From: an uncultured Opitutaceae bacterium
Lineage (GTDB): Bacteria; Verrucomicrobiota; Verrucomicrobiia; Opitutales; Opitutaceae
DNA length: 64,000 nucleotides
Direction of reading: 5' to 3'
Assembly: GCA_951813085.1 (NCBI GenBank)
Contig: OX638348.1
Location: forward strand, 1,497,627 to 1,561,626
Every line of letters starts with the position of its first letter. Positions within the stretch are counted from its first letter, which is position 1. The position numbers and the translations under genes are program-made. The notes under the pieces are model-generated. The model ran no database searches. It saw only the letters and a list, made by a program, of their open reading frames with translations, and was not told the DNA's origin. Positions 1 through 64,000 of the stretch are shown one piece after another.

Positions 1-184
1 GGTACCCAACGGCAGTGGGGGGAAGCACCAGGGGGAGAGTCGTTAAGCTAGACAACGCATAACAGCCCCAAAATCGTTTTCGGGCCAGCAAGTAGGCGAG
101 AGCGCAACCCGGCACGAACACCACAGCGCTCGCAAGCGCTGCCCATAGCAAGGTGGAGAAAACTGTTTCGAATAGGCTAGGCAC
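1..184 (-). CDS. modB: Molybdate ABC transporter permease ModB, N-terminal part (runs off the window)
   Basis: Inner-membrane permease of the molybdate importer; only about the first 61 residues are in the window. Reading from a GTG at 184 gives a hydrophobic first membrane segment (LLWAALASAVVFVPGCALAY), the pattern LARKRFWG, and then LPLVLPPTAVGY. That last segment is the highly conserved start of the second region of ModB-type permeases. A TTG one codon upstream is an alternative start. It lies 71 nt downstream of modA in the same direction, as expected for a modAB operon. The remainder, including the EAA loop, is beyond base 1. Confidence 0.82.
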   Translation of the reverse strand, partial: MPSLFETVFSTLLWAALASAVVFVPGCALAYLLARKRFWGCYALSSLTTLPLVLPPTAVGY

Positions 185-255
185 CAAATCGTGAACTGCG
201 TTAGATCTCTGCGGCGAGGTTAAAGCGTCTCCAGTTGCTCACCTTCTTGCAAGCG

Positions 256-1086
256 CTATCCCTCCTCCTTTTCCCCAGGGATCCCAAACCCATAGCGCTC
301 GAAGCACTCCATCGACTCCTCGCTTTGAATGAAGAGATAAAAGCGTCCCGCCGCCTGATTTTGCAAACCTTCCCGAGTAAGAGACATCGGATACGCCGCG
401 ATTGCATCGCTCGAGCGGTCCAAGAGTCGGGCACGGTCACGCGCGGAATTGAAGTCCGTCTCGTATACGATCCCAATTGCGTTCGATACGCTTAGCGTTT
501 GGGCGAGAGCCGCGCGAGCGTCCGATGCAGGGAAAACACGTCCCCTCGAACGTATCCAGGCATTGCTGGCGCCACACTCCTTGCTTTCCAGCCACGCTTT
601 CGCGTATTTTCCTGCAGGTACCGAATTGGGATTTCCCATGCATAGAAAGTCCGCTTCCAAAGAGCACCAGTCATCCGAATCCAATCGCTCCCAAGGAGCT
701 GACACTGCGCAAATTGCTACAAGCCTATTGGTAGCGATTATCGATCGCGTTTCCGCAATCGTCTTCCCCCGTGATTCCAAGTAGTCCATCCAGTCAGAAT
801 CCGCAGATATATACACATCGGCGAGGGATGCCGAATCGATTTGTTGGGCTAGCACATTCGATCCTGCGAAGTTGTAGACAACCTCGTGTCCTGTTTCGGT
901 TTCGAACCGCTCTCCAATTTCCTGAATCGCTCCTGAAAGACTGGCCGCTGCGAAAATATGGACACTTGCCACAGGGGCGTTCGAGCGCTCATGGCAGCCA
1001 AGCAGCAGACCAAACGCCAGTGATGCAATTGCCAAAATGATCCCATGATCTCTATCGGAACCCGTTCGATCAAAAATGTCGCGCAT
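256..1086 (-). CDS. modA: Molybdate-binding lipoprotein ModA
   Basis: Substrate-binding component of the molybdate ABC importer, anchored outside the inner membrane. I chose the ATG at 1086 because it places a lipoprotein signal (hydrophobic run ending LLGC) at residues 20-31; the frame is open further upstream, but that extension is not signal-like. The mature part opens with VHIFAAASLSGAIQEIGERFE, the ModA ligand-site signature (AAASL), followed by YNFAGSNVLAQQI and ADVYISAD. Length (276 residues) is normal for the family. modB follows downstream. An anti-sigma/sigma pair lies upstream in the same direction with an 80-nt gap, so a separate promoter is possible. Confidence 0.9.
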   Translation of the reverse strand: MRDIFDRTGSDRDHGIILAIASLAFGLLLGCHERSNAPVASVHIFAAASLSGAIQEIGERFETETGHEVVYNFAGSNVLAQQIDSASLADVYISADSDWMDYLESRGKTIAETRSIIATNRLVAICAVSAPWERLDSDDWCSLEADFLCMGNPNSVPAGKYAKAWLESKECGASNAWIRSRGRVFPASDARAALAQTLSVSNAIGIVYETDFNSARDRARLLDRSSDAIAAYPMSLTREGLQNQAAGRFYLFIQSEESMECFERYGFGIPGEKEEG

Positions 1087-1166
1087 CGTCGACCAGTACG
1101 AAAGGCAAGAGACTGGAAGACAATTCAATTTCGTCTCTTCACCGCGACAATACGCGTTTGCCCCAA

Positions 1167-1922
1167 CTACGGGGTATATCCCGCTAGCATCGACTCCAAC
1201 CGTTCCTGGCTCGCTTTTGCCGTAAGGACAAATAAATGACCTTGAGACTCCCACTTGCTAACAGTCCATCCTGCCTTCTGGGGTTCGTATTCAAATTCTT
1301 CTGATAGATCAAAATTCTCGAACTCCCCTTCTTTTGCGACAAAGAGATGATATACGACCTCAGCATCCACGCAAATTATAGCTACTTTGCTATCGGACCA
1401 GTTTAGAGGGCGGCACCCGATTCCTTCCTGAGCTAGGAATTTCGGAGGCAATTGCCCTGGCAACTCGAAATTTTGTGATTCGAGCCAATCCGTAATCTTG
1501 GTAGTGTCCTTATTGAAATACTTCAAGCGCGGCCCATCGAAGGAATAGTTGAATGCGCGCTCTGCTAACGGGCCCGCATACGCGTCGCTCCGGTCCACGA
1601 TAAAGGTGAAATACACATTGACCATCAATACGACCGTTGCCGCCAAAGCTAGATAACGGACCAAGACGCGACGACGGCTTCGCCACCTTGACACATTCTC
1701 CATACTCGCTTCCAGCGCGGGCCTCAAATCCGGAGGCGGAGCGAACTCCTGCAAGCGTCCCTGGATTGTGGAGTCATCTTCTTTGGCTTGAGTCCACCAG
1801 GCCATCAATTCTGGATCACGCTTCGCCAATGCAAGCGCTTCGTCGAATCGCGGATCATCTGTCGGCGGGATATCGAGCGTATAATTCGCCAATATCAGCT
1901 TCGCTTCTACCTTATCCATCAT
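1167..1922 (-). CDS. Membrane-anchored anti-sigma factor partner
   Basis: A roughly 251-residue protein with an acidic cytoplasmic N-terminus (residues 1-75), one membrane helix near residues 86-105 (YLALAATVVLMVNVYFTFIV) and a periplasmic C-terminal domain. This topology and its place right behind an ECF sigma gene are those of an anti-sigma factor; I see no zinc-binding HxxxCxxC motif. The start at 1922 (ATGATG) overlaps the last codons of the sigma gene and has AGG seven bases upstream, implying translational coupling. What the periplasmic domain senses is not evident. Identification is by context more than by a diagnostic motif. Confidence 0.7.
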   Translation of the reverse strand: MMDKVEAKLILANYTLDIPPTDDPRFDEALALAKRDPELMAWWTQAKEDDSTIQGRLQEFAPPPDLRPALEASMENVSRWRSRRRVLVRYLALAATVVLMVNVYFTFIVDRSDAYAGPLAERAFNYSFDGPRLKYFNKDTTKITDWLESQNFELPGQLPPKFLAQEGIGCRPLNWSDSKVAIICVDAEVVYHLFVAKEGEFENFDLSEEFEYEPQKAGWTVSKWESQGHLFVLTAKASQERLESMLAGYTP

Positions 1923-2457
1923 TTGATATCCTTTCCACTTTCGGGGAGTACGCGACAATATTATTCGGACCATCCTCGCTCTTCAACTTACGCCTCAACA
2001 CCTCTTTGCCTCGGGCTAGTCGCGACATTACCGTTCCGATGGGAACGTCGAGAATCTTGGATATTTCCTTATAGGAGTAGGATTCCAAATAGTATAGGGA
2101 TACTACTTTTCTGTATTCAATTTTCAATTCCATCAATAAATCCATCACGCTTCCCGCATCAATTCTCGGGAGCGGCTCGCTATCATCAGACAAGGTTTCG
2201 TAATCCATTGACTGGTCCTCCAAGGCAACGATGCGGTTCCCTTTCCTCACCAGCTTCAAGTATTCTCGGTACAATGTCGTGTAGAGCCAGGATTTGGTCG
2301 CTTTGTCAGATCGAATGGTCGACCCTTTTTTCGCCCAAATCAGAAAGGTCTCTTGCGTCAAGTCCCAGGCATGTTCCTGCGAACCGCTGATGCTGTAGGC
2401 ATAGCGATACAGGTTTTGATAATACGCATCAATTAAATCCTGGAAGCCAATCGGCAT
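1912..2457 (-). CDS. ECF-type RNA polymerase sigma factor
   Basis: Sigma-70 family factor of 181 residues. Region 2 is visible at about residues 8-45 (AYYQNLYRYAYSISGS, then DLTQETFLIWA). Region 4 is at about 110-155 (KVVSLYYLESYSYKEISKIL followed by the helix-turn-helix recognition segment GTVMSRLARGKEVLRRKL). There is no sigma region 3, as usual for ECF factors. The 3' end overlaps the anti-sigma gene. The upstream gene in the same direction is a secreted propeller protein that could be a regulon member; that link is inference. Confidence 0.88.
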   Translation of the reverse strand: MPIGFQDLIDAYYQNLYRYAYSISGSQEHAWDLTQETFLIWAKKGSTIRSDKATKSWLYTTLYREYLKLVRKGNRIVALEDQSMDYETLSDDSEPLPRIDAGSVMDLLMELKIEYRKVVSLYYLESYSYKEISKILDVPIGTVMSRLARGKEVLRRKLKSEDGPNNIVAYSPKVERISNDG

Positions 2458-2490
2458 AATTACGTTAACGACTTAAGAACGAACAACTCC

Positions 2491-2509
2491 AGGCCCTGAT
2501 TCCGGGCCC
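2491..2509 (-). terminator. Possible weak hairpin between propeller gene and sigma gene
   Basis: Inverted repeat GGCCC/GGGCC with a 7-base loop in the 95-nt gap after the propeller gene stop codon. No clear T-run follows, so this may be a weak terminator, an attenuator or chance. Confidence 0.25.
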
Positions 2510-2552
2510 GGAGAAATTCGATATTCAACCTAACCCTAAATTTCTGTTCCTT

Positions 2553-3548
2553 CTACCATCGATAGTAGCGGCTATAGCGGCTCTGTCTCTCTGGAGACGC
2601 GCAAGCGATCACGCCAACCGTCGTACACGTCCAGTAGATTTTCCCATTGGGAGCTACGGCAACGTCAGTCGGCAGAGGGAAGCCATAGGAAACAGTAGTC
2701 AGTTTCTTTTTCCAAAGGTCATACTCCATCACGCGATTTCGACCCCCTTGATCCTCGGGACCCACGTCACCACCAAACAGCCCAGGAGTTGGCAGCTCCG
2801 TAAAGTAGAGATAACGTCCTGTTCGGTCGATCGCGATACCGTTGGGCTCCTCAAGGTCTGAAAGGAGCTTCGTGATGACATCGGCCTGCGAGCGACGTAA
2901 AATCACGCCTGCAGTCTTGCAAGTCCAATAGGCCGCTCCATTGGGAGCTACCACGATATCGGTAGGTTCGGGCTCTCCATCCGAGATCAGCGTGATCGTC
3001 TCGCCGTCTGTCGCAGATACCAGGTTCAGTCCGACGTTCCCCGGATCAGGGACCTCAGTAAAAAGGGCCTCGCCATACCGATTGAAAGTCAGGCCGCTCG
3101 GGCTCATCAGCCGGTCTTCTACGGGGGTCGTGTTCGGGTCGAATCCCTGTGGCAAATAGGGCGCCTTAGTCTTCCGGTAGCGATCGTACTTCAGAATAAC
3201 ACCCGCCGTCTTGCAGGTCCAATAAACGTTTCCACGACGGTCCAGAGCAATGTTGATTGGATAGGGCTCTCCCTCGCTTATAAGCGTCGAGGCTCCTGAG
3301 CGTAGGTCTAAGCGCTTAACGGTGTTTCCCGCTCCAAATTCCCCAACATCCGGCACCTCGGAGTAGTAGAGAGAACGGTATGAGTTCGTCGCGATACCCG
3401 TGGGAGCATTCAAGCCTTCCGCAACTATCTCTATATTGAAGGTACGTTCTTTGCTCTTCGTAGCGAGAGCGTCTGCAGTTCCTAGTAGAGCAATCGCACC
3501 CGCTAGGGATGCGGCAATTATTTTATATTTGGTCAGTATTTTGAGCAT
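2553..3548 (-). CDS. Secreted NHL/SMP-30-like beta-propeller protein with three internal repeats
   Basis: 331 residues with a signal peptide (basic start, hydrophobic stretch about 8-28, cleavage near DALA). The body holds three repeats of roughly 90 residues. Each contains a segment of the type YxEVPDPG, then GEPxPTDIxVAPNG and finally YWTCKTAGVI (the third copy reads YWTCTTVGVI). Such GxPxxIAxxxxGxxYxT spacing is typical of NHL or SMP-30-like propeller blades. The conserved Cys in each YWTC motif is unusual. Function is unknown; export to periplasm or surface is likely. It sits upstream of the ECF sigma and anti-sigma genes in the same orientation. Confidence 0.7.
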   Translation of the reverse strand: MLKILTKYKIIAASLAGAIALLGTADALATKSKERTFNIEIVAEGLNAPTGIATNSYRSLYYSEVPDVGEFGAGNTVKRLDLRSGASTLISEGEPYPINIALDRRGNVYWTCKTAGVILKYDRYRKTKAPYLPQGFDPNTTPVEDRLMSPSGLTFNRYGEALFTEVPDPGNVGLNLVSATDGETITLISDGEPEPTDIVVAPNGAAYWTCKTAGVILRRSQADVITKLLSDLEEPNGIAIDRTGRYLYFTELPTPGLFGGDVGPEDQGGRNRVMEYDLWKKKLTTVSYGFPLPTDVAVAPNGKIYWTCTTVGVIACASPERQSRYSRYYRW

Positions 3549-3769
3549 ATTTTAATCTCCAGTTTTCAGCCCACCTCCCGACCACGGACACAGTTAAGAG
3601 CCACGCCGACCTCAAGGGGAACAATTGGTTTCGGAGACAAAGAGCGCTCGCAGGAATGGTTTATTCCCAACAACAGCCAATTTTCTGAAATTAATCATCG
3701 GAATCAGCCATTCCCGCATTCAACGCACCAATGCGTTTGCCCGGGTCAACTCCTCGCAAAATCTATAGG

Positions 3770-4021
3770 CTAGCTGGAATCCTCGCCTCGCCGTCGAGCT
3801 TCCCATATGTCTTCAAGCGTCTTGATCTCAGAATCGTCTGGAATCGCCTCAAGCAGCTCTTCCATACAACCACGCGCCGAGCCTGGAGGTTCGCTCTCGC
3901 GATCTAGCCAACGCTTCCACGTACGATAGGGAACATCGTGCAACACCGCTCTCAGGTCAGATTCTGTCAAACCAGTACGCACAAGATGATGCTTCAAGGT
4001 GCGAGCGAACGGCCGGGGCAT
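3770..4021 (-). CDS. Small putative helix-turn-helix protein
   Basis: 83 residues, mostly charged. Residues 12-50 (HLVRTGLTESDLRAVLHDVP, then YRTWKRWLDRES) have the pattern of a short Cro/C1- or repressor-like helix-turn-helix: helix, turn, recognition helix, then GSARG. There is no clear ribosome binding site and no operon partner: pilT is on the same strand, 101 nt downstream. I do not recognise a specific family. A chance open frame cannot be excluded, but codon use looks normal. Confidence 0.45.
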   Translation of the reverse strand: MPRPFARTLKHHLVRTGLTESDLRAVLHDVPYRTWKRWLDRESEPPGSARGCMEELLEAIPDDSEIKTLEDIWEARRRGEDSS

Positions 4022-4122
4022 AGATCAAGACCATGCCAATTTGGCACTGAAGTCGACCCCGAAAACAGAATAGCGGTTGATCTCCTAGATTCTGTCGAAG
4101 GTCGAATCAGGAATCAACCGGA

Positions 4123-5193
4123 CTACGAAGCGGATACTTTGCCACCTAGATCCTCGAGGCGCTTGCGCATGTCGTCTGGAGACTGGGCCTTCTCGAAGGC
4201 CTCTCGGGCCGAAATGAGACCACGATTGTATAGACTCATCAAATGCGTATCCATCGTGAACATACCCAGCTTCGCTCCGGTTTGAATATCGGAGTCAATT
4301 CGATAGGTCTTATTGTCGCGTATCAGGGCAGCGATGGAAGTAGTAGTAACCATTATTTCTAGGCCTGCGACACGTCCCCCACCTTCTTTCTTGCAAAGTA
4401 CTTGAGAGACTACGGACACGAGCGAAGTCGCCAATTGCGTCCGAATCACTTCTTTCATGTTCGCAGGAAACGCGTCGACGATTCGGTCAACCGTTTTTGC
4501 AGCGCTGTTGGTATGGAGCGTCCCAAAAACAAGGTGACCGGTCTCCGCAGCTTCGATCGTTTCCAAATCTCGCATTTCACCTACAAGGATCACATCTGGA
4601 TCCTGACGCAATGCGCGGCGAATCGCTTCGGAAAATGAGGGTACATCTACGCCCACCTCGCGCTGAGTGATAATGCACTTGTTGTGATCGTGATAGTACT
4701 CGATCAGGTCCTCAATCGTAATTACATGACCACTACGCTTTTGATTGATATAGTTAATCATCGAAGCGAGCGTGGTACTTTTACCCGAACCGGTTGGACC
4801 GGTCACAAGGACCAATCCACGAGGACGATAGAGAAGATCCTTTATTTGGTCTGGAATGCCAATGTCCTCTAAATCGAAGAATTCGTTAGGGATCTGCCGC
4901 AGCACCAAGCCATAGTTCCCTTTCGCCCGCAAAACGCTCACGCGAAAACGCGACTTATCCATGTATGCGAATCCGAAATCCGCTCCCCCTTCGGTCTTGG
5001 CAGCCTGAACGTACGAGTCCGCAGTAATCGACTGCATCAGCCTTTCAGTATCGGCGGGTGTCAGGTCAGGCCCATCGACGGAAACCATTCCCCCGTGCAG
5101 TCTGAGCGTGGGAGGCTTTCCCACCTGAATATGAAGATCGGAAGCGCCCTCCTCGAATACCAATTCGAGCAACTCGTTCATTTCGTAACTCAT
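4123..5193 (-). CDS. pilT: Type IV pilus retraction ATPase PilT
   Basis: Hexameric AAA-type ATPase that depolymerises type IV pili in twitching motility. 356 residues, normal length, with the characteristic N-terminus ending [19 protein letters not shown]. Walker A is GPTGSGKS (about residues 131-138), the Asp box follows, Walker B is in [12 protein letters not shown], and the His box is [12 protein letters not shown]. The Asp box reads [10 protein letters not shown] where the family has TIEDPIEYVH, so two conserved positions are changed. The next gene upstream on the strand is the frameshifted extension ATPase gene. PilT-only cells would retract but not extend pili, so this gene may also be on its way to loss. 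Confidence 0.92.
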
Positions 5194-5270
5194 ATAATCC
5201 CTATCGGCTGAATTTGCTGATTATTGAACCAGTCGGCCCTCGCGAAACCATTCGATTCAGGTGATTTTCG

Positions 5271-6982
5271 TCAAATAAGAGAAGGCTCATCTACCGTTAC
5301 TGTCAAAACCTCCTCTACAGAGGTCATTCCAGCGAGGACTTTTCGCACCCCATCTTCTCGCATAGTCCTCATACCCAACTCTTTAGCGATACCCCTCATT
5401 TGAGCCGCGCTCCCACCCGAATAGATCAATTTCTCGATTTCATCGTTAACCTTGAATATCTCGAAAATCCCGAATCTTCCTTTCACACCTTGATTGTGGC
5501 ACTTCGGGCACCCTCGCCCTCTCAATGAATCGAGCATCCTTGATCGAATCCTTATCCAAGCCAATAGCGCTCAGCTCACGCTGAGTCGGCTCGTGGGGAC
5601 GAGCGCAATCTGGACATATCCGGCGAACGAGACGCTGCGCCATTGACGCCCTCAAAGAGGTCGCCACCAAATAGGGTTTCACGCCAATATCCACGAGACG
5701 CGTTACTGCAGAAGGGGAGCGTCATTGGTGTGAAGGGTGCTGAGCACCATATGGCCCGTCAATGAGGCGTTGATGGCGATCTCAGCCGTTTCCTTGTCTC
5801 GAATCTCGCCCACCATGATGATATTCGGCGCCTGCCTCAGCATAGCTTTCAGAGCGGCAGCGAACGTCATACCTACATTTTTTCGGACAGGTACTTGGTT
5901 GATTCCAGGCATTTGGTACTCGATGGGATCTTCAACCGTTATAATCTTCCGGTCCGGCTTGTTCACGTAGTTCAAGCAACTATAGAGGGTTGTCGTTTTT
6001 CCCGATCCCGTAGGCCCCGTAACCAGAAGAATCCCATCCGGCAAGGTGATCAGCTGCTCAAAATTCTCTTGATCATCGCTTAAGAACCCCAATTCGGGGA
6101 GCCCTTTCATCAATCCTGTCTTATCGAGAATTCGCATAACGATGCTCTCGCCGTATGCAGTTGGCAATGACGATACCCGCAGGTCGTAGTCAACCCCTTC
6201 CACTCTTACCTGGATGCGTCCATCTTGAGGGAGTCGCTTTTCTGCGATACTCAATTTCCCCATAACCTTGATACGCGAGATCACAGGTAGTTGGAGACGC
6301 TTTGGCGGTGGACTTGACATCTCCTGCAATTCCCCATCGACACGGTATCTAACTCGAAAACGCGTATCCATAGGCTCGAGATGTATGTCAGAGGCTCGCT
6401 GGCGTATCGCTTCTGCGATAATCACTTGCACCAAGCGGATAATAGGGGCGTCCGATTCATCGGCTCCCACGTCTTCCATCTCCATCGTTACGCCCGCGCT
6501 GCGCGCCGCGATATCGCTTTCCTCTTCACTGTCCAAGGATTCCAACGCGTTGCGATCATAACGCGTATTAATCGCTTCCTCGATTTGCTTTCCATCCGCC
6601 AATACGGGCTCGATAGGCGTTTTGAGCATATGCGAGAGGCTATCGATCGATTCGACATCCAAGGGGTTCGATATCGCTACGAGAAGCGATTCATCATGAA
6701 ACTCCAATGGAAAGACGCGAAATTGTCGCGCCACCGTTTCCTGCAAGTATTCGCCTGGTTCCTTGGGGAGATCTAGCTCGTTAAAATCAACGAACCGCAG
6801 AGAAAATTCGTCGGCCAACAGCTTTAAAACGTCTTCCGCTCCAGAAACCCCTTGCGAACGAGCTCCTCGAACTGCGCTTCCTCGTCAATTCGCTCCCGGC
6901 TTTCCTCGATGATCCTCAGCTGCTCTTTCGATACGAGACCTTTACGGACGACAAGCTGAAGAATGAGCGAAAAATCGGACAT
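5271..6982 (-). pseudogene. pilB: Type IV pilus assembly / type II secretion ATPase (PilB/GspE), three frameshifts
   Basis: Total length matches a complete PilB (about 570 codons), but the frame breaks three times. From the ATG at 6982 the protein begins SDFSLILQLVVRKGLVSKEQ. Near 6900 it must shift (net -1) into the frame giving [20 protein letters not shown]. The long middle part carries [12 protein letters not shown] (Walker A) and the His box STLHTNDAP, then meets a stop at 5703. The product continues in another frame ([27 protein letters not shown]) and shifts again near 5540 in a G-rich run to reach GCPKCHNQGVKGRFGIFEIF. The CxxC pairs of the zinc site are split between two frames. It would power pilus extension if intact. 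Homopolymer sequencing errors are an alternative at the last two sites. Confidence 0.85.
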
Positions 6983-7072
6983 TGGAATCAGTCATTAAAG
7001 GGGATTTTTCGTTTAGCCAACCACTGAATCAATCATCCCAGCAATATGCGAAATTCCGGGAACGGATCCAAC

Positions 7073-8989
7073 CTACTTCAATGACATGAGGAATTCCGCG
7101 TTCGACTTGGTAGCCTTAAGACGCTTGATCAGCATTTCCATAGCCTCAACGCCCGGAACGCCCTGCATAACTCGACGCAGGCCATATACCTTCTCCAGCT
7201 CCTGAGGATGGTAGAGCAGTTCTTCCTTTCGCGTTCCGCTTCGCTCGAAATTTATTGCCGGGAAAACGCGCTTGTTTATCAGATCGCGATCCAAATGGAT
7301 TTCCATGTTTCCGGTACCTTTGAATTCCTCGAAAATCACTTCGTCCATCTTGCTTCCCGTATCGACTAACGCGGTACCCATAATAGTCAGGCTTCCCCCG
7401 TCTTCAATATTGCGCGCGGATCCAAAAAACCGTTTCGGCTTCTGAAGCGCCGTCGCTTCGATACCCCCGCTCATGATTTTTCCACTATTGCTAGCAAGCG
7501 CATTGTAGGCGCGAGCGAGCCGAGTTATCGAATCAAGCAAGATGACCACGTCCTTACCCGCTTCAACTATTCGCCTCGATTTCTCCACTACCATTTCCGC
7601 GGCGTGGACATGGCTAGAGGCGGTTTCATCAAACGTGGAGCTCACTACCTCCCCTTTGGATTTTCTACGAAAATCGGTTACCTCTTCAGGGCGCTCATCG
7701 ATCAACAATACGATCAAATGGGCATTGGGATAATTTTCCTGTACCGAATTCGCCAGGCCTTGAAGCAGTACGGTTTTCCCGGTTCGAGGAGGAGCTACAA
7801 TGAGTCCTCGCTGACCTAGGCCGATCGGCGTCAGGATGTCGAACGCGCGCATCGAAACATCTTTCTTGCTGTTGCTCGGCAACGGCGTTTCCAGAACCAT
7901 CCGCTCCGTTGGATAGTAGGGAACAAGATCCTCAAAAGCGGTCACCTTAGCCACTTCCTCAGGTTCACCTCCCATGGCCGATACGATCTTGACTGCCGAC
8001 GGGCACCGCTCGCCTTCCTGTGGTGGAGTGGCGACCACTTCGAGCTCGTGACCGCGTTGCAAGCTGTAGTGATTTATCACCGACGCGGGAACATAAACGC
8101 TCTCGGGCTTAAGCTGGTAATTGCTGGCTGCGTGAACAACAAACCCATGCCCTTCATCTGCAAGGTCGAGAAATCCTTTGTCCGTAAAACGCAGAGTCTT
8201 CTCCGTCGCGAGCTTGAAAATCTGCTCGATAATCTGCTTACGCCCAGGCTTGTCCTCGAACACGACCCCCAAGGCCTCCGCGCCCGAGCGCGCTTGATCA
8301 ATCGGCATTTCGTAAAGTTCCGATAGGTCTATTGGCGCTTCGCTAAGGTCCAGGGCCTCCGCGATCGCAACCACATCCTCGAATTTCGTATAGCGGGCAG
8401 AATCCGGGAGCGTACCACCGACGTGATCGGTATCCTTAGGAGGAAGCGGCTGCTTCCAGCCTCCGCCTCCTTTTTGATTTGGCCGATTGCCAACCTTGTG
8501 GTTCTTCTTTCGGTTTTTTTGATTCGGATGCTGACCGCGCTTGTTTTGGTTCCGATTGCCGTTTTGATTGTTGTACCGTTTTTGAGATCCCTGTTTCTGG
8601 TTCCCCTGGGAATTTCTCGCTTCTTGATGCTCCGACGCTTTATCCTCCTCCGTCGGCGAGACGCCTGAATCGTTCGATTGACCTCTGTCACCAGGCTTCG
8701 TATCCGCCGGAACATCCGGAGCGACCTCGACCGATTCCACGTCGTCGAAATGCGATCCACGCCCCTTGAAGTCGGCAGGCCGGAACTCAGAGCTATCAAC
8801 TTCCGATCGAGGAGCAGTCTCTTGACCGCCCTGTCCCTCAACGCTCTCTGAAACGGCTTTGCGGGCTGCTTTCTTGGCCGCTTTTCGAGCGGATTTCTTG
8901 GCTGCTTCCTTCGCAGGCTTTGGGCTTTCGTTCAGATCCAGTTCCCCGGGAACGATCGGCTCATTAGTCGTTTCAGATTCAGTAGACAT
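7073..8989 (-). CDS. rho: Transcription termination factor Rho with long low-complexity N-terminal extension
   Basis: 638 residues, about 220 longer than E. coli Rho. Residues 1-50 are Lys/Ala-rich, and about 115-180 are rich in Asn, Gln, Gly, Lys and Arg ([20 protein letters not shown]). The RNA-binding cold-shock-like domain follows ([15 protein letters not shown]). The ATPase core has the P-loop APPRTGKT, the Walker B region [17 protein letters not shown] and the Q-loop/R-loop segments [20 protein letters not shown] and [20 protein letters not shown]. Rho hexamers bind nascent RNA and terminate transcription. It follows coaE with an 81-nt gap, so the two may be cotranscribed. Intact. Confidence 0.97.
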
Positions 8990-9070
8990 AGATTAGAAAT
9001 GCCAACGCCGGAGAGGTTGCCACAGCGGCAATCCAAACTCGCATGAATGCGTGGTGGGTGATTTAGAAAA

Positions 9071-9643
9071 TTAAAGTCGCGTAAGAAGCGTTTTTACTTG
9101 GTCTTCCAGAAATTCGAGAGATCCCTCATTTAGCAGTACAAAATCGGCCAATTCCGCTTTTTCTTTCAACGGCATTTGACGATGGATGCGCGCCAACGCT
9201 TGAGCTCGACCTATGCCTTTTCGCTCTAAACGTTCGACCAGCGTAGAGAGATCACTGAACACACAGACGGTAAAATCAACCCTATTCTGAAGGTTTTTTT
9301 CAAACAGCAAAGGGATTTCAATCACCCATTTCGCATCCGGCTGATTTGAGACAGCAGTCTCCCATGCATCGCGTACCGAAGGATGAAGCAGATCTTCTAG
9401 AGTCTTCAATCGAGCGGAATCGGAGAAGACAATCTCACCCAGCGCCGCTCGGTCGATCCCTTTGTCCGGAATAGCGATGCCGGGACCGAATTTATCCTCG
9501 ATCGCTTCGATTATCCGGGCATCGCTCTCTAGCAAATCATGGACGATCGCATCGCAATCCAGGCATTGAAAGCCACCTTTCTGGAACATCGCCAAGACGG
9601 TGGACTTTCCGGACCCCATGCCTCCAGTAAGACCGATCACCAT
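9071..9643 (-). CDS. coaE: Dephospho-CoA kinase
   Basis: Catalyses the last step of coenzyme A synthesis, phosphorylating the ribose 3'-OH of dephospho-CoA with ATP. 190 residues, normal length. P-loop GLTGGMGSGKST is at the N-terminus, followed by the conserved FQCLDCDAIVHDLL (Asp of the DAD region), LHPSVRDAW, the substrate lid segment VIEIPLLFEKNLQNRVD, and RIHRQMPLKEKAELADFVLLN (the conserved RxxxQ and DxVLxN motifs). It begins with ATG at 9643 and lies upstream of rho on the same strand. No lesions seen. Confidence 0.96.
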   Translation of the reverse strand: MVIGLTGGMGSGKSTVLAMFQKGGFQCLDCDAIVHDLLESDARIIEAIEDKFGPGIAIPDKGIDRAALGEIVFSDSARLKTLEDLLHPSVRDAWETAVSNQPDAKWVIEIPLLFEKNLQNRVDFTVCVFSDLSTLVERLERKGIGRAQALARIHRQMPLKEKAELADFVLLNEGSLEFLEDQVKTLLTRL

Positions 9644-9819
9644 AACCCATCCATCACGCTCGAGTTTCCAATTAGCAACATCATTCCTTTATCACAAATC
9701 GCAAAGGAAGCGTCAAGTTAACGGGGCGGCATCTCGAGTACGACTCATCGCTATGAGAACAGGCGAAGCCACCCATTCTAACGGCGGTGTAAGGATATTT
9801 GTGTAAACTTTTTTTACAG

Positions 9820-10313
9820 ATGCTTGGTTATTTGTTGTTTTCTGTGATTCTGTCTCCGAACTCAATGGTAAAGCGGTTCAGGGCCGCGAACCTGAATCGC
9901 TCACCACAATCGAATTCAACGCGAATACGAATAGAACTGAAATCATACATCGAATCCATATTCATGATGCAGAATACGCCCTTTCTAAAATCGCCGAAGA
10001 CTCCGAACTCAGCTTCGACTCATTGGAAGGGCAAGCCCGTTTCGCACTCTACGTGGAAGAGAGCTTCACGCTTTCGGATTCAACTTCCAACCAGCCATAC
10101 TCCCTCGAGCTAATCGGCGCTCGACTAGAAGGAAACGACATTCTCGTTTTCCAAGAATTCGAAACAGCCTTGCCGCCTTCCTTCAAAGCGAATGTAGACA
10201 TCCTACGGGCCTACTTCCCCGCCCAAACGAATACACTTATAGTCACTCATGGTTCTACATCGAGAACTTGGATCTTCAGTGGCGACGATGAGTGGAAAGA
10301 AATTCAGCTCTAG
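9820..10313 (+). pseudogene. DUF6702-like small secreted protein, frameshift near the signal peptide
   Basis: An ATG at 9820 gives a short hydrophobic start (MLGYLLFSVIL), but the conserved-looking body lies in another frame. That frame is open from 9807 with no start codon until well inside, and reads ESLTTIEFNANTNRTEIIHR, IHIHDAEYAL, YSLELIGARLEGNDILVFQE, and ends WIFSGDDEWKEIQL at 10313. The body resembles the DUF6702 family (secreted proteins with an IEYN...EI.xxIFxDDxExAL pattern), a similarity I judge by eye. Joining the signal to the body needs one frameshift near 9840. It opens a cluster of damaged genes of unknown function between coaE and the Gfo/Idh gene. Confidence 0.5.
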
Positions 10314-10472
10314 CCAATTGAATCGATTAGGACACCCTTCTGTGCATACATAGCTCTCGAATTTGTTTGAACTTCCATATTGGAGTTCCTAGTGTTCCCA
10401 GATTCGATCTACTCTTGAATTCAGGTGAGCCCAACTTATTTGGTTTCCCATAAATTAAGGGGAGTTCGAACA

Positions 10473-11958
10473 ATGCTCTTCTTTACCCAACTCCTCTTGC
10501 TCGATGGCCCAGTCAAAGGATTCATCTACGAACCCAGGAGGGCGATTCATGCGATATTGCTCGCGCCCCCCTGCAGTTCCTCTTCATCAACTGCACCACA
10601 GCCATCGCGCTTGTGATCGCCTATTTCGCAATTCACGAGTCATTGCGATGTAGCTACGATGAGAATGCAGAAATTCTTATAGAAAGCGCTGTCTCGAATT
10701 ATCGAGTGAGCCCTTCATTCACGGAAGTCGGCCTGAGACTTTCGCTCAGAAACGTTACCCTGAATGACGCGACAATAGTTGCTCGGACCGCTCCTTTTGC
10801 AGCCAGTTCGATTCCGTAAACGGCATAGTCGGTTCGAAGATCGATCAAATAAATAGCTTCAATGTCCAGTACAAGCGCTCGTTCTTCAGCTTCCTATCCC
10901 AACTGCAACCGGTGGGCGATCAGCTCTACGGCATAACTCTGCCTTTAGCGGACAATCCTGATCCTCAAACGATTCTCGTCGATAAGGATTCCATAGATCG
11001 AATTCGACTCAATCCTGCCATGCAGGACCACACGCACCTATCGCAATTGCTCGAAAACGGACGCATCCCCACATTATCAGAGACTGGAAATCTTAAATAT
11101 CCCAACCAGGAAGGCGATCCCAATACAAACAATCCCACTGTTGATCATGCCGAAAACGCTCTCTCCACCGCTCGTGCTAACGCCTCTCAGCAAGTCGATG
11201 AATCCATCAAAATAATCTCGACCGAATTGTCGCAAGATGCCTTGCAAAACCGATTTCTGGGTAATAGCCGGGCGCTCACTGATCCGGAGAAGGCATCGGT
11301 TCAGGATTTTTTCAATCAATGGCTCAGAGTAGCAGCTGAAACGTTTGTGGTAAGCGACGGTGAGAGTTTCGCAATTACTGAAAGCGACATAGAAGAAGTG
11401 AAATCGATTTCCGGCCTTGTCGCTCTGATTAACAAACGAATCCAGAAGCGGATTGCCAATACTATAGAAACGGAAGTTGGCTGGTTCTTTACCATCAGCT
11501 ACTACCGCTATATAGAAATCGCGTTGTGGGCGATGTTCGGCGTCGCTGTTCAAGGGCTCATCCGAACCGGTAGGACCATGGCAGGAGAGACCCCTATGCA
11601 CGAATGGAGCATTTGGTTAAACCTATGGATGATTGGGAAGTTCGCTTATGCGCCGATACTCGTCGTCGCAGTATTCTTCTCAATTTCACTCATCGGACCG
11701 GAGTCTGAAGCCTTGGAACAGTTTTCAACCAACACACTAGCCACGCTAACAATTGCGTTTATTCTCGGTATGCATCCAAACACTGCATACAGACCGCTAA
11801 GAAGATTGATGGATAATGTATTCAATCCCATAAAACGAGGTCAGTCGAAACTGAAAAGTCCACCAAAGAAAGTAAAAACTAAGATCGACAAATCGCCCAA
11901 AACATTCGGTGAACTTAAATCCAACATTGTCAAAACTCTAGATTCTTCAACGCGATAA
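10473..11958 (+). pseudogene. Unknown multi-span membrane protein, at least two frameshifts
   Basis: The ATG at 10473 has a good ribosome binding site (AAGGGGAG, about 9 nt upstream) and gives MLFFTQLLLLDGPVKGFIYE. The frame must shift in the C-run near 10567-10572 to continue LQFLFINCTTAIALVIAYFA, a membrane helix. It must shift again near 10785 to reach SDRSFCSQFDSVNGIVGSKI and the long C-terminal part. That part (from about 10912) has a soluble stretch and then three membrane segments around 11510-11800 (IEIALWAMFGVAVQGLI, FAYAPILVVAVFFSISLI, TLATLTIAFILGMH) and a basic tail. One base separates its stop from the next lipoprotein gene, so they form an operon. No family recognised. Confidence 0.6.
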
Positions 11959-11959
11959 C

Positions 11960-12865
11960 ATGCAAATCCCAATTCACACGAATCAACCAATACTAGCCAG
12001 GACGCTCACGTTACTGGCCTTCGCAGTTCTACTCATTCTATTAACTGGATGCGAAACCACTTGCGGCTCCAACGAAGCAACGATCAATGCCCTGGGAAAG
12101 TTGAAGACGCATATCGTTGAGAGAGATTACAATTTGGAGACTGCGGTCGTCGCTCAGATTGAATCGAATATAGAAACTCGGGAAGCACTTATTAAGCAAA
12201 TATGGGGCAACAAGGTACTCGATACCAAATTGAGCGTATACCAGCGTACAGAGAATGAGATTGAGCGAGTATCCAAGGATCTGATAGACGATCTTGACAG
12301 TCGCTTCGAACCCGTTCTCGCCAGTCTGCGCGATCAATTGAAGAACGAGCAGGACAAGGTCCTTCAAAATAATGGAGGGGACATTGGCAAAGTGAACTCG
12401 CTTGCAGCCCAGCTCGGCAGTTCCCTCGCGAACCTTGTTAAAGAGCACCAACGCTTGCGTGACACGACCAAGACCGAATTTATCAATGCCCGATCAGAAA
12501 TATTCAGCTACATCGACAATATCGAAATGCCCGACGAATTGAAAGAGTTATCTCCTGCCATTGATGTACCATCTTTTGAAGAAAATGGAGAGAAATATCG
12601 CTTAAAGGTCTCAACCGTCATAGATCAAACGATCGCGCACCAGAATAGACGCGAAGACATAACAAAAAATCTGATAGAAGGATTTACAAACGGGTTGCTT
12701 GGGAATGATGCAACCGGTCTCACCGAAAAGATTGAAACGAGCTATCAATCTGCGCTTTTAAAAATCGAAACGAAGCTAAAAGAAGAAGCGGGCAACCTTA
12801 ATATAGGGAGTCTCTTCAATAAGATACTCAACAGTGGTTGGACCCCGCAGTTTAGCCCGGTTTGA
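11960..12865 (+). CDS. Helical lipoprotein of unknown function, 3' end altered by the IS element
   Basis: 301 residues. A lipoprotein signal is clear: hydrophobic LLAFAVLLILLTGCETTCGS, with the lipobox Cys near residue 31. The rest is predominantly charged and helical, with coiled-coil-like runs (about residues 60-170). The last seven codons (from TPQFSPV) and the stop lie in the terminal inverted repeat of the IS3-family element. If the element were absent the frame would read NSG followed by about four codons to a TAG, so little is probably lost. It starts one base after the membrane-protein gene, suggesting a shared envelope role; function unknown. Confidence 0.6.
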   Translation: MQIPIHTNQPILARTLTLLAFAVLLILLTGCETTCGSNEATINALGKLKTHIVERDYNLETAVVAQIESNIETREALIKQIWGNKVLDTKLSVYQRTENEIERVSKDLIDDLDSRFEPVLASLRDQLKNEQDKVLQNNGGDIGKVNSLAAQLGSSLANLVKEHQRLRDTTKTEFINARSEIFSYIDNIEMPDELKELSPAIDVPSFEENGEKYRLKVSTVIDQTIAHQNRREDITKNLIEGFTNGLLGNDATGLTEKIETSYQSALLKIETKLKEEAGNLNIGSLFNKILNSGWTPQFSPV

Positions 12866-12866
12866 A
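12839..12866 (+). repeat. Left terminal inverted repeat of the IS3-family element
   Basis: Begins TTGGACCCCGC and keeps TAGCCC and TTTGA in register with the right end, with one base fewer in the G/C run and a few mismatches. The stop codon of orfB (12852-12854) lies inside it. Confidence 0.7.
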
Positions 12867-13796
12867 TGAGAGATTCTCGACGGGTTTCTTGTTGTTGGGC
12901 TTGGGTTTAAGCTGCCTGGGGTGGAGATCGCCCGAAGGGCGGTCGGAGCCGCAGGCAGGCAGGATTTGCCTTGTGGCAAACTCGCTGGGCGTTAGCGCGC
13001 CTGGCGATCCATGGGGCCTATGATTGCTGCAGCAGTCCTTCCAGTCCGCGAAGATCACGCGCGATTCGCTGAGCGTGCGGATCAGCTCGCGGTCGAGGCG
13101 TTCCTCGCGGAAGCGGCCGTTGAAGCTTTCGGCGTATCCGTTCCGCCAGGGGCGGCCCGGATCGATGCATAGAGCCTCGATCCCGTTCTCGGCAAGCCAG
13201 CCCTGGATGGCCTTGGCGATGAGCTCGGGCCCGTTGCCCGAGCGGATGCATTCGGGAGCCCCATGCTCGCGGATCGCCTCCTGCAGCAGGGCCAGCGCGT
13301 CGGAGGCCTTGATCGCCCGGTCGGCATGGATGCAATGGCGCTGGCGAGCGCATTCGCCTATCAGGTCGAAGGCCCGCAGCTTGCCTCCCCGCTGGGCGTA
13401 GTCCGAGACGAGGCCCCAGGCCCGGACGCGGTTGCGGCGAAGCGCCTTCCGCGGAAGCCCCGCGCAGAGCCCCTGCCGCCGCCTGCGAGGGCGGCGAGGC
13501 GGAGCTTGTTGCAGCCCCTCCTCCCTGCGGACACGCTGGACCAGCCTCTTGTTCGCGCGGTAGCCAAGCGACCTCAGCTTTGCCGAGATCTTCTTGCATC
13601 CAGGCGTCGGATGCTCCCCCGGAAGGCGGACGATCTCCGGCTCCAGCAAGCGCTTCCCCTCGGGCTTGGGCTTCGGGCGATAGCGGAGCGTCGAGCGGCT
13701 GATCCCCAGCCACCGGCAAACGGCTCTCCCGGAACGCGACAGCGCGGACTGGACCTTCGCCGCAACCCCGCGCTGCCGCTCCGGGCTCAGAGGTTT
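12852..13796 (-). pseudogene. IS3-family transposase OrfB, integrase core with two catalytic Asp lost
   Basis: The frame is open without ATG from the end of orfA and reads LSPERQRGVAAKVQSALSRS..., the usual OrfB start reached by -1 frameshifting from orfA at the AAAA run near 13795. The HTH_21-like region (HPTPGCKKISAKLRSLGYRA) and the rve domain follow. In the DDE triad the first Asp position reads WGLVSD (family W-x-D-F/L-V) and the second reads IRSGNGPEL (family SDNGPEF), both Asp to Gly. Only the Glu in NGYAESFN remains, and the adjacent PWENG is PWRNG. The protein could bind ends but should not catalyse strand transfer. Confidence 0.8.
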
Positions 13797-14053
13797 TCTT
13801 CCAGCGCGATCTCCAGGGCCTTCGTCTTGAGCAGCTGGTCGGCAAGCAGCTTCTTGAGCTCGGTGTTCTCCTTCTCCAGGTCGCGAAGACGCTGAGCCTC
13901 CTTAAGATCCATGCCTCCGTACTTGCTCTTCCAACGGTAGAAGCTCTGCGAGCTGATGTTGCGCCTGCGGCAGATCCCCTCGGTCCGAAGCCCCGTGTCG
14001 GCCTCCCTCAGTATGCGGATTATCTGCTCGGTCGCGCGTCTTGTCTTTTTCAT
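13787..14053 (-). CDS. IS3-family transposase OrfA (helix-turn-helix protein)
   Basis: 88 residues. The N-terminal HTH_Tnp_1 fold is recognisable: RRATEQIIRILREADTGLRT, ICRRRNISSQSFYRWKSKYG, GGMDLKEAQRLRDLEKEN. A leucine-zipper coiled coil follows (ENTELKKLLADQLLKTKALE), as is standard for OrfA of the IS407/IS3 groups. It ends at a TGA overlapping the orfB frame, and the GAAGAAAACC stretch just before is a plausible slip site for the OrfAB fusion. It binds the terminal repeats. The element direction is opposite to the interrupted lipoprotein gene. Confidence 0.88.
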   Translation of the reverse strand: MKKTRRATEQIIRILREADTGLRTEGICRRRNISSQSFYRWKSKYGGMDLKEAQRLRDLEKENTELKKLLADQLLKTKALEIALEENL

Positions 14054-14091
14054 CGATGATGTCCTTTCGTTGATCGACGAAAATCACCTCA

Positions 14092-14120
14092 TCAAAAGTG
14101 GGCTAGTTCGCGGGGTCCCA
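14092..14120 (-). repeat. Right terminal inverted repeat of the IS3-family element
   Basis: Reverse complement starts TTGGGACCCCGCGAACTAG and then CCCACTTTTGA, matching the left end with scattered differences. Confidence 0.7.
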
Positions 14121-14158
14121 ACCAATAGGAATTAGAAACCCACAACTGCGAATACACC

Positions 14159-14542
14159 ATGAGTGAGAATTTAGATAGATATTTTGATTCGATTTAGCCT
14201 TTTCTCCCCAAGGAGGCTGACGAAATTTTGCAGTCGAATCGAGAGACCGCTATGCAAGACATTGCAACGCAGGTCGAAGCATTCGGCAAGCAAGTGAAGG
14301 AAGAAATCGACGAAAAATTTAATGGACTTCATGAAGAGCTTACTAAAAAACTAGAAGAGGACACCGAAGCGATTAAGCATATCTTAGCTAGCGCACAGAT
14401 TGATGACGCGCAACTGGACCAAGTAAGCGAAGATCTTGAAGCCGCGATTAAAGACTACAAAAGCCGCATTAGCGGATTTGGCGCATCTGCCCGGGAAGCG
14501 CTTTTCGAAGTTGCAAAGAAATCTCTTGGTCTCCCAATCTAG
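14159..14542 (+). pseudogene. Small coiled-coil protein with an in-frame TAG after 12 codons
   Basis: From ATG at 14159 the frame reads MSENLDRYFDSI, TAG, then PFLPKEADEILQSNRET and a charged helical body through 14542. A Trp (TGG to TAG) at the stop would give DSIWPFLPKEADEIL. Without the stop the protein is about 127 residues and almost entirely helical with heptad-like runs (KEEIDEKFNGLHEELTKKLE). Alternatively the gene starts at TTG 14228, which has AAGGAGG 11 nt upstream, or at ATG 14252; then it is intact. It sits right after the IS and belongs to the same unknown cluster. Function unknown. Confidence 0.5.
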
Positions 14543-14596
14543 CCGATAACAGACACGGCGAAATCCTCGAAACAGGGAGCGAACAGCGCTCGAATC

Positions 14597-15718
14597 TCAA
14601 GCCAATCGTCCATCGAAATCGTCTCGATCCGATTCCGGTTTCAATGGGAACGAAACCGATCGGCGATCGCGCCCACTGCGATAGATTCCGGTAAAGAGCT
14701 CTACCGCGTCTCGACCGGCCATCCCGCTTATAGCCACTTCCTTGTCTTCAAAAATTGAATCGATGAAATCGCCAATAAGCAAATCGTGGTAGCGCTCCAT
14801 CGGGTCAGACTGCTTGAATCGCGCCGTATCTTCTTTTCTCCATTGCTCAAGCAATCCTTCCTCTCCAGGAATCGTCCAGAAATCGTTTAGCGGCGGTTCC
14901 TCGATGGTCGACATCCCTGCAATGAACATGGCTCCCCCGTCCGTTTGCCCGCCCGCCATCGCTCCATTCGATCCGAGAACGCTTACCTTGCAATGAATAG
15001 CGGGATTGTAGGAATTGCTCGCGACAATCTGGCCCAGAGCGCCCGACTTGAATTTAATCGATGCGACTGCCGTATCCTCAACCTCGATACTAGGATGGCT
15101 TAAATTACCCCAATACGCGCTCACCTCTGCGACGGGACCCATGTACCAGAGCAGCAAATCCAATTGATGAACTGCCTGATTCACCAGCACACCACCCCCT
15201 TCTTCCATCCACTTCCCGCGCCACGGGTCGCTATCGTAATAAGCCTGGTCCCTCCACCCGAACATAGTCACCAGTCCCAAGATAGGCGCGCCGAGCTTCC
15301 CATCATCGATCGCGTTTCGGATGCGCAGGCAGGGTTCATAGTAGCGGCGTTGACACACCATGCCCAGTTTTACGCCTGCTTGATCCGCAGCAGCGATCAT
15401 CGCATCGCAATCCTCCAAAGACGACGCCAATGGTTTTTCAACGAGAACATGCATCCCCCCTAGAGCCGCTTTAACCGATGGATCTCGATGGGCTGGATGC
15501 GGCGTGCAAACGCAAGCTGCCTCAACTCCAGATTCGGCCACGAACGAATCAATGTCCGTATAAGCAGCCACACCGTATTTATCAGCGAATGCCTTAGTTT
15601 TCTCGGGGCCGCGCCCAAGGACCGCCGTAAACTCGCTCTTGGGATTCGAGGCCAAGGCAGTCGCATGCAAGTGCCCAACCTTACCCGTACCTATGATTCC
15701 GGTCTTCAATGCTCCCAT
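14597..15718 (-). CDS. Gfo/Idh/MocA-family NAD(P)-dependent oxidoreductase
   Basis: 373 residues, typical length. The N-terminal Rossmann fold shows GIIGTGKVGHLHATAL, and the family signature VEKPLA (here HVLVEKPLASSLEDCDAM) is at about residue 95. The substrate domain contains GGGVLVNQAVHQLDLLLWYM, with the catalytic-region His. The family oxidises or epimerises sugars and cyclitols with bound NAD(P). The zinc-dependent dehydrogenase gene lies 13 nt upstream on the same strand, so the two likely act in one sugar-oxidising pathway; the substrate cannot be read from sequence. Confidence 0.9.
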   Translation of the reverse strand: MGALKTGIIGTGKVGHLHATALASNPKSEFTAVLGRGPEKTKAFADKYGVAAYTDIDSFVAESGVEAACVCTPHPAHRDPSVKAALGGMHVLVEKPLASSLEDCDAMIAAADQAGVKLGMVCQRRYYEPCLRIRNAIDDGKLGAPILGLVTMFGWRDQAYYDSDPWRGKWMEEGGGVLVNQAVHQLDLLLWYMGPVAEVSAYWGNLSHPSIEVEDTAVASIKFKSGALGQIVASNSYNPAIHCKVSVLGSNGAMAGGQTDGGAMFIAGMSTIEEPPLNDFWTIPGEEGLLEQWRKEDTARFKQSDPMERYHDLLIGDFIDSIFEDKEVAISGMAGRDAVELFTGIYRSGRDRRSVSFPLKPESDRDDFDGRLA

Positions 15719-15731
15719 GATCGCCTTCCAA

Positions 15732-16772
15732 CTATTGCTCGGGCTTCAATACGATTTTTGTCAAGCCGGGCTCGCCCTTATACAAGCGATCAAAACTACT
15801 GGCTCCCTGATCGAGAGTATTCACTTCACTGATCAAGCAATCCACATCGATTACTCCTCTAGCGATCAAATCGAGACAAGCTGGGTACTCTCCCGCAGAT
15901 CCACAGGTTCCGACGAGTGAAATTTGTCGTGTAACCACTTCTTGCAATGGCAATTCAACCGAGGGCGCTAGATTGCCTACGAGCGTGCAACTGCCCCCTT
16001 TCCTCAAAGAAGCAATCGCGCCTTTTACAGTCGGCTCGATTCCAACCGCTTCCATAGCGATATCCGCTCCTCTACCCGAGGTCGCTTCACGAATTGCTTG
16101 TGGAGCATCGGTATCGTTGGGATCGATACAGAGGTCGGTGCCAAGCGATTTTGCGGTCTCGAGCTTTCTTGAATCCAAATCTACCACTGCGGTAAAGCCA
16201 CACCCTGCCGCTTTCAGCGCCTGCAAGCAAAGCAGCCCAATCATTCCACCACCGAACACGACCGCTGACGCACCGAGAGTAACAGGAGTTCTCTCTACCG
16301 CGTGCACGGCCACCGAAACGGGTTCTACCATTGCGGCGCGCTCAAATGACAAGTCATCCGGCAAACGATAAAGAATGTGAGCGGGTACAGCAACGTACTC
16401 CGCAAAGGCCCCATAGCGTCGATAGTCTCCGCAGGAAACGCCCAGAACCATACGGTCTTCACACAGATTCACTTCCCCTCTACGGCAATGCCAGCAATCG
16501 CCGCAATAGACCATCGAATCGAAGGTCACGCGATCTCCTACCTGCCATTCGCTATCCACCGCTTCACCTACTTCGGAGATCACTCCAGCCGCTTCGTGTC
16601 CCATCACTATGGGCGGGATGCGCCTACCGCTGGAACCATCCATGCCGTGGACGTCGCTACCGCAAATACCGCATGCCGCCACCCGAATTAATACTTCCTT
16701 CGGGCCAATGCTTGGAGCATCGATATCCTTGTATTCAAATTTTTTGTACTCTACTAGTTCCAGAGCTTTCAT
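15732..16772 (-). CDS. Zinc-dependent medium-chain dehydrogenase (sorbitol/threonine dehydrogenase-like)
   Basis: 346 residues. Catalytic zinc site: CGICGSDVHG (Cys, about residue 34) and GHEAAGVISEVGE (His/Glu). Structural zinc loop: CGDCWHCRRGEVNLC, four Cys. The NAD(P)-binding GGGMIGLLCLQAL motif is near residue 175. Members oxidise polyols, sugar alcohols or threonine. It is directly upstream of the Gfo/Idh gene (13-nt gap), making a two-gene operon with a 138-nt leader region before the RND genes. No lesion seen. Confidence 0.92.
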   Translation of the reverse strand: MKALELVEYKKFEYKDIDAPSIGPKEVLIRVAACGICGSDVHGMDGSSGRRIPPIVMGHEAAGVISEVGEAVDSEWQVGDRVTFDSMVYCGDCWHCRRGEVNLCEDRMVLGVSCGDYRRYGAFAEYVAVPAHILYRLPDDLSFERAAMVEPVSVAVHAVERTPVTLGASAVVFGGGMIGLLCLQALKAAGCGFTAVVDLDSRKLETAKSLGTDLCIDPNDTDAPQAIREATSGRGADIAMEAVGIEPTVKGAIASLRKGGSCTLVGNLAPSVELPLQEVVTRQISLVGTCGSAGEYPACLDLIARGVIDVDCLISEVNTLDQGASSFDRLYKGEPGLTKIVLKPEQ

Positions 16773-16910
16773 TTATTGGTAGTGTTCAGTCCGTGATCAG
16801 TTACAAGAATTCGCTAGTAAAACTGCAATGGAGCGGAAAACAAGCTCTTAGATTACCCTGCAGGAAAACCGCAGCGTATTCCTAGCTGTCTGCTCGCTTA
16901 AAGCGCATTT

Positions 16911-19900
16911 CTAGCCACCTTGCTGAGGCATCTCCTGGCGCATGGCTGCGCCCGCGGGCTGAGGCTCCAGTTCGACAGCGTCGGCCTTATTATCCCCTCG
17001 CAGCGACTGCAATTCCTCCGAGACGACAAATACGACAGGAACCAGAATGAGAACCACCAAAGAAGATGCCAGCGTACCCAGACCAAGCGAAATCGCCATT
17101 GGCACTAGAAACAAGGCCTGCTCATTGGTCTCGAAAATCATTGGGCCCAAGCCTAGGAAAGTGGTGACCGCAGTCAGGAAGATCGGACGAAAACGTCGCT
17201 TCGCCGCTTGAATGATCGCTTCGATAGGCTCTAGGCCTCGGCGCATGTATCGATTTCGAGTCATCGCCAAAACGAAGCCCCCGTTCACCACCATTCCACA
17301 AAGGGCGATCATCCCCAGGACACTGTAGATGCTCAAGTCGAAGCCCAGCGCGATGTGGCCGAGCACGGCGCCGGCCAGGCCCCAAGGGATGGTCAGCAGT
17401 ACAATAATTGACTGGGAATAGCTTCTCAGGAAAGAGGCCATAATCGCAAAGATAGCAAAGAGCGACGCGGTAAGGCCAATGCTCAAGCTGCGGGTCGCTT
17501 CACGCTGGTCCCGTTGTTCCCCTTCAAAGCTGTAACGAAGCCCAGGAAACTTGCTTAGCAATTCAGGCAGTTCTTTCTTCTCCATCGCGGTAAGAACCTT
17601 GTTCCCGTTGGTCACATTCGAAAGCACATTTGCGGTAACGTTCACCACACGGCCACCATCTACTCTATCGATCCGGACAGGGGCGGTGGTTTCGATTATC
17701 TCCGCTGCTTGGTTTATTGGGATCTCCGCTCCATTCGCGCCCTTGATCAACAAACCTTCAAGCGCGCTAAGCGTCTTTCTATCCTCGTAGGGCAATCGGA
17801 CCATTACGCGAAGTTCCTCACGCTCGCGCGGCTGTCGCAACGCCTCGGCTCCGTAGAACGCATTTCGGATTTGCTGCCCAAGATCTCGAGCGGTAATCCC
17901 CAGAGCTTGTCCTGCTGGTTTTATCTCAAAATTGATTTGAGGCATCTCGCGCCCGAATCCTTTCCGAATGTCGGCTACTCCTGGATACAAGGCCAGCATG
18001 TCGCCAAGCTCGTCTGCCGCTTGCCGAAGCGTCCCTACATCGGGATGGGCCAGCTGAATGTAAATTGCCGCCTCTCCACCCGGGCCCGCTAGGTAATCGA
18101 AAAACAGCGATTCCATATCTGGAATCTCAGGGACTTCATTGCGCCACACATCGACGTAGCCCGCTCCCGTGATTTTGCGCTGGCTTTGAGGCACGAGCTT
18201 AACCGCGACACGCGCTCCGTTCGTATTCCGTCTGGCAACCGATATGTTGTAGTTGCGAACGATCCCATCTTCTCCCACTTTTCCCGTGGCTCGGCGAGCG
18301 GCTTCTTCAATCTGGAAAACGACCTCGCGCGTGCGTTCGACAGGAGTGCCCGAAGGCATTTCGAGTTCGGCTTGAATGTAGTCATTCTCGATCGTCGGAT
18401 TGAACGTGAAATTCACGCGCCCGCTCATCGTATACGCCACCAGTACCAGCAATGAGGAAACGAAGCCAGCGATTGTTATATATCGAAAGCGTATCGCCGT
18501 TTTCAGTACAGGATCATAAAATCGCTCCATCAAGCGATCAAGCTTAATTCGAAGCGACGTTTGCTTCTTATCGAACCGGGAGAAAATCGAATTCGTTTTC
18601 GCTTTCTTTCGAGAAAACGCTAAGTGGGATGGCAAGATCAGAAGAACCTCGATCAGCGATACAGTGAACACTGCGATAATCACCGCGGGGAGCACGTGCA
18701 GGAAGCGGCCACTCTCGCCCGGAACGAAGAACAGCGGCAAGAACGCGATAATGTTAGTACTGACCGCAAAGACCACGGGGATCGTCATTTCCTTGACCCC
18801 AGCAACCGCCGCATCCAACCGAGACATCCCTTGCGTAAGCTTGTGAAATATATCTTCACCTACGACAACCGCGTCATCGACCACAATCCCGAGCGTTACT
18901 ATGAATCCGAATACAGAAATCATATTTACGCTCGCATCCATAAGCGGAAGCAAGATGAGCGAGCCGAGTATCGATACGGGTATTCCGATCGCAGTCCAAA
19001 ACGCTACGCGCAGTTCCAGGAGAAAACCTAATGCCAAGAGTACGAGAAGTAAGCCAATGGTACCATTGTATTTCAATAAATTGATCCGCTCCAAATAGTC
19101 CTCGGTTCGATCGTACCTGACCTCAACCAGGACCGATGGAGGCAAAGTAGGCGTAACTTGCTCAATGTACCGCTTTACAGCCTCCGCGACGTCGATCGGC
19201 GTTTGGTTTTCGGAGGCCGAAACTGAAATCGAAACGGTTGGCTTCCCATTGTAGTAGGCCTCGCGCTTGGTTTCCTCGAATCCGTCTTCAATCGAAGCGA
19301 TATCGCCAAGCTTAATTTCCGCTCCGGTGTTGCTGCTTTTGATCGGAATCTCAGCAAATTCACTTCCGAAGTAGCGACGCTCCGTCGTCTTCAAAAGAAT
19401 GTCCCCTCCGGTGGTTTTCATCGTGCCTGCAGGCACGTCCTGGGCGGATTGATCGATGGCGCGGGCAATCTCGCCCAAGGTAAGATCGAGCGATCTGAGC
19501 TGAGCCTGCGGCACCTCCACGAGAATCTCAGGGCGCCGGGCGCCATCGATCTCAACCAGCGATATCTCAGGCTGCGCCAACAAGCCGTCTTCCATCTCGT
19601 GCGCGAGCTGATAAAGCGTTCGCTCGTCTACGTCTCCGCAAACCGCGACATAATTGACTCCGCGACGGCGACTCGTTCCCAGCGATACGACCGGCGGCTC
19701 AATTTCATCAGGGAAAAGGCTGATGCGGGCCACTGCTGCGGTGACCTCCTGCAATGCGCGATTTCTATCGAAGCTCGGCATGACCTCAACGGATACCGAC
19801 GCCCGACCTTCGGAAGCGGTCGACTCGATGCGTCTCGTGAGCTCCAACCCCCGCAGCTCGGACTCGATCGGCAAGATGATTGATTGCTCCACTTCTTCGG

Positions 19901-20102
19901 GACTCGCTCCCCGATATTGCATACTCACCTCGACGGTATCGATCTGGAAAAGCGGGTAGATCTCCTGCCTAATATTTCTAGCAACCACTATCCCAACCAC
20001 AACTACTGCCAGCATGAGCAGATTGGCAGCGACGTGATTGCGGGCAAACCAGGCGATTAGCCCTGTAGCAGAGGTTGTATCATTGTACGGGTTGCGGTCC
20101 AT
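16911..20102 (-). CDS. RND-family multidrug efflux pump, inner-membrane subunit
   Basis: 1063 residues, the usual RND length, with the membrane helix at about 15-40 and the duplicated 6-helix arrangement. The proton-relay pair is in GIVVDDAVVVGEDIF (about residue 407). The porter-domain start SMQYRGASPEEVEQSIILPI and the second-half helices (SLFAIFAIMASFLRS, SLGLGTLASSLVVLILVPVV) are well conserved. It pumps drugs or other amphiphiles out with the adjacent membrane-fusion and outer-membrane subunits. The genes run outer-membrane factor, fusion protein, pump, with a 12-nt gap before this gene. Intact, unlike many of its neighbours. Confidence 0.95.
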   Translation of the reverse strand: MDRNPYNDTTSATGLIAWFARNHVAANLLMLAVVVVGIVVARNIRQEIYPLFQIDTVEVSMQYRGASPEEVEQSIILPIESELRGLELTRRIESTASEGRASVSVEVMPSFDRNRALQEVTAAVARISLFPDEIEPPVVSLGTSRRRGVNYVAVCGDVDERTLYQLAHEMEDGLLAQPEISLVEIDGARRPEILVEVPQAQLRSLDLTLGEIARAIDQSAQDVPAGTMKTTGGDILLKTTERRYFGSEFAEIPIKSSNTGAEIKLGDIASIEDGFEETKREAYYNGKPTVSISVSASENQTPIDVAEAVKRYIEQVTPTLPPSVLVEVRYDRTEDYLERINLLKYNGTIGLLLVLLALGFLLELRVAFWTAIGIPVSILGSLILLPLMDASVNMISVFGFIVTLGIVVDDAVVVGEDIFHKLTQGMSRLDAAVAGVKEMTIPVVFAVSTNIIAFLPLFFVPGESGRFLHVLPAVIIAVFTVSLIEVLLILPSHLAFSRKKAKTNSIFSRFDKKQTSLRIKLDRLMERFYDPVLKTAIRFRYITIAGFVSSLLVLVAYTMSGRVNFTFNPTIENDYIQAELEMPSGTPVERTREVVFQIEEAARRATGKVGEDGIVRNYNISVARRNTNGARVAVKLVPQSQRKITGAGYVDVWRNEVPEIPDMESLFFDYLAGPGGEAAIYIQLAHPDVGTLRQAADELGDMLALYPGVADIRKGFGREMPQINFEIKPAGQALGITARDLGQQIRNAFYGAEALRQPREREELRVMVRLPYEDRKTLSALEGLLIKGANGAEIPINQAAEIIETTAPVRIDRVDGGRVVNVTANVLSNVTNGNKVLTAMEKKELPELLSKFPGLRYSFEGEQRDQREATRSLSIGLTASLFAIFAIMASFLRSYSQSIIVLLTIPWGLAGAVLGHIALGFDLSIYSVLGMIALCGMVVNGGFVLAMTRNRYMRRGLEPIEAIIQAAKRRFRPIFLTAVTTFLGLGPMIFETNEQALFLVPMAISLGLGTLASSLVVLILVPVVFVVSEELQSLRGDNKADAVELEPQPAGAAMRQEMPQQGG

Positions 20103-20114
20103 TTTTCTGCCTTC

Positions 20115-21323
20115 CTATTGATTATTGGAAACGAGTTCGGGGTAAGCGGTGGAGGGTTGGGGCGAGACGTTCATATCCGGCAGCGCTACGCGCAGATCAC
20201 TTACAATCAATTCTTCATCTTTTTCCAGACTATTCGCAATCAGCACGGTTTCTTTCTCCAGCCAAAGCACCTCCGCTTGGATGATCTTCAGCAAGCTGTC
20301 CGATCCGACGACCCAGACTTGATCGCCTTCATGAAGGGCCTCGCGCGGTATTCGCAGAGTATCCTTGAGCTCGCCCGCATTGATTTTCACCTCGACATAG
20401 CTACCTAGAAGCAGCGGGAGCGCATCCTCAGATTCGACAGTAATTCCTAAGGGATCTTCAACCGAAACCATAATCCGAGCCATTCGACCCAGAGGATCTA
20501 AATCGCTCAGCAGCCGAATCACTCGCCCGCTCCACGATGTGGACGATCCCTCACCCGTATCCAAAATCACTTCCGCCTCAGCGCCTAAGCGATCACCGGA
20601 AGGAAACTGGATCCATTTCAAATCGGAAAACGGAAGGGTCACCTGTATCCAAAATTCATCAGTCCCCACCAATTCGCAAATCGTAGTATTCGGTCCCACG
20701 AGTTGCCCTACTTCGACAGATTCCTCTACAACCATCGCATTGAACGGCGATTCGATCACCGTCCTAGTCAGTTGCAGTTCAGCAACCTCAATGTCGTTGG
20801 TCGCCTTTTCCATCAAGGACTCAGCCCGTCGAAGGTGAGGCTCGCGCAACACCAAGGATCGATTAACTTCTTCGGCATCGAGCTCCGCCTGCAATTCATC
20901 CCATTCTCGCTGGGCGATTACTTGCCGACCGCTCTCCACCTCTCTCTCAAAACGAGCTTGCTCCAAGTTCGACTTCACCTCTGCCAACGCCAACTCGTAG
21001 TCCTTCGGGTCGATTCGAATCAGCTCCTCGCCTTCCTTCACTCGGCCTCCCAGAGTCATCGAAGCGCTTTGCTGTATCACTTGTCCGGATACTTGTGGAC
21101 GAATTGATACTTTTCGAGAAGGGATTACACTTCCAAATGCGCTCACTGATACAGAACGGGCTTCCGGCTTTATGCGAATCGTCTGTACGATTCTTGCTGA
21201 ACTGGATTTATCTTCCGGCAAGGTCTCAGGCCCCGTCGAAAGCAATAAAGCGCTCAAGCCTCCACCGACAATGAGTATGACGATTATAATGACGAACGTG
21301 CCAAACAGGGATTTCTTATTCAT
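20115..21323 (-). CDS. RND efflux periplasmic adaptor (membrane fusion protein)
   Basis: 402 residues. An N-terminal membrane anchor (IIVILIVGGGLSALLLS) is followed by a lipoyl/biotinyl half-motif (RPQVSGQVIQQSASMTLGGRV), a helical hairpin (about residues 110-195), the second lipoyl half (TVIESPFNAMVVEESVEVGQ) and the beta-barrel and membrane-proximal domains. This is the HlyD/AcrA architecture. It bridges the inner-membrane pump to the outer-membrane channel. The start codon overlaps the end of the outer-membrane factor gene by 8 nt, implying coupled translation. Confidence 0.93.
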   Translation of the reverse strand: MNKKSLFGTFVIIIVILIVGGGLSALLLSTGPETLPEDKSSSARIVQTIRIKPEARSVSVSAFGSVIPSRKVSIRPQVSGQVIQQSASMTLGGRVKEGEELIRIDPKDYELALAEVKSNLEQARFEREVESGRQVIAQREWDELQAELDAEEVNRSLVLREPHLRRAESLMEKATNDIEVAELQLTRTVIESPFNAMVVEESVEVGQLVGPNTTICELVGTDEFWIQVTLPFSDLKWIQFPSGDRLGAEAEVILDTGEGSSTSWSGRVIRLLSDLDPLGRMARIMVSVEDPLGITVESEDALPLLLGSYVEVKINAGELKDTLRIPREALHEGDQVWVVGSDSLLKIIQAEVLWLEKETVLIANSLEKDEELIVSDLRVALPDMNVSPQPSTAYPELVSNNQ

Positions 21324-22743
21324 TTAGAGAGGTGACAATTGTTGAGGAATCTTGATCGAGCACTGAACCACCCAATGCCCGGTGAAGCGCGATCCGCGAA
21401 CTAAGCGTATCTTTTTGGCTGCTGACGACATCGCGCTCCAGGACCTGTACAATATTTAGAGAAGTAAACACAGGCAGATAATCGGTTAGACCTTGGCTGA
21501 ATCGATCGCGCGATTCCTCCAGCAGGAGTCGAGCGGTATCCAACTGCTTTTCCACCAACACCTGCCGCTCTTCGAGCTTTCGACCAAGCAGAAGAGCAGA
21601 TTCCACTTCAACCAATGCGGCAAGAAAACGATCGGTGTAGTCTGCCATCGCTTCCTCAAGTCGGGCCTTTTGACGCCTAACTTCCGCTCGCCGTTCGCCG
21701 GCGGCGAATAGTGGAGCCGCCAGCGATCCGAACGCCGATTTTATCGCATCGCCCAACTCAGGGTCGCCTCTCCAATCAACGCCACCCCCAATTCGTATCG
21801 AAGGCAGCTGTTCCGCCAACGCAACGCCCACGTCATGATCAATGGCGAGCACGCGAAGCTGAGCCGCCTTCAAGTCGGCCCGACGCTGAAGCAACGCCGC
21901 CGGAATCCCTACGTCGGGCAATGGAGGCAGCTCGCGAAGACTTGAATTCAAAATTTCACTACCTGTTCCAGGTATTTGACCGAGTAGCGCGTCCAAGGAA
22001 TATTGGAGCTGCCCGATTCGCGCTTCCACTTCCGGTACGCGCGCTTTCGTTTCGTCGAGCTGCTCGCGCTGCTGAAGCACTGCGACCACCGACGATTGCC
22101 CTTGCCCAAAACGGAGGCGGGTCAATTTAAGAAGCGATTCATTGATATCGATTTGCGCCCGTATCACTTCGAGTTGCCGGCGCTGCTCCTTGATGTCGAA
22201 ATAACGGTCTGCGATAGCGCTGGAAAGCAGCAAGCGGGCATCCATCCAATCCTGAAACGTGGCTTGTTCCTGTAGAGCCCGGGCTCGCTTCGAAGAAGAC
22301 AAGCGTCCGAAAAAATCAATCTCCCAACCCAGCAACGCTCCAAGTCGAACGGTTTCCTCGCGATCTCGCCGCGCCGGAGCCACAATTTCACCATCCCATT
22401 CATACTCGTCCCTAGCCGTCACATCTAGAGTGGGAAAAAGTCGAGCGCCCGCTTGATGAGCCAGTGCGGATGCCTGCTCTATGCGCGCTGCAAATGCTTG
22501 CAGATCAAAGCTGGAATTCAGTCCCTTATCAATGAGCTCGTTCAGAACCGGATCCCCAAACGATTCCCACCACCGTCCATCCTCAGGAATGGCCGCCCCT
22601 TGAGAGGCATGATACTCCTGGTACGAAGGAAGGGCAGATACCTCAGGGGTCGCTCTTTCTTCGCGAACTTTGTGAAGGGCGCACCCACTCGCAAGGAAGC
22701 AAACGGCTATCGCCAGATACCCCGGGGTAGAAAGAGACTTCAT
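21316..22743 (-). CDS. Outer-membrane efflux lipoprotein (NodT/TolC family)
   Basis: I chose the ATG at 22743 because it starts a lipoprotein signal (MKSLSTPGYLAIAVCFLASGC). About 475 residues. Typical NodT features are GRWWESFGDPVLNELIDKGL near the N-terminus, long helical repeats (QASALAHQAGARLFPTLDVT, RARALQEQATFQDW), and the second half PDVGIPAALLQRRADLKAAQ. It forms the trimeric outer-membrane duct for the RND system encoded downstream. First gene of the efflux operon; the 180-nt region upstream is shared with the divergent ceramidase-like gene. Confidence 0.93.
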   Translation of the reverse strand: MKSLSTPGYLAIAVCFLASGCALHKVREERATPEVSALPSYQEYHASQGAAIPEDGRWWESFGDPVLNELIDKGLNSSFDLQAFAARIEQASALAHQAGARLFPTLDVTARDEYEWDGEIVAPARRDREETVRLGALLGWEIDFFGRLSSSKRARALQEQATFQDWMDARLLLSSAIADRYFDIKEQRRQLEVIRAQIDINESLLKLTRLRFGQGQSSVVAVLQQREQLDETKARVPEVEARIGQLQYSLDALLGQIPGTGSEILNSSLRELPPLPDVGIPAALLQRRADLKAAQLRVLAIDHDVGVALAEQLPSIRIGGGVDWRGDPELGDAIKSAFGSLAAPLFAAGERRAEVRRQKARLEEAMADYTDRFLAALVEVESALLLGRKLEERQVLVEKQLDTARLLLEESRDRFSQGLTDYLPVFTSLNIVQVLERDVVSSQKDTLSSRIALHRALGGSVLDQDSSTIVTSLNE

Positions 22744-22923
22744 TACGTACCAATTCAATTCGAAAAGAATTACCGTCAAGGCAATTGATATGGACGCGTT
22801 TAGAGAAACCCGGCAACATCGGGCCTACTATGGGAACCCATAAATAGTGAGCTTAGGGTTCGACGCGATACGCGAGACACTCCTACCCTTCAATTCCCAA
22901 TAGCAACTCCCACTATCAACAAG

Positions 22924-25900
22924 ATGCGTCCTATATCGATACTGATGGCCACAGGCATCCTCTGCGGACTAATCGGGATTGTTACCAGCGCTCAATCAGC
23001 GAAGAAAGATTTCAGGGGTTCCGAAGGCAGTCTAAAAGTCGGCGTTTCGAAGATAGATATCACGCCAGAGAGGTCTATTCGCCTAAGCGGCTACGGAGGA
23101 CGCAGCGAGCCTTCCAACGGCGTGGCAGGCAAACTTTGGGCTAAGGCGCTTGCTATTGGGGAAGGAGACGACCTCGCGATAGTCGTGACGCTCGATCTCA
23201 TCGGAGTTCCCTCATGGCTCAAAACGTCAGTCGTCGAAGCCCCCTGGGAATGCCAGAATCCAAGATCGCGCTCTGCGCCACTCATACCCATTCCGGGCCT
23301 CACTTGAAAAAGGTTCTGGATCCTATTTTCATGGCCGATTTTCCGCCTGACCACTGGCAAGCTATAGAGGCGTATTCCGAAAAGCTGACTGAAGATGTAA
23401 TCTCCGTTTGCAGGCAAGCGATCAATAACCGGAGCCCTGGCCTTCTCTCGTGGGGCCAAGGCAAAGTCGGATTCGCTCGCAACCGTCGCGTTATCGAGAA
23501 TGGAAAATGGACGGGTTTTGGCGTTCAGCCTGACGGAGCCGTCGATCATTCGCTTCCGGTGCTAAAGGTAAGCGACCACGAGGGTAATCAGATCGCGGTA
23601 CTAGCTAGCTACGCCTGCCATTGCACCACTTTGGGCGGTAGCTTCAATCAAGTGCATGGTGACTGGGCAGGTGCCGCGCAGCGCATCATCGAAGAGGAAA
23701 ACTCCGGAATAACAGCCATGATTGCCATCGGCTGCGGCGCAGACGCCAATCCTTTTCCACGCGGTAATTTCGAAAACGTAATCGAGAACGCGACCCAACT
23801 AGCTAGGGAAGTCGATCGATTGCTCGCGCAAGATTTGAAACCTCTTAAGCGGGCGACGACGACCCAAATTGACCACATCGAGCTGCCGCTTGATCCCCTG
23901 CCGGAGCGATCATTTTGGGAAACGGAAATCGCCTCGGAGTCTAGGACCGCCTACTACGCTAGAAAAATCCTTGAGCGAATGGACGCAGGTGAAGCGTTGC
24001 CACGATCCATCGAATACCCGATTCAAACTTGGACGTTTGGAGACGACCTCGCTATCGTCTTTCTCGCGGGCGAGGTCGTGGTCGACTATGCTCTCAAAAT
24101 TAAAGAACGAATCGACGCCAATCGAGTTTGGGTGAACGCCTACGCGAATGCGTCTCCATCCTACATTCCTTCTAGGAAAATGTATGATGAAGGCGGATAC
24201 GAGGTAGATCGATCCATGTACTACTACGATAAACCCGTTAGATTGGGACCGGACACGGAGGATCTCGTTCTGGACGAAGTAATTCAGCAGCTTCCCAGAT
24301 CATACTACTCGGAAACTACACTACGAGCGCTGCCTGCACCCATCGCCAAAGAAAACGCCCTGTCAACCTTTCAAGTTCACCCCGACCTTGAGATTGAAAT
24401 GGTCGCATCCGAACCGCTCATTGCGGATCCTATTGACATCGCCTAGGACATCCACGGGCGAATGTGGGTCGTAGAAATGAGCGACTACCCTCTAGGTATC
24501 GAGGGTAAAGAGAAGGCAGGCGGCCGCGTACGCTTCTTGGAAGATTCGAATGACGATGGCGTATATGATACATCAACGGTATTTCTCGAAGATATTCCAT
24601 TTCCAACTTCAGTGTATCCATACAATGGAGGAACTCTAATCGTCTCTCCTCCAGACATACTCTTTGCTCGCGATGCGGTCGGCGATGGTAGGGCTGACGA
24701 ATTCTCCGTTCTTTATACAGGTCTTGCCCAAGGGAACGAGCAACACCTAGCGAACGGGATGAACTGGGGGCTCGATGGCTGGATATACCTCGCAAACGGT
24801 GACAGTGGCGGACAGGTCCGTTCCACTCAAACGAATGCGCAGGTAGATATTAGCGGTCGCGACTTTCGCATTCGACCGGAAACGGGCGAAATTGAGTCGA
24901 TCGCTGGACGGTCCCAATTCGGAAGAAATCGGGACTCTTTAGGAAATTGGTTTGGAAACAGCAACTCCTGGCCCGGCTGGCACTTTGCCCTCGACTCGAG
25001 CTATCTACAACGAAATCCGCACGTGCGCTATGCTGACAGCAGAGTCCACCTTCCTGCTCCATCAGAAGAAGGGCGGGTTTTTCCGACCAGCAAAACCTTG
25101 AGCCGATTCAATGACTATGAGCGCTCGAATCGATTCACTTCCGCCTGCGGATTCATGATTTACGATGACAGCGCCTTGGGGCGCGAATTTATAGGAAATT
25201 CCTTTGTCTCAGAGCCCGTGCACAATCTCGTATCACGAGCCTTGATCCACCCGGATGGCGCCACATTCCGAAGCGAACGAGCAGCGATTGATACAAATTC
25301 AGAATTTCTCAGCTCTACCGGCAACTGGTTTAGACCCGCCGCCATTCGAAGCGGGCCCGATGGAGCGATCTACATCGTCGACATGTATCGTTTCGCGATC
25401 GAGCATCCACAGTGAATTCCAGACGACTGGCAACGTAAGCTCAACCTGCGCGATGGACATGACAAGGGACGCATTTACCGTGTATCCCAAAAAGGACGGC
25501 CTGAAAAACCATACCCGGCAATCGACACAGAGGACACCGATACACTCATTGCTGCCCTAAATTCGGACATTCGTTGGCGACGCGACATCGCCCAGCAGTA
25601 TCTCCTCAAACTAGAAGATTCAGATGTTACTCCACGAATTCGCGCTATCGCTACGAGCTCGCGGTCCCAAAAATCTCGCATTCAAGCTCTGTGGACTCTG
25701 CATCTAAAAAGCGCGTTGACGACCTCCGACTTGCTCACAGCGCTAGACGATCCAGATTCAGCTGTCAGAGTTCATGCCATTCGATTGAGCGACCCTCAAA
25801 TTCATTTCGAGCCTATTCTCGAAAAGATCGTCGAACGAACCCGCGACAGCGATGAAAAGTCACGGATGCAAGCGATCTACACGCTCGGAGAATCTTCTGA

Positions 25901-27566
25901 CAAATGCGCCGCCACCGCCTTGGGCAAATCCGCTGCGCGAGAAGGCAAGGACCGTCTCTTCGCATCCGCAGCGCTCAGTTCGATCATCCCACATCAAGAA
26001 ATAGTCGTTTCTCATATCAGTGGCGCAGTTGTCGATCCAGACTATCAATTCCTCCTCGATGGAATCGCCAGCACGGCATTCGCCACTGGAAGCTCGGCCA
26101 CCGCCAGCAAGATCCTCAAAGCAATTCTTGAGAAACATGGCGAAAGATCCATGGAAGACTGCTTGAATGCCTATCGCGTATTCAAGAACGCGCAGAATCG
26201 AATTAACCTCAGCAACCCCGAGGCCTTGTCGCTCGATTCAGCCGTAGTAAAAAAAGAAGTCGGATTCTTCGAAATTATTCGAGCTATTGTCGAGAACCCC
26301 TCTGCATCGCCTCAATCCCGGATACTTGCCATGCGGGCTCGCGCGCTAAGTCCAATCGAAAATCCAACGAGCATAGCCGACCTCGCATTGAAGACCCTAA
26401 CTCCTGGCAACCCTTTAGACCTTCAACGAGCCGCCGTAGATTGCGCCGCGCAGATCCTGCAATCGGAAGCTCCTTATAAGCTTCTGGAAACCTGGAGCCA
26501 TACTTCTCCTCAGATACGTAACAAAATATTAGATACGCTTTTCTCTAGAGGCAACTGGACTAAGGAACTCGCAAAGTTCGCGTCACAGCAGTCGGATATC
26601 GCTAAGGCGCTAAACGCGTCTCAACGCAATTTGCTTATCCGTCATCGAGATCCAGAAATAAGAGAATTGTCGGAGTCGATCTTCAGCGGGCTGAACGATA
26701 GCGATCGACAAGCGGCGATTCAGGCGTATCAGCCGGCGCTGCAGATAGCAGGAGATGCTAATTCTGGTCGAGAACGCTTTGTCGGACTTTGCGCCACTTG
26801 CCATGAACTTAACGGTATTGGGGTACCAGTTGGGCCCGACATCGCAGCGCTCTCCAACAAGAGCCCTTCGTTCCTGCTCGAAGCGATCATCGACCCGAAT
26901 CGGGCGGTCGAAAGCAAGTTCCATCAATTTGTTGCGACGACTCGCAGCGGCGAAACCGCAGTCGGGATCCTTTCCGAAGAATCCCTAAATAGCGTTACGC
27001 TCACCACAATTGGCGGAGAGAACATTTCGATCCCTCGAACAGAAATACTATCAATGGAGAGCAGCGCTCAATCTCTCATGCCCGATGGACTGGAATCCGA
27101 GCTAAGCCACCAAGAAATGGCGGACCTGATCGCTTTCCTAACACAATCCAACACACATCCTCAGATCCGGATGAACGCGAGCGGCGAATTGTCCTTGCTC
27201 GCTCAGTTCGGACAAATCTCCGGCCAATCCGCTTACTATAATATAAAGACTGAAGCCATCGAGTGGATACAACCTGGCGACATGATTGAATGGACCGCCT
27301 ACGATCTCGAACCCGGATACTATGACACCTTCGGAAACGCTGGGCTAAAGGACCCTCACGAAGGCAGGCCTTTCACGCTGCATATGAATGAGCGGTTCGT
27401 GACTGGAGCCGTTCCCTATTCGCGTAACATGAATCAGTTTAGGAAGCGAAAATTTGGCGCCATCAAGATTGATGAGCCTATAGCAAAAGCGGTATTTCGA
27501 CTAGAGCATTCTATCGATAGAGCGGAATTCGCCCTGAAGGAACTGAGATTAATTCGCGTAGAGTAG
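22924..27566 (+). pseudogene. Ceramidase-like hydrolase fused to a membrane-bound dehydrogenase, HEAT-like repeats and a cytochrome c domain; one frameshift, two nonsense codons
   Basis: One open reading plan of about 1,548 codons. N-terminal signal, then a neutral-ceramidase-like domain: KVGVSKIDITPERSIRLSGY, CATHTHSGPH, AIGCGADANPFPRGN. The frame shifts once near 23215-23235 (between SWLKT and NVSRR). At 24444 a TAG interrupts PLIADPIDIA*DIHGRMWVVEM, and at 25413 a TGA interrupts EHPQ*IPDDW; in this family both positions are usually Trp. The middle is the PVC membrane-bound dehydrogenase domain (NGMNWGLDGWIYLANGD), then helical repeats, then a heme site CATCH in GLCATCHELNGIGVPVGPD, then a C-terminal beta domain. 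If functional it would be a secreted multi-domain enzyme. All segments after the frameshift share one frame, which argues for one ancestral gene. Confidence 0.8.
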
Positions 27567-27599
27567 ACCGAAGTCTCCTCCTGACAGGTTGCCCTTGGG

Positions 27600-28388
27600 T
27601 CAATCCCCGTCGATCAGCCTGCCAATCCCCCCGAGCACTGATCCTTCGCCCTTGGACGCGCCACCTTGGGAAGGCGCGCTTTGGATGACTCGATCCGCAA
27701 GCCTGGAGAATGGCAGGCTCTGCAAATAGACGACCCCTGTCCCTCTCAAGGTGGCTAAGAACATCCCTTCACCACCAAAAAACATTGATTTCAGGTTTCC
27801 TGCCAGCTGGATATCGTAGTCGATGCTGGGAGAAAATCCAACGATGCAGCCGGTATCGACTCGCAACGCCTCCCCTCTCAGCTCACGTCGAATAACGGTG
27901 CCACCTGCATGCAGGAAAGCCATACCATCCCCTTGCAGCTTCTCTAGAATGAACCCTTCTCCTCCGAAGAAACCGGCACCCATTCGCTTGTTGAAAGCGA
28001 TGCTCACTTTCGTACCGAGCGCCGCGCAAAGAAAGGCATCTTTCTGGCAAAGCACTTCTCCCCCAATCTCATCCAGATCGATGGGGACTATCTTTCCAGG
28101 ATAGGGCGCAGCGAACGTCACCCTGCGCTTCTCGTATCCATTATTCGTGAAGTGAACGAGGAAAAGCGATTCCGCTGTAAGCACGCGCTTTCCGACATCG
28201 AGCAGTTTCCCAAAGACGCCCTTGTCCGGTTCCGAACCATCTCCCATCTTCGCTTCGAAAGAGATGTCCTCTTCCATCCAATTCATCGAACCCGCCTCCG
28301 CAACCACCGTCTCTTGTGGGTCCAGCTCCACCTCCACCATCTGCATGTCATCGCCATGCGTCTCATAATCAATTTCGTGCGATCTCAT
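27600..28388 (-). CDS. AIM24/TIGR00266-family protein
   Basis: 262 residues. Family hallmarks are present: an N-terminal [20 protein letters not shown], two GEG-type repeats ([20 protein letters not shown] and [20 protein letters not shown]), and [20 protein letters not shown] between them. These tubby-like beta-barrel proteins occur widely in bacteria and in yeast mitochondria (AIM24) without a settled biochemical role. It lies convergent with the ceramidase fusion gene, 34 nt apart. No lesion. Function unknown. Confidence 0.88.
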
Positions 28389-28601
28389 AGTCTATCCAGT
28401 AGATAACCTAGACCGAGCATCCCTCAATAAAGAAACCCTATTCCGCGGCTAGTTTAGCGATTGTTTCATTCTCGTCGCTTCAATTGATTAAAAATCAAAT
28501 CCGTGTCCAGATCCAATGGTGGCAATAGGACAGGTCTGGAGCATTTGCGACAAGTCGAGATAAAACGATATCAGAAATCGTATGAATTCAATTGCGCCGA
28601 A

Positions 28602-30869
28602 TCAGAAGCGGAATATCGAGCTGAACTTGACCGTCGTATCCATTTGCTGGCGTACAAATCCAGTTCGTTCGTCAAGATAGCTTTGATTCAATACCAAGAA
28701 AAACCGTTGCCCCGGCTTATACTCCCAGATGAGTCGACTGTTAATTCCGAGGGTATCAGAAATATTGTCATACTGAGCCAGATTGGTCCAAGTGAGGTCT
28801 GGAGTAATGTTTACGAGCGCAGTGAGCGAAGCGACTTCGATATCGAAATCAAGGCTAGGCAGTTCGACATTTTGAAAGGTATAGTCGACCTCTAGCCCGA
28901 AGTGCTTCGACGGCTGGTAAACGAGACCAGATCTACTCTCCGTCCGATCGCCATCGTAGAAACTACCAAACGAATACTCGTAAGTGACGTCCACCACCCG
29001 ATTGGTTGCTGACTCGAATCCTAGAGTACCGCGATTCCATTCGTAGTCTCCTGCCTCGATCGTCGCCGTTCTCGATACCGTGAAATCGCTATCGGGCGCG
29101 TCGAACGAATTCTCCCACTGGAAATACAACCTATCAAGCGACTCAAATTCAAAGCTCAAAGGCGTCAACACATGCCTCGACGACTCTAGCTTGTTGGAAA
29201 GGTTGGTAACGTATTCTCCTTCGTACGTTAGACGATATTGACGTAGCCAAGGCACTTTTTCAGGCCGAGGCTGATAGCTTAGCACGGATCCGAATCTTCG
29301 AATGCCGCGCCGAGGAGCAAATCCCATCGCAGGATTGAAGTCCTCGTCAATTTGCAGGAAGGACCCTTCGACCTCGAATTCATCTGCTGGAACAATGACA
29401 TTGCCCCCGAAACTGGGCGAGAATCCAGAGTCGAAATCCGGATCATCGGACTGCGAACCCAAGAAGTAGGCGTTCGCCTCAAGTCGATACTTGTCGAGAA
29501 ACGAGTCGCTCAAATACCGGAAGTCGGTTCCGGCCACCAAATTGTCGAAATCGGAATTCGGGTCTCCGTGCGTGACGAGCAATCCAATAGACGACTGATC
29601 CAGGATTTGCCGATTAATCCGGCCTACGAACGTGTTTTGACTACCTAGATTCTCACTCGAGTCGATAGCCGCATTAATCACGCCAATGTCATATTCACCT
29701 ACGCGTCCGGACAATTTCGCCGCTCCGACCAAAGGAACGACCTGACCACTGCTATTCAATCCGATACGACGGCTAAAGTAGGGAAGGAAAACAGGCGTAG
29801 TGCGCCGTCCTCTTCGGATGCGCCCTCCGAGTCCTCCATAATTGAATACACCTGCATCTTCCAGGAAGAAGCGTCGCTTCTCCGGAAAGAACAACGAAAA
29901 TCGAGTCAAGTTTACCTGTCTGGTATCGGTTTCCGCTGCCGCAAAATCTGTATTGTAGCTCAAGGTCGCGCTCATCTTAGGAGAGATCCGGTACCTAAAA
30001 TCTCCACCCCAATCGAATTCCGAGCCACTCGTCCCAGCATCATCATCATCGAAGTTATTCGCCAATATATAGGGATTGAACTCCAGTCCCAATCCTTGCT
30101 TCAGATCGCCCAACCCTTTCAGTTTTCCCGCCTCGGATATGTAGTAGGATCTCATGGAAAGACGCGGTGACGCCCATATTCCGCGCTGGCTATTTCGCGC
30201 TAGATTGCGAGAAATATTCAGCCCCCACTCCGCGGAATCAGGATCGAAGCTAAAGGTTGTGAGAGGGAATGCTGCTTCGGCAAACCAGCCCTGATCCGTC
30301 ACCTTCGTCTTCAATTCCCAAATACCGTCCCATTGGGTGTTTATATTGATGTTGTTGCTCACGATCGCATCTTGCCGTGTGCCATTCGGATTGAATCGAA
30401 ACCAGTAACCGTTTCGTTCATCGTTAAACGTATCGAACACGAGTATCACATAGTCGTCGGGCCGCATACTGTCGTCTCGACGCATGTACCGAGCTACGAT
30501 CTCGTTTGGCTCGGTATCCCAACACCAGACCGCTACGTACAGGTTGTTGCTGTCATAGGCCACTCGAAATTCGGTTCGCTGCTCCATCGCGATTCCCGCT
30601 CGGGGGCGATACTGGATTAGCGGCCCGCTGACTTCTGCATTTTTCCAGACGTCATCATCCAAATTTCCATCGATTTTAGGCGGAGCTTCAACGCGGACTG
30701 CGCCGATTTCCGGCTTGTAGCCCCTCTCCAACCGAAATTCAGGAATCTCCGGCTCTGCGCTAGGGCTCCGTTCATCCTCAGCCCAGAGAGTTGAAACCCA
30801 CAGAATTGCCAGGCAATAGGCGCCTACTATTCGCAGTTGTAATCCGAGTCTATCTTGGGGTATGGGCAT
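28602..30869 (-). CDS. Outer-membrane protein with CBM9-like domain and DUF5916 barrel
   Basis: 755 residues with a signal peptide (GAYCLAILWVSTLWA, cleavage near residue 30). Residues about 55-250 form a CBM9-like sugar-binding beta-sandwich (PPKIDGNLDDDVWKNA, LYVAVWCWDTEPNEI, GYWFRFNPNGTRQDA, WFAEAAFPLTTFSF). The remainder matches the DUF5916 barrel pattern (FFPEKRRFFLEDAGVFNYGG) and ends in Phe (SSIFRF), the usual outer-membrane insertion signal. Substrate not known; carbohydrate binding or surface attachment is plausible. Single gene with its own flanks; no lesion. Confidence 0.87.
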   Translation of the reverse strand: MPIPQDRLGLQLRIVGAYCLAILWVSTLWAEDERSPSAEPEIPEFRLERGYKPEIGAVRVEAPPKIDGNLDDDVWKNAEVSGPLIQYRPRAGIAMEQRTEFRVAYDSNNLYVAVWCWDTEPNEIVARYMRRDDSMRPDDYVILVFDTFNDERNGYWFRFNPNGTRQDAIVSNNININTQWDGIWELKTKVTDQGWFAEAAFPLTTFSFDPDSAEWGLNISRNLARNSQRGIWASPRLSMRSYYISEAGKLKGLGDLKQGLGLEFNPYILANNFDDDDAGTSGSEFDWGGDFRYRISPKMSATLSYNTDFAAAETDTRQVNLTRFSLFFPEKRRFFLEDAGVFNYGGLGGRIRRGRRTTPVFLPYFSRRIGLNSSGQVVPLVGAAKLSGRVGEYDIGVINAAIDSSENLGSQNTFVGRINRQILDQSSIGLLVTHGDPNSDFDNLVAGTDFRYLSDSFLDKYRLEANAYFLGSQSDDPDFDSGFSPSFGGNVIVPADEFEVEGSFLQIDEDFNPAMGFAPRRGIRRFGSVLSYQPRPEKVPWLRQYRLTYEGEYVTNLSNKLESSRHVLTPLSFEFESLDRLYFQWENSFDAPDSDFTVSRTATIEAGDYEWNRGTLGFESATNRVVDVTYEYSFGSFYDGDRTESRSGLVYQPSKHFGLEVDYTFQNVELPSLDFDIEVASLTALVNITPDLTWTNLAQYDNISDTLGINSRLIWEYKPGQRFFLVLNQSYLDERTGFVRQQMDTTVKFSSIFRF

Positions 30870-31041
30870 CTTGGAAAGCTAATGGCCCTTTTGCGGCAGA
30901 CGACGGAGACTAGCAAGTACAATTAACCCGACGTTTGAAGAGCAGCCCCAAGGCTGGATTCTTCATACGATAGTTGACAATGCGCCCGTACCCTCGCTAT
31001 GTCCTCAAACTTCAACTATTTCTACCCCCTCTCATTACATC

Positions 31042-31397
31042 ATGAAGAAAGTACTACCCCTCTTCCTCCTCGTTTTCATTTCTGGTTGGCAACAATCGGA
31101 CCTGCCCCCGATCCCTATGTCGGCGCTTGGGATTACGAACTTTTCAACCTCCCACAAGGAATACCTACGGGAACGATAACGATCACTGGCGCAGACGGAG
31201 ACTACATGATCCAGAGTGAAAATACGCGCGGCGTGGTTGAGTGGAACGACGTCGCAATCGAAGACGGAGAACTCGTCAGCGCCCATTTCGACTACAATGG
31301 CACTCGCGTTGACGTCAGAGGAACCTTTGAAGACGATACGTTAAATGGAAACATGTCAGCGCAGGGCTACACCTTTAGGATGGAAGCCAAGAAGTAG
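31042..31397 (+). pseudogene. Small secreted beta-rich protein, one frameshift after the signal peptide
   Basis: ATG at 31042 starts an excellent signal peptide (MKKVLPLFLLVFISGWQQ). The conserved-looking body lies in the next frame: DPYVGAWDYELFNLPQGIPT, GTITITGADGDYMIQSEN, VEWNDVAIEDGELVSAHFDY, and it ends MEAKK at 31397. A single-base loss near 31090 explains the break. The body is a roughly 100-residue beta-strand protein of the type that assesses a small ligand or forms a lipocalin-like fold; I do not recognise the family. It is divergent from DUF5916. Confidence 0.6.
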
Positions 31398-31423
31398 GGC
31401 AGCGAGTAGGATCGCTTAGACCC

Positions 31424-31611
31424 TCAAAGTCCTCCATAGTAAAGTTTCGTATCGTACAAAAGCGCAATGCGGTCATTTCGTTGATGCGCGCTGTACAGCT
31501 TTCTCAACGCCGCAATCATCTCATCGTATCCAAAACCTCCTGCGCGTAACCGGGTCGACAACGAATGTAATCGGCGACCCGATCGGAAAAGCGTTTTGTC
31601 GCATCGCTCAT
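31424..31611 (-). pseudogene. Remnant of a class I SAM methyltransferase with the middle deleted
   Basis: From ATG 31611 the frame reads MSDATKRFSDRVADYIRCRPGYAQ and then EVLDTMR before a TGA. This is the standard N-terminus of small SAM-dependent methyltransferases (RFSxRVxxYxxYRPxYP). In the adjoining frame the segment AALRKLYSAHQRNDRIALLY followed by DTKLYYGGL matches the C-terminal end of the same family. The SAM-binding core between the two is missing, so a deletion of roughly 600 bp joined the ends near 31525. The start is 3 nt from the PhzF gene stop. Confidence 0.72.
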
Positions 31612-31613
31612 CG

Positions 31614-32393
31614 CTAGATCGTGATCTCACCTCTCATATAGAGACATGCTCTGCCGGAAATCAAAACGCGATTCCCCTCCAAGCGACACAGCAAACTTCC
31701 TCCTCGAGCAGATATTTGACGGGCTGTGAGCGTAGGCTTAGACAAGCGCTGCGCCCAATAGGGCGTTAGTATGCAGTGCGCGGAACCCGTCACTGGATCT
31801 TCGTCTATTCCGAATTTCGGGGCGAAGAAGCGGCTCACGAAATCGACTTCATTGCCGGGTCCAGTAGCAATGACACCACGAAGATCCAATTCACTGAGCA
31901 AGCGCATATCCGGCTTCAAGTCCCGTATCGCAATCTCGTCCTCGAAAATCGCCATGTAGTCTGCACCGTGATACAGCTCAATTGGACGCCTGCCTAACGC
32001 CGTTGCGACGGCGTCGGTAACGGCAACCGCTTCTCCCGATTGACTTGGAAAGTCCAATGTGAGCAACTCTCCCTCTCTCACTACTTTCAATTTTCCGCTC
32101 AAGCTCGAAAAAACAATCTCGTCTGGGCCATGCTCCAACAACTCGAAGAGAACGTAGGCTGTCGCCAAAGTGGCGTGCCCGCACAGCTCTACCTCGCTGG
32201 CTGGGGTAAACCATCTCAAGTGAAAACCTGATTCATCAGGAACGTAGAATGCCGTCTCGGATAAATTGTTCTCTACTGCAATCTGTTGCATAAGCGAGTC
32301 CGGCAGCCATGACTCCAAGGGACAAACCGCTGCTGGATTGCCTTGAAACGTTTTTTCCGCAAACGCATCGACTTGATAAATTGGCAGTATCAT
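31614..32393 (-). CDS. PhzF-family isomerase/epimerase
   Basis: I chose the ATG at 32393 (MILPIYQVDAFAEKTFQGNP), which matches the family start; the frame extends 15 codons further without support. The catalytic Glu lies in NNLSETAFYV (about residue 46). The second conserved region is FTPASEVELCGHATLATAYV (CGHAT motif), and the C-terminal half has the matching DEDPVTGSAHC motif. About 259 residues, normal length. Family members isomerise small metabolites (phenazine pathway PhzF, diaminopimelate-epimerase fold). Substrate unknown. It is followed by the methyltransferase remnant. Confidence 0.93.
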   Translation of the reverse strand: MILPIYQVDAFAEKTFQGNPAAVCPLESWLPDSLMQQIAVENNLSETAFYVPDESGFHLRWFTPASEVELCGHATLATAYVLFELLEHGPDEIVFSSLSGKLKVVREGELLTLDFPSQSGEAVAVTDAVATALGRRPIELYHGADYMAIFEDEIAIRDLKPDMRLLSELDLRGVIATGPGNEVDFVSRFFAPKFGIDEDPVTGSAHCILTPYWAQRLSKPTLTARQISARGGSLLCRLEGNRVLISGRACLYMRGEITI

Positions 32394-32552
32394 TCCAGCT
32401 CCTAAGAAACAGGGCCTTAGACACGAGAGCGATCTCAAATCGCGTCATGTTGATATCGAATAAGAACGCGATTCCTGCACACGTCCAATTTCTCCTAAAA
32501 ACGTGGATATTAAGAGTGGCGCTGCCCCGCCCACCACTTTCTAATCATACCA

Positions 32553-35078
32553 ATGAGAGCGTTTTTGTATCCTTCCCTGCTCGCGCTAGCCCAACTCGGC
32601 ACGATTGATGTAAAGGGAGATGCGCCTCAACTTTACGAACCCGGCAAGACGCTTACCCTATTCGCTAAAGCTCCTGACATTGTCACTCCCATTGGAATGG
32701 CTATCGACAACGGCGATTTCGTATACGTAATCGAATCGCACACTCATTCGCCTCCCAAAGGATATCGCGGTCCGAGCAAAGACCTGATCAAGCGATTCAA
32801 GGACGACGGCAACGACGGCGTAGCAGATCGAATAGAAGTATTCGCCGAAGGACTCGATCAAGCGATGAATCTCGCGTTCGGACCTGACGGCATTCTCTAT
32901 GCGCTTTGCGCCAAGGAATTTGTGGCGCTTCCAGATCGGGATTAGGACGGAGCCTGCGATGGAATCGAGAAGATCCTCTCCCTCGAAACGCATTCAAGCA
33001 ATCCTCACGGCAATTGGCTGGGTCTCGCATTCGACGTCGAAGGATACGTCTATATTGCACGTGGCAATGTTGGGAGCTACTATCACCGAGTAGTGGGCAA
33101 GGACGGGTCCGTCGCCGAGGGGTATGGCGATGGGGGGTCAGTGATTCGAGCGCGACCGGATGGAACGAACATCGAACCTTGGGCAACTGGCTTCTGGAAT
33201 CCAATGGATTTAAAATTCGATCGAAAAAAACGATTGATGCTGGTCGACAATGATCCGGATGCTCGCGGACCTAACCGCTTGCTTGAAGTGGTCCAAGGCG
33301 GCGACTACGGCTATAAGTCTGTATTTGGTGGATCAGGACGTCACCCATTCCAAGGCTGGGACGGCTCGTTTCCTGGAACCCTACCCTTTTTATCGGGAAC
33401 GGGGGAGGCGCCATCTGGAATCATTGATGCGTCATCGGGTCCCAGCGATAGCTATCTGGCAACGATTTGGAACGAAAATACGATCGAACGGCATACGGTG
33501 AACAACGGGGCTGTTCAAAAATCAATTTTCATGGCAGGCGACAAGAATTTTCGCCCCGTAGCTCTCGCATACGATAGCCACGGAAATCTATATATCACCG
33601 ACTGGATGCTGGTTGACTATCCCAACCACGGGAAAGGACGCATTTGGAGAGTATCCAATATGCCACGACCTGATTACATTGAGAAAACAAAAGGATTTAC
33701 GACCCCAAGCAAGAAGAACATCTCCACCGTATTGTCGCATGTGGATCCTTTCACGCGCCACTCCGGAGAGATGTGGCTATCCCAGCCCGAATACCACTTT
33801 TTAGCCAGCGAGCTAACTCAGGACGAGAACGCCCGCGTTCGAATGGGGGCCTACCTGGCCCTACGACGTTCAGGCATTTCCGATCCTAGATCATTCATTC
33901 GCAGCGCCTTGACAGATGCGGACGTTCAAATTCGTCGCCTCGCTCTCATGTGGGCAGCTGAACAATACGATCCAAGCCTGCGGCCCGATATAGACGAAAT
34001 CCTAACATCGGGACCCATAAATCGTGACCTGTTCAATGCCTACCTCGCCGCAATCGAAATCCTCGAGCCCAATTTCTCTGGAGCCTACCGCGACAGATCT
34101 GTTCCCAAAGCCAATCGCATCCCCAGATCGCTCAAGCAATCGGTTCTACATGCGCTCGCAAAAGATTCGTCCCTGTCTCCCGAAATCAGGGCACTGACTA
34201 TAGAACGCTTACCGGCAAAAAACGCCCTGGACTACCTCGCGAGCGCCGAAGGGCCAGTCCGCATGGCAGCAATTCAACGCGTCTCTATGCACGCAAGCGA
34301 AAAAATCGCTCATGCTCTAAATCAAATCGCTCTAAATGAATCTGAGGTTGAATCACTTCGCGCCGAAGCGTTGCTCGGACTGTCTCGCCAATTCCTAGAG
34401 TCCCCCGAGGCTCTCATTCCATTGCTTGATCACTCCAATCAAGCAATCGCTATCGAGGCAACTCGCTTGTTGCGATTGCACTCTTCCAATCCTAAGGTTC
34501 GGCAATCACTCTTAAGAATCAGCGGTCAATCGAAAAGCGCTCAGGCCGAGATCGCGGAACACGCGCTCTTTGGCTTCGATCCTCAAAAGCCCCAGGCAAG
34601 CAAGCGTCCCCAATCCATAGATACATGGAAATCAATTTTAGCCGATGGCGGCGACCCTTCCCGTGGAAGCCGCGTATTTCGCAGTCCGCAAACTCTTTGC
34701 ATGTCCTGCCATGGGAATGGAGGCCAAGGAAACGAGTTCGGTCCCAGTCTCGCCGGAATCGGCCAGTCGCTAAATCGGGAGGCAATAATCCATGCGATTC
34801 TTCGCCCGTCGGACTCGTTCAGTCCCGACTTTCAAGCATGGACGATTGAAACCAACGATGGAAAAAGCCACCAAGGTGTGCAGATCGATCATCAAAGCAA
34901 GGGAAGCATGTTGCTATATACTCTAGACGCTAGAGAGAATGTCCGCTTCGAGGCCGATGAGATCAGGGACTATCGGGCTTCAAAGTACTCTTTAATGCCT
35001 TCAGGTCTGGAAAACACGATGACCGTCAGTGAATTTCGAGACCTTGTGGCATATCTAGCAGAATCAAAAACGCCATGA
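32553..35078 (+). pseudogene. PVC membrane-bound dehydrogenase with terminal cytochrome c domain, one in-frame TAG
   Basis: 841 codons from ATG 32553 with a short signal (MRAFLYPSLLALAQLG). The propeller-type dehydrogenase domain is clear (MNLAFGPDGILYALCAKEFV, HGNWLGLAFDVEGYVYIARG, RLLEVVQGGDYGYKSVFGGS), followed by helical repeats and a heme domain with CMSCHGNGGQGNEFGPSLAG. A TAG at 32943-32945 sits between ALPDRD and DGACDGIEK, inside a continuous conserved domain, so translation would stop at residue 130. Family members are thought to be periplasmic, heme-linked sugar oxidising or binding proteins. The stop codon overlaps the ATG of the downstream PhoD-like gene. Confidence 0.85.
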
Positions 35079-37486
35079 AGCAATCGTTAGTCATTGGGTT
35101 GTTGTACCTAGCTCTCAATTCAATCTTTCTCGAAGGAGATGAATTTAAGTCATCGTTCCCTGAATACACGCGCACTTGGGTCGGACCCGACTATTGGTCT
35201 AATCGACTACAGGACTGGCGCGTTACCATGGGTCGACTGGAATGCCTGAACGGCGAGCTTGACAAGCCTATGAGGACGACTCTTTGGATTTCGGGAGAGG
35301 TGGGAAATCGCCCAGAACCTTTCACACTAACGATAAGGACAGGTTCACTAGGCTATTACGACGAGGGAGACGGTTCTTCCTGGAGCGGGTTGCTTATCGG
35401 TGCAGGGCAGGGCAAGCTTGATTACCGGTCTGCCTCGCTGATCCACCACTTGCCAAGCAACGGAGGGGGAATGCTGGCCGTATTCGACGACCAAGGCAGA
35501 TCCAAGTTCCTAAGCAACGAATCCGAGCGAGACGCCGTGCGCAAGGTGATGATGCAAAGCAATCGGAATCCGGCAATCAATCGATCAGGCGGCCTTGGGA
35601 ATCACGAGGACTATCGGCTTGAACTTCACGCTTCAGAGGAACGAGGGAATAAACGAGACCTCTCCCTCACCGTATTCGATTTCCATACAGGCCAGGAAGT
35701 TTCGCGCGTTCAGCTCGACGATGTGGACTCAAGCGCAATAAGAGGTGGAGTCGCGTTCGTCTCGCACGGTGGCAACGGCTCCCAAAGGAGGTATTGGTTT
35801 CGTGATTTTAGAGCAAATGGCGATGCGATCAAAGTACATCCAAATCGTCGATACGGCCCAATCCTTGGAACGCTTTATTCTGTCTCCGGCAACACCCTCA
35901 AAATCAATGCGCAATTCCCTCCCCTGGGATTTGGTGACGCTTCCCACGCCAAATTGGAAATAGGAAGAAAGGAAACGGACTTTTGGAGAGAAGTTGAAAC
36001 GGCTCCCATCGAGTCGCCTAGCTATACGGCGCTCTTCAGAGTCGAAAATTTTCAACGCCACGATGCCACGCCCTTTCGCATTCGCTATGTTTCCAACGGA
36101 GTCGAAAGCGTATTCGAAGGGCAAATCGCTGCCCAACCACAGGAGGGCGAAATGCTCGCCATAGTCGGTCTTACATGCTACCAAAATATCGCCAAGTCGG
36201 CGGATGCAGGATGGGGTGAAGGCTTTTTCGGCACTCCCGAAGGAAGATGGACCCAAGAGAATCTTTGGTTCCCACACACCCACCTCGTTGAAACTATCGC
36301 CGAACGTGACCCGAGCTTGATCGCGCTTCTCGGCGACCAAATATACGAAGGGGGGAACCCGACAACCTCGCATCATGAAGAAGGAAACCCCCATTTGGAC
36401 TACCTCTACAAATGGTATATCACCCTATGGGATTTAGGACGCCTTACTCGCCAATTTCCAACCGTTGTCCTGACAGACGATCACGATGTCTACCAAGGCG
36501 ATCTATGGGGCAATGGAGGCGCTGCAAGCGTCAATGGACAGAACAAGGAAGGCGGCTACGTCCACGAACCTGAGTTTGTACGCATGGTGGAGCGAACGCA
36601 AACCGGAGGCAATCCAGATCCCGCTCCCGGCGTCAAGTTGGACCAAGGATTGAAGAATTACTTCACGTCATTCTCGCTCGCCGATGTCGATTTCGCCTTA
36701 ATCGAAGATCGAAAATTCAAGAGCCTACCTACCGAGATCGGGACGGTAGAAAAGAATGGATCAAAAATTATCGAACCCAACTACGACGTATCCAAAGCAG
36801 ATATACTAGATGGCAAACTACTGGGCGCCGCTCAAGAAACATTCTTATCTCGATGGGCGGAAACTAATCGAGATCGCGTCAAGATCGCATTGACGCAGAC
36901 TACCTATGCATCCCTGCACACTGATCCCGACGGAGCGAAGTGGATCGATATTGACTCAGGAGGCTGGCCGCAATCTGCGCGTAATCGCGCCCTGGACATC
37001 CTAAAGCAAGGCAATACCATTCTCCTATCGGGCGACACGCATCTTCCGTCAGTAATTTAGCATGGCGTCCAGACCCATCGAGATTCGATCTGGCAGTTCA
37101 CGGTACCCGCAGTCGCAAACAAGTACCGCCGCTGGTGGACGCCATCAACCAAGGGATCGAATAGGGCCCCAGGAGATCCGGATTACACAGGCGACTACCT
37201 CGACGGCCTAGGTAACAAGATAAGCGTTTTAGCGGTTGGGAACCCATCGCTTTCGAACGCAGCTGTGTTCGAGGAAAATAAGCGAAGAGGAAAAGGCTAC
37301 GCCAGCGAGCACTTGATGCTCGATCGAGCTGTTACCAAAGATGGCTACGGCATCATCGTCATCTCTCCCGATCGCAATTCGATCACGTTCGAATGCTGGC
37401 CAGCCGATTCATCCGAAGGCCAGCATGCCGGCTGGCCTGTCAAGCTCGTTCGATCTGATACTCAGAGCCCCTGGATGGAAGATTAG
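35075..37486 (+). pseudogene. PhoD-like secreted metallophosphatase, one in-frame TAG near the C-terminus
   Basis: ATG 35075 overlaps the preceding stop (ATGA). The signal MKQSLVIGLLYLALNSIFLEG is followed by a beta-sandwich N-terminal region, then the PhoD-like metal-site motifs LLGDQIYEGG, LTDDHDVYQGD and LLSGDTHLPS. At 37058-37060 a TAG follows SVI and the frame continues HGVQTHRDSIWQFTVPAVAN for another 143 residues to 37486. Gln (CAG to TAG) is one likely original codon. Most active-site residues precede the stop, so a truncated form could be partly folded, but the last domain is lost. Predicted phosphodiesterase or alkaline phosphatase. Confidence 0.83.
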
Positions 37487-37526
37487 GCGCGCAAACGCAT
37501 CCCCTGAATCCACTGACCTAATATGG

Positions 37527-38273
37527 CTAAGACGCCATCAGCTTCTGTATGCGTTCTCTCGTTAGTTCAGTCAACAGACCTACCCCCGTCTTAACATTCA
37601 TCCCGCTTTCGGATAGGAAAGACTCGATTTCGATGGGTGTGTCGAATACGACTTCTGCTTCTCTCGCTCCTAAGTATCGACCTTTGCCGAATACATCTTC
37701 CTCGAGCTTGAAAATTGTTTCCGCGATGCGATGGCGACTAGGATTCTCCAAAAGATAGATGCCTGGATAACTGTAGAGCTGATGGGCAAGAAAAACTTGA
37801 TCGAGCTGGTCGTACAGCGTTTCGGAACGGCTCAAAGATGGTGGGTTCTCCTCACTCGTTAGCTCCTTACGAATTAAGGCCCTTATCGCCTTGATTCGCT
37901 TCGGCGTAGACATGCTTTCATTCAGAGCGTTATGCGCTTTCTCAACGCGCCCAACTAAAGCAGACCTAAGAGCGGTTAGCCGATCCTCCAAAGAGCCCGC
38001 TGTCGCGGCTCCAAAATACTCTTCCTCCTTGATCGATAATAGGGCTGATCCCAAATCCATAATGCGGGTAACGGCATCGTTCCCTACTCGCGGCTTCCAT
38101 GTGATGCTCGATTCCAAAGAGCTCAATCGCCCAGAAAAGACTGCTTCAACATTGGATACCTTATGTTGGATACGGAGAGACATCGGCGTCAGCATTCGAA
38201 GGATGGGCTGAAACCACGGGGAGTATTTAGGAGCGATAAATCGGTAGGGAGACTGTTTTCGAAGCAAGTTCAT
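37527..38273 (-). pseudogene. Internally deleted lysophospholipid acyltransferase-like protein
   Basis: 249 residues from ATG 38273. The N-terminus (YRFIAPKYSPWFQPILRMLT, then HKVSNVEAVFSGRL) resembles the start of the large PlsC-like proteins of PVC bacteria. The C-terminal part (ITWKPRVGNDAVTRIMDLGS, YDQLDQVFLAHQLYSYPGIY, RIAETIFKLEEDVFG) resembles their tail. The catalytic acyltransferase core with its HxxxxD motif, which should lie between, is absent, and the join is near SSLESSITWKP. The frame stays open, so an in-frame deletion of about 200 codons is inferred. Family identification is from memory of the pattern, so confidence is moderate. Confidence 0.5.
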
Positions 38274-38550
38274 GGGAGGCGCTCGCAACTCGAATGGGGG
38301 ACGAAGAAAGTGATTCCCAACCCATTAAACAGTAGAAAACGCTAAGTAAAGAACCAGTTTGACCTATTATTCCTACAAGCGACGGGACGATAGCATTTCT
38401 ATGCGCGAAATACGCATTTCAAAGATTCCCATTAGCCACAGCCGCAAAGACGAGTTTTCCTCGCGGAATACGACACATCAAATAGAACGAGGGTCCCGCG
38501 AGAAAAACACGCCTTTGCGGCCCGACTAAAAATCCAAGTAACACATATTT
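38274..38550. other. Non-coding stretch upstream of the acyltransferase remnant
   Basis: About 280 bases with no credible gene on either strand. It contains an inverted repeat CTCGCGG (near 38460) / CCGCGAG (near 38495) with a long loop, and AT-rich stretches suitable for promoters. I see no tRNA-like structure. Confidence 0.4.
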
Positions 38551-38594
38551 GGATATAAATAGAACAGGCCCCGGCGACTAGATCGCCGGAGCCC
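38551..38594 (-). terminator. Rho-independent terminator of the 41-residue peptide gene
   Basis: An 11-bp stem (GGCTCCGGCGA paired with TCGCCGGGGCC, one mismatch, 5-base loop) followed on the minus strand by TTCTATTTATATCC. It begins five bases after the TAA of the small gene. Confidence 0.75.
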
Positions 38595-38598
38595 GTTG

Positions 38599-38724
38599 TT
38601 ATTTTCTCTCTTTCACTTGGCTAGAGCGAAGCTCTACTTCCGAGTGAGATTGAGTTACTTCCAGTATCCCCATACCTACAAGCGCTAAAACTGCGATAAC
38701 TTCGTAAATGATCAAAGTAGTCAT
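38599..38724 (-). CDS. 41-residue single-helix membrane peptide
   Basis: Too short for usual cut-offs but well supported. ATG at 38724 has AAAGGGGA six bases upstream, a TATAAG box lies about 30 bases upstream, and the TAA at 38599 is followed at once by a strong terminator. The peptide begins MTTLIIYEVIAVLALVGMGI and continues as a charged tail (LEVTQSHSEVELRSSQVKER, K). It therefore has one membrane helix at residues 3-22 and a polar C-terminus. Such stand-alone peptides often act as membrane-protein regulators or toxins; no family is recognised and no antitoxin is visible nearby. Confidence 0.68.
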   Translation of the reverse strand: MTTLIIYEVIAVLALVGMGILEVTQSHSEVELRSSQVKERK

Positions 38725-38879
38725 ATATTCCCCTTTCCCGTTTTCCTTATACACAAAACAACGCGAAATGTTTCACCTTGGTTGCGTTTTTTCGCTGGAA
38801 GCGCGCTTTTTATTTTCCTCGCTTGTGATCATCTCGCATTCCGCGCTAATTGATAAATCCAACATCCGATCCCTTATCG

Positions 38880-39953
38880 ATGAAGCCCTCCCATTTCCTT
38901 CCGATTTCACTAGCCGTCTTCGCAGTCGCCATCGTTTCCTGCGCTCCTTTCGAACGAACCACGCAAAGCGACTTCGGGAAGCTACCCGATGGTTCGTCGG
39001 TAACCCAATATACGTTGATCAACCAATCCGGAATGCAAGTGAGCGTCATCTCGTACGGGGCCATCATCACGGAAATCGTGGTCCCTGACAATCAAGGCGA
39101 CCGACGCAATGTGATCGTCGGGTCCGATTCGATGGAGGACTATCTCGGTCGTTATCCGGCCGCCGCCGTGATTGGACGCTTCGCCAATCGAATCAAGAAT
39201 GGGGCCTTCGAGATCGATGGGAAGCCATACAATGTCACCTTAAACGCGCGGAACAACCATATACATGGAGGCGTGAAGGGATTCGCCAAGGTGAATTGGA
39301 CAGCGCGCGCCCTTCCCGCAGGTGAAGACTCAGCCGCTGTCGAGCTTACCTATACAAGCCCCCATGGAGAGGAAGGCTACCCGGGAAACCTGACCGCGAA
39401 AGTGGTCTACCGACTCAGCGACGACAACACGCTCAGCATACAGTATTCCGCGGAAACGGATCAGCCCACAATCGTCAACCTAACCAATCATGCCTACTTC
39501 AATCTAGCCAATGAAGGTGGCTTTGAGGATCATGTCCTTTGGTTGAATGCGAAATCCTATACCCTAACGGATGACCAATTGGTGCCCAACGGGGCGATCG
39601 CTTTAGTAGAGAATACGCCCTTCGACTTCACAACGCCCACGGCTATCGGCGAACGACATTCAGAGATAGGCGCCCCCCATCCCGGCAAATACGACGACAA
39701 TTTCATAATCGCTGGAGGCGGCTCGAAACTCGCAAAGGCCGCTCATGTCCGCGAGCCCGTCAGCGGACGGATCCTCGAGGTCTGGACCGACCAACCTGGC
39801 GTGCAGCTTTACACCGGAAACAAACGGGGCTTCTGTCTAGAAACGCAACACTACCCAGACTCCATAAACCACCCTCACTTTCCTTCGCCTATCGTCCGGC
39901 CAGACCTACCATTTAGTAGCGAAACCGTTTTCGCTTTCTCGGTCGAACGCTAG
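38880..39953 (+). CDS. galM: Secreted aldose 1-epimerase (mutarotase)
   Basis: Start ATG 38880 gives a lipoprotein signal (LPISLAVFAVAIVSCAP). Mutarotase motifs: ISYGAIITEIVVPD, GRFANRIKNGAFEIDG (conserved Arg), NNHIHGGVKGF (His), LTNHAYFNLANEG (catalytic His), and the catalytic Glu in FCLETQHYPDSINHPHFPS. About 357 residues, normal. It interconverts alpha and beta anomers of free aldoses in the periplasm. Next genes on the strand are an SDR, a cupin and a propeller protein, consistent with extracytoplasmic sugar use. Confidence 0.95.
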   Translation: MKPSHFLPISLAVFAVAIVSCAPFERTTQSDFGKLPDGSSVTQYTLINQSGMQVSVISYGAIITEIVVPDNQGDRRNVIVGSDSMEDYLGRYPAAAVIGRFANRIKNGAFEIDGKPYNVTLNARNNHIHGGVKGFAKVNWTARALPAGEDSAAVELTYTSPHGEEGYPGNLTAKVVYRLSDDNTLSIQYSAETDQPTIVNLTNHAYFNLANEGGFEDHVLWLNAKSYTLTDDQLVPNGAIALVENTPFDFTTPTAIGERHSEIGAPHPGKYDDNFIIAGGGSKLAKAAHVREPVSGRILEVWTDQPGVQLYTGNKRGFCLETQHYPDSINHPHFPSPIVRPDLPFSSETVFAFSVER

Positions 39954-39985
39954 AGAATATTCCATCGCCAATAGGACAACCCATC

Positions 39986-40708
39986 GTGACCGAATCAGAG
40001 CAGCCCGATCTCCAAGATACAAAGCAAGCCTTCATCAGTGGTGCCACCAGCGGCATTGGTCAGGCCCTTGCTCAGGGATTTGCGGATGCTGGCTACCGCG
40101 TGATCGGAACGGGCCTGGGAGACCTACCCAATAGCGAAGGAGGAATTCGATACGCAAATCTGGATGTTCGGAACGCGCGTGAAATTGACGCATTCCTTGA
40201 GACGATTGATCAACTCGATGTCTTGATAAATACCGCCGGTGTCATTCGTCGTGAAGAAGAACTGAATCCAGAAATCTTCGACGAGGTACTCGATATCAAT
40301 CTAAGCGGCACGATGCGGCTCTGCGCCAACGCTCGGGCGCTCCTCTCTAAAACGCGTGGTTGTATTATCAATACAGCCTCCATGCTATCCTACTTTGGTG
40401 GCGGATTGGTTCCCGGCTATGCAGCCTCCAAAGGAGGAGTCGTTCAATTGACGAAATCGCTCGCCATTGCCTACGCTAGCGATGGTATCCGCATAAACGC
40501 GATCGCGCCCGGCTGGATCGAAACGTCCCTTACTCAAGAACTTCGGGATGACCCGAAACGAAATCAAGCTATACTGGATCGAACGCCGCTAGGACGCTGG
40601 GGAGACCCTTCTGAGATCGTCGGCCCCGCCCTTTTCCTTGCCAGTCCTTCAGCATCATTCATAACAGGAACAGTTCTCAACGTCGATGGTGGTTACGCCG
40701 CAATGTAA
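39986..40708 (+). CDS. Short-chain dehydrogenase/reductase
   Basis: 240 residues from a GTG start. NAD(P)-binding GATSGIGQALAQGF, NTAGVIRREEEL (the NNAG position reads NTAG), catalytic Ser in NTASMLSYFGG, YAASKGGV (Tyr and Lys of the YxxxK motif), and PGWIETSLT. It looks like members acting on 2-deoxy-gluconate, 2-keto-3-deoxy sugars or polyols. It sits 32 nt after galM and 75 nt before the cupin gene, likely one operon. No lesion. Confidence 0.92.
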   Translation: MTESEQPDLQDTKQAFISGATSGIGQALAQGFADAGYRVIGTGLGDLPNSEGGIRYANLDVRNAREIDAFLETIDQLDVLINTAGVIRREEELNPEIFDEVLDINLSGTMRLCANARALLSKTRGCIINTASMLSYFGGGLVPGYAASKGGVVQLTKSLAIAYASDGIRINAIAPGWIETSLTQELRDDPKRNQAILDRTPLGRWGDPSEIVGPALFLASPSASFITGTVLNVDGGYAAM

Positions 40709-40783
40709 GCCCACGGATCTAGCCGTAAGCCAAGAGAATGCTCCTGTAGGCCGCCATAGATAGAATTTCAACGCATCACATCC

Positions 40784-41311
40784 ATGACATCCTCAGAATC
40801 CGATCCGAGAGCGCCCATCCCCTACCAGCTTCCAATGCCGCCCGACGCTCAGTCGGACATCGTCATTGGCGATGCCATCTCCGATGACGACCGCGTTTGG
40901 GTACCGCAGGCAGAGGGCGTGTTTTTTCGACCCTTGTGCCTGAATGTTGCCCAAGGATACTGGATGAACCTACTCAAAGTAACGCGGTCCGGCGTGCTCG
41001 CGCGGCACCGCCATCCGAATCCAGTCCATGGATTCGTGCTCAAAGGCCGTTGGCGCTACCTTGAGCATGATTGGGAAGCGACCGAAGGAAGCTACGTTTT
41101 CGAACCGCCAGGGGAAACGCATACGCTCGTCGTACCGGAAGATGTCGACGAAATGATCACCTACTTTCAAGTCAATGGAGTCATGTACTACGTGGACCCC
41201 TACGGAAAGCATCTCGGATATGAAGATGTCTTCACGAAGATCGACATGTGCCGCAAGCACTACGCCAATGTCGGACTGGGCGAAGACTATGTTGACAAAT
41301 TCATTCGATAA
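40784..41311 (+). CDS. Cupin-family protein, 2,4'-dihydroxyacetophenone dioxygenase-like
   Basis: 175 residues. Cupin metal site: VLARHRHPNPVHGFVLKGRW provides the first-motif His residues, and FEPPGETHTLVV provides the second-motif His. Flanking segments (YWMNLLKVTRSG, DVDEMITYFQVNGVMYYVDP) match the acetophenone-dioxygenase-like cupin subfamily, many of whose members sit in sugar or aromatic catabolic clusters. Single-domain protein of normal size. Its position between an SDR and a secreted propeller suggests a sugar pathway here; activity not proven. Confidence 0.85.
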   Translation: MTSSESDPRAPIPYQLPMPPDAQSDIVIGDAISDDDRVWVPQAEGVFFRPLCLNVAQGYWMNLLKVTRSGVLARHRHPNPVHGFVLKGRWRYLEHDWEATEGSYVFEPPGETHTLVVPEDVDEMITYFQVNGVMYYVDPYGKHLGYEDVFTKIDMCRKHYANVGLGEDYVDKFIR

Positions 41312-41342
41312 ACGGCGCAAGGCACGCTAGATCTGTACTAAC

Positions 41343-43221
41343 ATGAACACCTTCCAATTATCAGTCGTCACATCGCTATCATTGCTCCCGGCCTGGACAG
41401 CGCATGGGGAGGTACCACTCACCTACGAAAAGGTCGAGGTCCTGCACGAGGATGTTTTAAACGAGTCGCAGTGGGTCGTCGAACAGATGCCCGGAGGCAT
41501 GGTGAACTTCAATGGCAAGTCGATAGAGATCGATGATTCGAGAGGATGCACCGTCTGGTTCAAGCATCGCCAATCAGGTCCCGTCCTCATCGAATTCGAA
41601 GCTACCATGATCAAAGCCGGCGGGCCCAACGACAACGCTCGCGACTTGAATTGCTTTTGGATGGCCATCGACCCGATGCACCCGACCGATATATTCGCCA
41701 ATGACAAGAGGACGGGAAGGTTTCCTACTTACGACTCCCTACGACTCTATTATGTCGGCTACGGGGGACATCGAAATACGCAAACGCGATTCCGCCGATA
41801 CAATGGCCTTGGAGAACGGCCCTTGCTACCGCAGCACGATTTAAGCCGGCCCGAATACATGATTACGCCTAATCAGGCAAAACGTATCCAAATTGTAGTG
41901 ATCGGCAATCGAACGCAGTATATTCGAGATGGAGAAGTCATTTTCGATTTCACCGATCCACAGCCCTATCGCGAAGGCTGGTTCGCATTTCGAACCGTAA
42001 GCAATCATATGACCATTCGCGATTTTAAGGTTACTCGACTTGCGCCAACTAGCGGAATCGATGCGGATCCGCCGCTCATGCCATTGGGCGGCTATGCGGA
42101 TGGCTACTCAGTCCATCAGATATCCGCGGGAAACGCGCCGGCCATGCATTCCTACATAGACATTTGCCCCGAAAGCCCAGACGGGAGCAAGATCGCGTAT
42201 TTCGAATTCGAGAACAATGTTCCCGGCTGGGGCTATGTGGTAGTCGCCAACAGAGATGGCAGCGAACCCAAACGGATCAGCGAGCGAATCAAGGGGCACG
42301 ATCACGACGGAGCGCGGCAACAGTGGATCGACAATGGTCGAATTATCTATGGCATTGGCGATGATCAGCATTCCGAGATCTACAGCCTAAAGGATAAGAG
42401 CCGTCGTTTGGTCGAAGGAGAGATCGGCATGGTCTCCGAAGAGCATGGTTTTGGCCTAACCCACAACAACTACCCGAAAAGCAGATACCACGATTCCGAT
42501 CGCAAGCCACCTGAAGTTTCGCTCATGAATCTAAAGGACGGGACCGCAAGGCCCCTGCTCAACAAGTCGCAGATGCTGCCCCTGCATCCGAAACGGGACC
42601 TCATAAACGCCCCGCAATACCTAGGGCATGGGAGTGTTCAAGCATCCCAAATGGTCCCCGGACGGATCCCAGTTCTTCTGGGTGTACATGCTCGAGTTGA
42701 AGGAAACCGGAAAGAAGCTCGTGAAGTCCGCTCTTCTATCGGACCGGAACGGAGACACCATCCGTTACGTATCGGAAGTCGGTCAGCATCCGATGTGGCA
42801 TTCTAGCGATACGTTGCTTTCCTATATCCGGAAGGAAGAATTCGACCACCACTCCAATCCGTCTGCCCAAACCGTGATGGCGCATCCCACCGATGGACGC
42901 GCCGACTACCCCATCATCGAGAATGCCCTTGGAATCCATGGTTCGCTCAGTCCCAATGGCGAGTATTTCGCCACGGATATTTTCGATTGGCCCGAGCCCA
43001 ATACCCATGCAGTCCTGCTATACGATGTGAAAAGCGGCAGCTATCGCGAGCTCGCATGAATGCGTACCGAAAAAGGCGATACAGATCATTCAATGCATCC
43101 GCACCCTTCGTGGTCGAGAGATGGCAAACGCATATACTTCAATGGATCCGACACCGGTGAGTGAAGACTCTATGCCATAGACCTTACCGGCTATTCCTTT
43201 AAGCCGGTGCAAAAACGCTAG
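41343..43221 (+). pseudogene. Secreted lectin-like plus propeller protein (DUF6250 / oligogalacturonate-lyase-like), frameshift and two nonsense codons
   Basis: The N-terminus has a signal peptide and a concanavalin-like domain (NARDLNCFWMAIDPMHPTDI, TRFRRYNGLGERPLLPQHDL, GWFAFRTVSNHMTIRDFKVT) as in DUF6250 proteins. The rest is a WD40/TolB-like propeller (YIDICPESPDGSKIAYFEFE, ARQQWIDNGRIIYGIGDDQH, HPKWSPDGSQFFWVYMLELK, HPHPSWSRDGKRIYFNGSDT). The reading frame shifts by one base near 42625. TGA codons interrupt it at 43057 (after YRELA) and near 43162 (after SDTGE), and it ends at 43221. The HPHPSWS...KRIYF blade is typical of PL22-type oligogalacturonide lyases, so a role with uronate oligomers is inferred. 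Confidence 0.72.
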
Positions 43222-43718
43222 AGGTCAGGATTCGACACCTCTTCCGCCAGTTGCCGCGCAGCGCGCGCTATCAATGTCTCGATTGATTGATGTATCCGTT
43301 GCCTATGGGATGGTTCGCGACTATAGCTCTCGTAGACCTTTAAGCTAGCGATGAACTCGCCCGTCTCGTAATCCTCAAGATAAGCCATCGCCCCGAATCG
43401 CGCATTGCCGATGTTTCTCCCGTACCGCGCTCGTAGGGCCGGATTTCCCTTCTCATGAGTAGTAATTTCTCCTCGAATACGGATTGCACGGGCATCAGGC
43501 TTCATCCGTAGAACACGCTCAAACGGTCCGAATTGCGAAAGCTCCTTCGCGAATCGTTCCGAAAACTCGTATCCCGATTCATGACCGGAAAAATCTTCAA
43601 TCACTACGGTATCGTAAGACTCAATATCCACATACGGATTGCGCTCTTCCGTCGTGAGGCAGCCCAACAAGGTGACGCTCAGCCCAGCAAAAACGACTGT
43701 CATTTTGAGATTCAGCAT
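43218..43718 (-). CDS. Lipoprotein of unknown function
   Basis: About 166 residues from ATG 43718. The hydrophobic segment and lipobox (VVFAGLSVTLLGC) place it on a membrane as a lipoprotein. The body begins YDTVVIEDFSGHESGYEFSE and continues with alternating strands and helices (AIRIRGEITTHEKGNPALRA, GAMAYLEDYETGEFIASLKV), resembling the small outer-membrane lipoproteins that contain an ABC-like or DUF4410-like fold. Convergent with the propeller pseudogene, with their stop codons overlapping. No lesion. Confidence 0.65.
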   Translation of the reverse strand: MLNLKMTVVFAGLSVTLLGCLTTEERNPYVDIESYDTVVIEDFSGHESGYEFSERFAKELSQFGPFERVLRMKPDARAIRIRGEITTHEKGNPALRARYGRNIGNARFGAMAYLEDYETGEFIASLKVYESYSREPSHRQRIHQSIETLIARAARQLAEEVSNPDL

Positions 43719-43844
43719 TCTTGTTGATAAAATAGACGCTACCGCACGCACCCTTATTAGTCAACGTGTCCACTTCGAATACGAGCGCCGCGCCCATTCG
43801 GTTTTGGAAACTGCAAACGAATATCCTCCGTTTCCTACCCACCT

Positions 43845-43883
43845 AAAAAAAGCGCCTTCCAATGAAAATGATTGGAAGACGCT
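43845..43883 (-). terminator. Rho-independent terminator downstream of the RRM gene
   Basis: Stem GCGTCTTCCAAT / ATTGGAAGGCGC (12 bp, one mismatch, 7-base loop) followed on the minus strand by TTTTTTT. It closes the transcript of the RNA-binding protein gene. Confidence 0.85.
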
Positions 43884-44006
43884 CGAAAATTGACCGAAAG
43901 GCTCAGTTTACCTGAAACATGTCAGGTATGGTTTCGGTGCCGCTCTCTACGACCATCAGATGCTGGACATGCGATAGCGGCGCCCGAATCGCTGAAGCCA
44001 ATTCAG

Positions 44007-44309
44007 CTATCGCCTTCCGCGATAGCCGCCTCCGCCACCACCACGATTGCCTCCTCCGTCGCGAGGCGCTCGAGGAGTCGCTTCGCGTACAGTCAGGTCG
44101 CGTCCCATCAGGTCGGTGCCATTAAGGCCTTCAATTGCGGCGTTGGCTTCTTCAGCGCTGTCCATCGTCACGAATGCGAACCCACGGGAGCGACCCGTTT
44201 CGCGATCCGTAATAAGCTTAAGCTGAGAGACGGCTCCAAATGCTTCGAAAGCATCCTGAAGATCACCCTCGCCCGCATCGAATGAAATGTTTCCTACGTA
44301 TATTTCCAT
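44007..44309 (-). CDS. RRM-domain RNA-binding protein with glycine-rich tail
   Basis: 100 residues. One RNA recognition motif: RNP2 is IYVGNIS (residues 3-9) and RNP1 is RGFAFVTM (about 42-49), with the conserved aromatic positions present. The tail from residue 80 is Arg/Gly-rich (RDGGGNRGGGGGGYRGRR). Bacterial proteins of this type bind single-stranded RNA and are often cold-induced, probably acting as RNA chaperones. It is monocistronic: a terminator lies 124 bases downstream and a roughly 190-base leader lies upstream. Intact. Confidence 0.95.
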   Translation of the reverse strand: MEIYVGNISFDAGEGDLQDAFEAFGAVSQLKLITDRETGRSRGFAFVTMDSAEEANAAIEGLNGTDLMGRDLTVREATPRAPRDGGGNRGGGGGGYRGRR

Positions 44310-44498
44310 GTTATTGATTTCTGTCTAAAGCATCTGTCTAAATCAAAAAGGCAGACTCGAACAGCGACGCTTAAACCGGAATACACCTCGAATCCCAATT
44401 CGCATTAGGATTACATTCTAGACATGAGCCCAAATAGGGTTTTTCGAGCCGTGGCGAACTAAAAATTCGATTCTATCGATTTCGACCATTCGATCACG

Positions 44499-45051
44499 AT
44501 GAAAGTCGGCTTGCCCCAGGAAACGATCGTTGATCCATTACAAACGATGATTCGCGTCGAGACTCGGCTTCAATACGCCAATGGCTACCTAGAGCTCGGG
44601 ATGACCAAGGAGGCCGCCGATGAACTAAACGCGATCGAGGGCGACGATCTGCTTGAACGCCCCGATATTCTCAAAGTTCGCATCAAGCTCTACTTGGAAT
44701 CCAAAAAATGGAACCTCATGACTCGCAAAGCGAAGAAATTGGCCGAAATTGAGCCCGACAACGCCTTCGGGTGGATCTATTGGGCCTATGCCCTTCGAGA
44801 AAGAAACCGTACCGAAGAGGCGAAAGCGGTCGCAGAGAAGGCCATCGACGTTCATCCAGACGACGCAACGCTTTGGTTCAAACCTCGCATGCTACTGCTC
44901 ACTGCTCGGAGAGGTGGAAGACGCGTCTCGCCACCTGGACAAAGCCGTTAGCCTTGAAAAGTCGTTTGAGGCAGAGGCGGTCAACGATCCCGATCTCGAC
45001 AACCTTTGGAAATGGATTCGCAGCGGCGAGAATGCTTCCGAGTCTTCCTGA
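44499..45051 (+). pseudogene. TPR-repeat protein, single-base frameshift
   Basis: ATG 44499 gives TPR-like helical pairs (ANGYLELGMTKEAADELNAI, ILKVRIKLYLESKKWNLMTR, NAFGWIYWAYALRERNRTEE, AKAVAEKAIDVHPDDATLWF). At the AAA near 44880 an extra base throws the frame off. Removing one A continues FNLACYCSLLGEVEDASRHL (a further TPR) to DNLWKWIRSGENASESS and the stop at 45051. The whole would be about 183 residues with four to five repeats. It is a generic protein-interaction scaffold whose partner is not visible. The site is a homopolymer, so a sequencing error is possible. Confidence 0.75.
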
Positions 45052-45176
45052 AACTTCACAAGATTTCTCCTAGAAAGTTTCAAACGATTGTTTGAATCCA
45101 GACATCGCTCTTTCCCGTATTCGTTTGCATGGGAACGAGAGTCGCGCTGCGAATCTCAATACAAAAAGGAGGATAA

Positions 45177-45701
45177 ATGAAACTAAAGAATCGTCTATCT
45201 CGGAGTCGCTCTGGAACGCGACTTCTTTGCTTGATAACAAGCTTACTGGCTCTACCTCTCGTCGCAACATTCGGGGAAGAAGCAGAGGAAATTAGAGAAA
45301 AGAACTTGATTGTGAATATCGATGATCCACATTCGTTATTCGATATAGACGCCGAATGGATACGGGAAGATCTATTATACAATGCATTTTACGACGCCGC
45401 TAGACGCGAAAAGCTAGGTGACTTCGATATCACATACAATGCTATCAGTCCCAAAAACGCACGAGGCGTATTGGAATTCGATGTGATCTCCTAGAGAAGA
45501 AGCATAGCGAATATGTACGAATTTACCGTATCCGCGAAATACTACAACGCTGACGGAGAAAAGATAAGTCTAGGTGTATTCAGAGGATATCGATCGGGCA
45601 TCGACGTCCTAATGAGGCGAGACATAGGCGACCACTTCGCCGACTCCGCAGAGGACGCCTTTCGCCAAGCGCTGAAAAAACTAGATAAAGTACTGTCCTG
45701 A
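45177..45701 (+). pseudogene. Secreted protein of unknown function with in-frame TAG
   Basis: ATG 45177 follows AAAAGGAGG (strong ribosome binding site). A signal peptide (LLCLITSLLALPLVATFG) is followed by a roughly 150-residue body. The frame is continuous to the stop at 45701 except for TAG at 45492 between GVLEFDVIS and RRSIANMYEFTVSAKYYN. Trp (TGG to TAG) is a likely original residue. The second half is beta/alpha (YNADGEKISLGVFRGYRSGI, DSAEDAFRQALKKLDKVLS) and recalls periplasmic lipoprotein-like folds; no named family. A strong terminator follows at 45746. Confidence 0.62.
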
Positions 45702-45745
45702 ATTGCCCACTACGATTGAGCAACACGTCATTCTTGACAGTGCGG

Positions 45746-45780
45746 AACCCCGGGCTTCGGTCCGGGGGTTTTTCTTTCTT
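45746..45780 (+). terminator. Rho-independent terminator
   Basis: CCCCGG / CCGGGG stem with a CTTCGG-type loop and the run TTTTTCTTTCTT on the plus strand, after the 45177-45701 gene. Confidence 0.9.
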
Positions 45781-45791
45781 GCCTTTGTTTG

Positions 45792-47273
45792 CTATCGATC
45801 CGCGGTCTCGATTGCCTGGTCCAATAGCTTACTCAGCCTAGCCTTGCGTTCCGCGTATTCGGGATTCAGAGCCTGGTTGGTAAATTCTCCTGGATCGCGA
45901 TTGTGATCGTAGAGTTCCTCCTCGCCGGTACTATAGCGGCTGTAGCGATAGGAACCTGATCGAATCGAACGGTGCACTGCTTTCGTATTTCCCATAACCG
46001 AAAACGCAGTTTCTCGCTCCCAGTCATCTCGATCTGGATTTTCGAGCAATGGTATCAACGAATGCCCGGGAAGAATGGAAGGCGCCTTATCGGCCAAACC
46101 GGCGAGTTCCGCGAAGGTAGGATACAAATCTACTAGCTCGGTTTCTGCCATGACCACTTTACCCGCGCTTTCTTCGAATCCTGGAGCGCGAATAATCAGC
46201 GGGACGCGGCACGCTGGCTCGAAGAGGCTGGGCTTTTGCCAGCTGCCATGCTCGCCGAGCAGCCAACCGTGATCCGAAATGAACACAACGACAGTGTTGT
46301 CCGCCATGCCCAATCGATCTAGGGCATCCAAGAGTCGACCCACCTGCTCATCCATATAGCTAACGCATGCATAATAAGCAGCCAATGCTTCTTTCGCCTG
46401 CGATTCAGTCATACGGTACGAGGTCGCGTTCGCTTTGTTCTGATTCGCCTTAGGCACGTCATCGAAATCGTTTTCCGGATACACGGGCAATTGCATGGAA
46501 TCAGGATTGTAGCGACTCATGAATTTTTCTGGAGCGACCAGTGGGACATGCGGTCGCACCAAGCCAACCCCAAGAAAAAGAGGCGCGCCCGGCTTCATTC
46601 TGTTGGTTTCATTGCGATGCCCTGATCGTGTCTCCAAAATGCTGATAGCTTGCGTTACGGCCATTTCATCCGCCTGAGTGGCCGACTGGTCGTTCGGCAC
46701 CGTCACCTTGACGAATGCGCTGCCCCAATGAGCTTGAGCTGGCGAGAGGTTTCGGAATTCGCCAACGCTCCCTGTTTCCGGAGCCCACAGATTGAATGCC
46801 AAGTCCCAGGAATCCGGATCATCGCCGCCTGGCTCACCCGCTTCAATCCCTCCAGGAACGCCCATGTGGTAGATTTTCGAAACCCGAGAGGAAACGTAGC
46901 TATTGCGCCTCAAGAAACCCCCAATGCTTGGATGTTCAGCGTGGTCCGGACTTACAGCTCGATAGCTGCCAAGCGTATACCTATTGCCATAGAACCCGGT
47001 CGTATCCGGATAAAGTCCACTCATGAAAGACGCCCGAGACGCACCACAAACAGGATACTGGCAATAAGCCCTATCGAATTGAACGCCCTCGCGGGCCAAT
47101 CGATCAATATTGGGAGTTTCAACGACGGCATTTCCATACGATCTCAAGGCCTCTGCAGACAAGTCGTCCGCTACGATGAAAACAAAATTGGGAAGCTCGT
47201 CGGCAATTATGCTGACAAGCGAACCTGTCCAAATCGCCGTAAGGGCTAGGGGTAGTCTTAAACTGTTCTTCAT
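45792..47273 (-). CDS. Secreted type I sulfatase (iduronate-2-sulfatase-like)
   Basis: 493 residues with a signal peptide (LPLALTAIWTGSLVSIIADE). Sulfatase core: NFVFIVADDLSAEALRSYGN (metal Asp pair), the formylglycine site CGASRASFMSG (C-x-A-x-R signature, Cys type, about residue 74), VFISDHGWLLGEHGSWQKPS (DH and active-site Lys), and CRVPLIIRAPG. The Cys needs conversion to formylglycine by a maturase encoded elsewhere. It hydrolyses sulfate esters of polysaccharides. It is downstream of an FAH-family hydrolase and an SDR on the same strand, which suggests use of sulfated deoxy-sugar polymers such as fucans. Intact. Confidence 0.94.
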   Translation of the reverse strand: MKNSLRLPLALTAIWTGSLVSIIADELPNFVFIVADDLSAEALRSYGNAVVETPNIDRLAREGVQFDRAYCQYPVCGASRASFMSGLYPDTTGFYGNRYTLGSYRAVSPDHAEHPSIGGFLRRNSYVSSRVSKIYHMGVPGGIEAGEPGGDDPDSWDLAFNLWAPETGSVGEFRNLSPAQAHWGSAFVKVTVPNDQSATQADEMAVTQAISILETRSGHRNETNRMKPGAPLFLGVGLVRPHVPLVAPEKFMSRYNPDSMQLPVYPENDFDDVPKANQNKANATSYRMTESQAKEALAAYYACVSYMDEQVGRLLDALDRLGMADNTVVVFISDHGWLLGEHGSWQKPSLFEPACRVPLIIRAPGFEESAGKVVMAETELVDLYPTFAELAGLADKAPSILPGHSLIPLLENPDRDDWERETAFSVMGNTKAVHRSIRSGSYRYSRYSTGEEELYDHNRDPGEFTNQALNPEYAERKARLSKLLDQAIETADR

Positions 47274-47402
47274 TGATAGATATAACTCAGATTAGATCCA
47301 TGTAGGACAATCTTCTATCGATAAGCGATACTCAAATTCGATGACATCATGGCCAACGCTACTTTCGAGAGTAGCCATGATCGTGAAAACACGAATAAAA
47401 TC

Positions 47403-48254
47403 CTATTCCGCGATTGCGACTTGGCGCTGCGTCCCCAAGCCATCGATACCAAGCTCAACGACATCGCCAGGTTTCAAGAATACCGGCGGATCGAATCCCA
47501 AACCGACACCTGCGGGCGTACCTGTCGAAATAATATCTCCTGGCAGCAACGTCATAAAACGGCTGATATAGGAAACCACCGTCGGAACGTTGAACAGGAA
47601 GTTCGCGGTATTTCCATCCTGCTTTTTTTCCCCATTGACCGTGAGCCAGAGTCGCAAGCTGTGCGGATCACCGACTTCATCCGAAGTTGCAATCCAAGGA
47701 CCGCAAGGAGCAAACGTGTCAGCGGACTTTCCTTTTACCCACTGCCCTTGCTTTTCAAGCTGCCACTCACGTTCCGAATAATCGTTATGCAGCACGTAGC
47801 CCGCAACGTAATCCAAGGCGGATTCCGCTGGCACGGATTTCGCCCGCTTGCCAATCACTACCGCTAGTTCGACTTCCCAATCCGTTTTTCTTGATCCTGC
47901 AGGAATAACAAGTTCGTCATTAGGCCCTTGATACGCGGTGGTCGCCTTAAAAAACAGGACCGGTTCGCTCGGAGGCTCCATGCCCGACTCTTTTGCATGG
48001 TCCGAGTAATTGAGCCCTACGCAGATTATTTTGCTGGGTCGACACGAGGGCGGTCCCAGTCTCACATTCGCATCCACTTCGACAGCGCCGGGAGCGCCTT
48101 CATCAATCCATGCCTTCAGTCGATCTAAGCCGTCTCCATCAAAGAACGCTTCATCGTAATCCCCAAACTCTGCAGGAATGCCAACGCGCCTTCCATCTTC
48201 CAATTGCGTCCCTGGCTTTTCCGCGCCAGGCTCTCCATATCGTATCAGTTTCAT
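47403..48254 (-). CDS. Fumarylacetoacetate-hydrolase-family protein, probable 2,4-diketo-3-deoxy-sugar-acid hydrolase
   Basis: 283 residues. The FAH fold and metal site are visible: KIICVGLNYSDHAKESGMEP, PVLFFKATTAYQGPNDELVI, DWEVELAVVIGKRAKSV (metal Glu residues), YVLHNDYSEREWQLEKQGQW (Asp), KSADTFAPCGPW, and SYISRFMTLLPGDIISTGTP. Enzymes with this sequence pattern split 2,4-diketo-3-deoxy-L-fuconate or -rhamnonate into pyruvate and lactate in the non-phosphorylating pathway. The upstream SDR (13-nt gap) fits the preceding oxidation step. Intact; the substrate assignment is inference from neighbours and family. Confidence 0.88.
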   Translation of the reverse strand: MKLIRYGEPGAEKPGTQLEDGRRVGIPAEFGDYDEAFFDGDGLDRLKAWIDEGAPGAVEVDANVRLGPPSCRPSKIICVGLNYSDHAKESGMEPPSEPVLFFKATTAYQGPNDELVIPAGSRKTDWEVELAVVIGKRAKSVPAESALDYVAGYVLHNDYSEREWQLEKQGQWVKGKSADTFAPCGPWIATSDEVGDPHSLRLWLTVNGEKKQDGNTANFLFNVPTVVSYISRFMTLLPGDIISTGTPAGVGLGFDPPVFLKPGDVVELGIDGLGTQRQVAIAE

Positions 48255-48267
48255 AAATGCTTAAATC

Positions 48268-49029
48268 CTATCTCAAATTGGTTACCCCTCCATCGATATC
48301 ATACGCCGATCCCGTAATGAATTGGGCTGCATCGCTGCAAAGAAACGCTGCTAGTTCAGCGATCTCTTCAGGATCCGCCATTCTACCGATGGGTTGATAA
48401 GCAGATAGTTCTTGGAAAACCTCTTCTTTGTTGTCCTTGAAGTGCTCATCCAAATACGCGTCCACAAACGGCGTATGCACTCTGGCAGGGCATAGGCAAT
48501 TGCAACGAATGCCATGCGAGACATAGTCCTTCGCTATCGAAAGGGTCATGGCGAATACCGCCCCTTTGGTCATGGAGTAGGCGAATCGATCCTTGATTCC
48601 AAGCCGACTTGCGATCGACGCCATGTTCAGAATGACCCCACCACCTTGGGATTTCATCTTAGGAAGAGCCTTTTGTACGCAGTGGAATACGCCTTTGACG
48701 TTCACATCGTAAACACGATCCATTTCCGCGCCGGTGGTGTCTTCAATGTTTCCCACCGATGCGATCCCAGCGTTATTGACTAAGACATCAATCCGATCAA
48801 TCGATGCAACAGCGGCCTCAACAGCCGACTCGGATGAAACATCCACGCTATAAGCGATCGCGTTCCCGCCCGCGTCATTGATGATTTTCGCCACTTCTTC
48901 GCCAGACGATTCATCCCGTTCAAATGCATGGATGACCCCTCCTTCGCTCCCAATTTTCATCGCGATCGCGCGGCCAATGCCTACGCCCGCACCCGTTACG
49001 ATTACCTGTTTACCTTCAAATCTAGCCAT
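48268..49029 (-). CDS. SDR, probable 2-keto-3-deoxy-L-fuconate (or rhamnonate) dehydrogenase
   Basis: About 253 residues; I favour the ATG at 49029 (MARFEGKQVIV) over the one five codons upstream. NAD-binding TGAGVGIGRAIAMKIG, NNAGIASVGNIED, catalytic Ser in LNMASIASRLG, YSMTKGAV (Tyr/Lys), and CPARVHTPFVDAYLDEHFKD with QPIGRMADPEEIAELAAFLC. The last two segments match the 2-keto-3-deoxy-L-fuconate/rhamnonate dehydrogenase group. It oxidises the keto-deoxy acid at C4, giving the substrate of the FAH-family hydrolase downstream. First gene of a three-gene operon ending with the sulfatase. No lesion. Confidence 0.88.
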   Translation of the reverse strand: MARFEGKQVIVTGAGVGIGRAIAMKIGSEGGVIHAFERDESSGEEVAKIINDAGGNAIAYSVDVSSESAVEAAVASIDRIDVLVNNAGIASVGNIEDTTGAEMDRVYDVNVKGVFHCVQKALPKMKSQGGGVILNMASIASRLGIKDRFAYSMTKGAVFAMTLSIAKDYVSHGIRCNCLCPARVHTPFVDAYLDEHFKDNKEEVFQELSAYQPIGRMADPEEIAELAAFLCSDAAQFITGSAYDIDGGVTNLR

Positions 49030-49154
49030 AGTGAAATGCGCCATGGTGGCATCTAGCTTTGAAACCCAGGCAATCGACTATGGCAAGCTCCTCATTTCCA
49101 GGTCGCCCTGGAACGGGAAAGCGCGCGCCAATTGGGCGATTCAATTTGCCCCAA

Positions 49155-49753
49155 TCAGTTGCTCGAAACCGCGTCGTTAAGTTCGCGAATCGGATAGGCG
49201 CGAGCAAAGGCATCCATTACCTCTTCCGAAACCCGCCCTGCGAGCCCAAGTGACGAGTCGTCCTCCAAAGGCAGGTTAATCGTCTGCTCCTTTCCTTGCC
49301 TCATAGACGAGCCTACTACGCCCCCGTAGCGAACGCGCTCTCCTTGCATCATCCCGAGCCTCGCCAATCCGCCGAGTCCAGCCAGCAAACCGCCTCCACC
49401 GTCCGCGGAGGCCCGCGTTATGGTGAAGCGAATCGTTTCGCCGGCAGCGTTCGTGTAGACCCGCTCCGTTTAATGGATACGCCTACTGCTTTATTCTTCA
49501 CGATGTCGCCTCCTTTGAACTCGCCGACTTCATCAATGAGAAACTTGTCGATGCCGCTTTGCTTGGCTTTATCGATCAGCTCCAGGCCCCATCGAATCTC
49601 TTCTGCGCCATCGTCGATTTGATTTTCCTCCAGAAGCGCAATGCCCTCCTTCAAGGCCGCGATCGCTTTCTTGATTTCCTTGTCTTGAGCCTCGTCGGCG
49701 AAGGCGCCGCAAAGCGTTGCGAGCGCGAGGGATAGGATATAGATATTTCTCAT
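49155..49753 (-). pseudogene. Secreted protein with glycine-rich segment, one frameshift
   Basis: From ATG 49753 a signal peptide (MRNIYILSLALATLCGAFAD) precedes a helical region (KEIKKAIAALKEGIALLEEN, EIRWGLELIDKAKQSGIDKF). After KNKAVGVSIK the frame breaks near 49470. The continuation lies in the next frame: VYTNAAGETIRFTITRASAD, GGGGLLAGLGGLARLGMMQG, and it ends RELNDAVSSN at 49155. One base lost or two gained explains it. Whole length would be about 198 residues. No family recognised. Divergently placed from deoC, so the upstream 150 bases hold both promoters. Confidence 0.6.
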
Positions 49754-49904
49754 GGCAACAGGGTTAAAAGATATCGCCCAGTCTGCAAGCGCCCATGATT
49801 CTGTCAACGAAAGAGCCCTGAACGAGCAGATTTGTAACGGAGATCCAATCAAGCCGAAGATTCCCATTGAAGCTTACTGAAAATCGAACTAGCCAAAGCG
49901 CCAG

Positions 49905-50126
49905 ATGAAAGCCTTGAACCGTTACCTCGACCATGCAGTCCTCAAGCCAGAGCTCACTCAAGCGGAAGCGGAGGAGGCAATCGTCCTCGGATTGAAATTC
50001 GACACGCGAACCGTGTGCACGAAGTTGTTCCCCATTCGGACATGTTTTGATCCTTACGATCTGGAAGACGAAAAGAACTCATTTCTCCCCGTTACCGGCG
50101 GACTTTATAGCCGATCCGGCGTCTGA
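49905..50126 (+). pseudogene. deoC: deoC 5' fragment (deoxyribose-phosphate aldolase), interrupted by the integrative element
   Basis: The first 38 codons (MKALNRYLDHAVLKPELTQA ... FDTRTVC) are the DeoC N-terminus with LDHAVLKPELT (family LDHTxLKP). After the 14-bp repeat the frame runs into element sequence (TKLFPIRTCFDPYDL...) and stops at 50126. Joined to the 3' part across the repeat it reads LGLKFDTRTVCIRPSDLNLA, a normal DeoC sequence. DeoC cleaves deoxyribose-5-phosphate to acetaldehyde and glyceraldehyde-3-phosphate in deoxynucleoside catabolism. The fragment alone lacks all catalytic residues. Confidence 0.93.
50006..50019 (+). repeat. attL-side core repeat of the element (14 bp)
   Basis: GCGAACCGTGTGCA, identical to bases 56722-56735. 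It lies in the deoC coding sequence at codons for TRTVC. Confidence 0.88.
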
Positions 50127-50276
50127 TGGATAGACTTTATCGAAAGAAGTTTGTTCCCATGAAAAGGCATTCTGGTAATAAATAGCCACCATTTTAACGC
50201 TGTTTGAAACAGACCCTTGTCAGTATTCCAGCAAACAAAAAAATGCTGACGATTTTTATCAACCCGCGTTTACAGA

Positions 50277-50301
50277 TTAGAACAAAGGAGAGCCGTTCTA
50301 A
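50277..50301 (-). repeat. Inverted repeat at the end of the RM operon
   Basis: TTAGAAC ... GTTCTAA, 7-bp arms and an 11-base loop, covering the last codons and stop of the RM gene. No T-run follows; possibly a weak terminator. The adjoining roughly 150 bases up to 50127 hold a second imperfect repeat (GTCAGTATT/AATGCTGAC) and no gene. Confidence 0.35.
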
Positions 50302-53018
50302 CCAATAGCAGTTAGTCGGATTTCCATTAAACTTAGAACACATTCATAAAGCTGCTGCCGTGAAAGATTGAGTCCAAACGCGTCAATAATAGTATCGTCG
50401 AACGCCTGACGATCCCGTTGATCCAATTCATCAGCAACTTCCATAATATCTCGTTGCAAGAGCGGTGCAAACGCAGATTTAATGCTATCCTTTTGCGCTT
50501 GATCGAGTTGGGTGAAATCGAGAATGTGCATATACTCTTCAATGCGGTCTTTGTTCAGATCAAGAGCGCCTAAACCCCGCCCAAAGCCCATGCCTTCGAT
50601 CAGAAACATTGCAATAGTGCTGTTGAGAAGAGCGTGGCATAATTCTACGTCAATTTGCGTTATAGGCTCGAGGCGCACCATGCGCTGATCGACAAATGCA
50701 GGAGGATCGAGCCTACCAACAAACAAACGATCACCATAGTTTATAAACATCACCAAGTCGGTCAGTGTGTCTGCTTTCATTTCATACCAAAACTGAGACG
50801 AAGTGCCGAGTTTCGAGATATTTTCAGGCGTCTTGAAATGACTGATCCAATTAAGTGCTCCAGTATGCCCGAGAGCATTCAATTCCGCTTCTGTTTTTGA
50901 ACAAGAAAAAGCTTCTTTTGCAGCTGCTCCGCTAAGGCGATTAAAGTTGGTAGGACTCTTGGCGAGTGGCTTTATGTAATCTGCCTCAATCCCGTGGCCT
51001 ACTTTTGGATAAAATAAAGCATTCATCCCGCGACGCTCTCCACGTCGAATCTTAAAGTGATCTTTCAACGTAGTAAGAGGAAGTTCAAGCACCCAATCGC
51101 AATTTACGAATTGGGCGTTTCCTCCAAGGCCAAATTTTCTATACCGTTCAAGGCTTAATGGACTGACGGTCCGAATGGTCATCGTTTCATTCTGCGTCTG
51201 CCCCAGTTCAATTTGTGCGGCAGCTATCTGAACAGCCTCACCCTCAGACATTTCTTCGAGAGGTCGTGTGAGAACAACAAATTGGATGTTCCCACTTTCG
51301 CGCTCAGGGCTAGATTTCTTTTCCAAAATTAGAATGTTGGTGACAACTTCGCTATTTTGAAACCAGCGACCAGCTCCCGAGGTAATTACACTTTTAAAAT
51401 CATAGTATCGGCCAAGGAGCTTATAAAAAGCATCGCCCCAATCCGTACCGAGCCAAGCATTGGTAATTATAATTCCTAGTCGCCCTTGCTCTGCTAACAA
51501 CGGATGCATTTAAAATGGTAAATATGCCGCAACGTCTGCTCGCCTAGGGAACCGATCTCCTTCTTTTCCCATAGAAGCCACAACTTGTTTGAGAGCATTA
51601 CCATATTGCTTTCTTCCTGCCTGCGCAACGAAAGGAAGATTGCTGGTAATGGCTTGAAATTCACCCAATTCTTCAGCAAAAATGCTGCCATTTGTTGGAT
51701 TTCGAAATTCAATCAAATTATCAGGCTCCAGACTAAAAGCGTCCCTTTGAAATATTCGTAACGGGACGTGCATCAAATCAGGTTTAGCAAGAGCGAAAGT
51801 TGCAATCTGGACAGCTTGCGGGTCTTGATCACCAGCAAACACTGCTCCGGCTGCTAGATCCGGGGCCACGCCGGCATCTAGTTTCTGTTCTATTACGGCC
51901 CGAGCAATTGTTCCGCTTCCACAGCAGGGATCAAGAACTCTATCATCTACGGTGTCACGAACACACAGATGAACCAATAAACGAGCTAGTTCAATTGGAG
52001 TAGAGTACTGGCCACGCAATTTTCGAATTGCAACTTCGACAGTCGCTTCCAACACGCCTGATAATTGACTTTGATCTACTGATCCGACCCGAAGGTCAGC
52101 CAAAAGATGGTTGAACTGTTTGAGCTGATCCCAAGCTGGTCTAGTGATCGTCGAAAGTCCAAGACTGTCCGAGAATATGGTCCAGAAATTGCACTGCTTG
52201 GAAAGCTCTTCAAACAACCGGAGCGCATCTTCCGGCGTACTTTCATCGCCGATAACAGCGACCCCTTGAGCGCGGCTATCTTTCTCACGGAGAATATGTC
52301 CGAAAAGAATTTTACCGATCCAATTTGAAATAACCGCTTGCGCGAGAACTTGCTCCATTTCTCCACCAGCGTATTCCGCTTTATATCGGTTCCACCAGAG
52401 CAACATTTCCGCGCGAAACGTCGAGTTCCGCCTTGCCGCATCTTTTAAAGCATCTGCGACCTGGCCGGAATTCTCCATGATTAAAGCAGTCACCCCTCCG
52501 CTCCGATAAGCATCAATGAACTGACGACCTTGCAATGATCCACGATCAAATAGGTCGTTCAGATAGCCCATAATTTGGGCAGCCTGATCTTCCCATCGTT
52601 GCCGATTAGCAGCCACGGTTCCGCGAGTTTTGACGTCTGCAAGATCTGACCATTGATGATCGCAACTATATTCATCTGATTCAAGGTCACGCGTGTACAG
52701 ATGGGCGTGCGACACATTCCAAAGCAAGAAGCTGTCTAATCCGAGAGCGCGTGCCTTTGCTTCTGCGTTGTTGCGAAATTCAATATCGTCAATCTTAGTG
52801 TCGGGCATCTTTAATTCCCAACCTTGAAGTATGCGTGCTGTCGATCTGTCGCCAAATAAAAGCACGTCCGGAAAAAGGCTTCCGCCGTCAACGCTAATGG
52901 TCTGTTCACCCCCAGCGTCTTTGATCGATCTGTTATTTTGATTTGCTAGCTGTTTTAAAAAGCCAATGAGATCGATTGCCCATGAGCGTTCATTATAGGA
53001 CGCCGCCCTGCTGTTCAT
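50298..53018 (-). pseudogene. Type IIG-like restriction nuclease-methyltransferase, one in-frame TAA
   Basis: 906 codons in one frame, broken by TAA at 51510 in VAAYLPF*MHPLLAEQGRLGI; Tyr (TAT/TAC to TAA) is the likely original. N-terminal PD-(D/E)xK-type nuclease signature: FPDVLLFGDRSTARILQGWE then LKMPDT. Central methyltransferase: motif I DPCCGSGTIARAVIE, second-strand Asp in FAGDQDPQAV, motif IV SNLPF (family NPPF/Y, so the Pro is changed). The C-terminal part (GRLGIIITNAWLGTDWGDAF) holds later motifs and the specificity region. An ATG directly follows the stop, so two polypeptides could still be made. The start overlaps the preceding methyltransferase stop (ATGA). Confidence 0.82.
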
Positions 53019-53917
53019 ACAGCTTCCCTGACGGATTCTTGGAGAACGCGATCAACATCTACCATCCCTCTACGATTAGGTTGACCAGCTCGCGCCGCTG
53101 GTTGAAGCGATGAATAGAGCGGTGGCGGTGGCTGTTTCGTTATCAACGCCTCTTCAACCTCAGTTAGGCGTTGTTTCGCGACAGCAATGTAATCAATCTT
53201 TTCCTCTTTGAAGAGATGGACTTCTTCATTTTTTTCTATGCCTACAAAGCGACGGCCTTCAAGCGCCGTTGCAACAAGAAAACTTCCGCTACCGAATGCG
53301 TTGTCAAGAACGACATCTCCTGGCCCCGTAAATAATCGAATTAGATACCTGCCTAATGCTACGGGTTTTTGTGTTGGATGCCACACACGACATCCCGCCT
53401 CACTTTCAGCCGTCTTGCAATAAAGAGTATCGGTTGGGTAACGGTCGCCATCGCTTTTCACTTGAACAGGTTTAAAATCTCCGTAGCTTCCAGTAAATTG
53501 AGCTTTGCGAGTGCCTTTGTTATAAGGATCGCCCTTAGACATGACTGGTCTGTATTTGGGCTGGCTACCATAAAAAACACAAATATCTTCGTGCTGCCTT
53601 AGTGGTTGTTTACGAGCATTGAGGAAATTTGTAGCCTTGCTCTTCACCCATACAAATTTGTATTTGAACCATTGCTCATTGCTGAGAATGAGCCTTGCCG
53701 TAAACACTCCTTGAGACGAAAGGGCGATAACCCCTTTTGGTTTTATTATCCTTTTGTATTCCGACCACAATTCATCCAATGCAATCACGCTATCCCATTT
53801 ATTCTGCGTCGTACCATAAGGTAAATCACACAGAATCATATCTACAGATTGGCTATCCAACTGCTTCATGATTTCCAAGCAATCACCTTGGTGAATATCC
53901 CCTCCAAGATATTTCAT
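53015..53917 (-). CDS. Beta-class site-specific DNA methyltransferase (N4/N6)
   Basis: 300 residues. Motif order IV then I marks the beta class. Motif IV is MILCDLPYGTTQNKWDSVI (DLPYGT, a known variant of DPPY). Motif VIII region is FVWVKSKATNFLNARKQPLR. Motif X/I are HPTQKPVALGRYLIRLFTGP and VVLDNAFGSGSFLVATALEG, then RFVGIEKN. It methylates adenine N6 or cytosine N4 in a short site. Overlaps by 4 nt (ATGA) with both the regulator gene before it and the nuclease-methyltransferase gene after it, so translation is coupled. Intact, so host DNA would still be modified even if cleavage is lost. Confidence 0.93.
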   Translation of the reverse strand: MKYLGGDIHQGDCLEIMKQLDSQSVDMILCDLPYGTTQNKWDSVIALDELWSEYKRIIKPKGVIALSSQGVFTARLILSNEQWFKYKFVWVKSKATNFLNARKQPLRQHEDICVFYGSQPKYRPVMSKGDPYNKGTRKAQFTGSYGDFKPVQVKSDGDRYPTDTLYCKTAESEAGCRVWHPTQKPVALGRYLIRLFTGPGDVVLDNAFGSGSFLVATALEGRRFVGIEKNEEVHLFKEEKIDYIAVAKQRLTEVEEALITKQPPPPLYSSLQPAARAGQPNRRGMVDVDRVLQESVREAV

Positions 53918-54120
53918 TGGACTGAGCGCTCGACAGAGGTGGGGGCCGACGAAAATTGTGACGGCGAAAGCGATCCGCCTTCTTTTGTATGGCTAATAAG
54001 CTCGCAAATTGCTTTTCTTCCAAGCCAAGCGAGAGAGCGATCAGACCCAGTCGCAATTTTCTGGAGCACTTGGTATTCTTCATCTTCCAAGGTGACTGTA
54101 ATTCGATGCTTGACTGTCAT
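53914..54120 (-). CDS. Ribbon-helix-helix regulator at the head of the RM operon
   Basis: 68 residues from ATG 54120. MTVKHRITVTLEDEEYQVLQ then KIATGSDRSLAWLGRKAICE forms a classic strand plus two-helix RHH/CopG pattern, with a low-complexity Ser/Pro tail. The frame is open 28 codons further upstream, but that part lacks the fold. It overlaps the methyltransferase start (ATGA). By position it probably controls the RM operon, playing the part that C proteins play in other systems; this is inference. Confidence 0.72.
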   Translation of the reverse strand: MTVKHRITVTLEDEEYQVLQKIATGSDRSLAWLGRKAICELISHTKEGGSLSPSQFSSAPTSVERSVQ

Positions 54121-54232
54121 TATTCGGCTCCGTGTAAATTTTGATGCACCTTGCATCACTATGCGGAAAGGTGCAACGGAAAATTGAAAACAAAACGTGA
54201 ACATTTTTGGAAATGGGCTTGTCCATATGAAG

Positions 54233-55424
54233 TTACTTGCACCCGGCTAACGCCTCTTCCAACAAATCCCCGATCCTTTGCGATGCCTCAACTACTTGGC
54301 CATCGTCCAAATGTGCATATCGTGAAGTCGTCGTAATATGCGTATGACCTAGGAGCTTTCCAATTATTGGCAGCGTTTCTGATCGCGCTGCCGCATGACT
54401 AGCAAAACTGTGCCGCAGATCGTGAAGTCTAACACCAGGAAGGTCCGCCTCTTCCTTAATCTTCACCCAGAACGAACCCACGCTGCGGATGGGTTTGCGG
54501 GTTTTGGGGTTCAAGAACACTTCCGGATGCCCTTTTCGTCGGGGAAGGCAGGATAGCAACATATGCGCTTGTTCCCCGAGCCAAGCCGTGCGCGGTCCCG
54601 TCTTGCTGTCGGTTAGCACCAATCGCCTCCCCTTCACTTCTGGCCACCGCAGGCCAGTGATCTCAGATTTGCGGCAGCCGGTCAGGATCAACAGGTAGAT
54701 GATCACCGAATGGAGCGGATAATTCTTCCGCACTGCATCAAAGCGCATTGCCGAGCCGCTCCAGTTCCTGATCAGACAAGAACCGCTCAAACTTGCGGCG
54801 CTTGTTAATGCGGATAAAGGCGCAAGGGTTACTACCTTCATCCCGCAACCCCCATTCCTTTGCCTTGTTGAACATGGCGCGCAATATATCAAAGCATCGG
54901 TTACCCGCGGCGGGACCGCCACGATTGGTGACATAGCTGAACCATGTCACAACATCTTCTTCGACAATCTCATCCAGAAATTTTCCGGCAAAGGCGTTAT
55001 CGAGATAGGCTGTTCGATAGTTGGTTTGTGTCATCTTTGTAGAGGGCTTCCATTTAGGTGACATGGTTTTCCAGTAGGATTTAAGAAAATCTGCAAACAG
55101 GGGCACCTTGCGCTTCTTCATCCGCTCATCGGCAGGATTTGCACCGCTTGCTCTGGTCAACACTCTGCGCGCCACCGACATCGCCTGACGGCGATTGACA
55201 ATCTTCGCATTGCCGATGGTTACGGTGCGCGTTGTCCCTTGCATCAACGCTTGGACGATATAGGCTTTCCGCCCGCTTTCATAGATGCGAACGCCAAAGC
55301 CCGGCAGTTTGCGTGACCAGCGGGTTTTTCGAAGATTGCCCTTCTTCCCACAATTGCCGATCAGACTGATATAGCTATGGCCTAGTTCTTCGGCGACGAT
55401 GTTTCTGAGTGTCAGCGCGTTCAT
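54233..55424 (-). pseudogene. Tyrosine integrase 2, single frameshift
   Basis: ATG 55424 (MNALTLRNIVAEELGHSYIS) overlaps the stop of integrase 1 (ATGA). N-terminal arm/DUF4102-like part (KLPGFGVRIYESGRKAYIVQ), core-binding helices (SYWKTMSPKWKPSTKMTQTN), then a stop at 54738 after LERLGNAL. One extra base there; the next frame continues RFDAVRKNYPLHSVIIYLLI, LTGCRKSEITGLRW (first Arg), VRLHDLRHSFASHAA (HxxR), GHTHITTTSRYAHL (catalytic Tyr). All catalytic residues survive, but in a separate frame from the N-terminus. Catalysed integration or excision with integrase 1. Confidence 0.87.
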
Positions 55425-56647
55425 GATGCAATTCCCAGACACTTTACAATTGACCCGGACACACGAGCAGCTGCATCGGCAACAACTTCGTCGAACAAGT
55501 GCGCATAGCGTGCTGTGGTTTCAGCCAGTGCATGACCAAGTAGTTTGCCAATCACCATCAGCGAGATATTGTCAGCGATGGCAATCGAGGCAAAGCTGTG
55601 CCGCACATCGGGAAAGGCTGCATGATTTCTTATTTTTGGCCAGAAATTTCCGAGGTTGATTGGCGCATCAGCATAATGTGCCGGAAAGACCAGTCCATTG
55701 GATTTTCGATCTGGGATGTCATCCAACAACGCCAAAGCCTGACGATTGAGATAGATGATTTTTGCACCCGTCTTGCTATCGGGCAGCATTAGCCTTGGTG
55801 GTTGCACCCACTCCCATCGCAAGTTCTCGATTTCGCCGCGCCTCGCGCCAGTATAGATAAGCAGCCTGATTGCCGTAACCGCTTCCGGCCGCGTGTTTTC
55901 AAAATCCGATAGAGCTACTGCTAGTCTTCCAAATTCACGCTTCGTCAAAAGGCGCTCCATGCGCGTCTTCTTGTAGCGCGGCGTTCCCTTGCAGGGGTTT
56001 GAACCTTTTGGCCGCAATCCAAGTTGCTCTGCATAGGTCATCATAACAGCCAGCACAGGCAGTGTCCGGTTGAACACTCCTGGCTTCGTGGCAAAACTGT
56101 CGCGCCAGAACAGGATATCGCTTTTGCGCAGCTCATCGACTCTGCAATCACCAAAAGCATCGCAGATATCGCGAAAGATGGCGGTCTTGTTTCTGCGCTG
56201 CGTGCTGGGTTTCCAGTGCCGAGCATAATCTGCCCAAAACCGATGCGCATAATCGCGCATTAAAGGCATCTGCTTCTTTTTGCTCTCAGCCGCTGATCCA
56301 CGCACCGGCAAACCACCAAGCGCGACCTTCAACAATTCTGCTTTGGCAAGCCAGCGGGCCTCACTGGCACTGACTTCACCCACCTGGCCCAGCGATATTC
56401 TTCGCTGCTTCCTGCGCTGGCGCAACATCACAAACCATGTCTTGCACCCCGATGGAAATACCCGCAGTCCAAAGCCCGGCAAGTCCTTGTCCCAATATTC
56501 GGTTTCCTGGGCTTTTGGCTTTCGCCTCGCTACATGGCCATTGAGGCAGATGGAGGCTTTTGGCTGCGAACCAGATCGCTTTTTTGGAACGATTCGAAGG
56601 TGGTTTTGGGCATTATCTTGTGGTAGCAAATAGCCATTGGAGAACAT
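55421..56647 (-). CDS. Tyrosine integrase 1, lacks the HxxR box
   Basis: 408 residues, open throughout. Arm-binding region (YWDKDLPGFGLRVFPSGCKT, RRKQRRISLGQVGEVSASEA), core-binding helices (YAHRFWADYARHWKPSTQRR), catalytic Arg in IYTGARRGEIENLRW, the beta-hairpin Lys in DSKTGAKIIYL, and Tyr in LGHALAETTARYAHLF. Where the family and its neighbour have VRLHDLRHSFAS it reads PDVRHSFASIA: five residues, including the catalytic His, are missing. The gap is explained by a 15-bp deletion between TGCGGC repeats near 55600. The start lies 75 bases from the right attachment repeat. Probably inactive as a recombinase. Confidence 0.88.
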   Translation of the reverse strand: MFSNGYLLPQDNAQNHLRIVPKKRSGSQPKASICLNGHVARRKPKAQETEYWDKDLPGFGLRVFPSGCKTWFVMLRQRRKQRRISLGQVGEVSASEARWLAKAELLKVALGGLPVRGSAAESKKKQMPLMRDYAHRFWADYARHWKPSTQRRNKTAIFRDICDAFGDCRVDELRKSDILFWRDSFATKPGVFNRTLPVLAVMMTYAEQLGLRPKGSNPCKGTPRYKKTRMERLLTKREFGRLAVALSDFENTRPEAVTAIRLLIYTGARRGEIENLRWEWVQPPRLMLPDSKTGAKIIYLNRQALALLDDIPDRKSNGLVFPAHYADAPINLGNFWPKIRNHAAFPDVRHSFASIAIADNISLMVIGKLLGHALAETTARYAHLFDEVVADAAARVSGSIVKCLGIAS

Positions 56648-56713
56648 CGGAAATTACTCCTTGTTGGGGAGCAATTTCGATGCAAAACCAATGGTTTATA
56701 AAATCTTACTGCA

Positions 56714-57304
56714 ATGCAATTGCGAACCGTGTGCATTCGCCCCAGCGATCTCAACCTCGCTCAAGGACTTCTGGAAGGTTCAAGTACAGAGGTTTGCGGC
56801 ACCCTAGGCTTTCCTCACGGTTGCGTCGATTCGCGAACGAAGCAGAAGGAAGCTGCGATCTACGCGGATAACGGTGTCCCCGAAATTGATATGGTTTCCA
56901 ACTTCGGCCGGGCTCGATCAGGTGATTGGAATACGTTCGAAGCCGATATCGACGCTATCTCCCGCATTCTCAAACCGTCTGGTTCGATCCTAAAAGTAAT
57001 CCTGGAAACAGCCCTCCTCTCTTTTGAGGAAATCAAGCAAGCCACCCGCATTTGCGCGTTCCTTGGTGCGGACTACGTTAAAACGTCTACCGGATTCAAT
57101 GGAGCCGGCGCCACAATCGAAGCCGTCCGCTCCATGCTCGAAGCCGCAAAGGGGCAAATTAAAGTCAAAGCTTCCGGCGGAATTCGCTCCCGCCAGGAGG
57201 CGCTCGCCTTCGTCGAGATGGGATGCCATAGACTCGGCGTGGGCTACGGAACGACGCCCGTCATCTGCTCGGGTGGATCGGAAACTTCCGACGCGCACTA
57301 CTAG
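56714..57304 (+). pseudogene. deoC: deoC 3' fragment (catalytic part)
   Basis: Genuine deoC sequence resumes at the repeat at 56722 (RTVCIRPSDLNLAQGLLEG). It contains CGTLGFPHG, EIDMVSNFG (Asp of the proton relay), the Schiff-base Lys in GADYVKTSTGF, VKASGGIR (second Lys) and a normal C-terminus. The element supplies an ATG (MQ before LRTVC) that could start this part, but then the first strand of the TIM barrel with 37 residues is absent, so a stable active enzyme is unlikely. All lesions of the gene are explained by the single insertion. It lies upstream of a LacI-type regulator. Confidence 0.93.
56722..56735 (+). repeat. attR-side core repeat of the element (14 bp)
   Basis: GCGAACCGTGTGCA, identical to 50006-50019 and in the same codon phase of deoC. 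Confidence 0.88.
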
Positions 57305-57388
57305 GTATCCAACAACAATTGGCTATTTTTGGCTAAAACAGGTCCTTTTTGCTATGAATTTTGTCCATTCGCGCCCCCATCGAGGCGC

Positions 57389-57417
57389 TTGACAGTAATC
57401 TACGACTCTAGCATTTA
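57389..57417 (+). promoter_or_regulatory. Possible promoter of the LacI-family gene
   Basis: A consensus -35 box TTGACA at 57389-57394, with only a weak -10 (CATTTA) at 17-base spacing, just ahead of the GTG start at 57425. Position fits; the -10 is poor. Confidence 0.3.
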
Positions 57418-57424
57418 GGGACGC

Positions 57425-58477
57425 GTGAAGAAACGCGTCACCCTTCAAGACATAGCGGACCGACTCGGCTATTCGAAGAATACCATATCGCTAGCCCTGC
57501 GGGACAGCGCCCAAATATCGACCGAAACCAAGGCCCGAATTCAAGCCGTCGCCAGCGAGATGGGCTACCAGCCAAATGCCGTCGTCTCGCGTCTCATGGC
57601 TGAGCTCAGAGCGAGTCAATCGAACAAGTTCCAGGCGAAGCTCGCCTTGATAAATGCCAACGAGGATTCGCAAGCCTTCCGCAACCATCCAACCATACCC
57701 GCATATGTGGACGGGTGCCATCGACGCGCTGCTCAGCTAGGATATTCATTCGATTCATTTTGGATGCACGAACCGAATATGAACGCAGGCAGATTTATAC
57801 AAATTCTGAATACAAGAAATATAAAAGGCATCGTCATTGTTGGATTGATGGGAAAAAACGAACTACCTCAGAAACTTATGCCAATTTGGGAACGGTTCCC
57901 CGTGGCGGTCACGGGTGTACGAACGCGAAATCCAACGCTATCATTCGCGTGCGTAGACCATCACATGCTAACGCTTCGCGCTGTCGAGCGCCTCGTGGAC
58001 TTCGGCTACTCCAGGCCCGCCCTCGTAGTAGATGAGTCCATCGACCTCCTGGTTGACCGACGATTCACCGCCGGTTTCTCAGCAGGACTATCCCTAGTCA
58101 GGGTAGAAAATCGGCTAGCTCCCTTTATTGAATACAAATCTGCCAAAAAAGATTCGTCAATATTCAAGTCCTGGATACTGAAAAACCGACCCGATTCAAT
58201 TCTAACCTTATACAATTCCGTTTCACGATGGATATCTGAGATGGGATTGAACATACCTGACGATATCGGCGTTGCCCAACTTGAGCAGCGGGCAGAAAGC
58301 CCCGGCATTGCTGGAATGGACCAGCGAAACGACATCGCAGGCGAAGCGGCGGTGGACATGGTCATAAGCCAGATCCACAACAATGAGCGTGGCATTCCGG
58401 AATTTCCACGATCGACTTTGATAGGGGCAACATGGAGACCTGGACCTACTGTAAGGGCGCAGGCGCTACCCACTTAA
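57425..58477 (+). CDS. LacI-family transcriptional regulator
   Basis: 350 residues from GTG 57425. LacI helix-turn-helix and hinge: VTLQDIADRLGYSKNTISLA then LRDSAQISTETKARIQAVAS and MGYQPNAVVSRLMAELR. The periplasmic-binding-protein-like sensor domain follows (IKGIVIVGLMGKNELPQKLM, VERLVDFGYSRPALVVDESI, DDIGVAQLEQ). The effector is probably a sugar. It faces the SDR at 58557 in the same direction and is divergent from nothing close, so it may control that gene or the 59-61 kb sugar genes. Intact. Confidence 0.92.
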   Translation: MKKRVTLQDIADRLGYSKNTISLALRDSAQISTETKARIQAVASEMGYQPNAVVSRLMAELRASQSNKFQAKLALINANEDSQAFRNHPTIPAYVDGCHRRAAQLGYSFDSFWMHEPNMNAGRFIQILNTRNIKGIVIVGLMGKNELPQKLMPIWERFPVAVTGVRTRNPTLSFACVDHHMLTLRAVERLVDFGYSRPALVVDESIDLLVDRRFTAGFSAGLSLVRVENRLAPFIEYKSAKKDSSIFKSWILKNRPDSILTLYNSVSRWISEMGLNIPDDIGVAQLEQRAESPGIAGMDQRNDIAGEAAVDMVISQIHNNERGIPEFPRSTLIGATWRPGPTVRAQALPT

Positions 58478-58556
58478 ATTCCACGATTTCCATACAACTG
58501 TACCAGTGCTTGCCAAGCAGCATCGAACCTGATTTCACCCATTGAAACTGCTAACT

Positions 58557-59345
58557 ATGTCCCACAATAAAGTCCCATTTGACCTCACAGGTCGTACCGC
58601 TCTCATAACCGGCTCAACTCAGGGCATCGGATTCGCGATCGGAAAGGCTTTGGCAAGCGCCGGCGCCAGCATCGTTCTCAATGGAACGAGTGAAGAGTCC
58701 GCAGCGCAGCCATCTGTCGACGCGCTTAAGGAATTTGGGGGAGATGCGTGGTTCTGCCAATCCGATCTGTCCCAACCCGGCTCTGCCAAGCAGCTCTACG
58801 ACGAAGCGGTCGCAAAAGCAGGACCCATCGACATCCTTATATCGAATGCCTCCGTACAGTCCTTCACTCCTTTCCTGGACGTCGAAGAGGACGCCATCGA
58901 CTATCAGTTCGCGACCAATTTCAAGTCTTCCTTCATTCTTATCCAACTTGCCTGCAAGGACATGCTAGAGCGCGGATGGGGGCGAATCATCACCATTGGG
59001 AGCGTTCAAGAAGAGAACTACAATTCCAATTTTTCGGTTTATGGAGCCTTAAAAGCCGCGCAGACGCATCTGGTGAAAGGACTTGCCAAGACCCATAGCC
59101 GAAACGGCGTGACCTTCAATAATATCGCCCCGGGCAGCATCGACACGAAACGAAACAAGGCCTTTTTCGCCGACCCGGCCAATCTTTCCAGCATGGTCGC
59201 AAAGATTCCGGTGGGCCGCATCGGAGCGCCCGAAGACTGCGACGGAGCTGCGTTGCTGCTATGCTCTGATGCGGGGGCCTACATAAACGGCCTCAACCTA
59301 TTCGTAGATGGCGGTCTTCGGCTTAAGGCGGATCCGCCTAGTTGA
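58557..59345 (+). CDS. Short-chain dehydrogenase/reductase
   Basis: About 262 residues from ATG 58557 (MSHNKVPFDLTGRTALITGS). Cofactor site TGSTQGIGFAIGKALA, SNASVQSFTPF (the NNAG position reads SNAS), catalytic Ser in TIGSVQEENYNS, Tyr/Lys in YGALKAAQ, and PGSIDTKRNKAF. The pattern is like gluconate 5-dehydrogenase/3-oxoacyl reductase-type SDRs acting on sugar acids. It follows the LacI regulator by 80 nt; its 3' end overlaps the convergent dehydrogenase gene by 8 nt. No lesion. Confidence 0.9.
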   Translation: MSHNKVPFDLTGRTALITGSTQGIGFAIGKALASAGASIVLNGTSEESAAQPSVDALKEFGGDAWFCQSDLSQPGSAKQLYDEAVAKAGPIDILISNASVQSFTPFLDVEEDAIDYQFATNFKSSFILIQLACKDMLERGWGRIITIGSVQEENYNSNFSVYGALKAAQTHLVKGLAKTHSRNGVTFNNIAPGSIDTKRNKAFFADPANLSSMVAKIPVGRIGAPEDCDGAALLLCSDAGAYINGLNLFVDGGLRLKADPPS

Positions 59346-60297
59346 CGCGATTAATCGTCTTTCCTTCGATAAAGGATTTCAGGTTCTCAACCGACATTTT
59401 CATCAGCCGCGCCCGCGCCGCCTTAGTTGCCCAAGCGATGTGAGGAGTGACTGCGCAATTCTTCGCGGAAAGCAGCGGGTTGTCGCTACTTGGAGGCTCC
59501 GAGGAAAGGACGTCCAAGCCCGCGCCCGCGATCCTGCCTGAATTGAGCGCTGCCGCCAAGGCCTTCTCATCGACCAAAGGTCCCCGACCGGTATTCACAA
59601 TGAAGGCGTTGGGCTTCATCGAATCGATTCGATCCGCGTCGACGAGATTTTGAGTATCCGGCGTCAGTGGGCAATGCAGCGAAATGAAATCGCTCCTCGA
59701 AAACAACTCATCCAGGCCGACCCAGGCAACTCCCTCCGGCTCAGGTCGATCAGGATTGCGGGTGTAGGCTATGACATTCAATCCGAAACCACGCCCAATC
59801 CGAGCCACGGCGCTGCCAATCTCTCCGAGACCTACAATGCCCAAAGTAAGACCACTAATCTCCAGCAAAGGATGCTTCCAATAGCAAAAGTCCGGGCATT
59901 TCGCCCAACCGCCCGATTGGGCATCTTGAGCGTGCTCCGCCAGACGATGCGTGAAGTTGAGGATGTGGGCGAATACCATTTGCGCCACCGATTCCGGTCC
60001 ATAGCCCACCACGTTGCAAACCGGCACCCCCTGCCTCGCAGCGGCCTCGGTATCGACTATATTGACGCCTGTCGCCAATACCCCGATATATTTTAGCGAG
60101 GATGCTCCCTGTATCGTTTTTTCCGATACGATCGCCTTATTCGTGATCAAGGCATCGCAATCTTTCGAGCGAGCCTCTACCTCTTCGGGGTTGGATCGTT
60201 CATAGACAACCACCTCTCCTAGCTCCTCGAAGCCCGACCAGCTCAAGTCGCCTGGATTCAGTGTGTGACCATCAAGCACTACTATTTTCATCGCCAT
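59338..60297 (-). CDS. D-isomer 2-hydroxyacid dehydrogenase (glycerate dehydrogenase/hydroxypyruvate reductase-like)
   Basis: 319 residues. Rossmann motif LGIVGLGEIGSAVARIGRGF (about residue 152); catalytic Arg in VNTGRGPLVDEKAL, Glu in LDVLSSEPPSSDNP, His in VTPHIAWATKAAR. The N-terminal segment LKYIGVLATGVNIVDTEAA is close to the HprA group. Interconverts hydroxypyruvate or similar 2-keto acids and D-2-hydroxy acids with NAD(P)H. Four nt downstream of the TIM-barrel gene on the same strand, so cotranscribed. Intact. Confidence 0.93.
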   Translation of the reverse strand: MAMKIVVLDGHTLNPGDLSWSGFEELGEVVVYERSNPEEVEARSKDCDALITNKAIVSEKTIQGASSLKYIGVLATGVNIVDTEAAARQGVPVCNVVGYGPESVAQMVFAHILNFTHRLAEHAQDAQSGGWAKCPDFCYWKHPLLEISGLTLGIVGLGEIGSAVARIGRGFGLNVIAYTRNPDRPEPEGVAWVGLDELFSRSDFISLHCPLTPDTQNLVDADRIDSMKPNAFIVNTGRGPLVDEKALAAALNSGRIAGAGLDVLSSEPPSSDNPLLSAKNCAVTPHIAWATKAARARLMKMSVENLKSFIEGKTINRVN

Positions 60298-60300
60298 AAT

Positions 60301-61203
60301 CTATCGTTCCCATTTTTCAAAACGATTTCGAGCCGCCTTGAGATCGTTGACCCAATCGCCTTTCAGCTCGGTCCATGCTTGCTCGATCACCAAATACCCG
60401 CGATAGCCAGCGTTGATCGCATGCGTCAGGAATCCATCAAAATCCGTTACGCCCTGCCCAAACGGAACCGTATCGTGCCCCTTCCCTCGTTCACGGCAAT
60501 CCTTGAGATCAATGTGCAAGATTCGTTCTCTAAACGTGTCAACCACTTCGCCGAGATCGACGGAAACTCCTTCGAAGTGGCCGGTATCCAAGCACATGCC
60601 AACTTTAGGCGAATCGATGGCGGCGAAAATCTCTTCGTAGTCCCCTATCCGCTCAAGGGTGTTGTTCGCGTGATTCTCCAATGCTACCTGAATCCCTTTC
60701 GCTTCCGCTACAGGAGCAAGTTCGCGCAGAACCTCAATGATCGATTTCAGCCCCCCCGCGGTGCCTCTTCGGGATCCCGTACACTTTAAAATGCGACACC
60801 CCAGCTGCTCACATCGGTCGAGCAACACAAGCTTGTGCGACAAGTCCTTAATCACTCCCGTCCGCCCTTCCCCGCCAAACCCGGATCCTTGAATGCTAAT
60901 TGGGGTCAATCCGGTTTGCTGACAGCGTTCTTTTAGGCTATCGATGTAGTCGGGAACGATAAGGTCTGGATACCAAAGATTGAACTCCACATTACGATAG
61001 CCCAACTGAGGAATGAACTCGAAAGAAGGCTTGTGCCGATGGGCTCCAAATCCATCCACGCATATTGTCGCAATCGCCAGCGCGATGCCATTATCTTCAG
61101 CCTGAGCCCCCAGAGACCGATTGCTCCAAATAGGATTTGTTGCAACTGCAGCGGCGGCGGTAGCGACCTGTTTAACAAATATTCGGCGTGGAACCTCGGG
61201 CAT
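60301..61203 (-). CDS. Tat-exported sugar phosphate isomerase/epimerase-like TIM-barrel protein
   Basis: 300 residues. The N-terminus (PRRIFVKQVATAAAAVATNP) is a Tat signal with the RRxFxK motif. The AP-endonuclease-2/xylose-isomerase-like TIM barrel follows: RNVEFNLWYPDLIV, GIQVALENHANNTLERIGDY (metal Glu), KVGMCLDTGHFEGVSVDLGE (metal Asp/His), ERILHIDLKDCRERGKGHDT, and YRGYLVIEQAW. Family members isomerise or epimerise sugars. It heads the operon with the 2-hydroxyacid dehydrogenase and is intact. Substrate unknown. Confidence 0.9.
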   Translation of the reverse strand: MPEVPRRIFVKQVATAAAAVATNPIWSNRSLGAQAEDNGIALAIATICVDGFGAHRHKPSFEFIPQLGYRNVEFNLWYPDLIVPDYIDSLKERCQQTGLTPISIQGSGFGGEGRTGVIKDLSHKLVLLDRCEQLGCRILKCTGSRRGTAGGLKSIIEVLRELAPVAEAKGIQVALENHANNTLERIGDYEEIFAAIDSPKVGMCLDTGHFEGVSVDLGEVVDTFRERILHIDLKDCRERGKGHDTVPFGQGVTDFDGFLTHAINAGYRGYLVIEQAWTELKGDWVNDLKAARNRFEKWER

Positions 61204-61361
61204 GCAAAAGAAAGTCAGTGTCGAGTCGATACTCGGCTATGAGCGTAGGCGGATCAAACCCAATTCTATAGAAAGTGATCGTTCTCAGGGTCCGCTTCCC
61301 AGATTAGAACGTTTCCGCATTGCAAATCGCATTCGATTCGTTTCCTAGAGTACAGAACATC

Positions 61362-62171
61362 ATGGAAATCGCCTTCACAAAAATGCACGGTGCCGGAAAC
61401 GACTTCGTCATGATCGAGAACCTCGACGGGGCCATCAATTTGACCCAGGAACAGGTAGCGTCCCTTTGCGACCGGCGTTTCGGAATTGGCGGCGACGGGC
61501 TCATCCTCCTCAATCCGCCTTCAACCGAGGGAACGGACGCGACCATGATCTACTACAATGCTGATGGTGGACGCGTCGATATGTGCGGCAATGGCGCTCG
61601 ATGCTTCACGTCCTTCGCCACGATCAATGGTGTGGGAACGAACGAGCGCGTTTCATTCGCAACGGACGCGGGTCCCATGGAGGCGATCGCCAAGAATGGC
61701 GCGTTCACGATCAATATGACTCCCGTTCATTCCATTGCACTTGGTCAGACTCTATCAACGAGCGCCGGCGAGTATACGTATGATTTCATGAATACAGGGG
61801 TCGAACATGTCGTGGTATTCCGCGACAACGTAGACGATGTCGATATCGTGCGCGAAGGCAGTGCCATTCGCTACCACGAGAGCTTTCCAGCTGGGACCAA
61901 CGCAAATTTTGCGGAAGTCCAAGACAATGGCATTATAAAGGTGCGTACCTACGAAAGAGGCGTTGAAGGAGAAACGCTCGCCTGCGGCACCGGAGTAACC
62001 GCTGTCGCCATAGCAGCGAGCTTTACAAAAAATCACCCAACGCCCGTTCCCGTCGTCGTTCGTGGAGGCGACACGCTCACCGTTGGATTCGATCGGAACG
62101 GCGACGCCATATCCAACATTACGCTGACAGGACCCGCCAAAGTCGTCTATCGAGGCATCGTCGAAATCTAG
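61362..62171 (+). CDS. dapF: Diaminopimelate epimerase
   Basis: About 269 residues from ATG 61362 (MEIAFTKMHGAGNDFVMIEN), preferred over the upstream ATG because it matches the family N-terminus. Catalytic Cys pair: NADGGRVDMCGNGARCFTSF and ERGVEGETLACGTGVTAVAI. Converts LL- to meso-diaminopimelate for peptidoglycan and lysine synthesis. Its last bases overlap the convergent pyrD stop codon. Intact, as expected of an essential gene. Confidence 0.97.
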   Translation: MEIAFTKMHGAGNDFVMIENLDGAINLTQEQVASLCDRRFGIGGDGLILLNPPSTEGTDATMIYYNADGGRVDMCGNGARCFTSFATINGVGTNERVSFATDAGPMEAIAKNGAFTINMTPVHSIALGQTLSTSAGEYTYDFMNTGVEHVVVFRDNVDDVDIVREGSAIRYHESFPAGTNANFAEVQDNGIIKVRTYERGVEGETLACGTGVTAVAIAASFTKNHPTPVPVVVRGGDTLTVGFDRNGDAISNITLTGPAKVVYRGIVEI

Positions 62172-63214
62172 TCGGCTCCAACGTCGGCAAGGCGACGCGC
62201 AATGCGCTTGGCCAGAAACGGACCTTCGTAAATCATGCCTGTATAGATTTGTACGAGAATCGCGCCGGCATCGATTTTCCGTTCCGCTGTATCTGGATCA
62301 TGTATACCGCCCACTCCGATAATCGGCAACTTTCCTTCCGTTCGAGAGTGAATTTTCGAAATTATTTCAGTAGAAACCGTTTCGATTGGCTCACCGCTGA
62401 TGCCGCCTGCTTGATTGATTTCCTCAAAGGGCCCTTTTCGAGACATTGTTGTATTGGTCGCAATAATACCGTCGAGGCTTAGGTCTATCAAAATTTCCAA
62501 TATCCCATCCAATTGAGCGTCGTTGAGATCGGGGGCGATCTTCAAGAGCAGAGGAACTCGAACTGCCCTTTGCCTGTTCAACCGACAAAGTTCCTCTAGG
62601 AGATCAGAAAGTCGCGACTCATCCTGCAGCTTCCGCAAATCCGGCGTGTTCGGACTGCTTACATTTACCACCAAGTAGTCAGCATGATCCGCCAGAGCGA
62701 GAAATGACGTCCGGTAGTCGTTCACCGCATCGTCGAGAGAGGCCACTTTCGACTTTCCGATATTGATGCCGAGAGGGATGCTGCGATGCCCCGGACCCGG
62801 GAGCTCTTCCAAGCGTTGCGCGATCGCGGCGGCGCCATGATTGTTAAAGCCCATGCGATTTAACAGGGCGCCTTGATCTGGAAACCGAAACATGCGTGGC
62901 TTCGGGTTGCCCGGCTGCGCCAGGGCGGTGACCGTACCAATTTCAACATGGCCAAATCCCAGTGCGTGAAAGGCTGGCCAACAGACCGCATTCTTGTCGA
63001 AGCCTGCTGCCAATCCAACCCGATTGGGAAAGGAGAGACCAAAGGCGGATGTCGGCGCGTATTGGCTAGGCAATTGATTCCAGGCGGCCATCGCCTGTCG
63101 CAATCCAGGGGTATGCGACAGCAGCGTCAAAGCCTCTACCGCTCGCTCATGCGCCACCTCCGGATCAAGCCGAAACAGCAACGGCTTGAGCAGCTCTGTG
63201 TATAGAAAACTCAT
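62168..63214 (-). CDS. pyrD: Dihydroorotate dehydrogenase, quinone-dependent (class 2)
   Basis: About 348 residues from ATG 63214 (MSFLYTELLKPLLFRLDPEV); the N-terminal membrane-associating helix LLFRLDPEVAHERAVEAL is the class 2 hallmark. FMN-site motifs: GLAAGFDKNAVCWPAFHALG, GFGHVEIGTVTALAQPGNPK, RMGFNNHGAAAI, LGINIGKSKV, VNVSSPNTPDLRKLQ (catalytic Ser), GIIATNTTMSRKG, and PIIGVGGIHDP. Oxidises dihydroorotate to orotate in pyrimidine synthesis, passing electrons to quinone. Intact. Confidence 0.97.
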   Translation of the reverse strand: MSFLYTELLKPLLFRLDPEVAHERAVEALTLLSHTPGLRQAMAAWNQLPSQYAPTSAFGLSFPNRVGLAAGFDKNAVCWPAFHALGFGHVEIGTVTALAQPGNPKPRMFRFPDQGALLNRMGFNNHGAAAIAQRLEELPGPGHRSIPLGINIGKSKVASLDDAVNDYRTSFLALADHADYLVVNVSSPNTPDLRKLQDESRLSDLLEELCRLNRQRAVRVPLLLKIAPDLNDAQLDGILEILIDLSLDGIIATNTTMSRKGPFEEINQAGGISGEPIETVSTEIISKIHSRTEGKLPIIGVGGIHDPDTAERKIDAGAILVQIYTGMIYEGPFLAKRIARRLADVGAD

Positions 63215-63493
63215 GTATACGCCTGGAGGCCAACAGATGGACCGGTACATGAAAAGAAAAATGCGCCAATACCCGCAGGCGTCATGAAATGCGTCCTTTT
63301 TTCTCCAAACTTGCTAATTTAGGACCTATTCGCGCCGATGTGCCTTTCATATCCAGAATATGAGGACGTTTACCCCTATTTGTGGCGATTTTTTCACGAA
63401 TTAGACTCGAATGCATAAATTATCATTTTTTGGGGCTTTCACTAGTTGACTTACGCATACCACCCGTTTTTTGGTGATCATATTAATCAAGCA

Positions 63494-64000
63494 ATGCCAA
63501 GCGCGACAAATCAGATTGAATGGTGCACAGTTAGGCTCGGAGAGGACCTAAACTGGTGGGTTGTCGAGGTAAGCGACGACATTCATTGGGACGTGGACGG
63601 ATTGAGCATTATCGACCCTCGTCAGATTGCTCACTTAATCGATCTCGCAGAGCCCCTCCGGGAATACAATTTCGACCAGGATATAATGGACCAGGCGTTC
63701 ATCGCGTTCAAGATCCAGAAAGATCTCGGAGACGGCCTCGTTCGACTCGTACGCACGAAGGAGAGCTTCTTCGACACCGATGAGCCTCTTTTCGGATTGC
63801 CAGATGTAGTGGACGAGGAAAACGGGCCTTACGCGGATTTCCTCAACCATGTAACGCGTGTTCGCGTCAACATGCTCAACGACATTATCGACTTTGAGCA
63901 GACCTTCACCGTGGATGAACTCGAAGAGGAGCTGCGCGAGGAAGAGAACAAAAATTTCATAGAAGGACGCTCCGTCCATATGTTCAACGAGACGACCAAC
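63494..64000 (+). CDS. Unknown acidic protein, 5' part (runs off the window)
   Basis: An open frame of 169 codons from ATG 63494 to the end of the window with no stop. It begins MPSATNQIEWCTVRLGEDLN and is rich in Asp, Glu and Trp (WWVVEVSDDIHWDVDGLSII). There is no signal peptide or membrane segment; the C-terminal part of the visible region is a charged helix (DELEEELREEENKNFIEGRS). I recognise no family. The 279 bases upstream carry TTGACT at 63446 but no matching -10. Confidence 0.6.
   Translation, partial: MPSATNQIEWCTVRLGEDLNWWVVEVSDDIHWDVDGLSIIDPRQIAHLIDLAEPLREYNFDQDIMDQAFIAFKIQKDLGDGLVRLVRTKESFFDTDEPLFGLPDVVDEENGPYADFLNHVTRVRVNMLNDIIDFEQTFTVDELEEELREEENKNFIEGRSVHMFNETTN

Follow-up and report, generated by a model that had tools for sequence, protein, structure and literature searches.

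What interrupts deoC in an uncultured Opitutaceae bacterium, and can the interruption be undone? In the window, the whole 64,000-nucleotide stretch of contig OX638348.1 that was analysed, the gene is divided by an insert of 6,716 bp, core to core. The insert carries recombinase genes, and its removal in silico restores an open frame. This could be the signature of a regulated switch or of an island that came to rest in a metabolic gene.

The insertion site in deoC

The 14-bp sequence GCGAACCGTGTGCA is present at 50006..50019 (left att core) and at 56722..56735 (right att core) on the plus strand, as exact copies in the same deoC codon phase. The sequence-only reading had reported this repeat, and it was confirmed by sequence match and by a count over the whole genome of 4,852,771 bp, in which these two forward copies are the only exact ones (none in reverse). 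Repeats of 14 bp are not rare in the window: 18 distinct 14-mers are repeated, GCGAACCGTGTGCA among them, so the core repeat counts only through its position. With a tolerance of up to two mismatches, at least two core matches were present in 8 of 100 shuffles. A simple product gives an expectation of about 0.0005 exact 14-bp matches between two pieces of these sizes. The core match joins both deoC pieces in phase.

The 5′ piece (49905..50018, plus strand) comprises codons 1–38 and is 73–76% identical to the DeoC N-termini of three congeners. Its frame extends 35 codons into the element and ends at a stop at 50124–50126. The 3′ piece (56714..57304, plus strand) is an open frame of 196 amino acids. 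Its first 8 bases are element DNA, and the residues MQL replace DeoC residues 1–34. By itself, this piece scores 164.9 bits against the NCBIfam deoC equivalog, above the cut-off of 117.3. The proposed restoration of an aldolase frame by excision held in silico: leaving out one core and the insert yields 227 amino acids without internal stop. The joined protein keeps the lysines in VKTSTGF and VKASGGIR, which we take to be the catalytic lysines of DeoC, and its residues 4–212 align with the best solved deoxyribose-phosphate aldolase (DERA; E 2.5e-42).

The empty site was searched for in relatives, as the first reading had suggested, and uninterrupted genes were found. DeoC matches at E 1e-20 are present in 68 of 273 genomes of the host's order, its own genome counted. 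The site test covered the DeoC loci of 29 other genomes of the order, all of which were tested. The insertion site is aligned and uninterrupted in 23 loci; in the other six, the alignment begins downstream of the site and is uninformative. All three congeners tested share the gene order KDR-hydrolase-like, SDR, deoC, LacI, SDR, dehydrogenase, dapF and pyrD, with a partial LacI in L038. A fourth congener (G323) has no DeoC match. The congener cores differ from the window core at 3, 5 and 6 of 14 positions, which is no argument against the site because the DeoC proteins are only 55–61% identical: 60.8% for the own protein and L037, 58.5% for L037 and L038, and 55.4% for the own protein and L038.

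The claim of an element integrated at a protein-coding core within deoC thus gained support from the integrase at one end, element ends that are homologous to those of relatives, and the uninterrupted syntenic deoC in three congeners. ARAGORN detected no tRNA in the window, and no Rfam family reached its gathering score there. Site-specific insertion with direct att cores and an uninterrupted site in relatives is the pattern of an integrative element. The observations support that such an element split deoC and that the core is deoC coding sequence.

The surroundings of deoC (45792–49044 and 57425–61203) encode a sulfatase, a 2-hydroxyacid dehydrogenase, a xylose-isomerase-like TIM barrel protein, an SDR (Pfam) and a LacI regulator. 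A hydrolase of this neighbourhood resembles 2,4-didehydro-3-deoxy-L-rhamnonate hydrolase with 328 bits, below the cut-off of 500. The neighbourhood looks like one for sugar catabolism, and deoC may have a role other than nucleoside catabolism. Between the SDR gene and deoC, a host open reading frame (ORF; 49155–49867, minus strand) consists of two overlapping frames and looks like one frameshifted gene. It has no match in the three congener stretches and may be a pseudogene or contain an assembly indel.

Contents, ends and relatives of the element

All element genes are on the minus strand. From the right, the order is int1, int2, a 96-amino-acid ORF, an N6/N4 DNA methyltransferase and a type IIG restriction enzyme in two pieces. 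int1 (55421..56647) encodes a tyrosine recombinase of 408 amino acids with Arm-DNA-bind_3, SAM-like and Phage_integrase domains; an integrase gene at one end is a feature of integrative elements. int2 (54233..55424) encodes a second tyrosine recombinase. Both assignments are based on Pfam and on comparison with relatives. The int1 stop and the int2 start share 4 bases, an overlap also present in 11 of 17 relatives. The 96-amino-acid ORF (53914..54204) lies ahead of the methyltransferase gene and has a marginal Arc-like repressor match in PHROGs (E 0.00084), with no match in Pfam, PADLOC or NCBIfam. A short similarity to it (33–37 amino acids, 35–36%) is located upstream of the methyltransferase in the related cargo loci L063 and L064. 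The methyltransferase (53015..53917; PF01555, 4.5e-26) shares 69% identity with L064 and 70% with L063. The type IIG restriction enzyme/methyltransferase is represented by an N-terminal part (51510..53018, stop included; profile positions 7–509 of 935, 2.9e-124; 56% identity to Rhizorhabdus pDC05) and a C-terminal part (50298..51509; positions 513–929 of 935, 1.3e-105). Type IIG enzymes unite nuclease, methyltransferase and specificity parts in one chain; here both halves match successive parts of the PADLOC profile PDLC03606, with an in-frame stop between them.

A PHROGs scan of the seven element ORFs yielded integrase, DNA-methyltransferase and the one marginal repressor match, and no structural, packaging or lysis families. 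General scans of the element ORFs with Pfam, PADLOC, NCBIfam and PHROGs detected no phage structural or conjugation genes. The proximal end between int1 and the core (56648..56721, minus strand) aligns with the ends of relatives. So does the distal end (50020..50120, minus strand; CGAAGTTGTTCCCC adjoining the core), whose homologues are the distal ends of three elements from sphingomonads. The boundaries therefore rest on more than deoC. At the element ends, a repeat finder reported neither inverted nor direct repeats. Judged by these sequence features, the insert is most likely a non-phage integrative element of a tandem-integrase family with restriction-modification cargo.

The int1 relatives in the genome_contigs collection comprise 10 loci, by title nine sphingomonads (two of them MAGs) and one Caulobacteraceae MAG. 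All 10 have an int2 homologue downstream. Plasmids contributed 23 records at E 1e-50, of which 7 were fetched; the nearest are from sphingomonads, and weaker relatives (33–39%) belong to Shewanella, Vibrio, Leisingera and others. In the Croceicoccus order, 15 of the 296 genomes have an int1 relative at E 1e-80, G373 itself among them. The host's order has no match at E 1e-60 among 371 other genomes.

Seventeen tandem-integrase islands of Sphingomonadales (L045–L061) were grouped for comparison. int1 is full length in 16 and int2 exceeds 350 amino acids in 15 of them. A core within two mismatches of NGCACACSSTWCGC lies upstream of int1 in 12. The distal end GAACAACTTCG with a core is clear in three, L046, L048 and L049, which measure 6,088, 5,344 and 7,313 bp core to core; the proximal core of L049 is degenerate and was placed at the distance at which it normally lies from int1. 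In these three, the two cores of an element are not the same (1, 2 and 4 mismatches in 14 positions), whereas the window's pair is identical. This non-identity counts against the explanation preferred below and makes the crossover region of the family tentative. The pattern GCGTASGGTGTGC occurs 26 times in the genomes of 10 relatives versus once for a reversed control, and hence marks many sites. The distal-end pattern has no exact match in viral contigs.

deoC was considered as the usual target of the family and rejected: a DeoC tblastn at E 0.01 gave no match in 61 related loci (1.5–31 kb, some with little flank), whereas the same search found 29 of 29 known deoC loci. Joining the flanks of the three two-ended relatives yields frames that stay open across the junction for up to 281, 156 and 220 amino acids. 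One joined-flank frame from each had no Pfam match. The sphingomonad core GCACACCGTACGC, placed in the deoC frame, spells R-T-V-C and differs from the window core only at two wobble positions; the RTVC reading in both lineages is suggestive only. A wider interpretation would be a distinct family that depends on two dissimilar tyrosine recombinases acting as an obligate pair and has a core derived from a conserved coding stretch. Here, the deoC insertion would represent the ancestral chromosomal target and the plasmid and island sites derived copies. We regard this as improbable. No name or description of the element family was found in the full-text literature searched, and none of the papers listed for deoC as an attachment site mentions deoC.

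Several relatives show additional arrangements. The host side of one element, upstream of int1, carries the distal-end sequence of another element (L106), which suggests tandem accretion at the same core. Genome G665 has two int1 relatives about 26 kb apart. Genes for a cytosine methyltransferase, Vsr and a type II endonuclease are near the tandem integrases in L057, and the antiviral reverse transcriptases Drt3a/b in L059, where a row of conjugation genes precedes the element. In L055, genes for an ATPase, a helicase and a methyltransferase are located further along. These defence-type genes presumably belong to the elements, in loci where distal ends were not found.

The distribution raises the question of origin. 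Over 296 residues, the RpoA of the host is 97% identical to that of a congener, but only 46–48% to those of the sphingomonad genomes of L046 and L054, which share 84% with each other. int1 has 60–64% identity to 7 of the 10 genome_contigs relatives and up to 66% in the Croceicoccus order. The methyltransferase reaches 69% and the type IIG parts 56% and 50%. These identities are above those of RpoA, which argues for horizontal transfer. The element was probably acquired across a large phylogenetic distance, with relatives otherwise in alphaproteobacteria. We infer the direction of transfer, and the donor lineage, from where the family is common. The nearest plasmid relative of the cargo is the methyltransferase/type IIG module of Rhizorhabdus wittichii pDC05. 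Equally close cargo is encoded by a genome of a different family within the host's own order (G295, L063), with an intact methyltransferase and a 911-amino-acid type IIG enzyme, 50–70% identical to the window's parts. The route of the cargo is thus less certain than that of the integrases.

Lesions and the fate of deoC

In the assembly, three element genes are damaged. int1 lacks 15 bp in frame at about 55604 in comparison to its relatives. The loss removes five amino acids of box II, including the His of the HxxR motif, which is presumably the H of the RHRY set. The HDLRH motif is kept in 16 of 17 int1 relatives, and the 17th is truncated. A catalytic RHRY set of tyrosine recombinases is described in the available portions of the literature. 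In int2, a single-base frameshift near 54740, within a short T run, falls at the end of the N-terminal half, before the catalytic domain. An in-frame TAA (51510..51512, minus strand) splits the type IIG gene where two homologues, of 909 amino acids in L064 and 911 in L063, read through as single frames. Decay is not confined to the window: int2 is without the motif in L049 and short in L056, and both genes of L053 are broken. In the host genome, a search at E 0.001 found no int1 relatives beyond int1 and int2 themselves. The recombinases would, by their sequences, have lost activity. Two points count against decay: the lesions of int2 and of the type IIG gene each concern a single base and may stem from the assembly, and the loss of five residues in int1 is no proof of inactivity.

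The locus is explained best, and with good confidence, by a once-mobile, now immobilised non-phage island of the Sphingomonadales tandem-integrase family that left deoC split. The core of the element would have recombined site-specifically with the deoC codons for RTVC, producing the 14-bp direct repeat. Integration would have brought the DNA methyltransferase and the type IIG restriction enzyme as cargo. Later decay may have deprived int1 of five box II residues, shifted the frame of int2 and introduced the in-frame stop into the type IIG gene. The damaged element would most likely be unable to excise by itself, and deoC remains split. This order of events is a reconstruction.

The sequence-only reading had likened the locus to regulated, reversible gene-disrupting prophages. 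This likeness did not hold: both integrases are damaged, PHROGs shows no phage genes beyond integrase and methyltransferase types and a marginal repressor, and the family shows no deoC association. A switch of the active-lysogeny kind, in which conditional excision of the element restores deoC, would account for the exact in-silico restoration of the frame with one core and the insert left out and for the stop-free deoC pieces, and elements that excise from mutS are reported in the accessible text of PMC5296598. The damage to both integrases led to its rejection, int1 being without the box II His and int2 without an in-frame catalytic domain. The genome offers no further int1 relative at E 0.001, and none of the 61 related loci matches DeoC (control 29 of 29). 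A reversible switch is accordingly very unlikely. Less remote, but still unlikely, is an intact and mobile element whose apparent lesions arose in sequencing or assembly. In two of the three, only a single base is affected (for int2 in a short T run), the neighbouring host ORF also looks frameshifted, and the int2 frame is longer than 350 amino acids in 15 of 17 relatives. The in-frame 15-bp loss of int1 is no typical homopolymer error, and for seven neighbouring host genes, a single frame aligns over nearly the full length with one or more congeners. That the insert is a prophage or its remnant is scarcely credible, in spite of tyrosine integrases, att cores and PHROGs matches to integrase, methyltransferase and a marginal Arc-like repressor. 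None of the seven ORFs has a structural, packaging or lysis match in PHROGs, of the 50,697 phage records only two match int1 at E 1e-15, weakly (31% and 27%), IMG/VR contains no confirmed int1 locus, and the three two-ended relatives span only 5.3–7.3 kb.

Both deoC pieces are stop-free and the divergence is hardly above that between congeners, which makes the insertion young in comparison with the genus. A faster decay of the gene since it was split was considered and rejected, as it is not seen in the identities to and between congeners. The disruption may be recent, or the fragment may still be under some selection; this counts against the preferred explanation. A DeoC still made from the element-supplied ATG at 56714, with a functional protein of 196 amino acids, would be analogous to mutS elements that supply a new start, a precedent found in the accessible text of PMC5296598. 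The open frame MQLRTVC... has both lysines, exceeds the NCBIfam deoC cut-off and shows no marked decay. We consider such a product improbable: MQL takes the place of residues 1–34, and with them of the LDHxxLKP stretch, which can be aligned with solved DERAs. Visual inspection ahead of the ATG reveals no obvious ribosome-binding site, and promoter-like sites are no more frequent here than in shuffles (9 versus 8.2, sd 3.0). DeoC function is presumably lost. A protein search at E 0.001 found no further deoC copy in the genome. The broad Pfam DeoC/LacD family has matches at two further loci, one of which could provide a stand-in aldolase.

With deoC split by a probably immobilised island, the gene appears broken and not switchable. 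That a frame can be restored in silico by cutting out an insert does not demonstrate reversibility of the disruption. For mobile DNA, coming to rest inside a gene in this manner is a common way to inactivate it. In the proposed history, a small island with restriction-modification cargo crosses a very large phylogenetic distance and then freezes in a metabolic gene. The conserved ends, the core and the integrase pair define an element family that can be searched for.

Comparison with known integrative systems

Integration into protein-coding genes has been described for dusA (PMC4482086) and mutS (PMC5296598), as far as the accessible text of both papers goes. According to the same portion of PMC5296598, the mutS elements provide a functional protein with its start and promoter, and were shown to excise in several strains. 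In contrast, the window's element costs deoC 34 residues and its integrases are damaged. The dusA islands resemble it in having tyrosine recombinases and in lying within the 5′ end of a protein-coding gene; their integrases have another target, dusA being the single site at which that family was identified (PMC4482086, in part).

Multi-integrase operons at one end and variable cargo are shared with GInts (PMC5385486) and strand-biased SEs (PMC10214605), as the available excerpts describe them. Imperfect direct repeats of 10–17 nt, given for GInts in the excerpt of PMC5385486, are a further likeness. The same source defines GInts by ginABCD, three integrases and a small fourth protein, whereas the window has two recombinases. 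SEs require intA-tfp-intB-srap in the available part of PMC10214605; the window has no gene between int1 and int2, and its direct 14-bp cores are identical. RIT elements, in the descriptions at hand, need RitA, RitB and RitC, compared with two recombinases here. Prophages of active lysogeny are recognised by phage genes beyond the integrase, and the window's element offers only a methyltransferase and a marginal repressor match. The closest likeness is to the sphingomonad islands L045–L061, which have the int1-int2 pair and the core in common with it, some records with downstream restriction or antiviral genes (L057, L059). By its int1-int2 pair, homologous ends and core, the element in deoC belongs with these islands.
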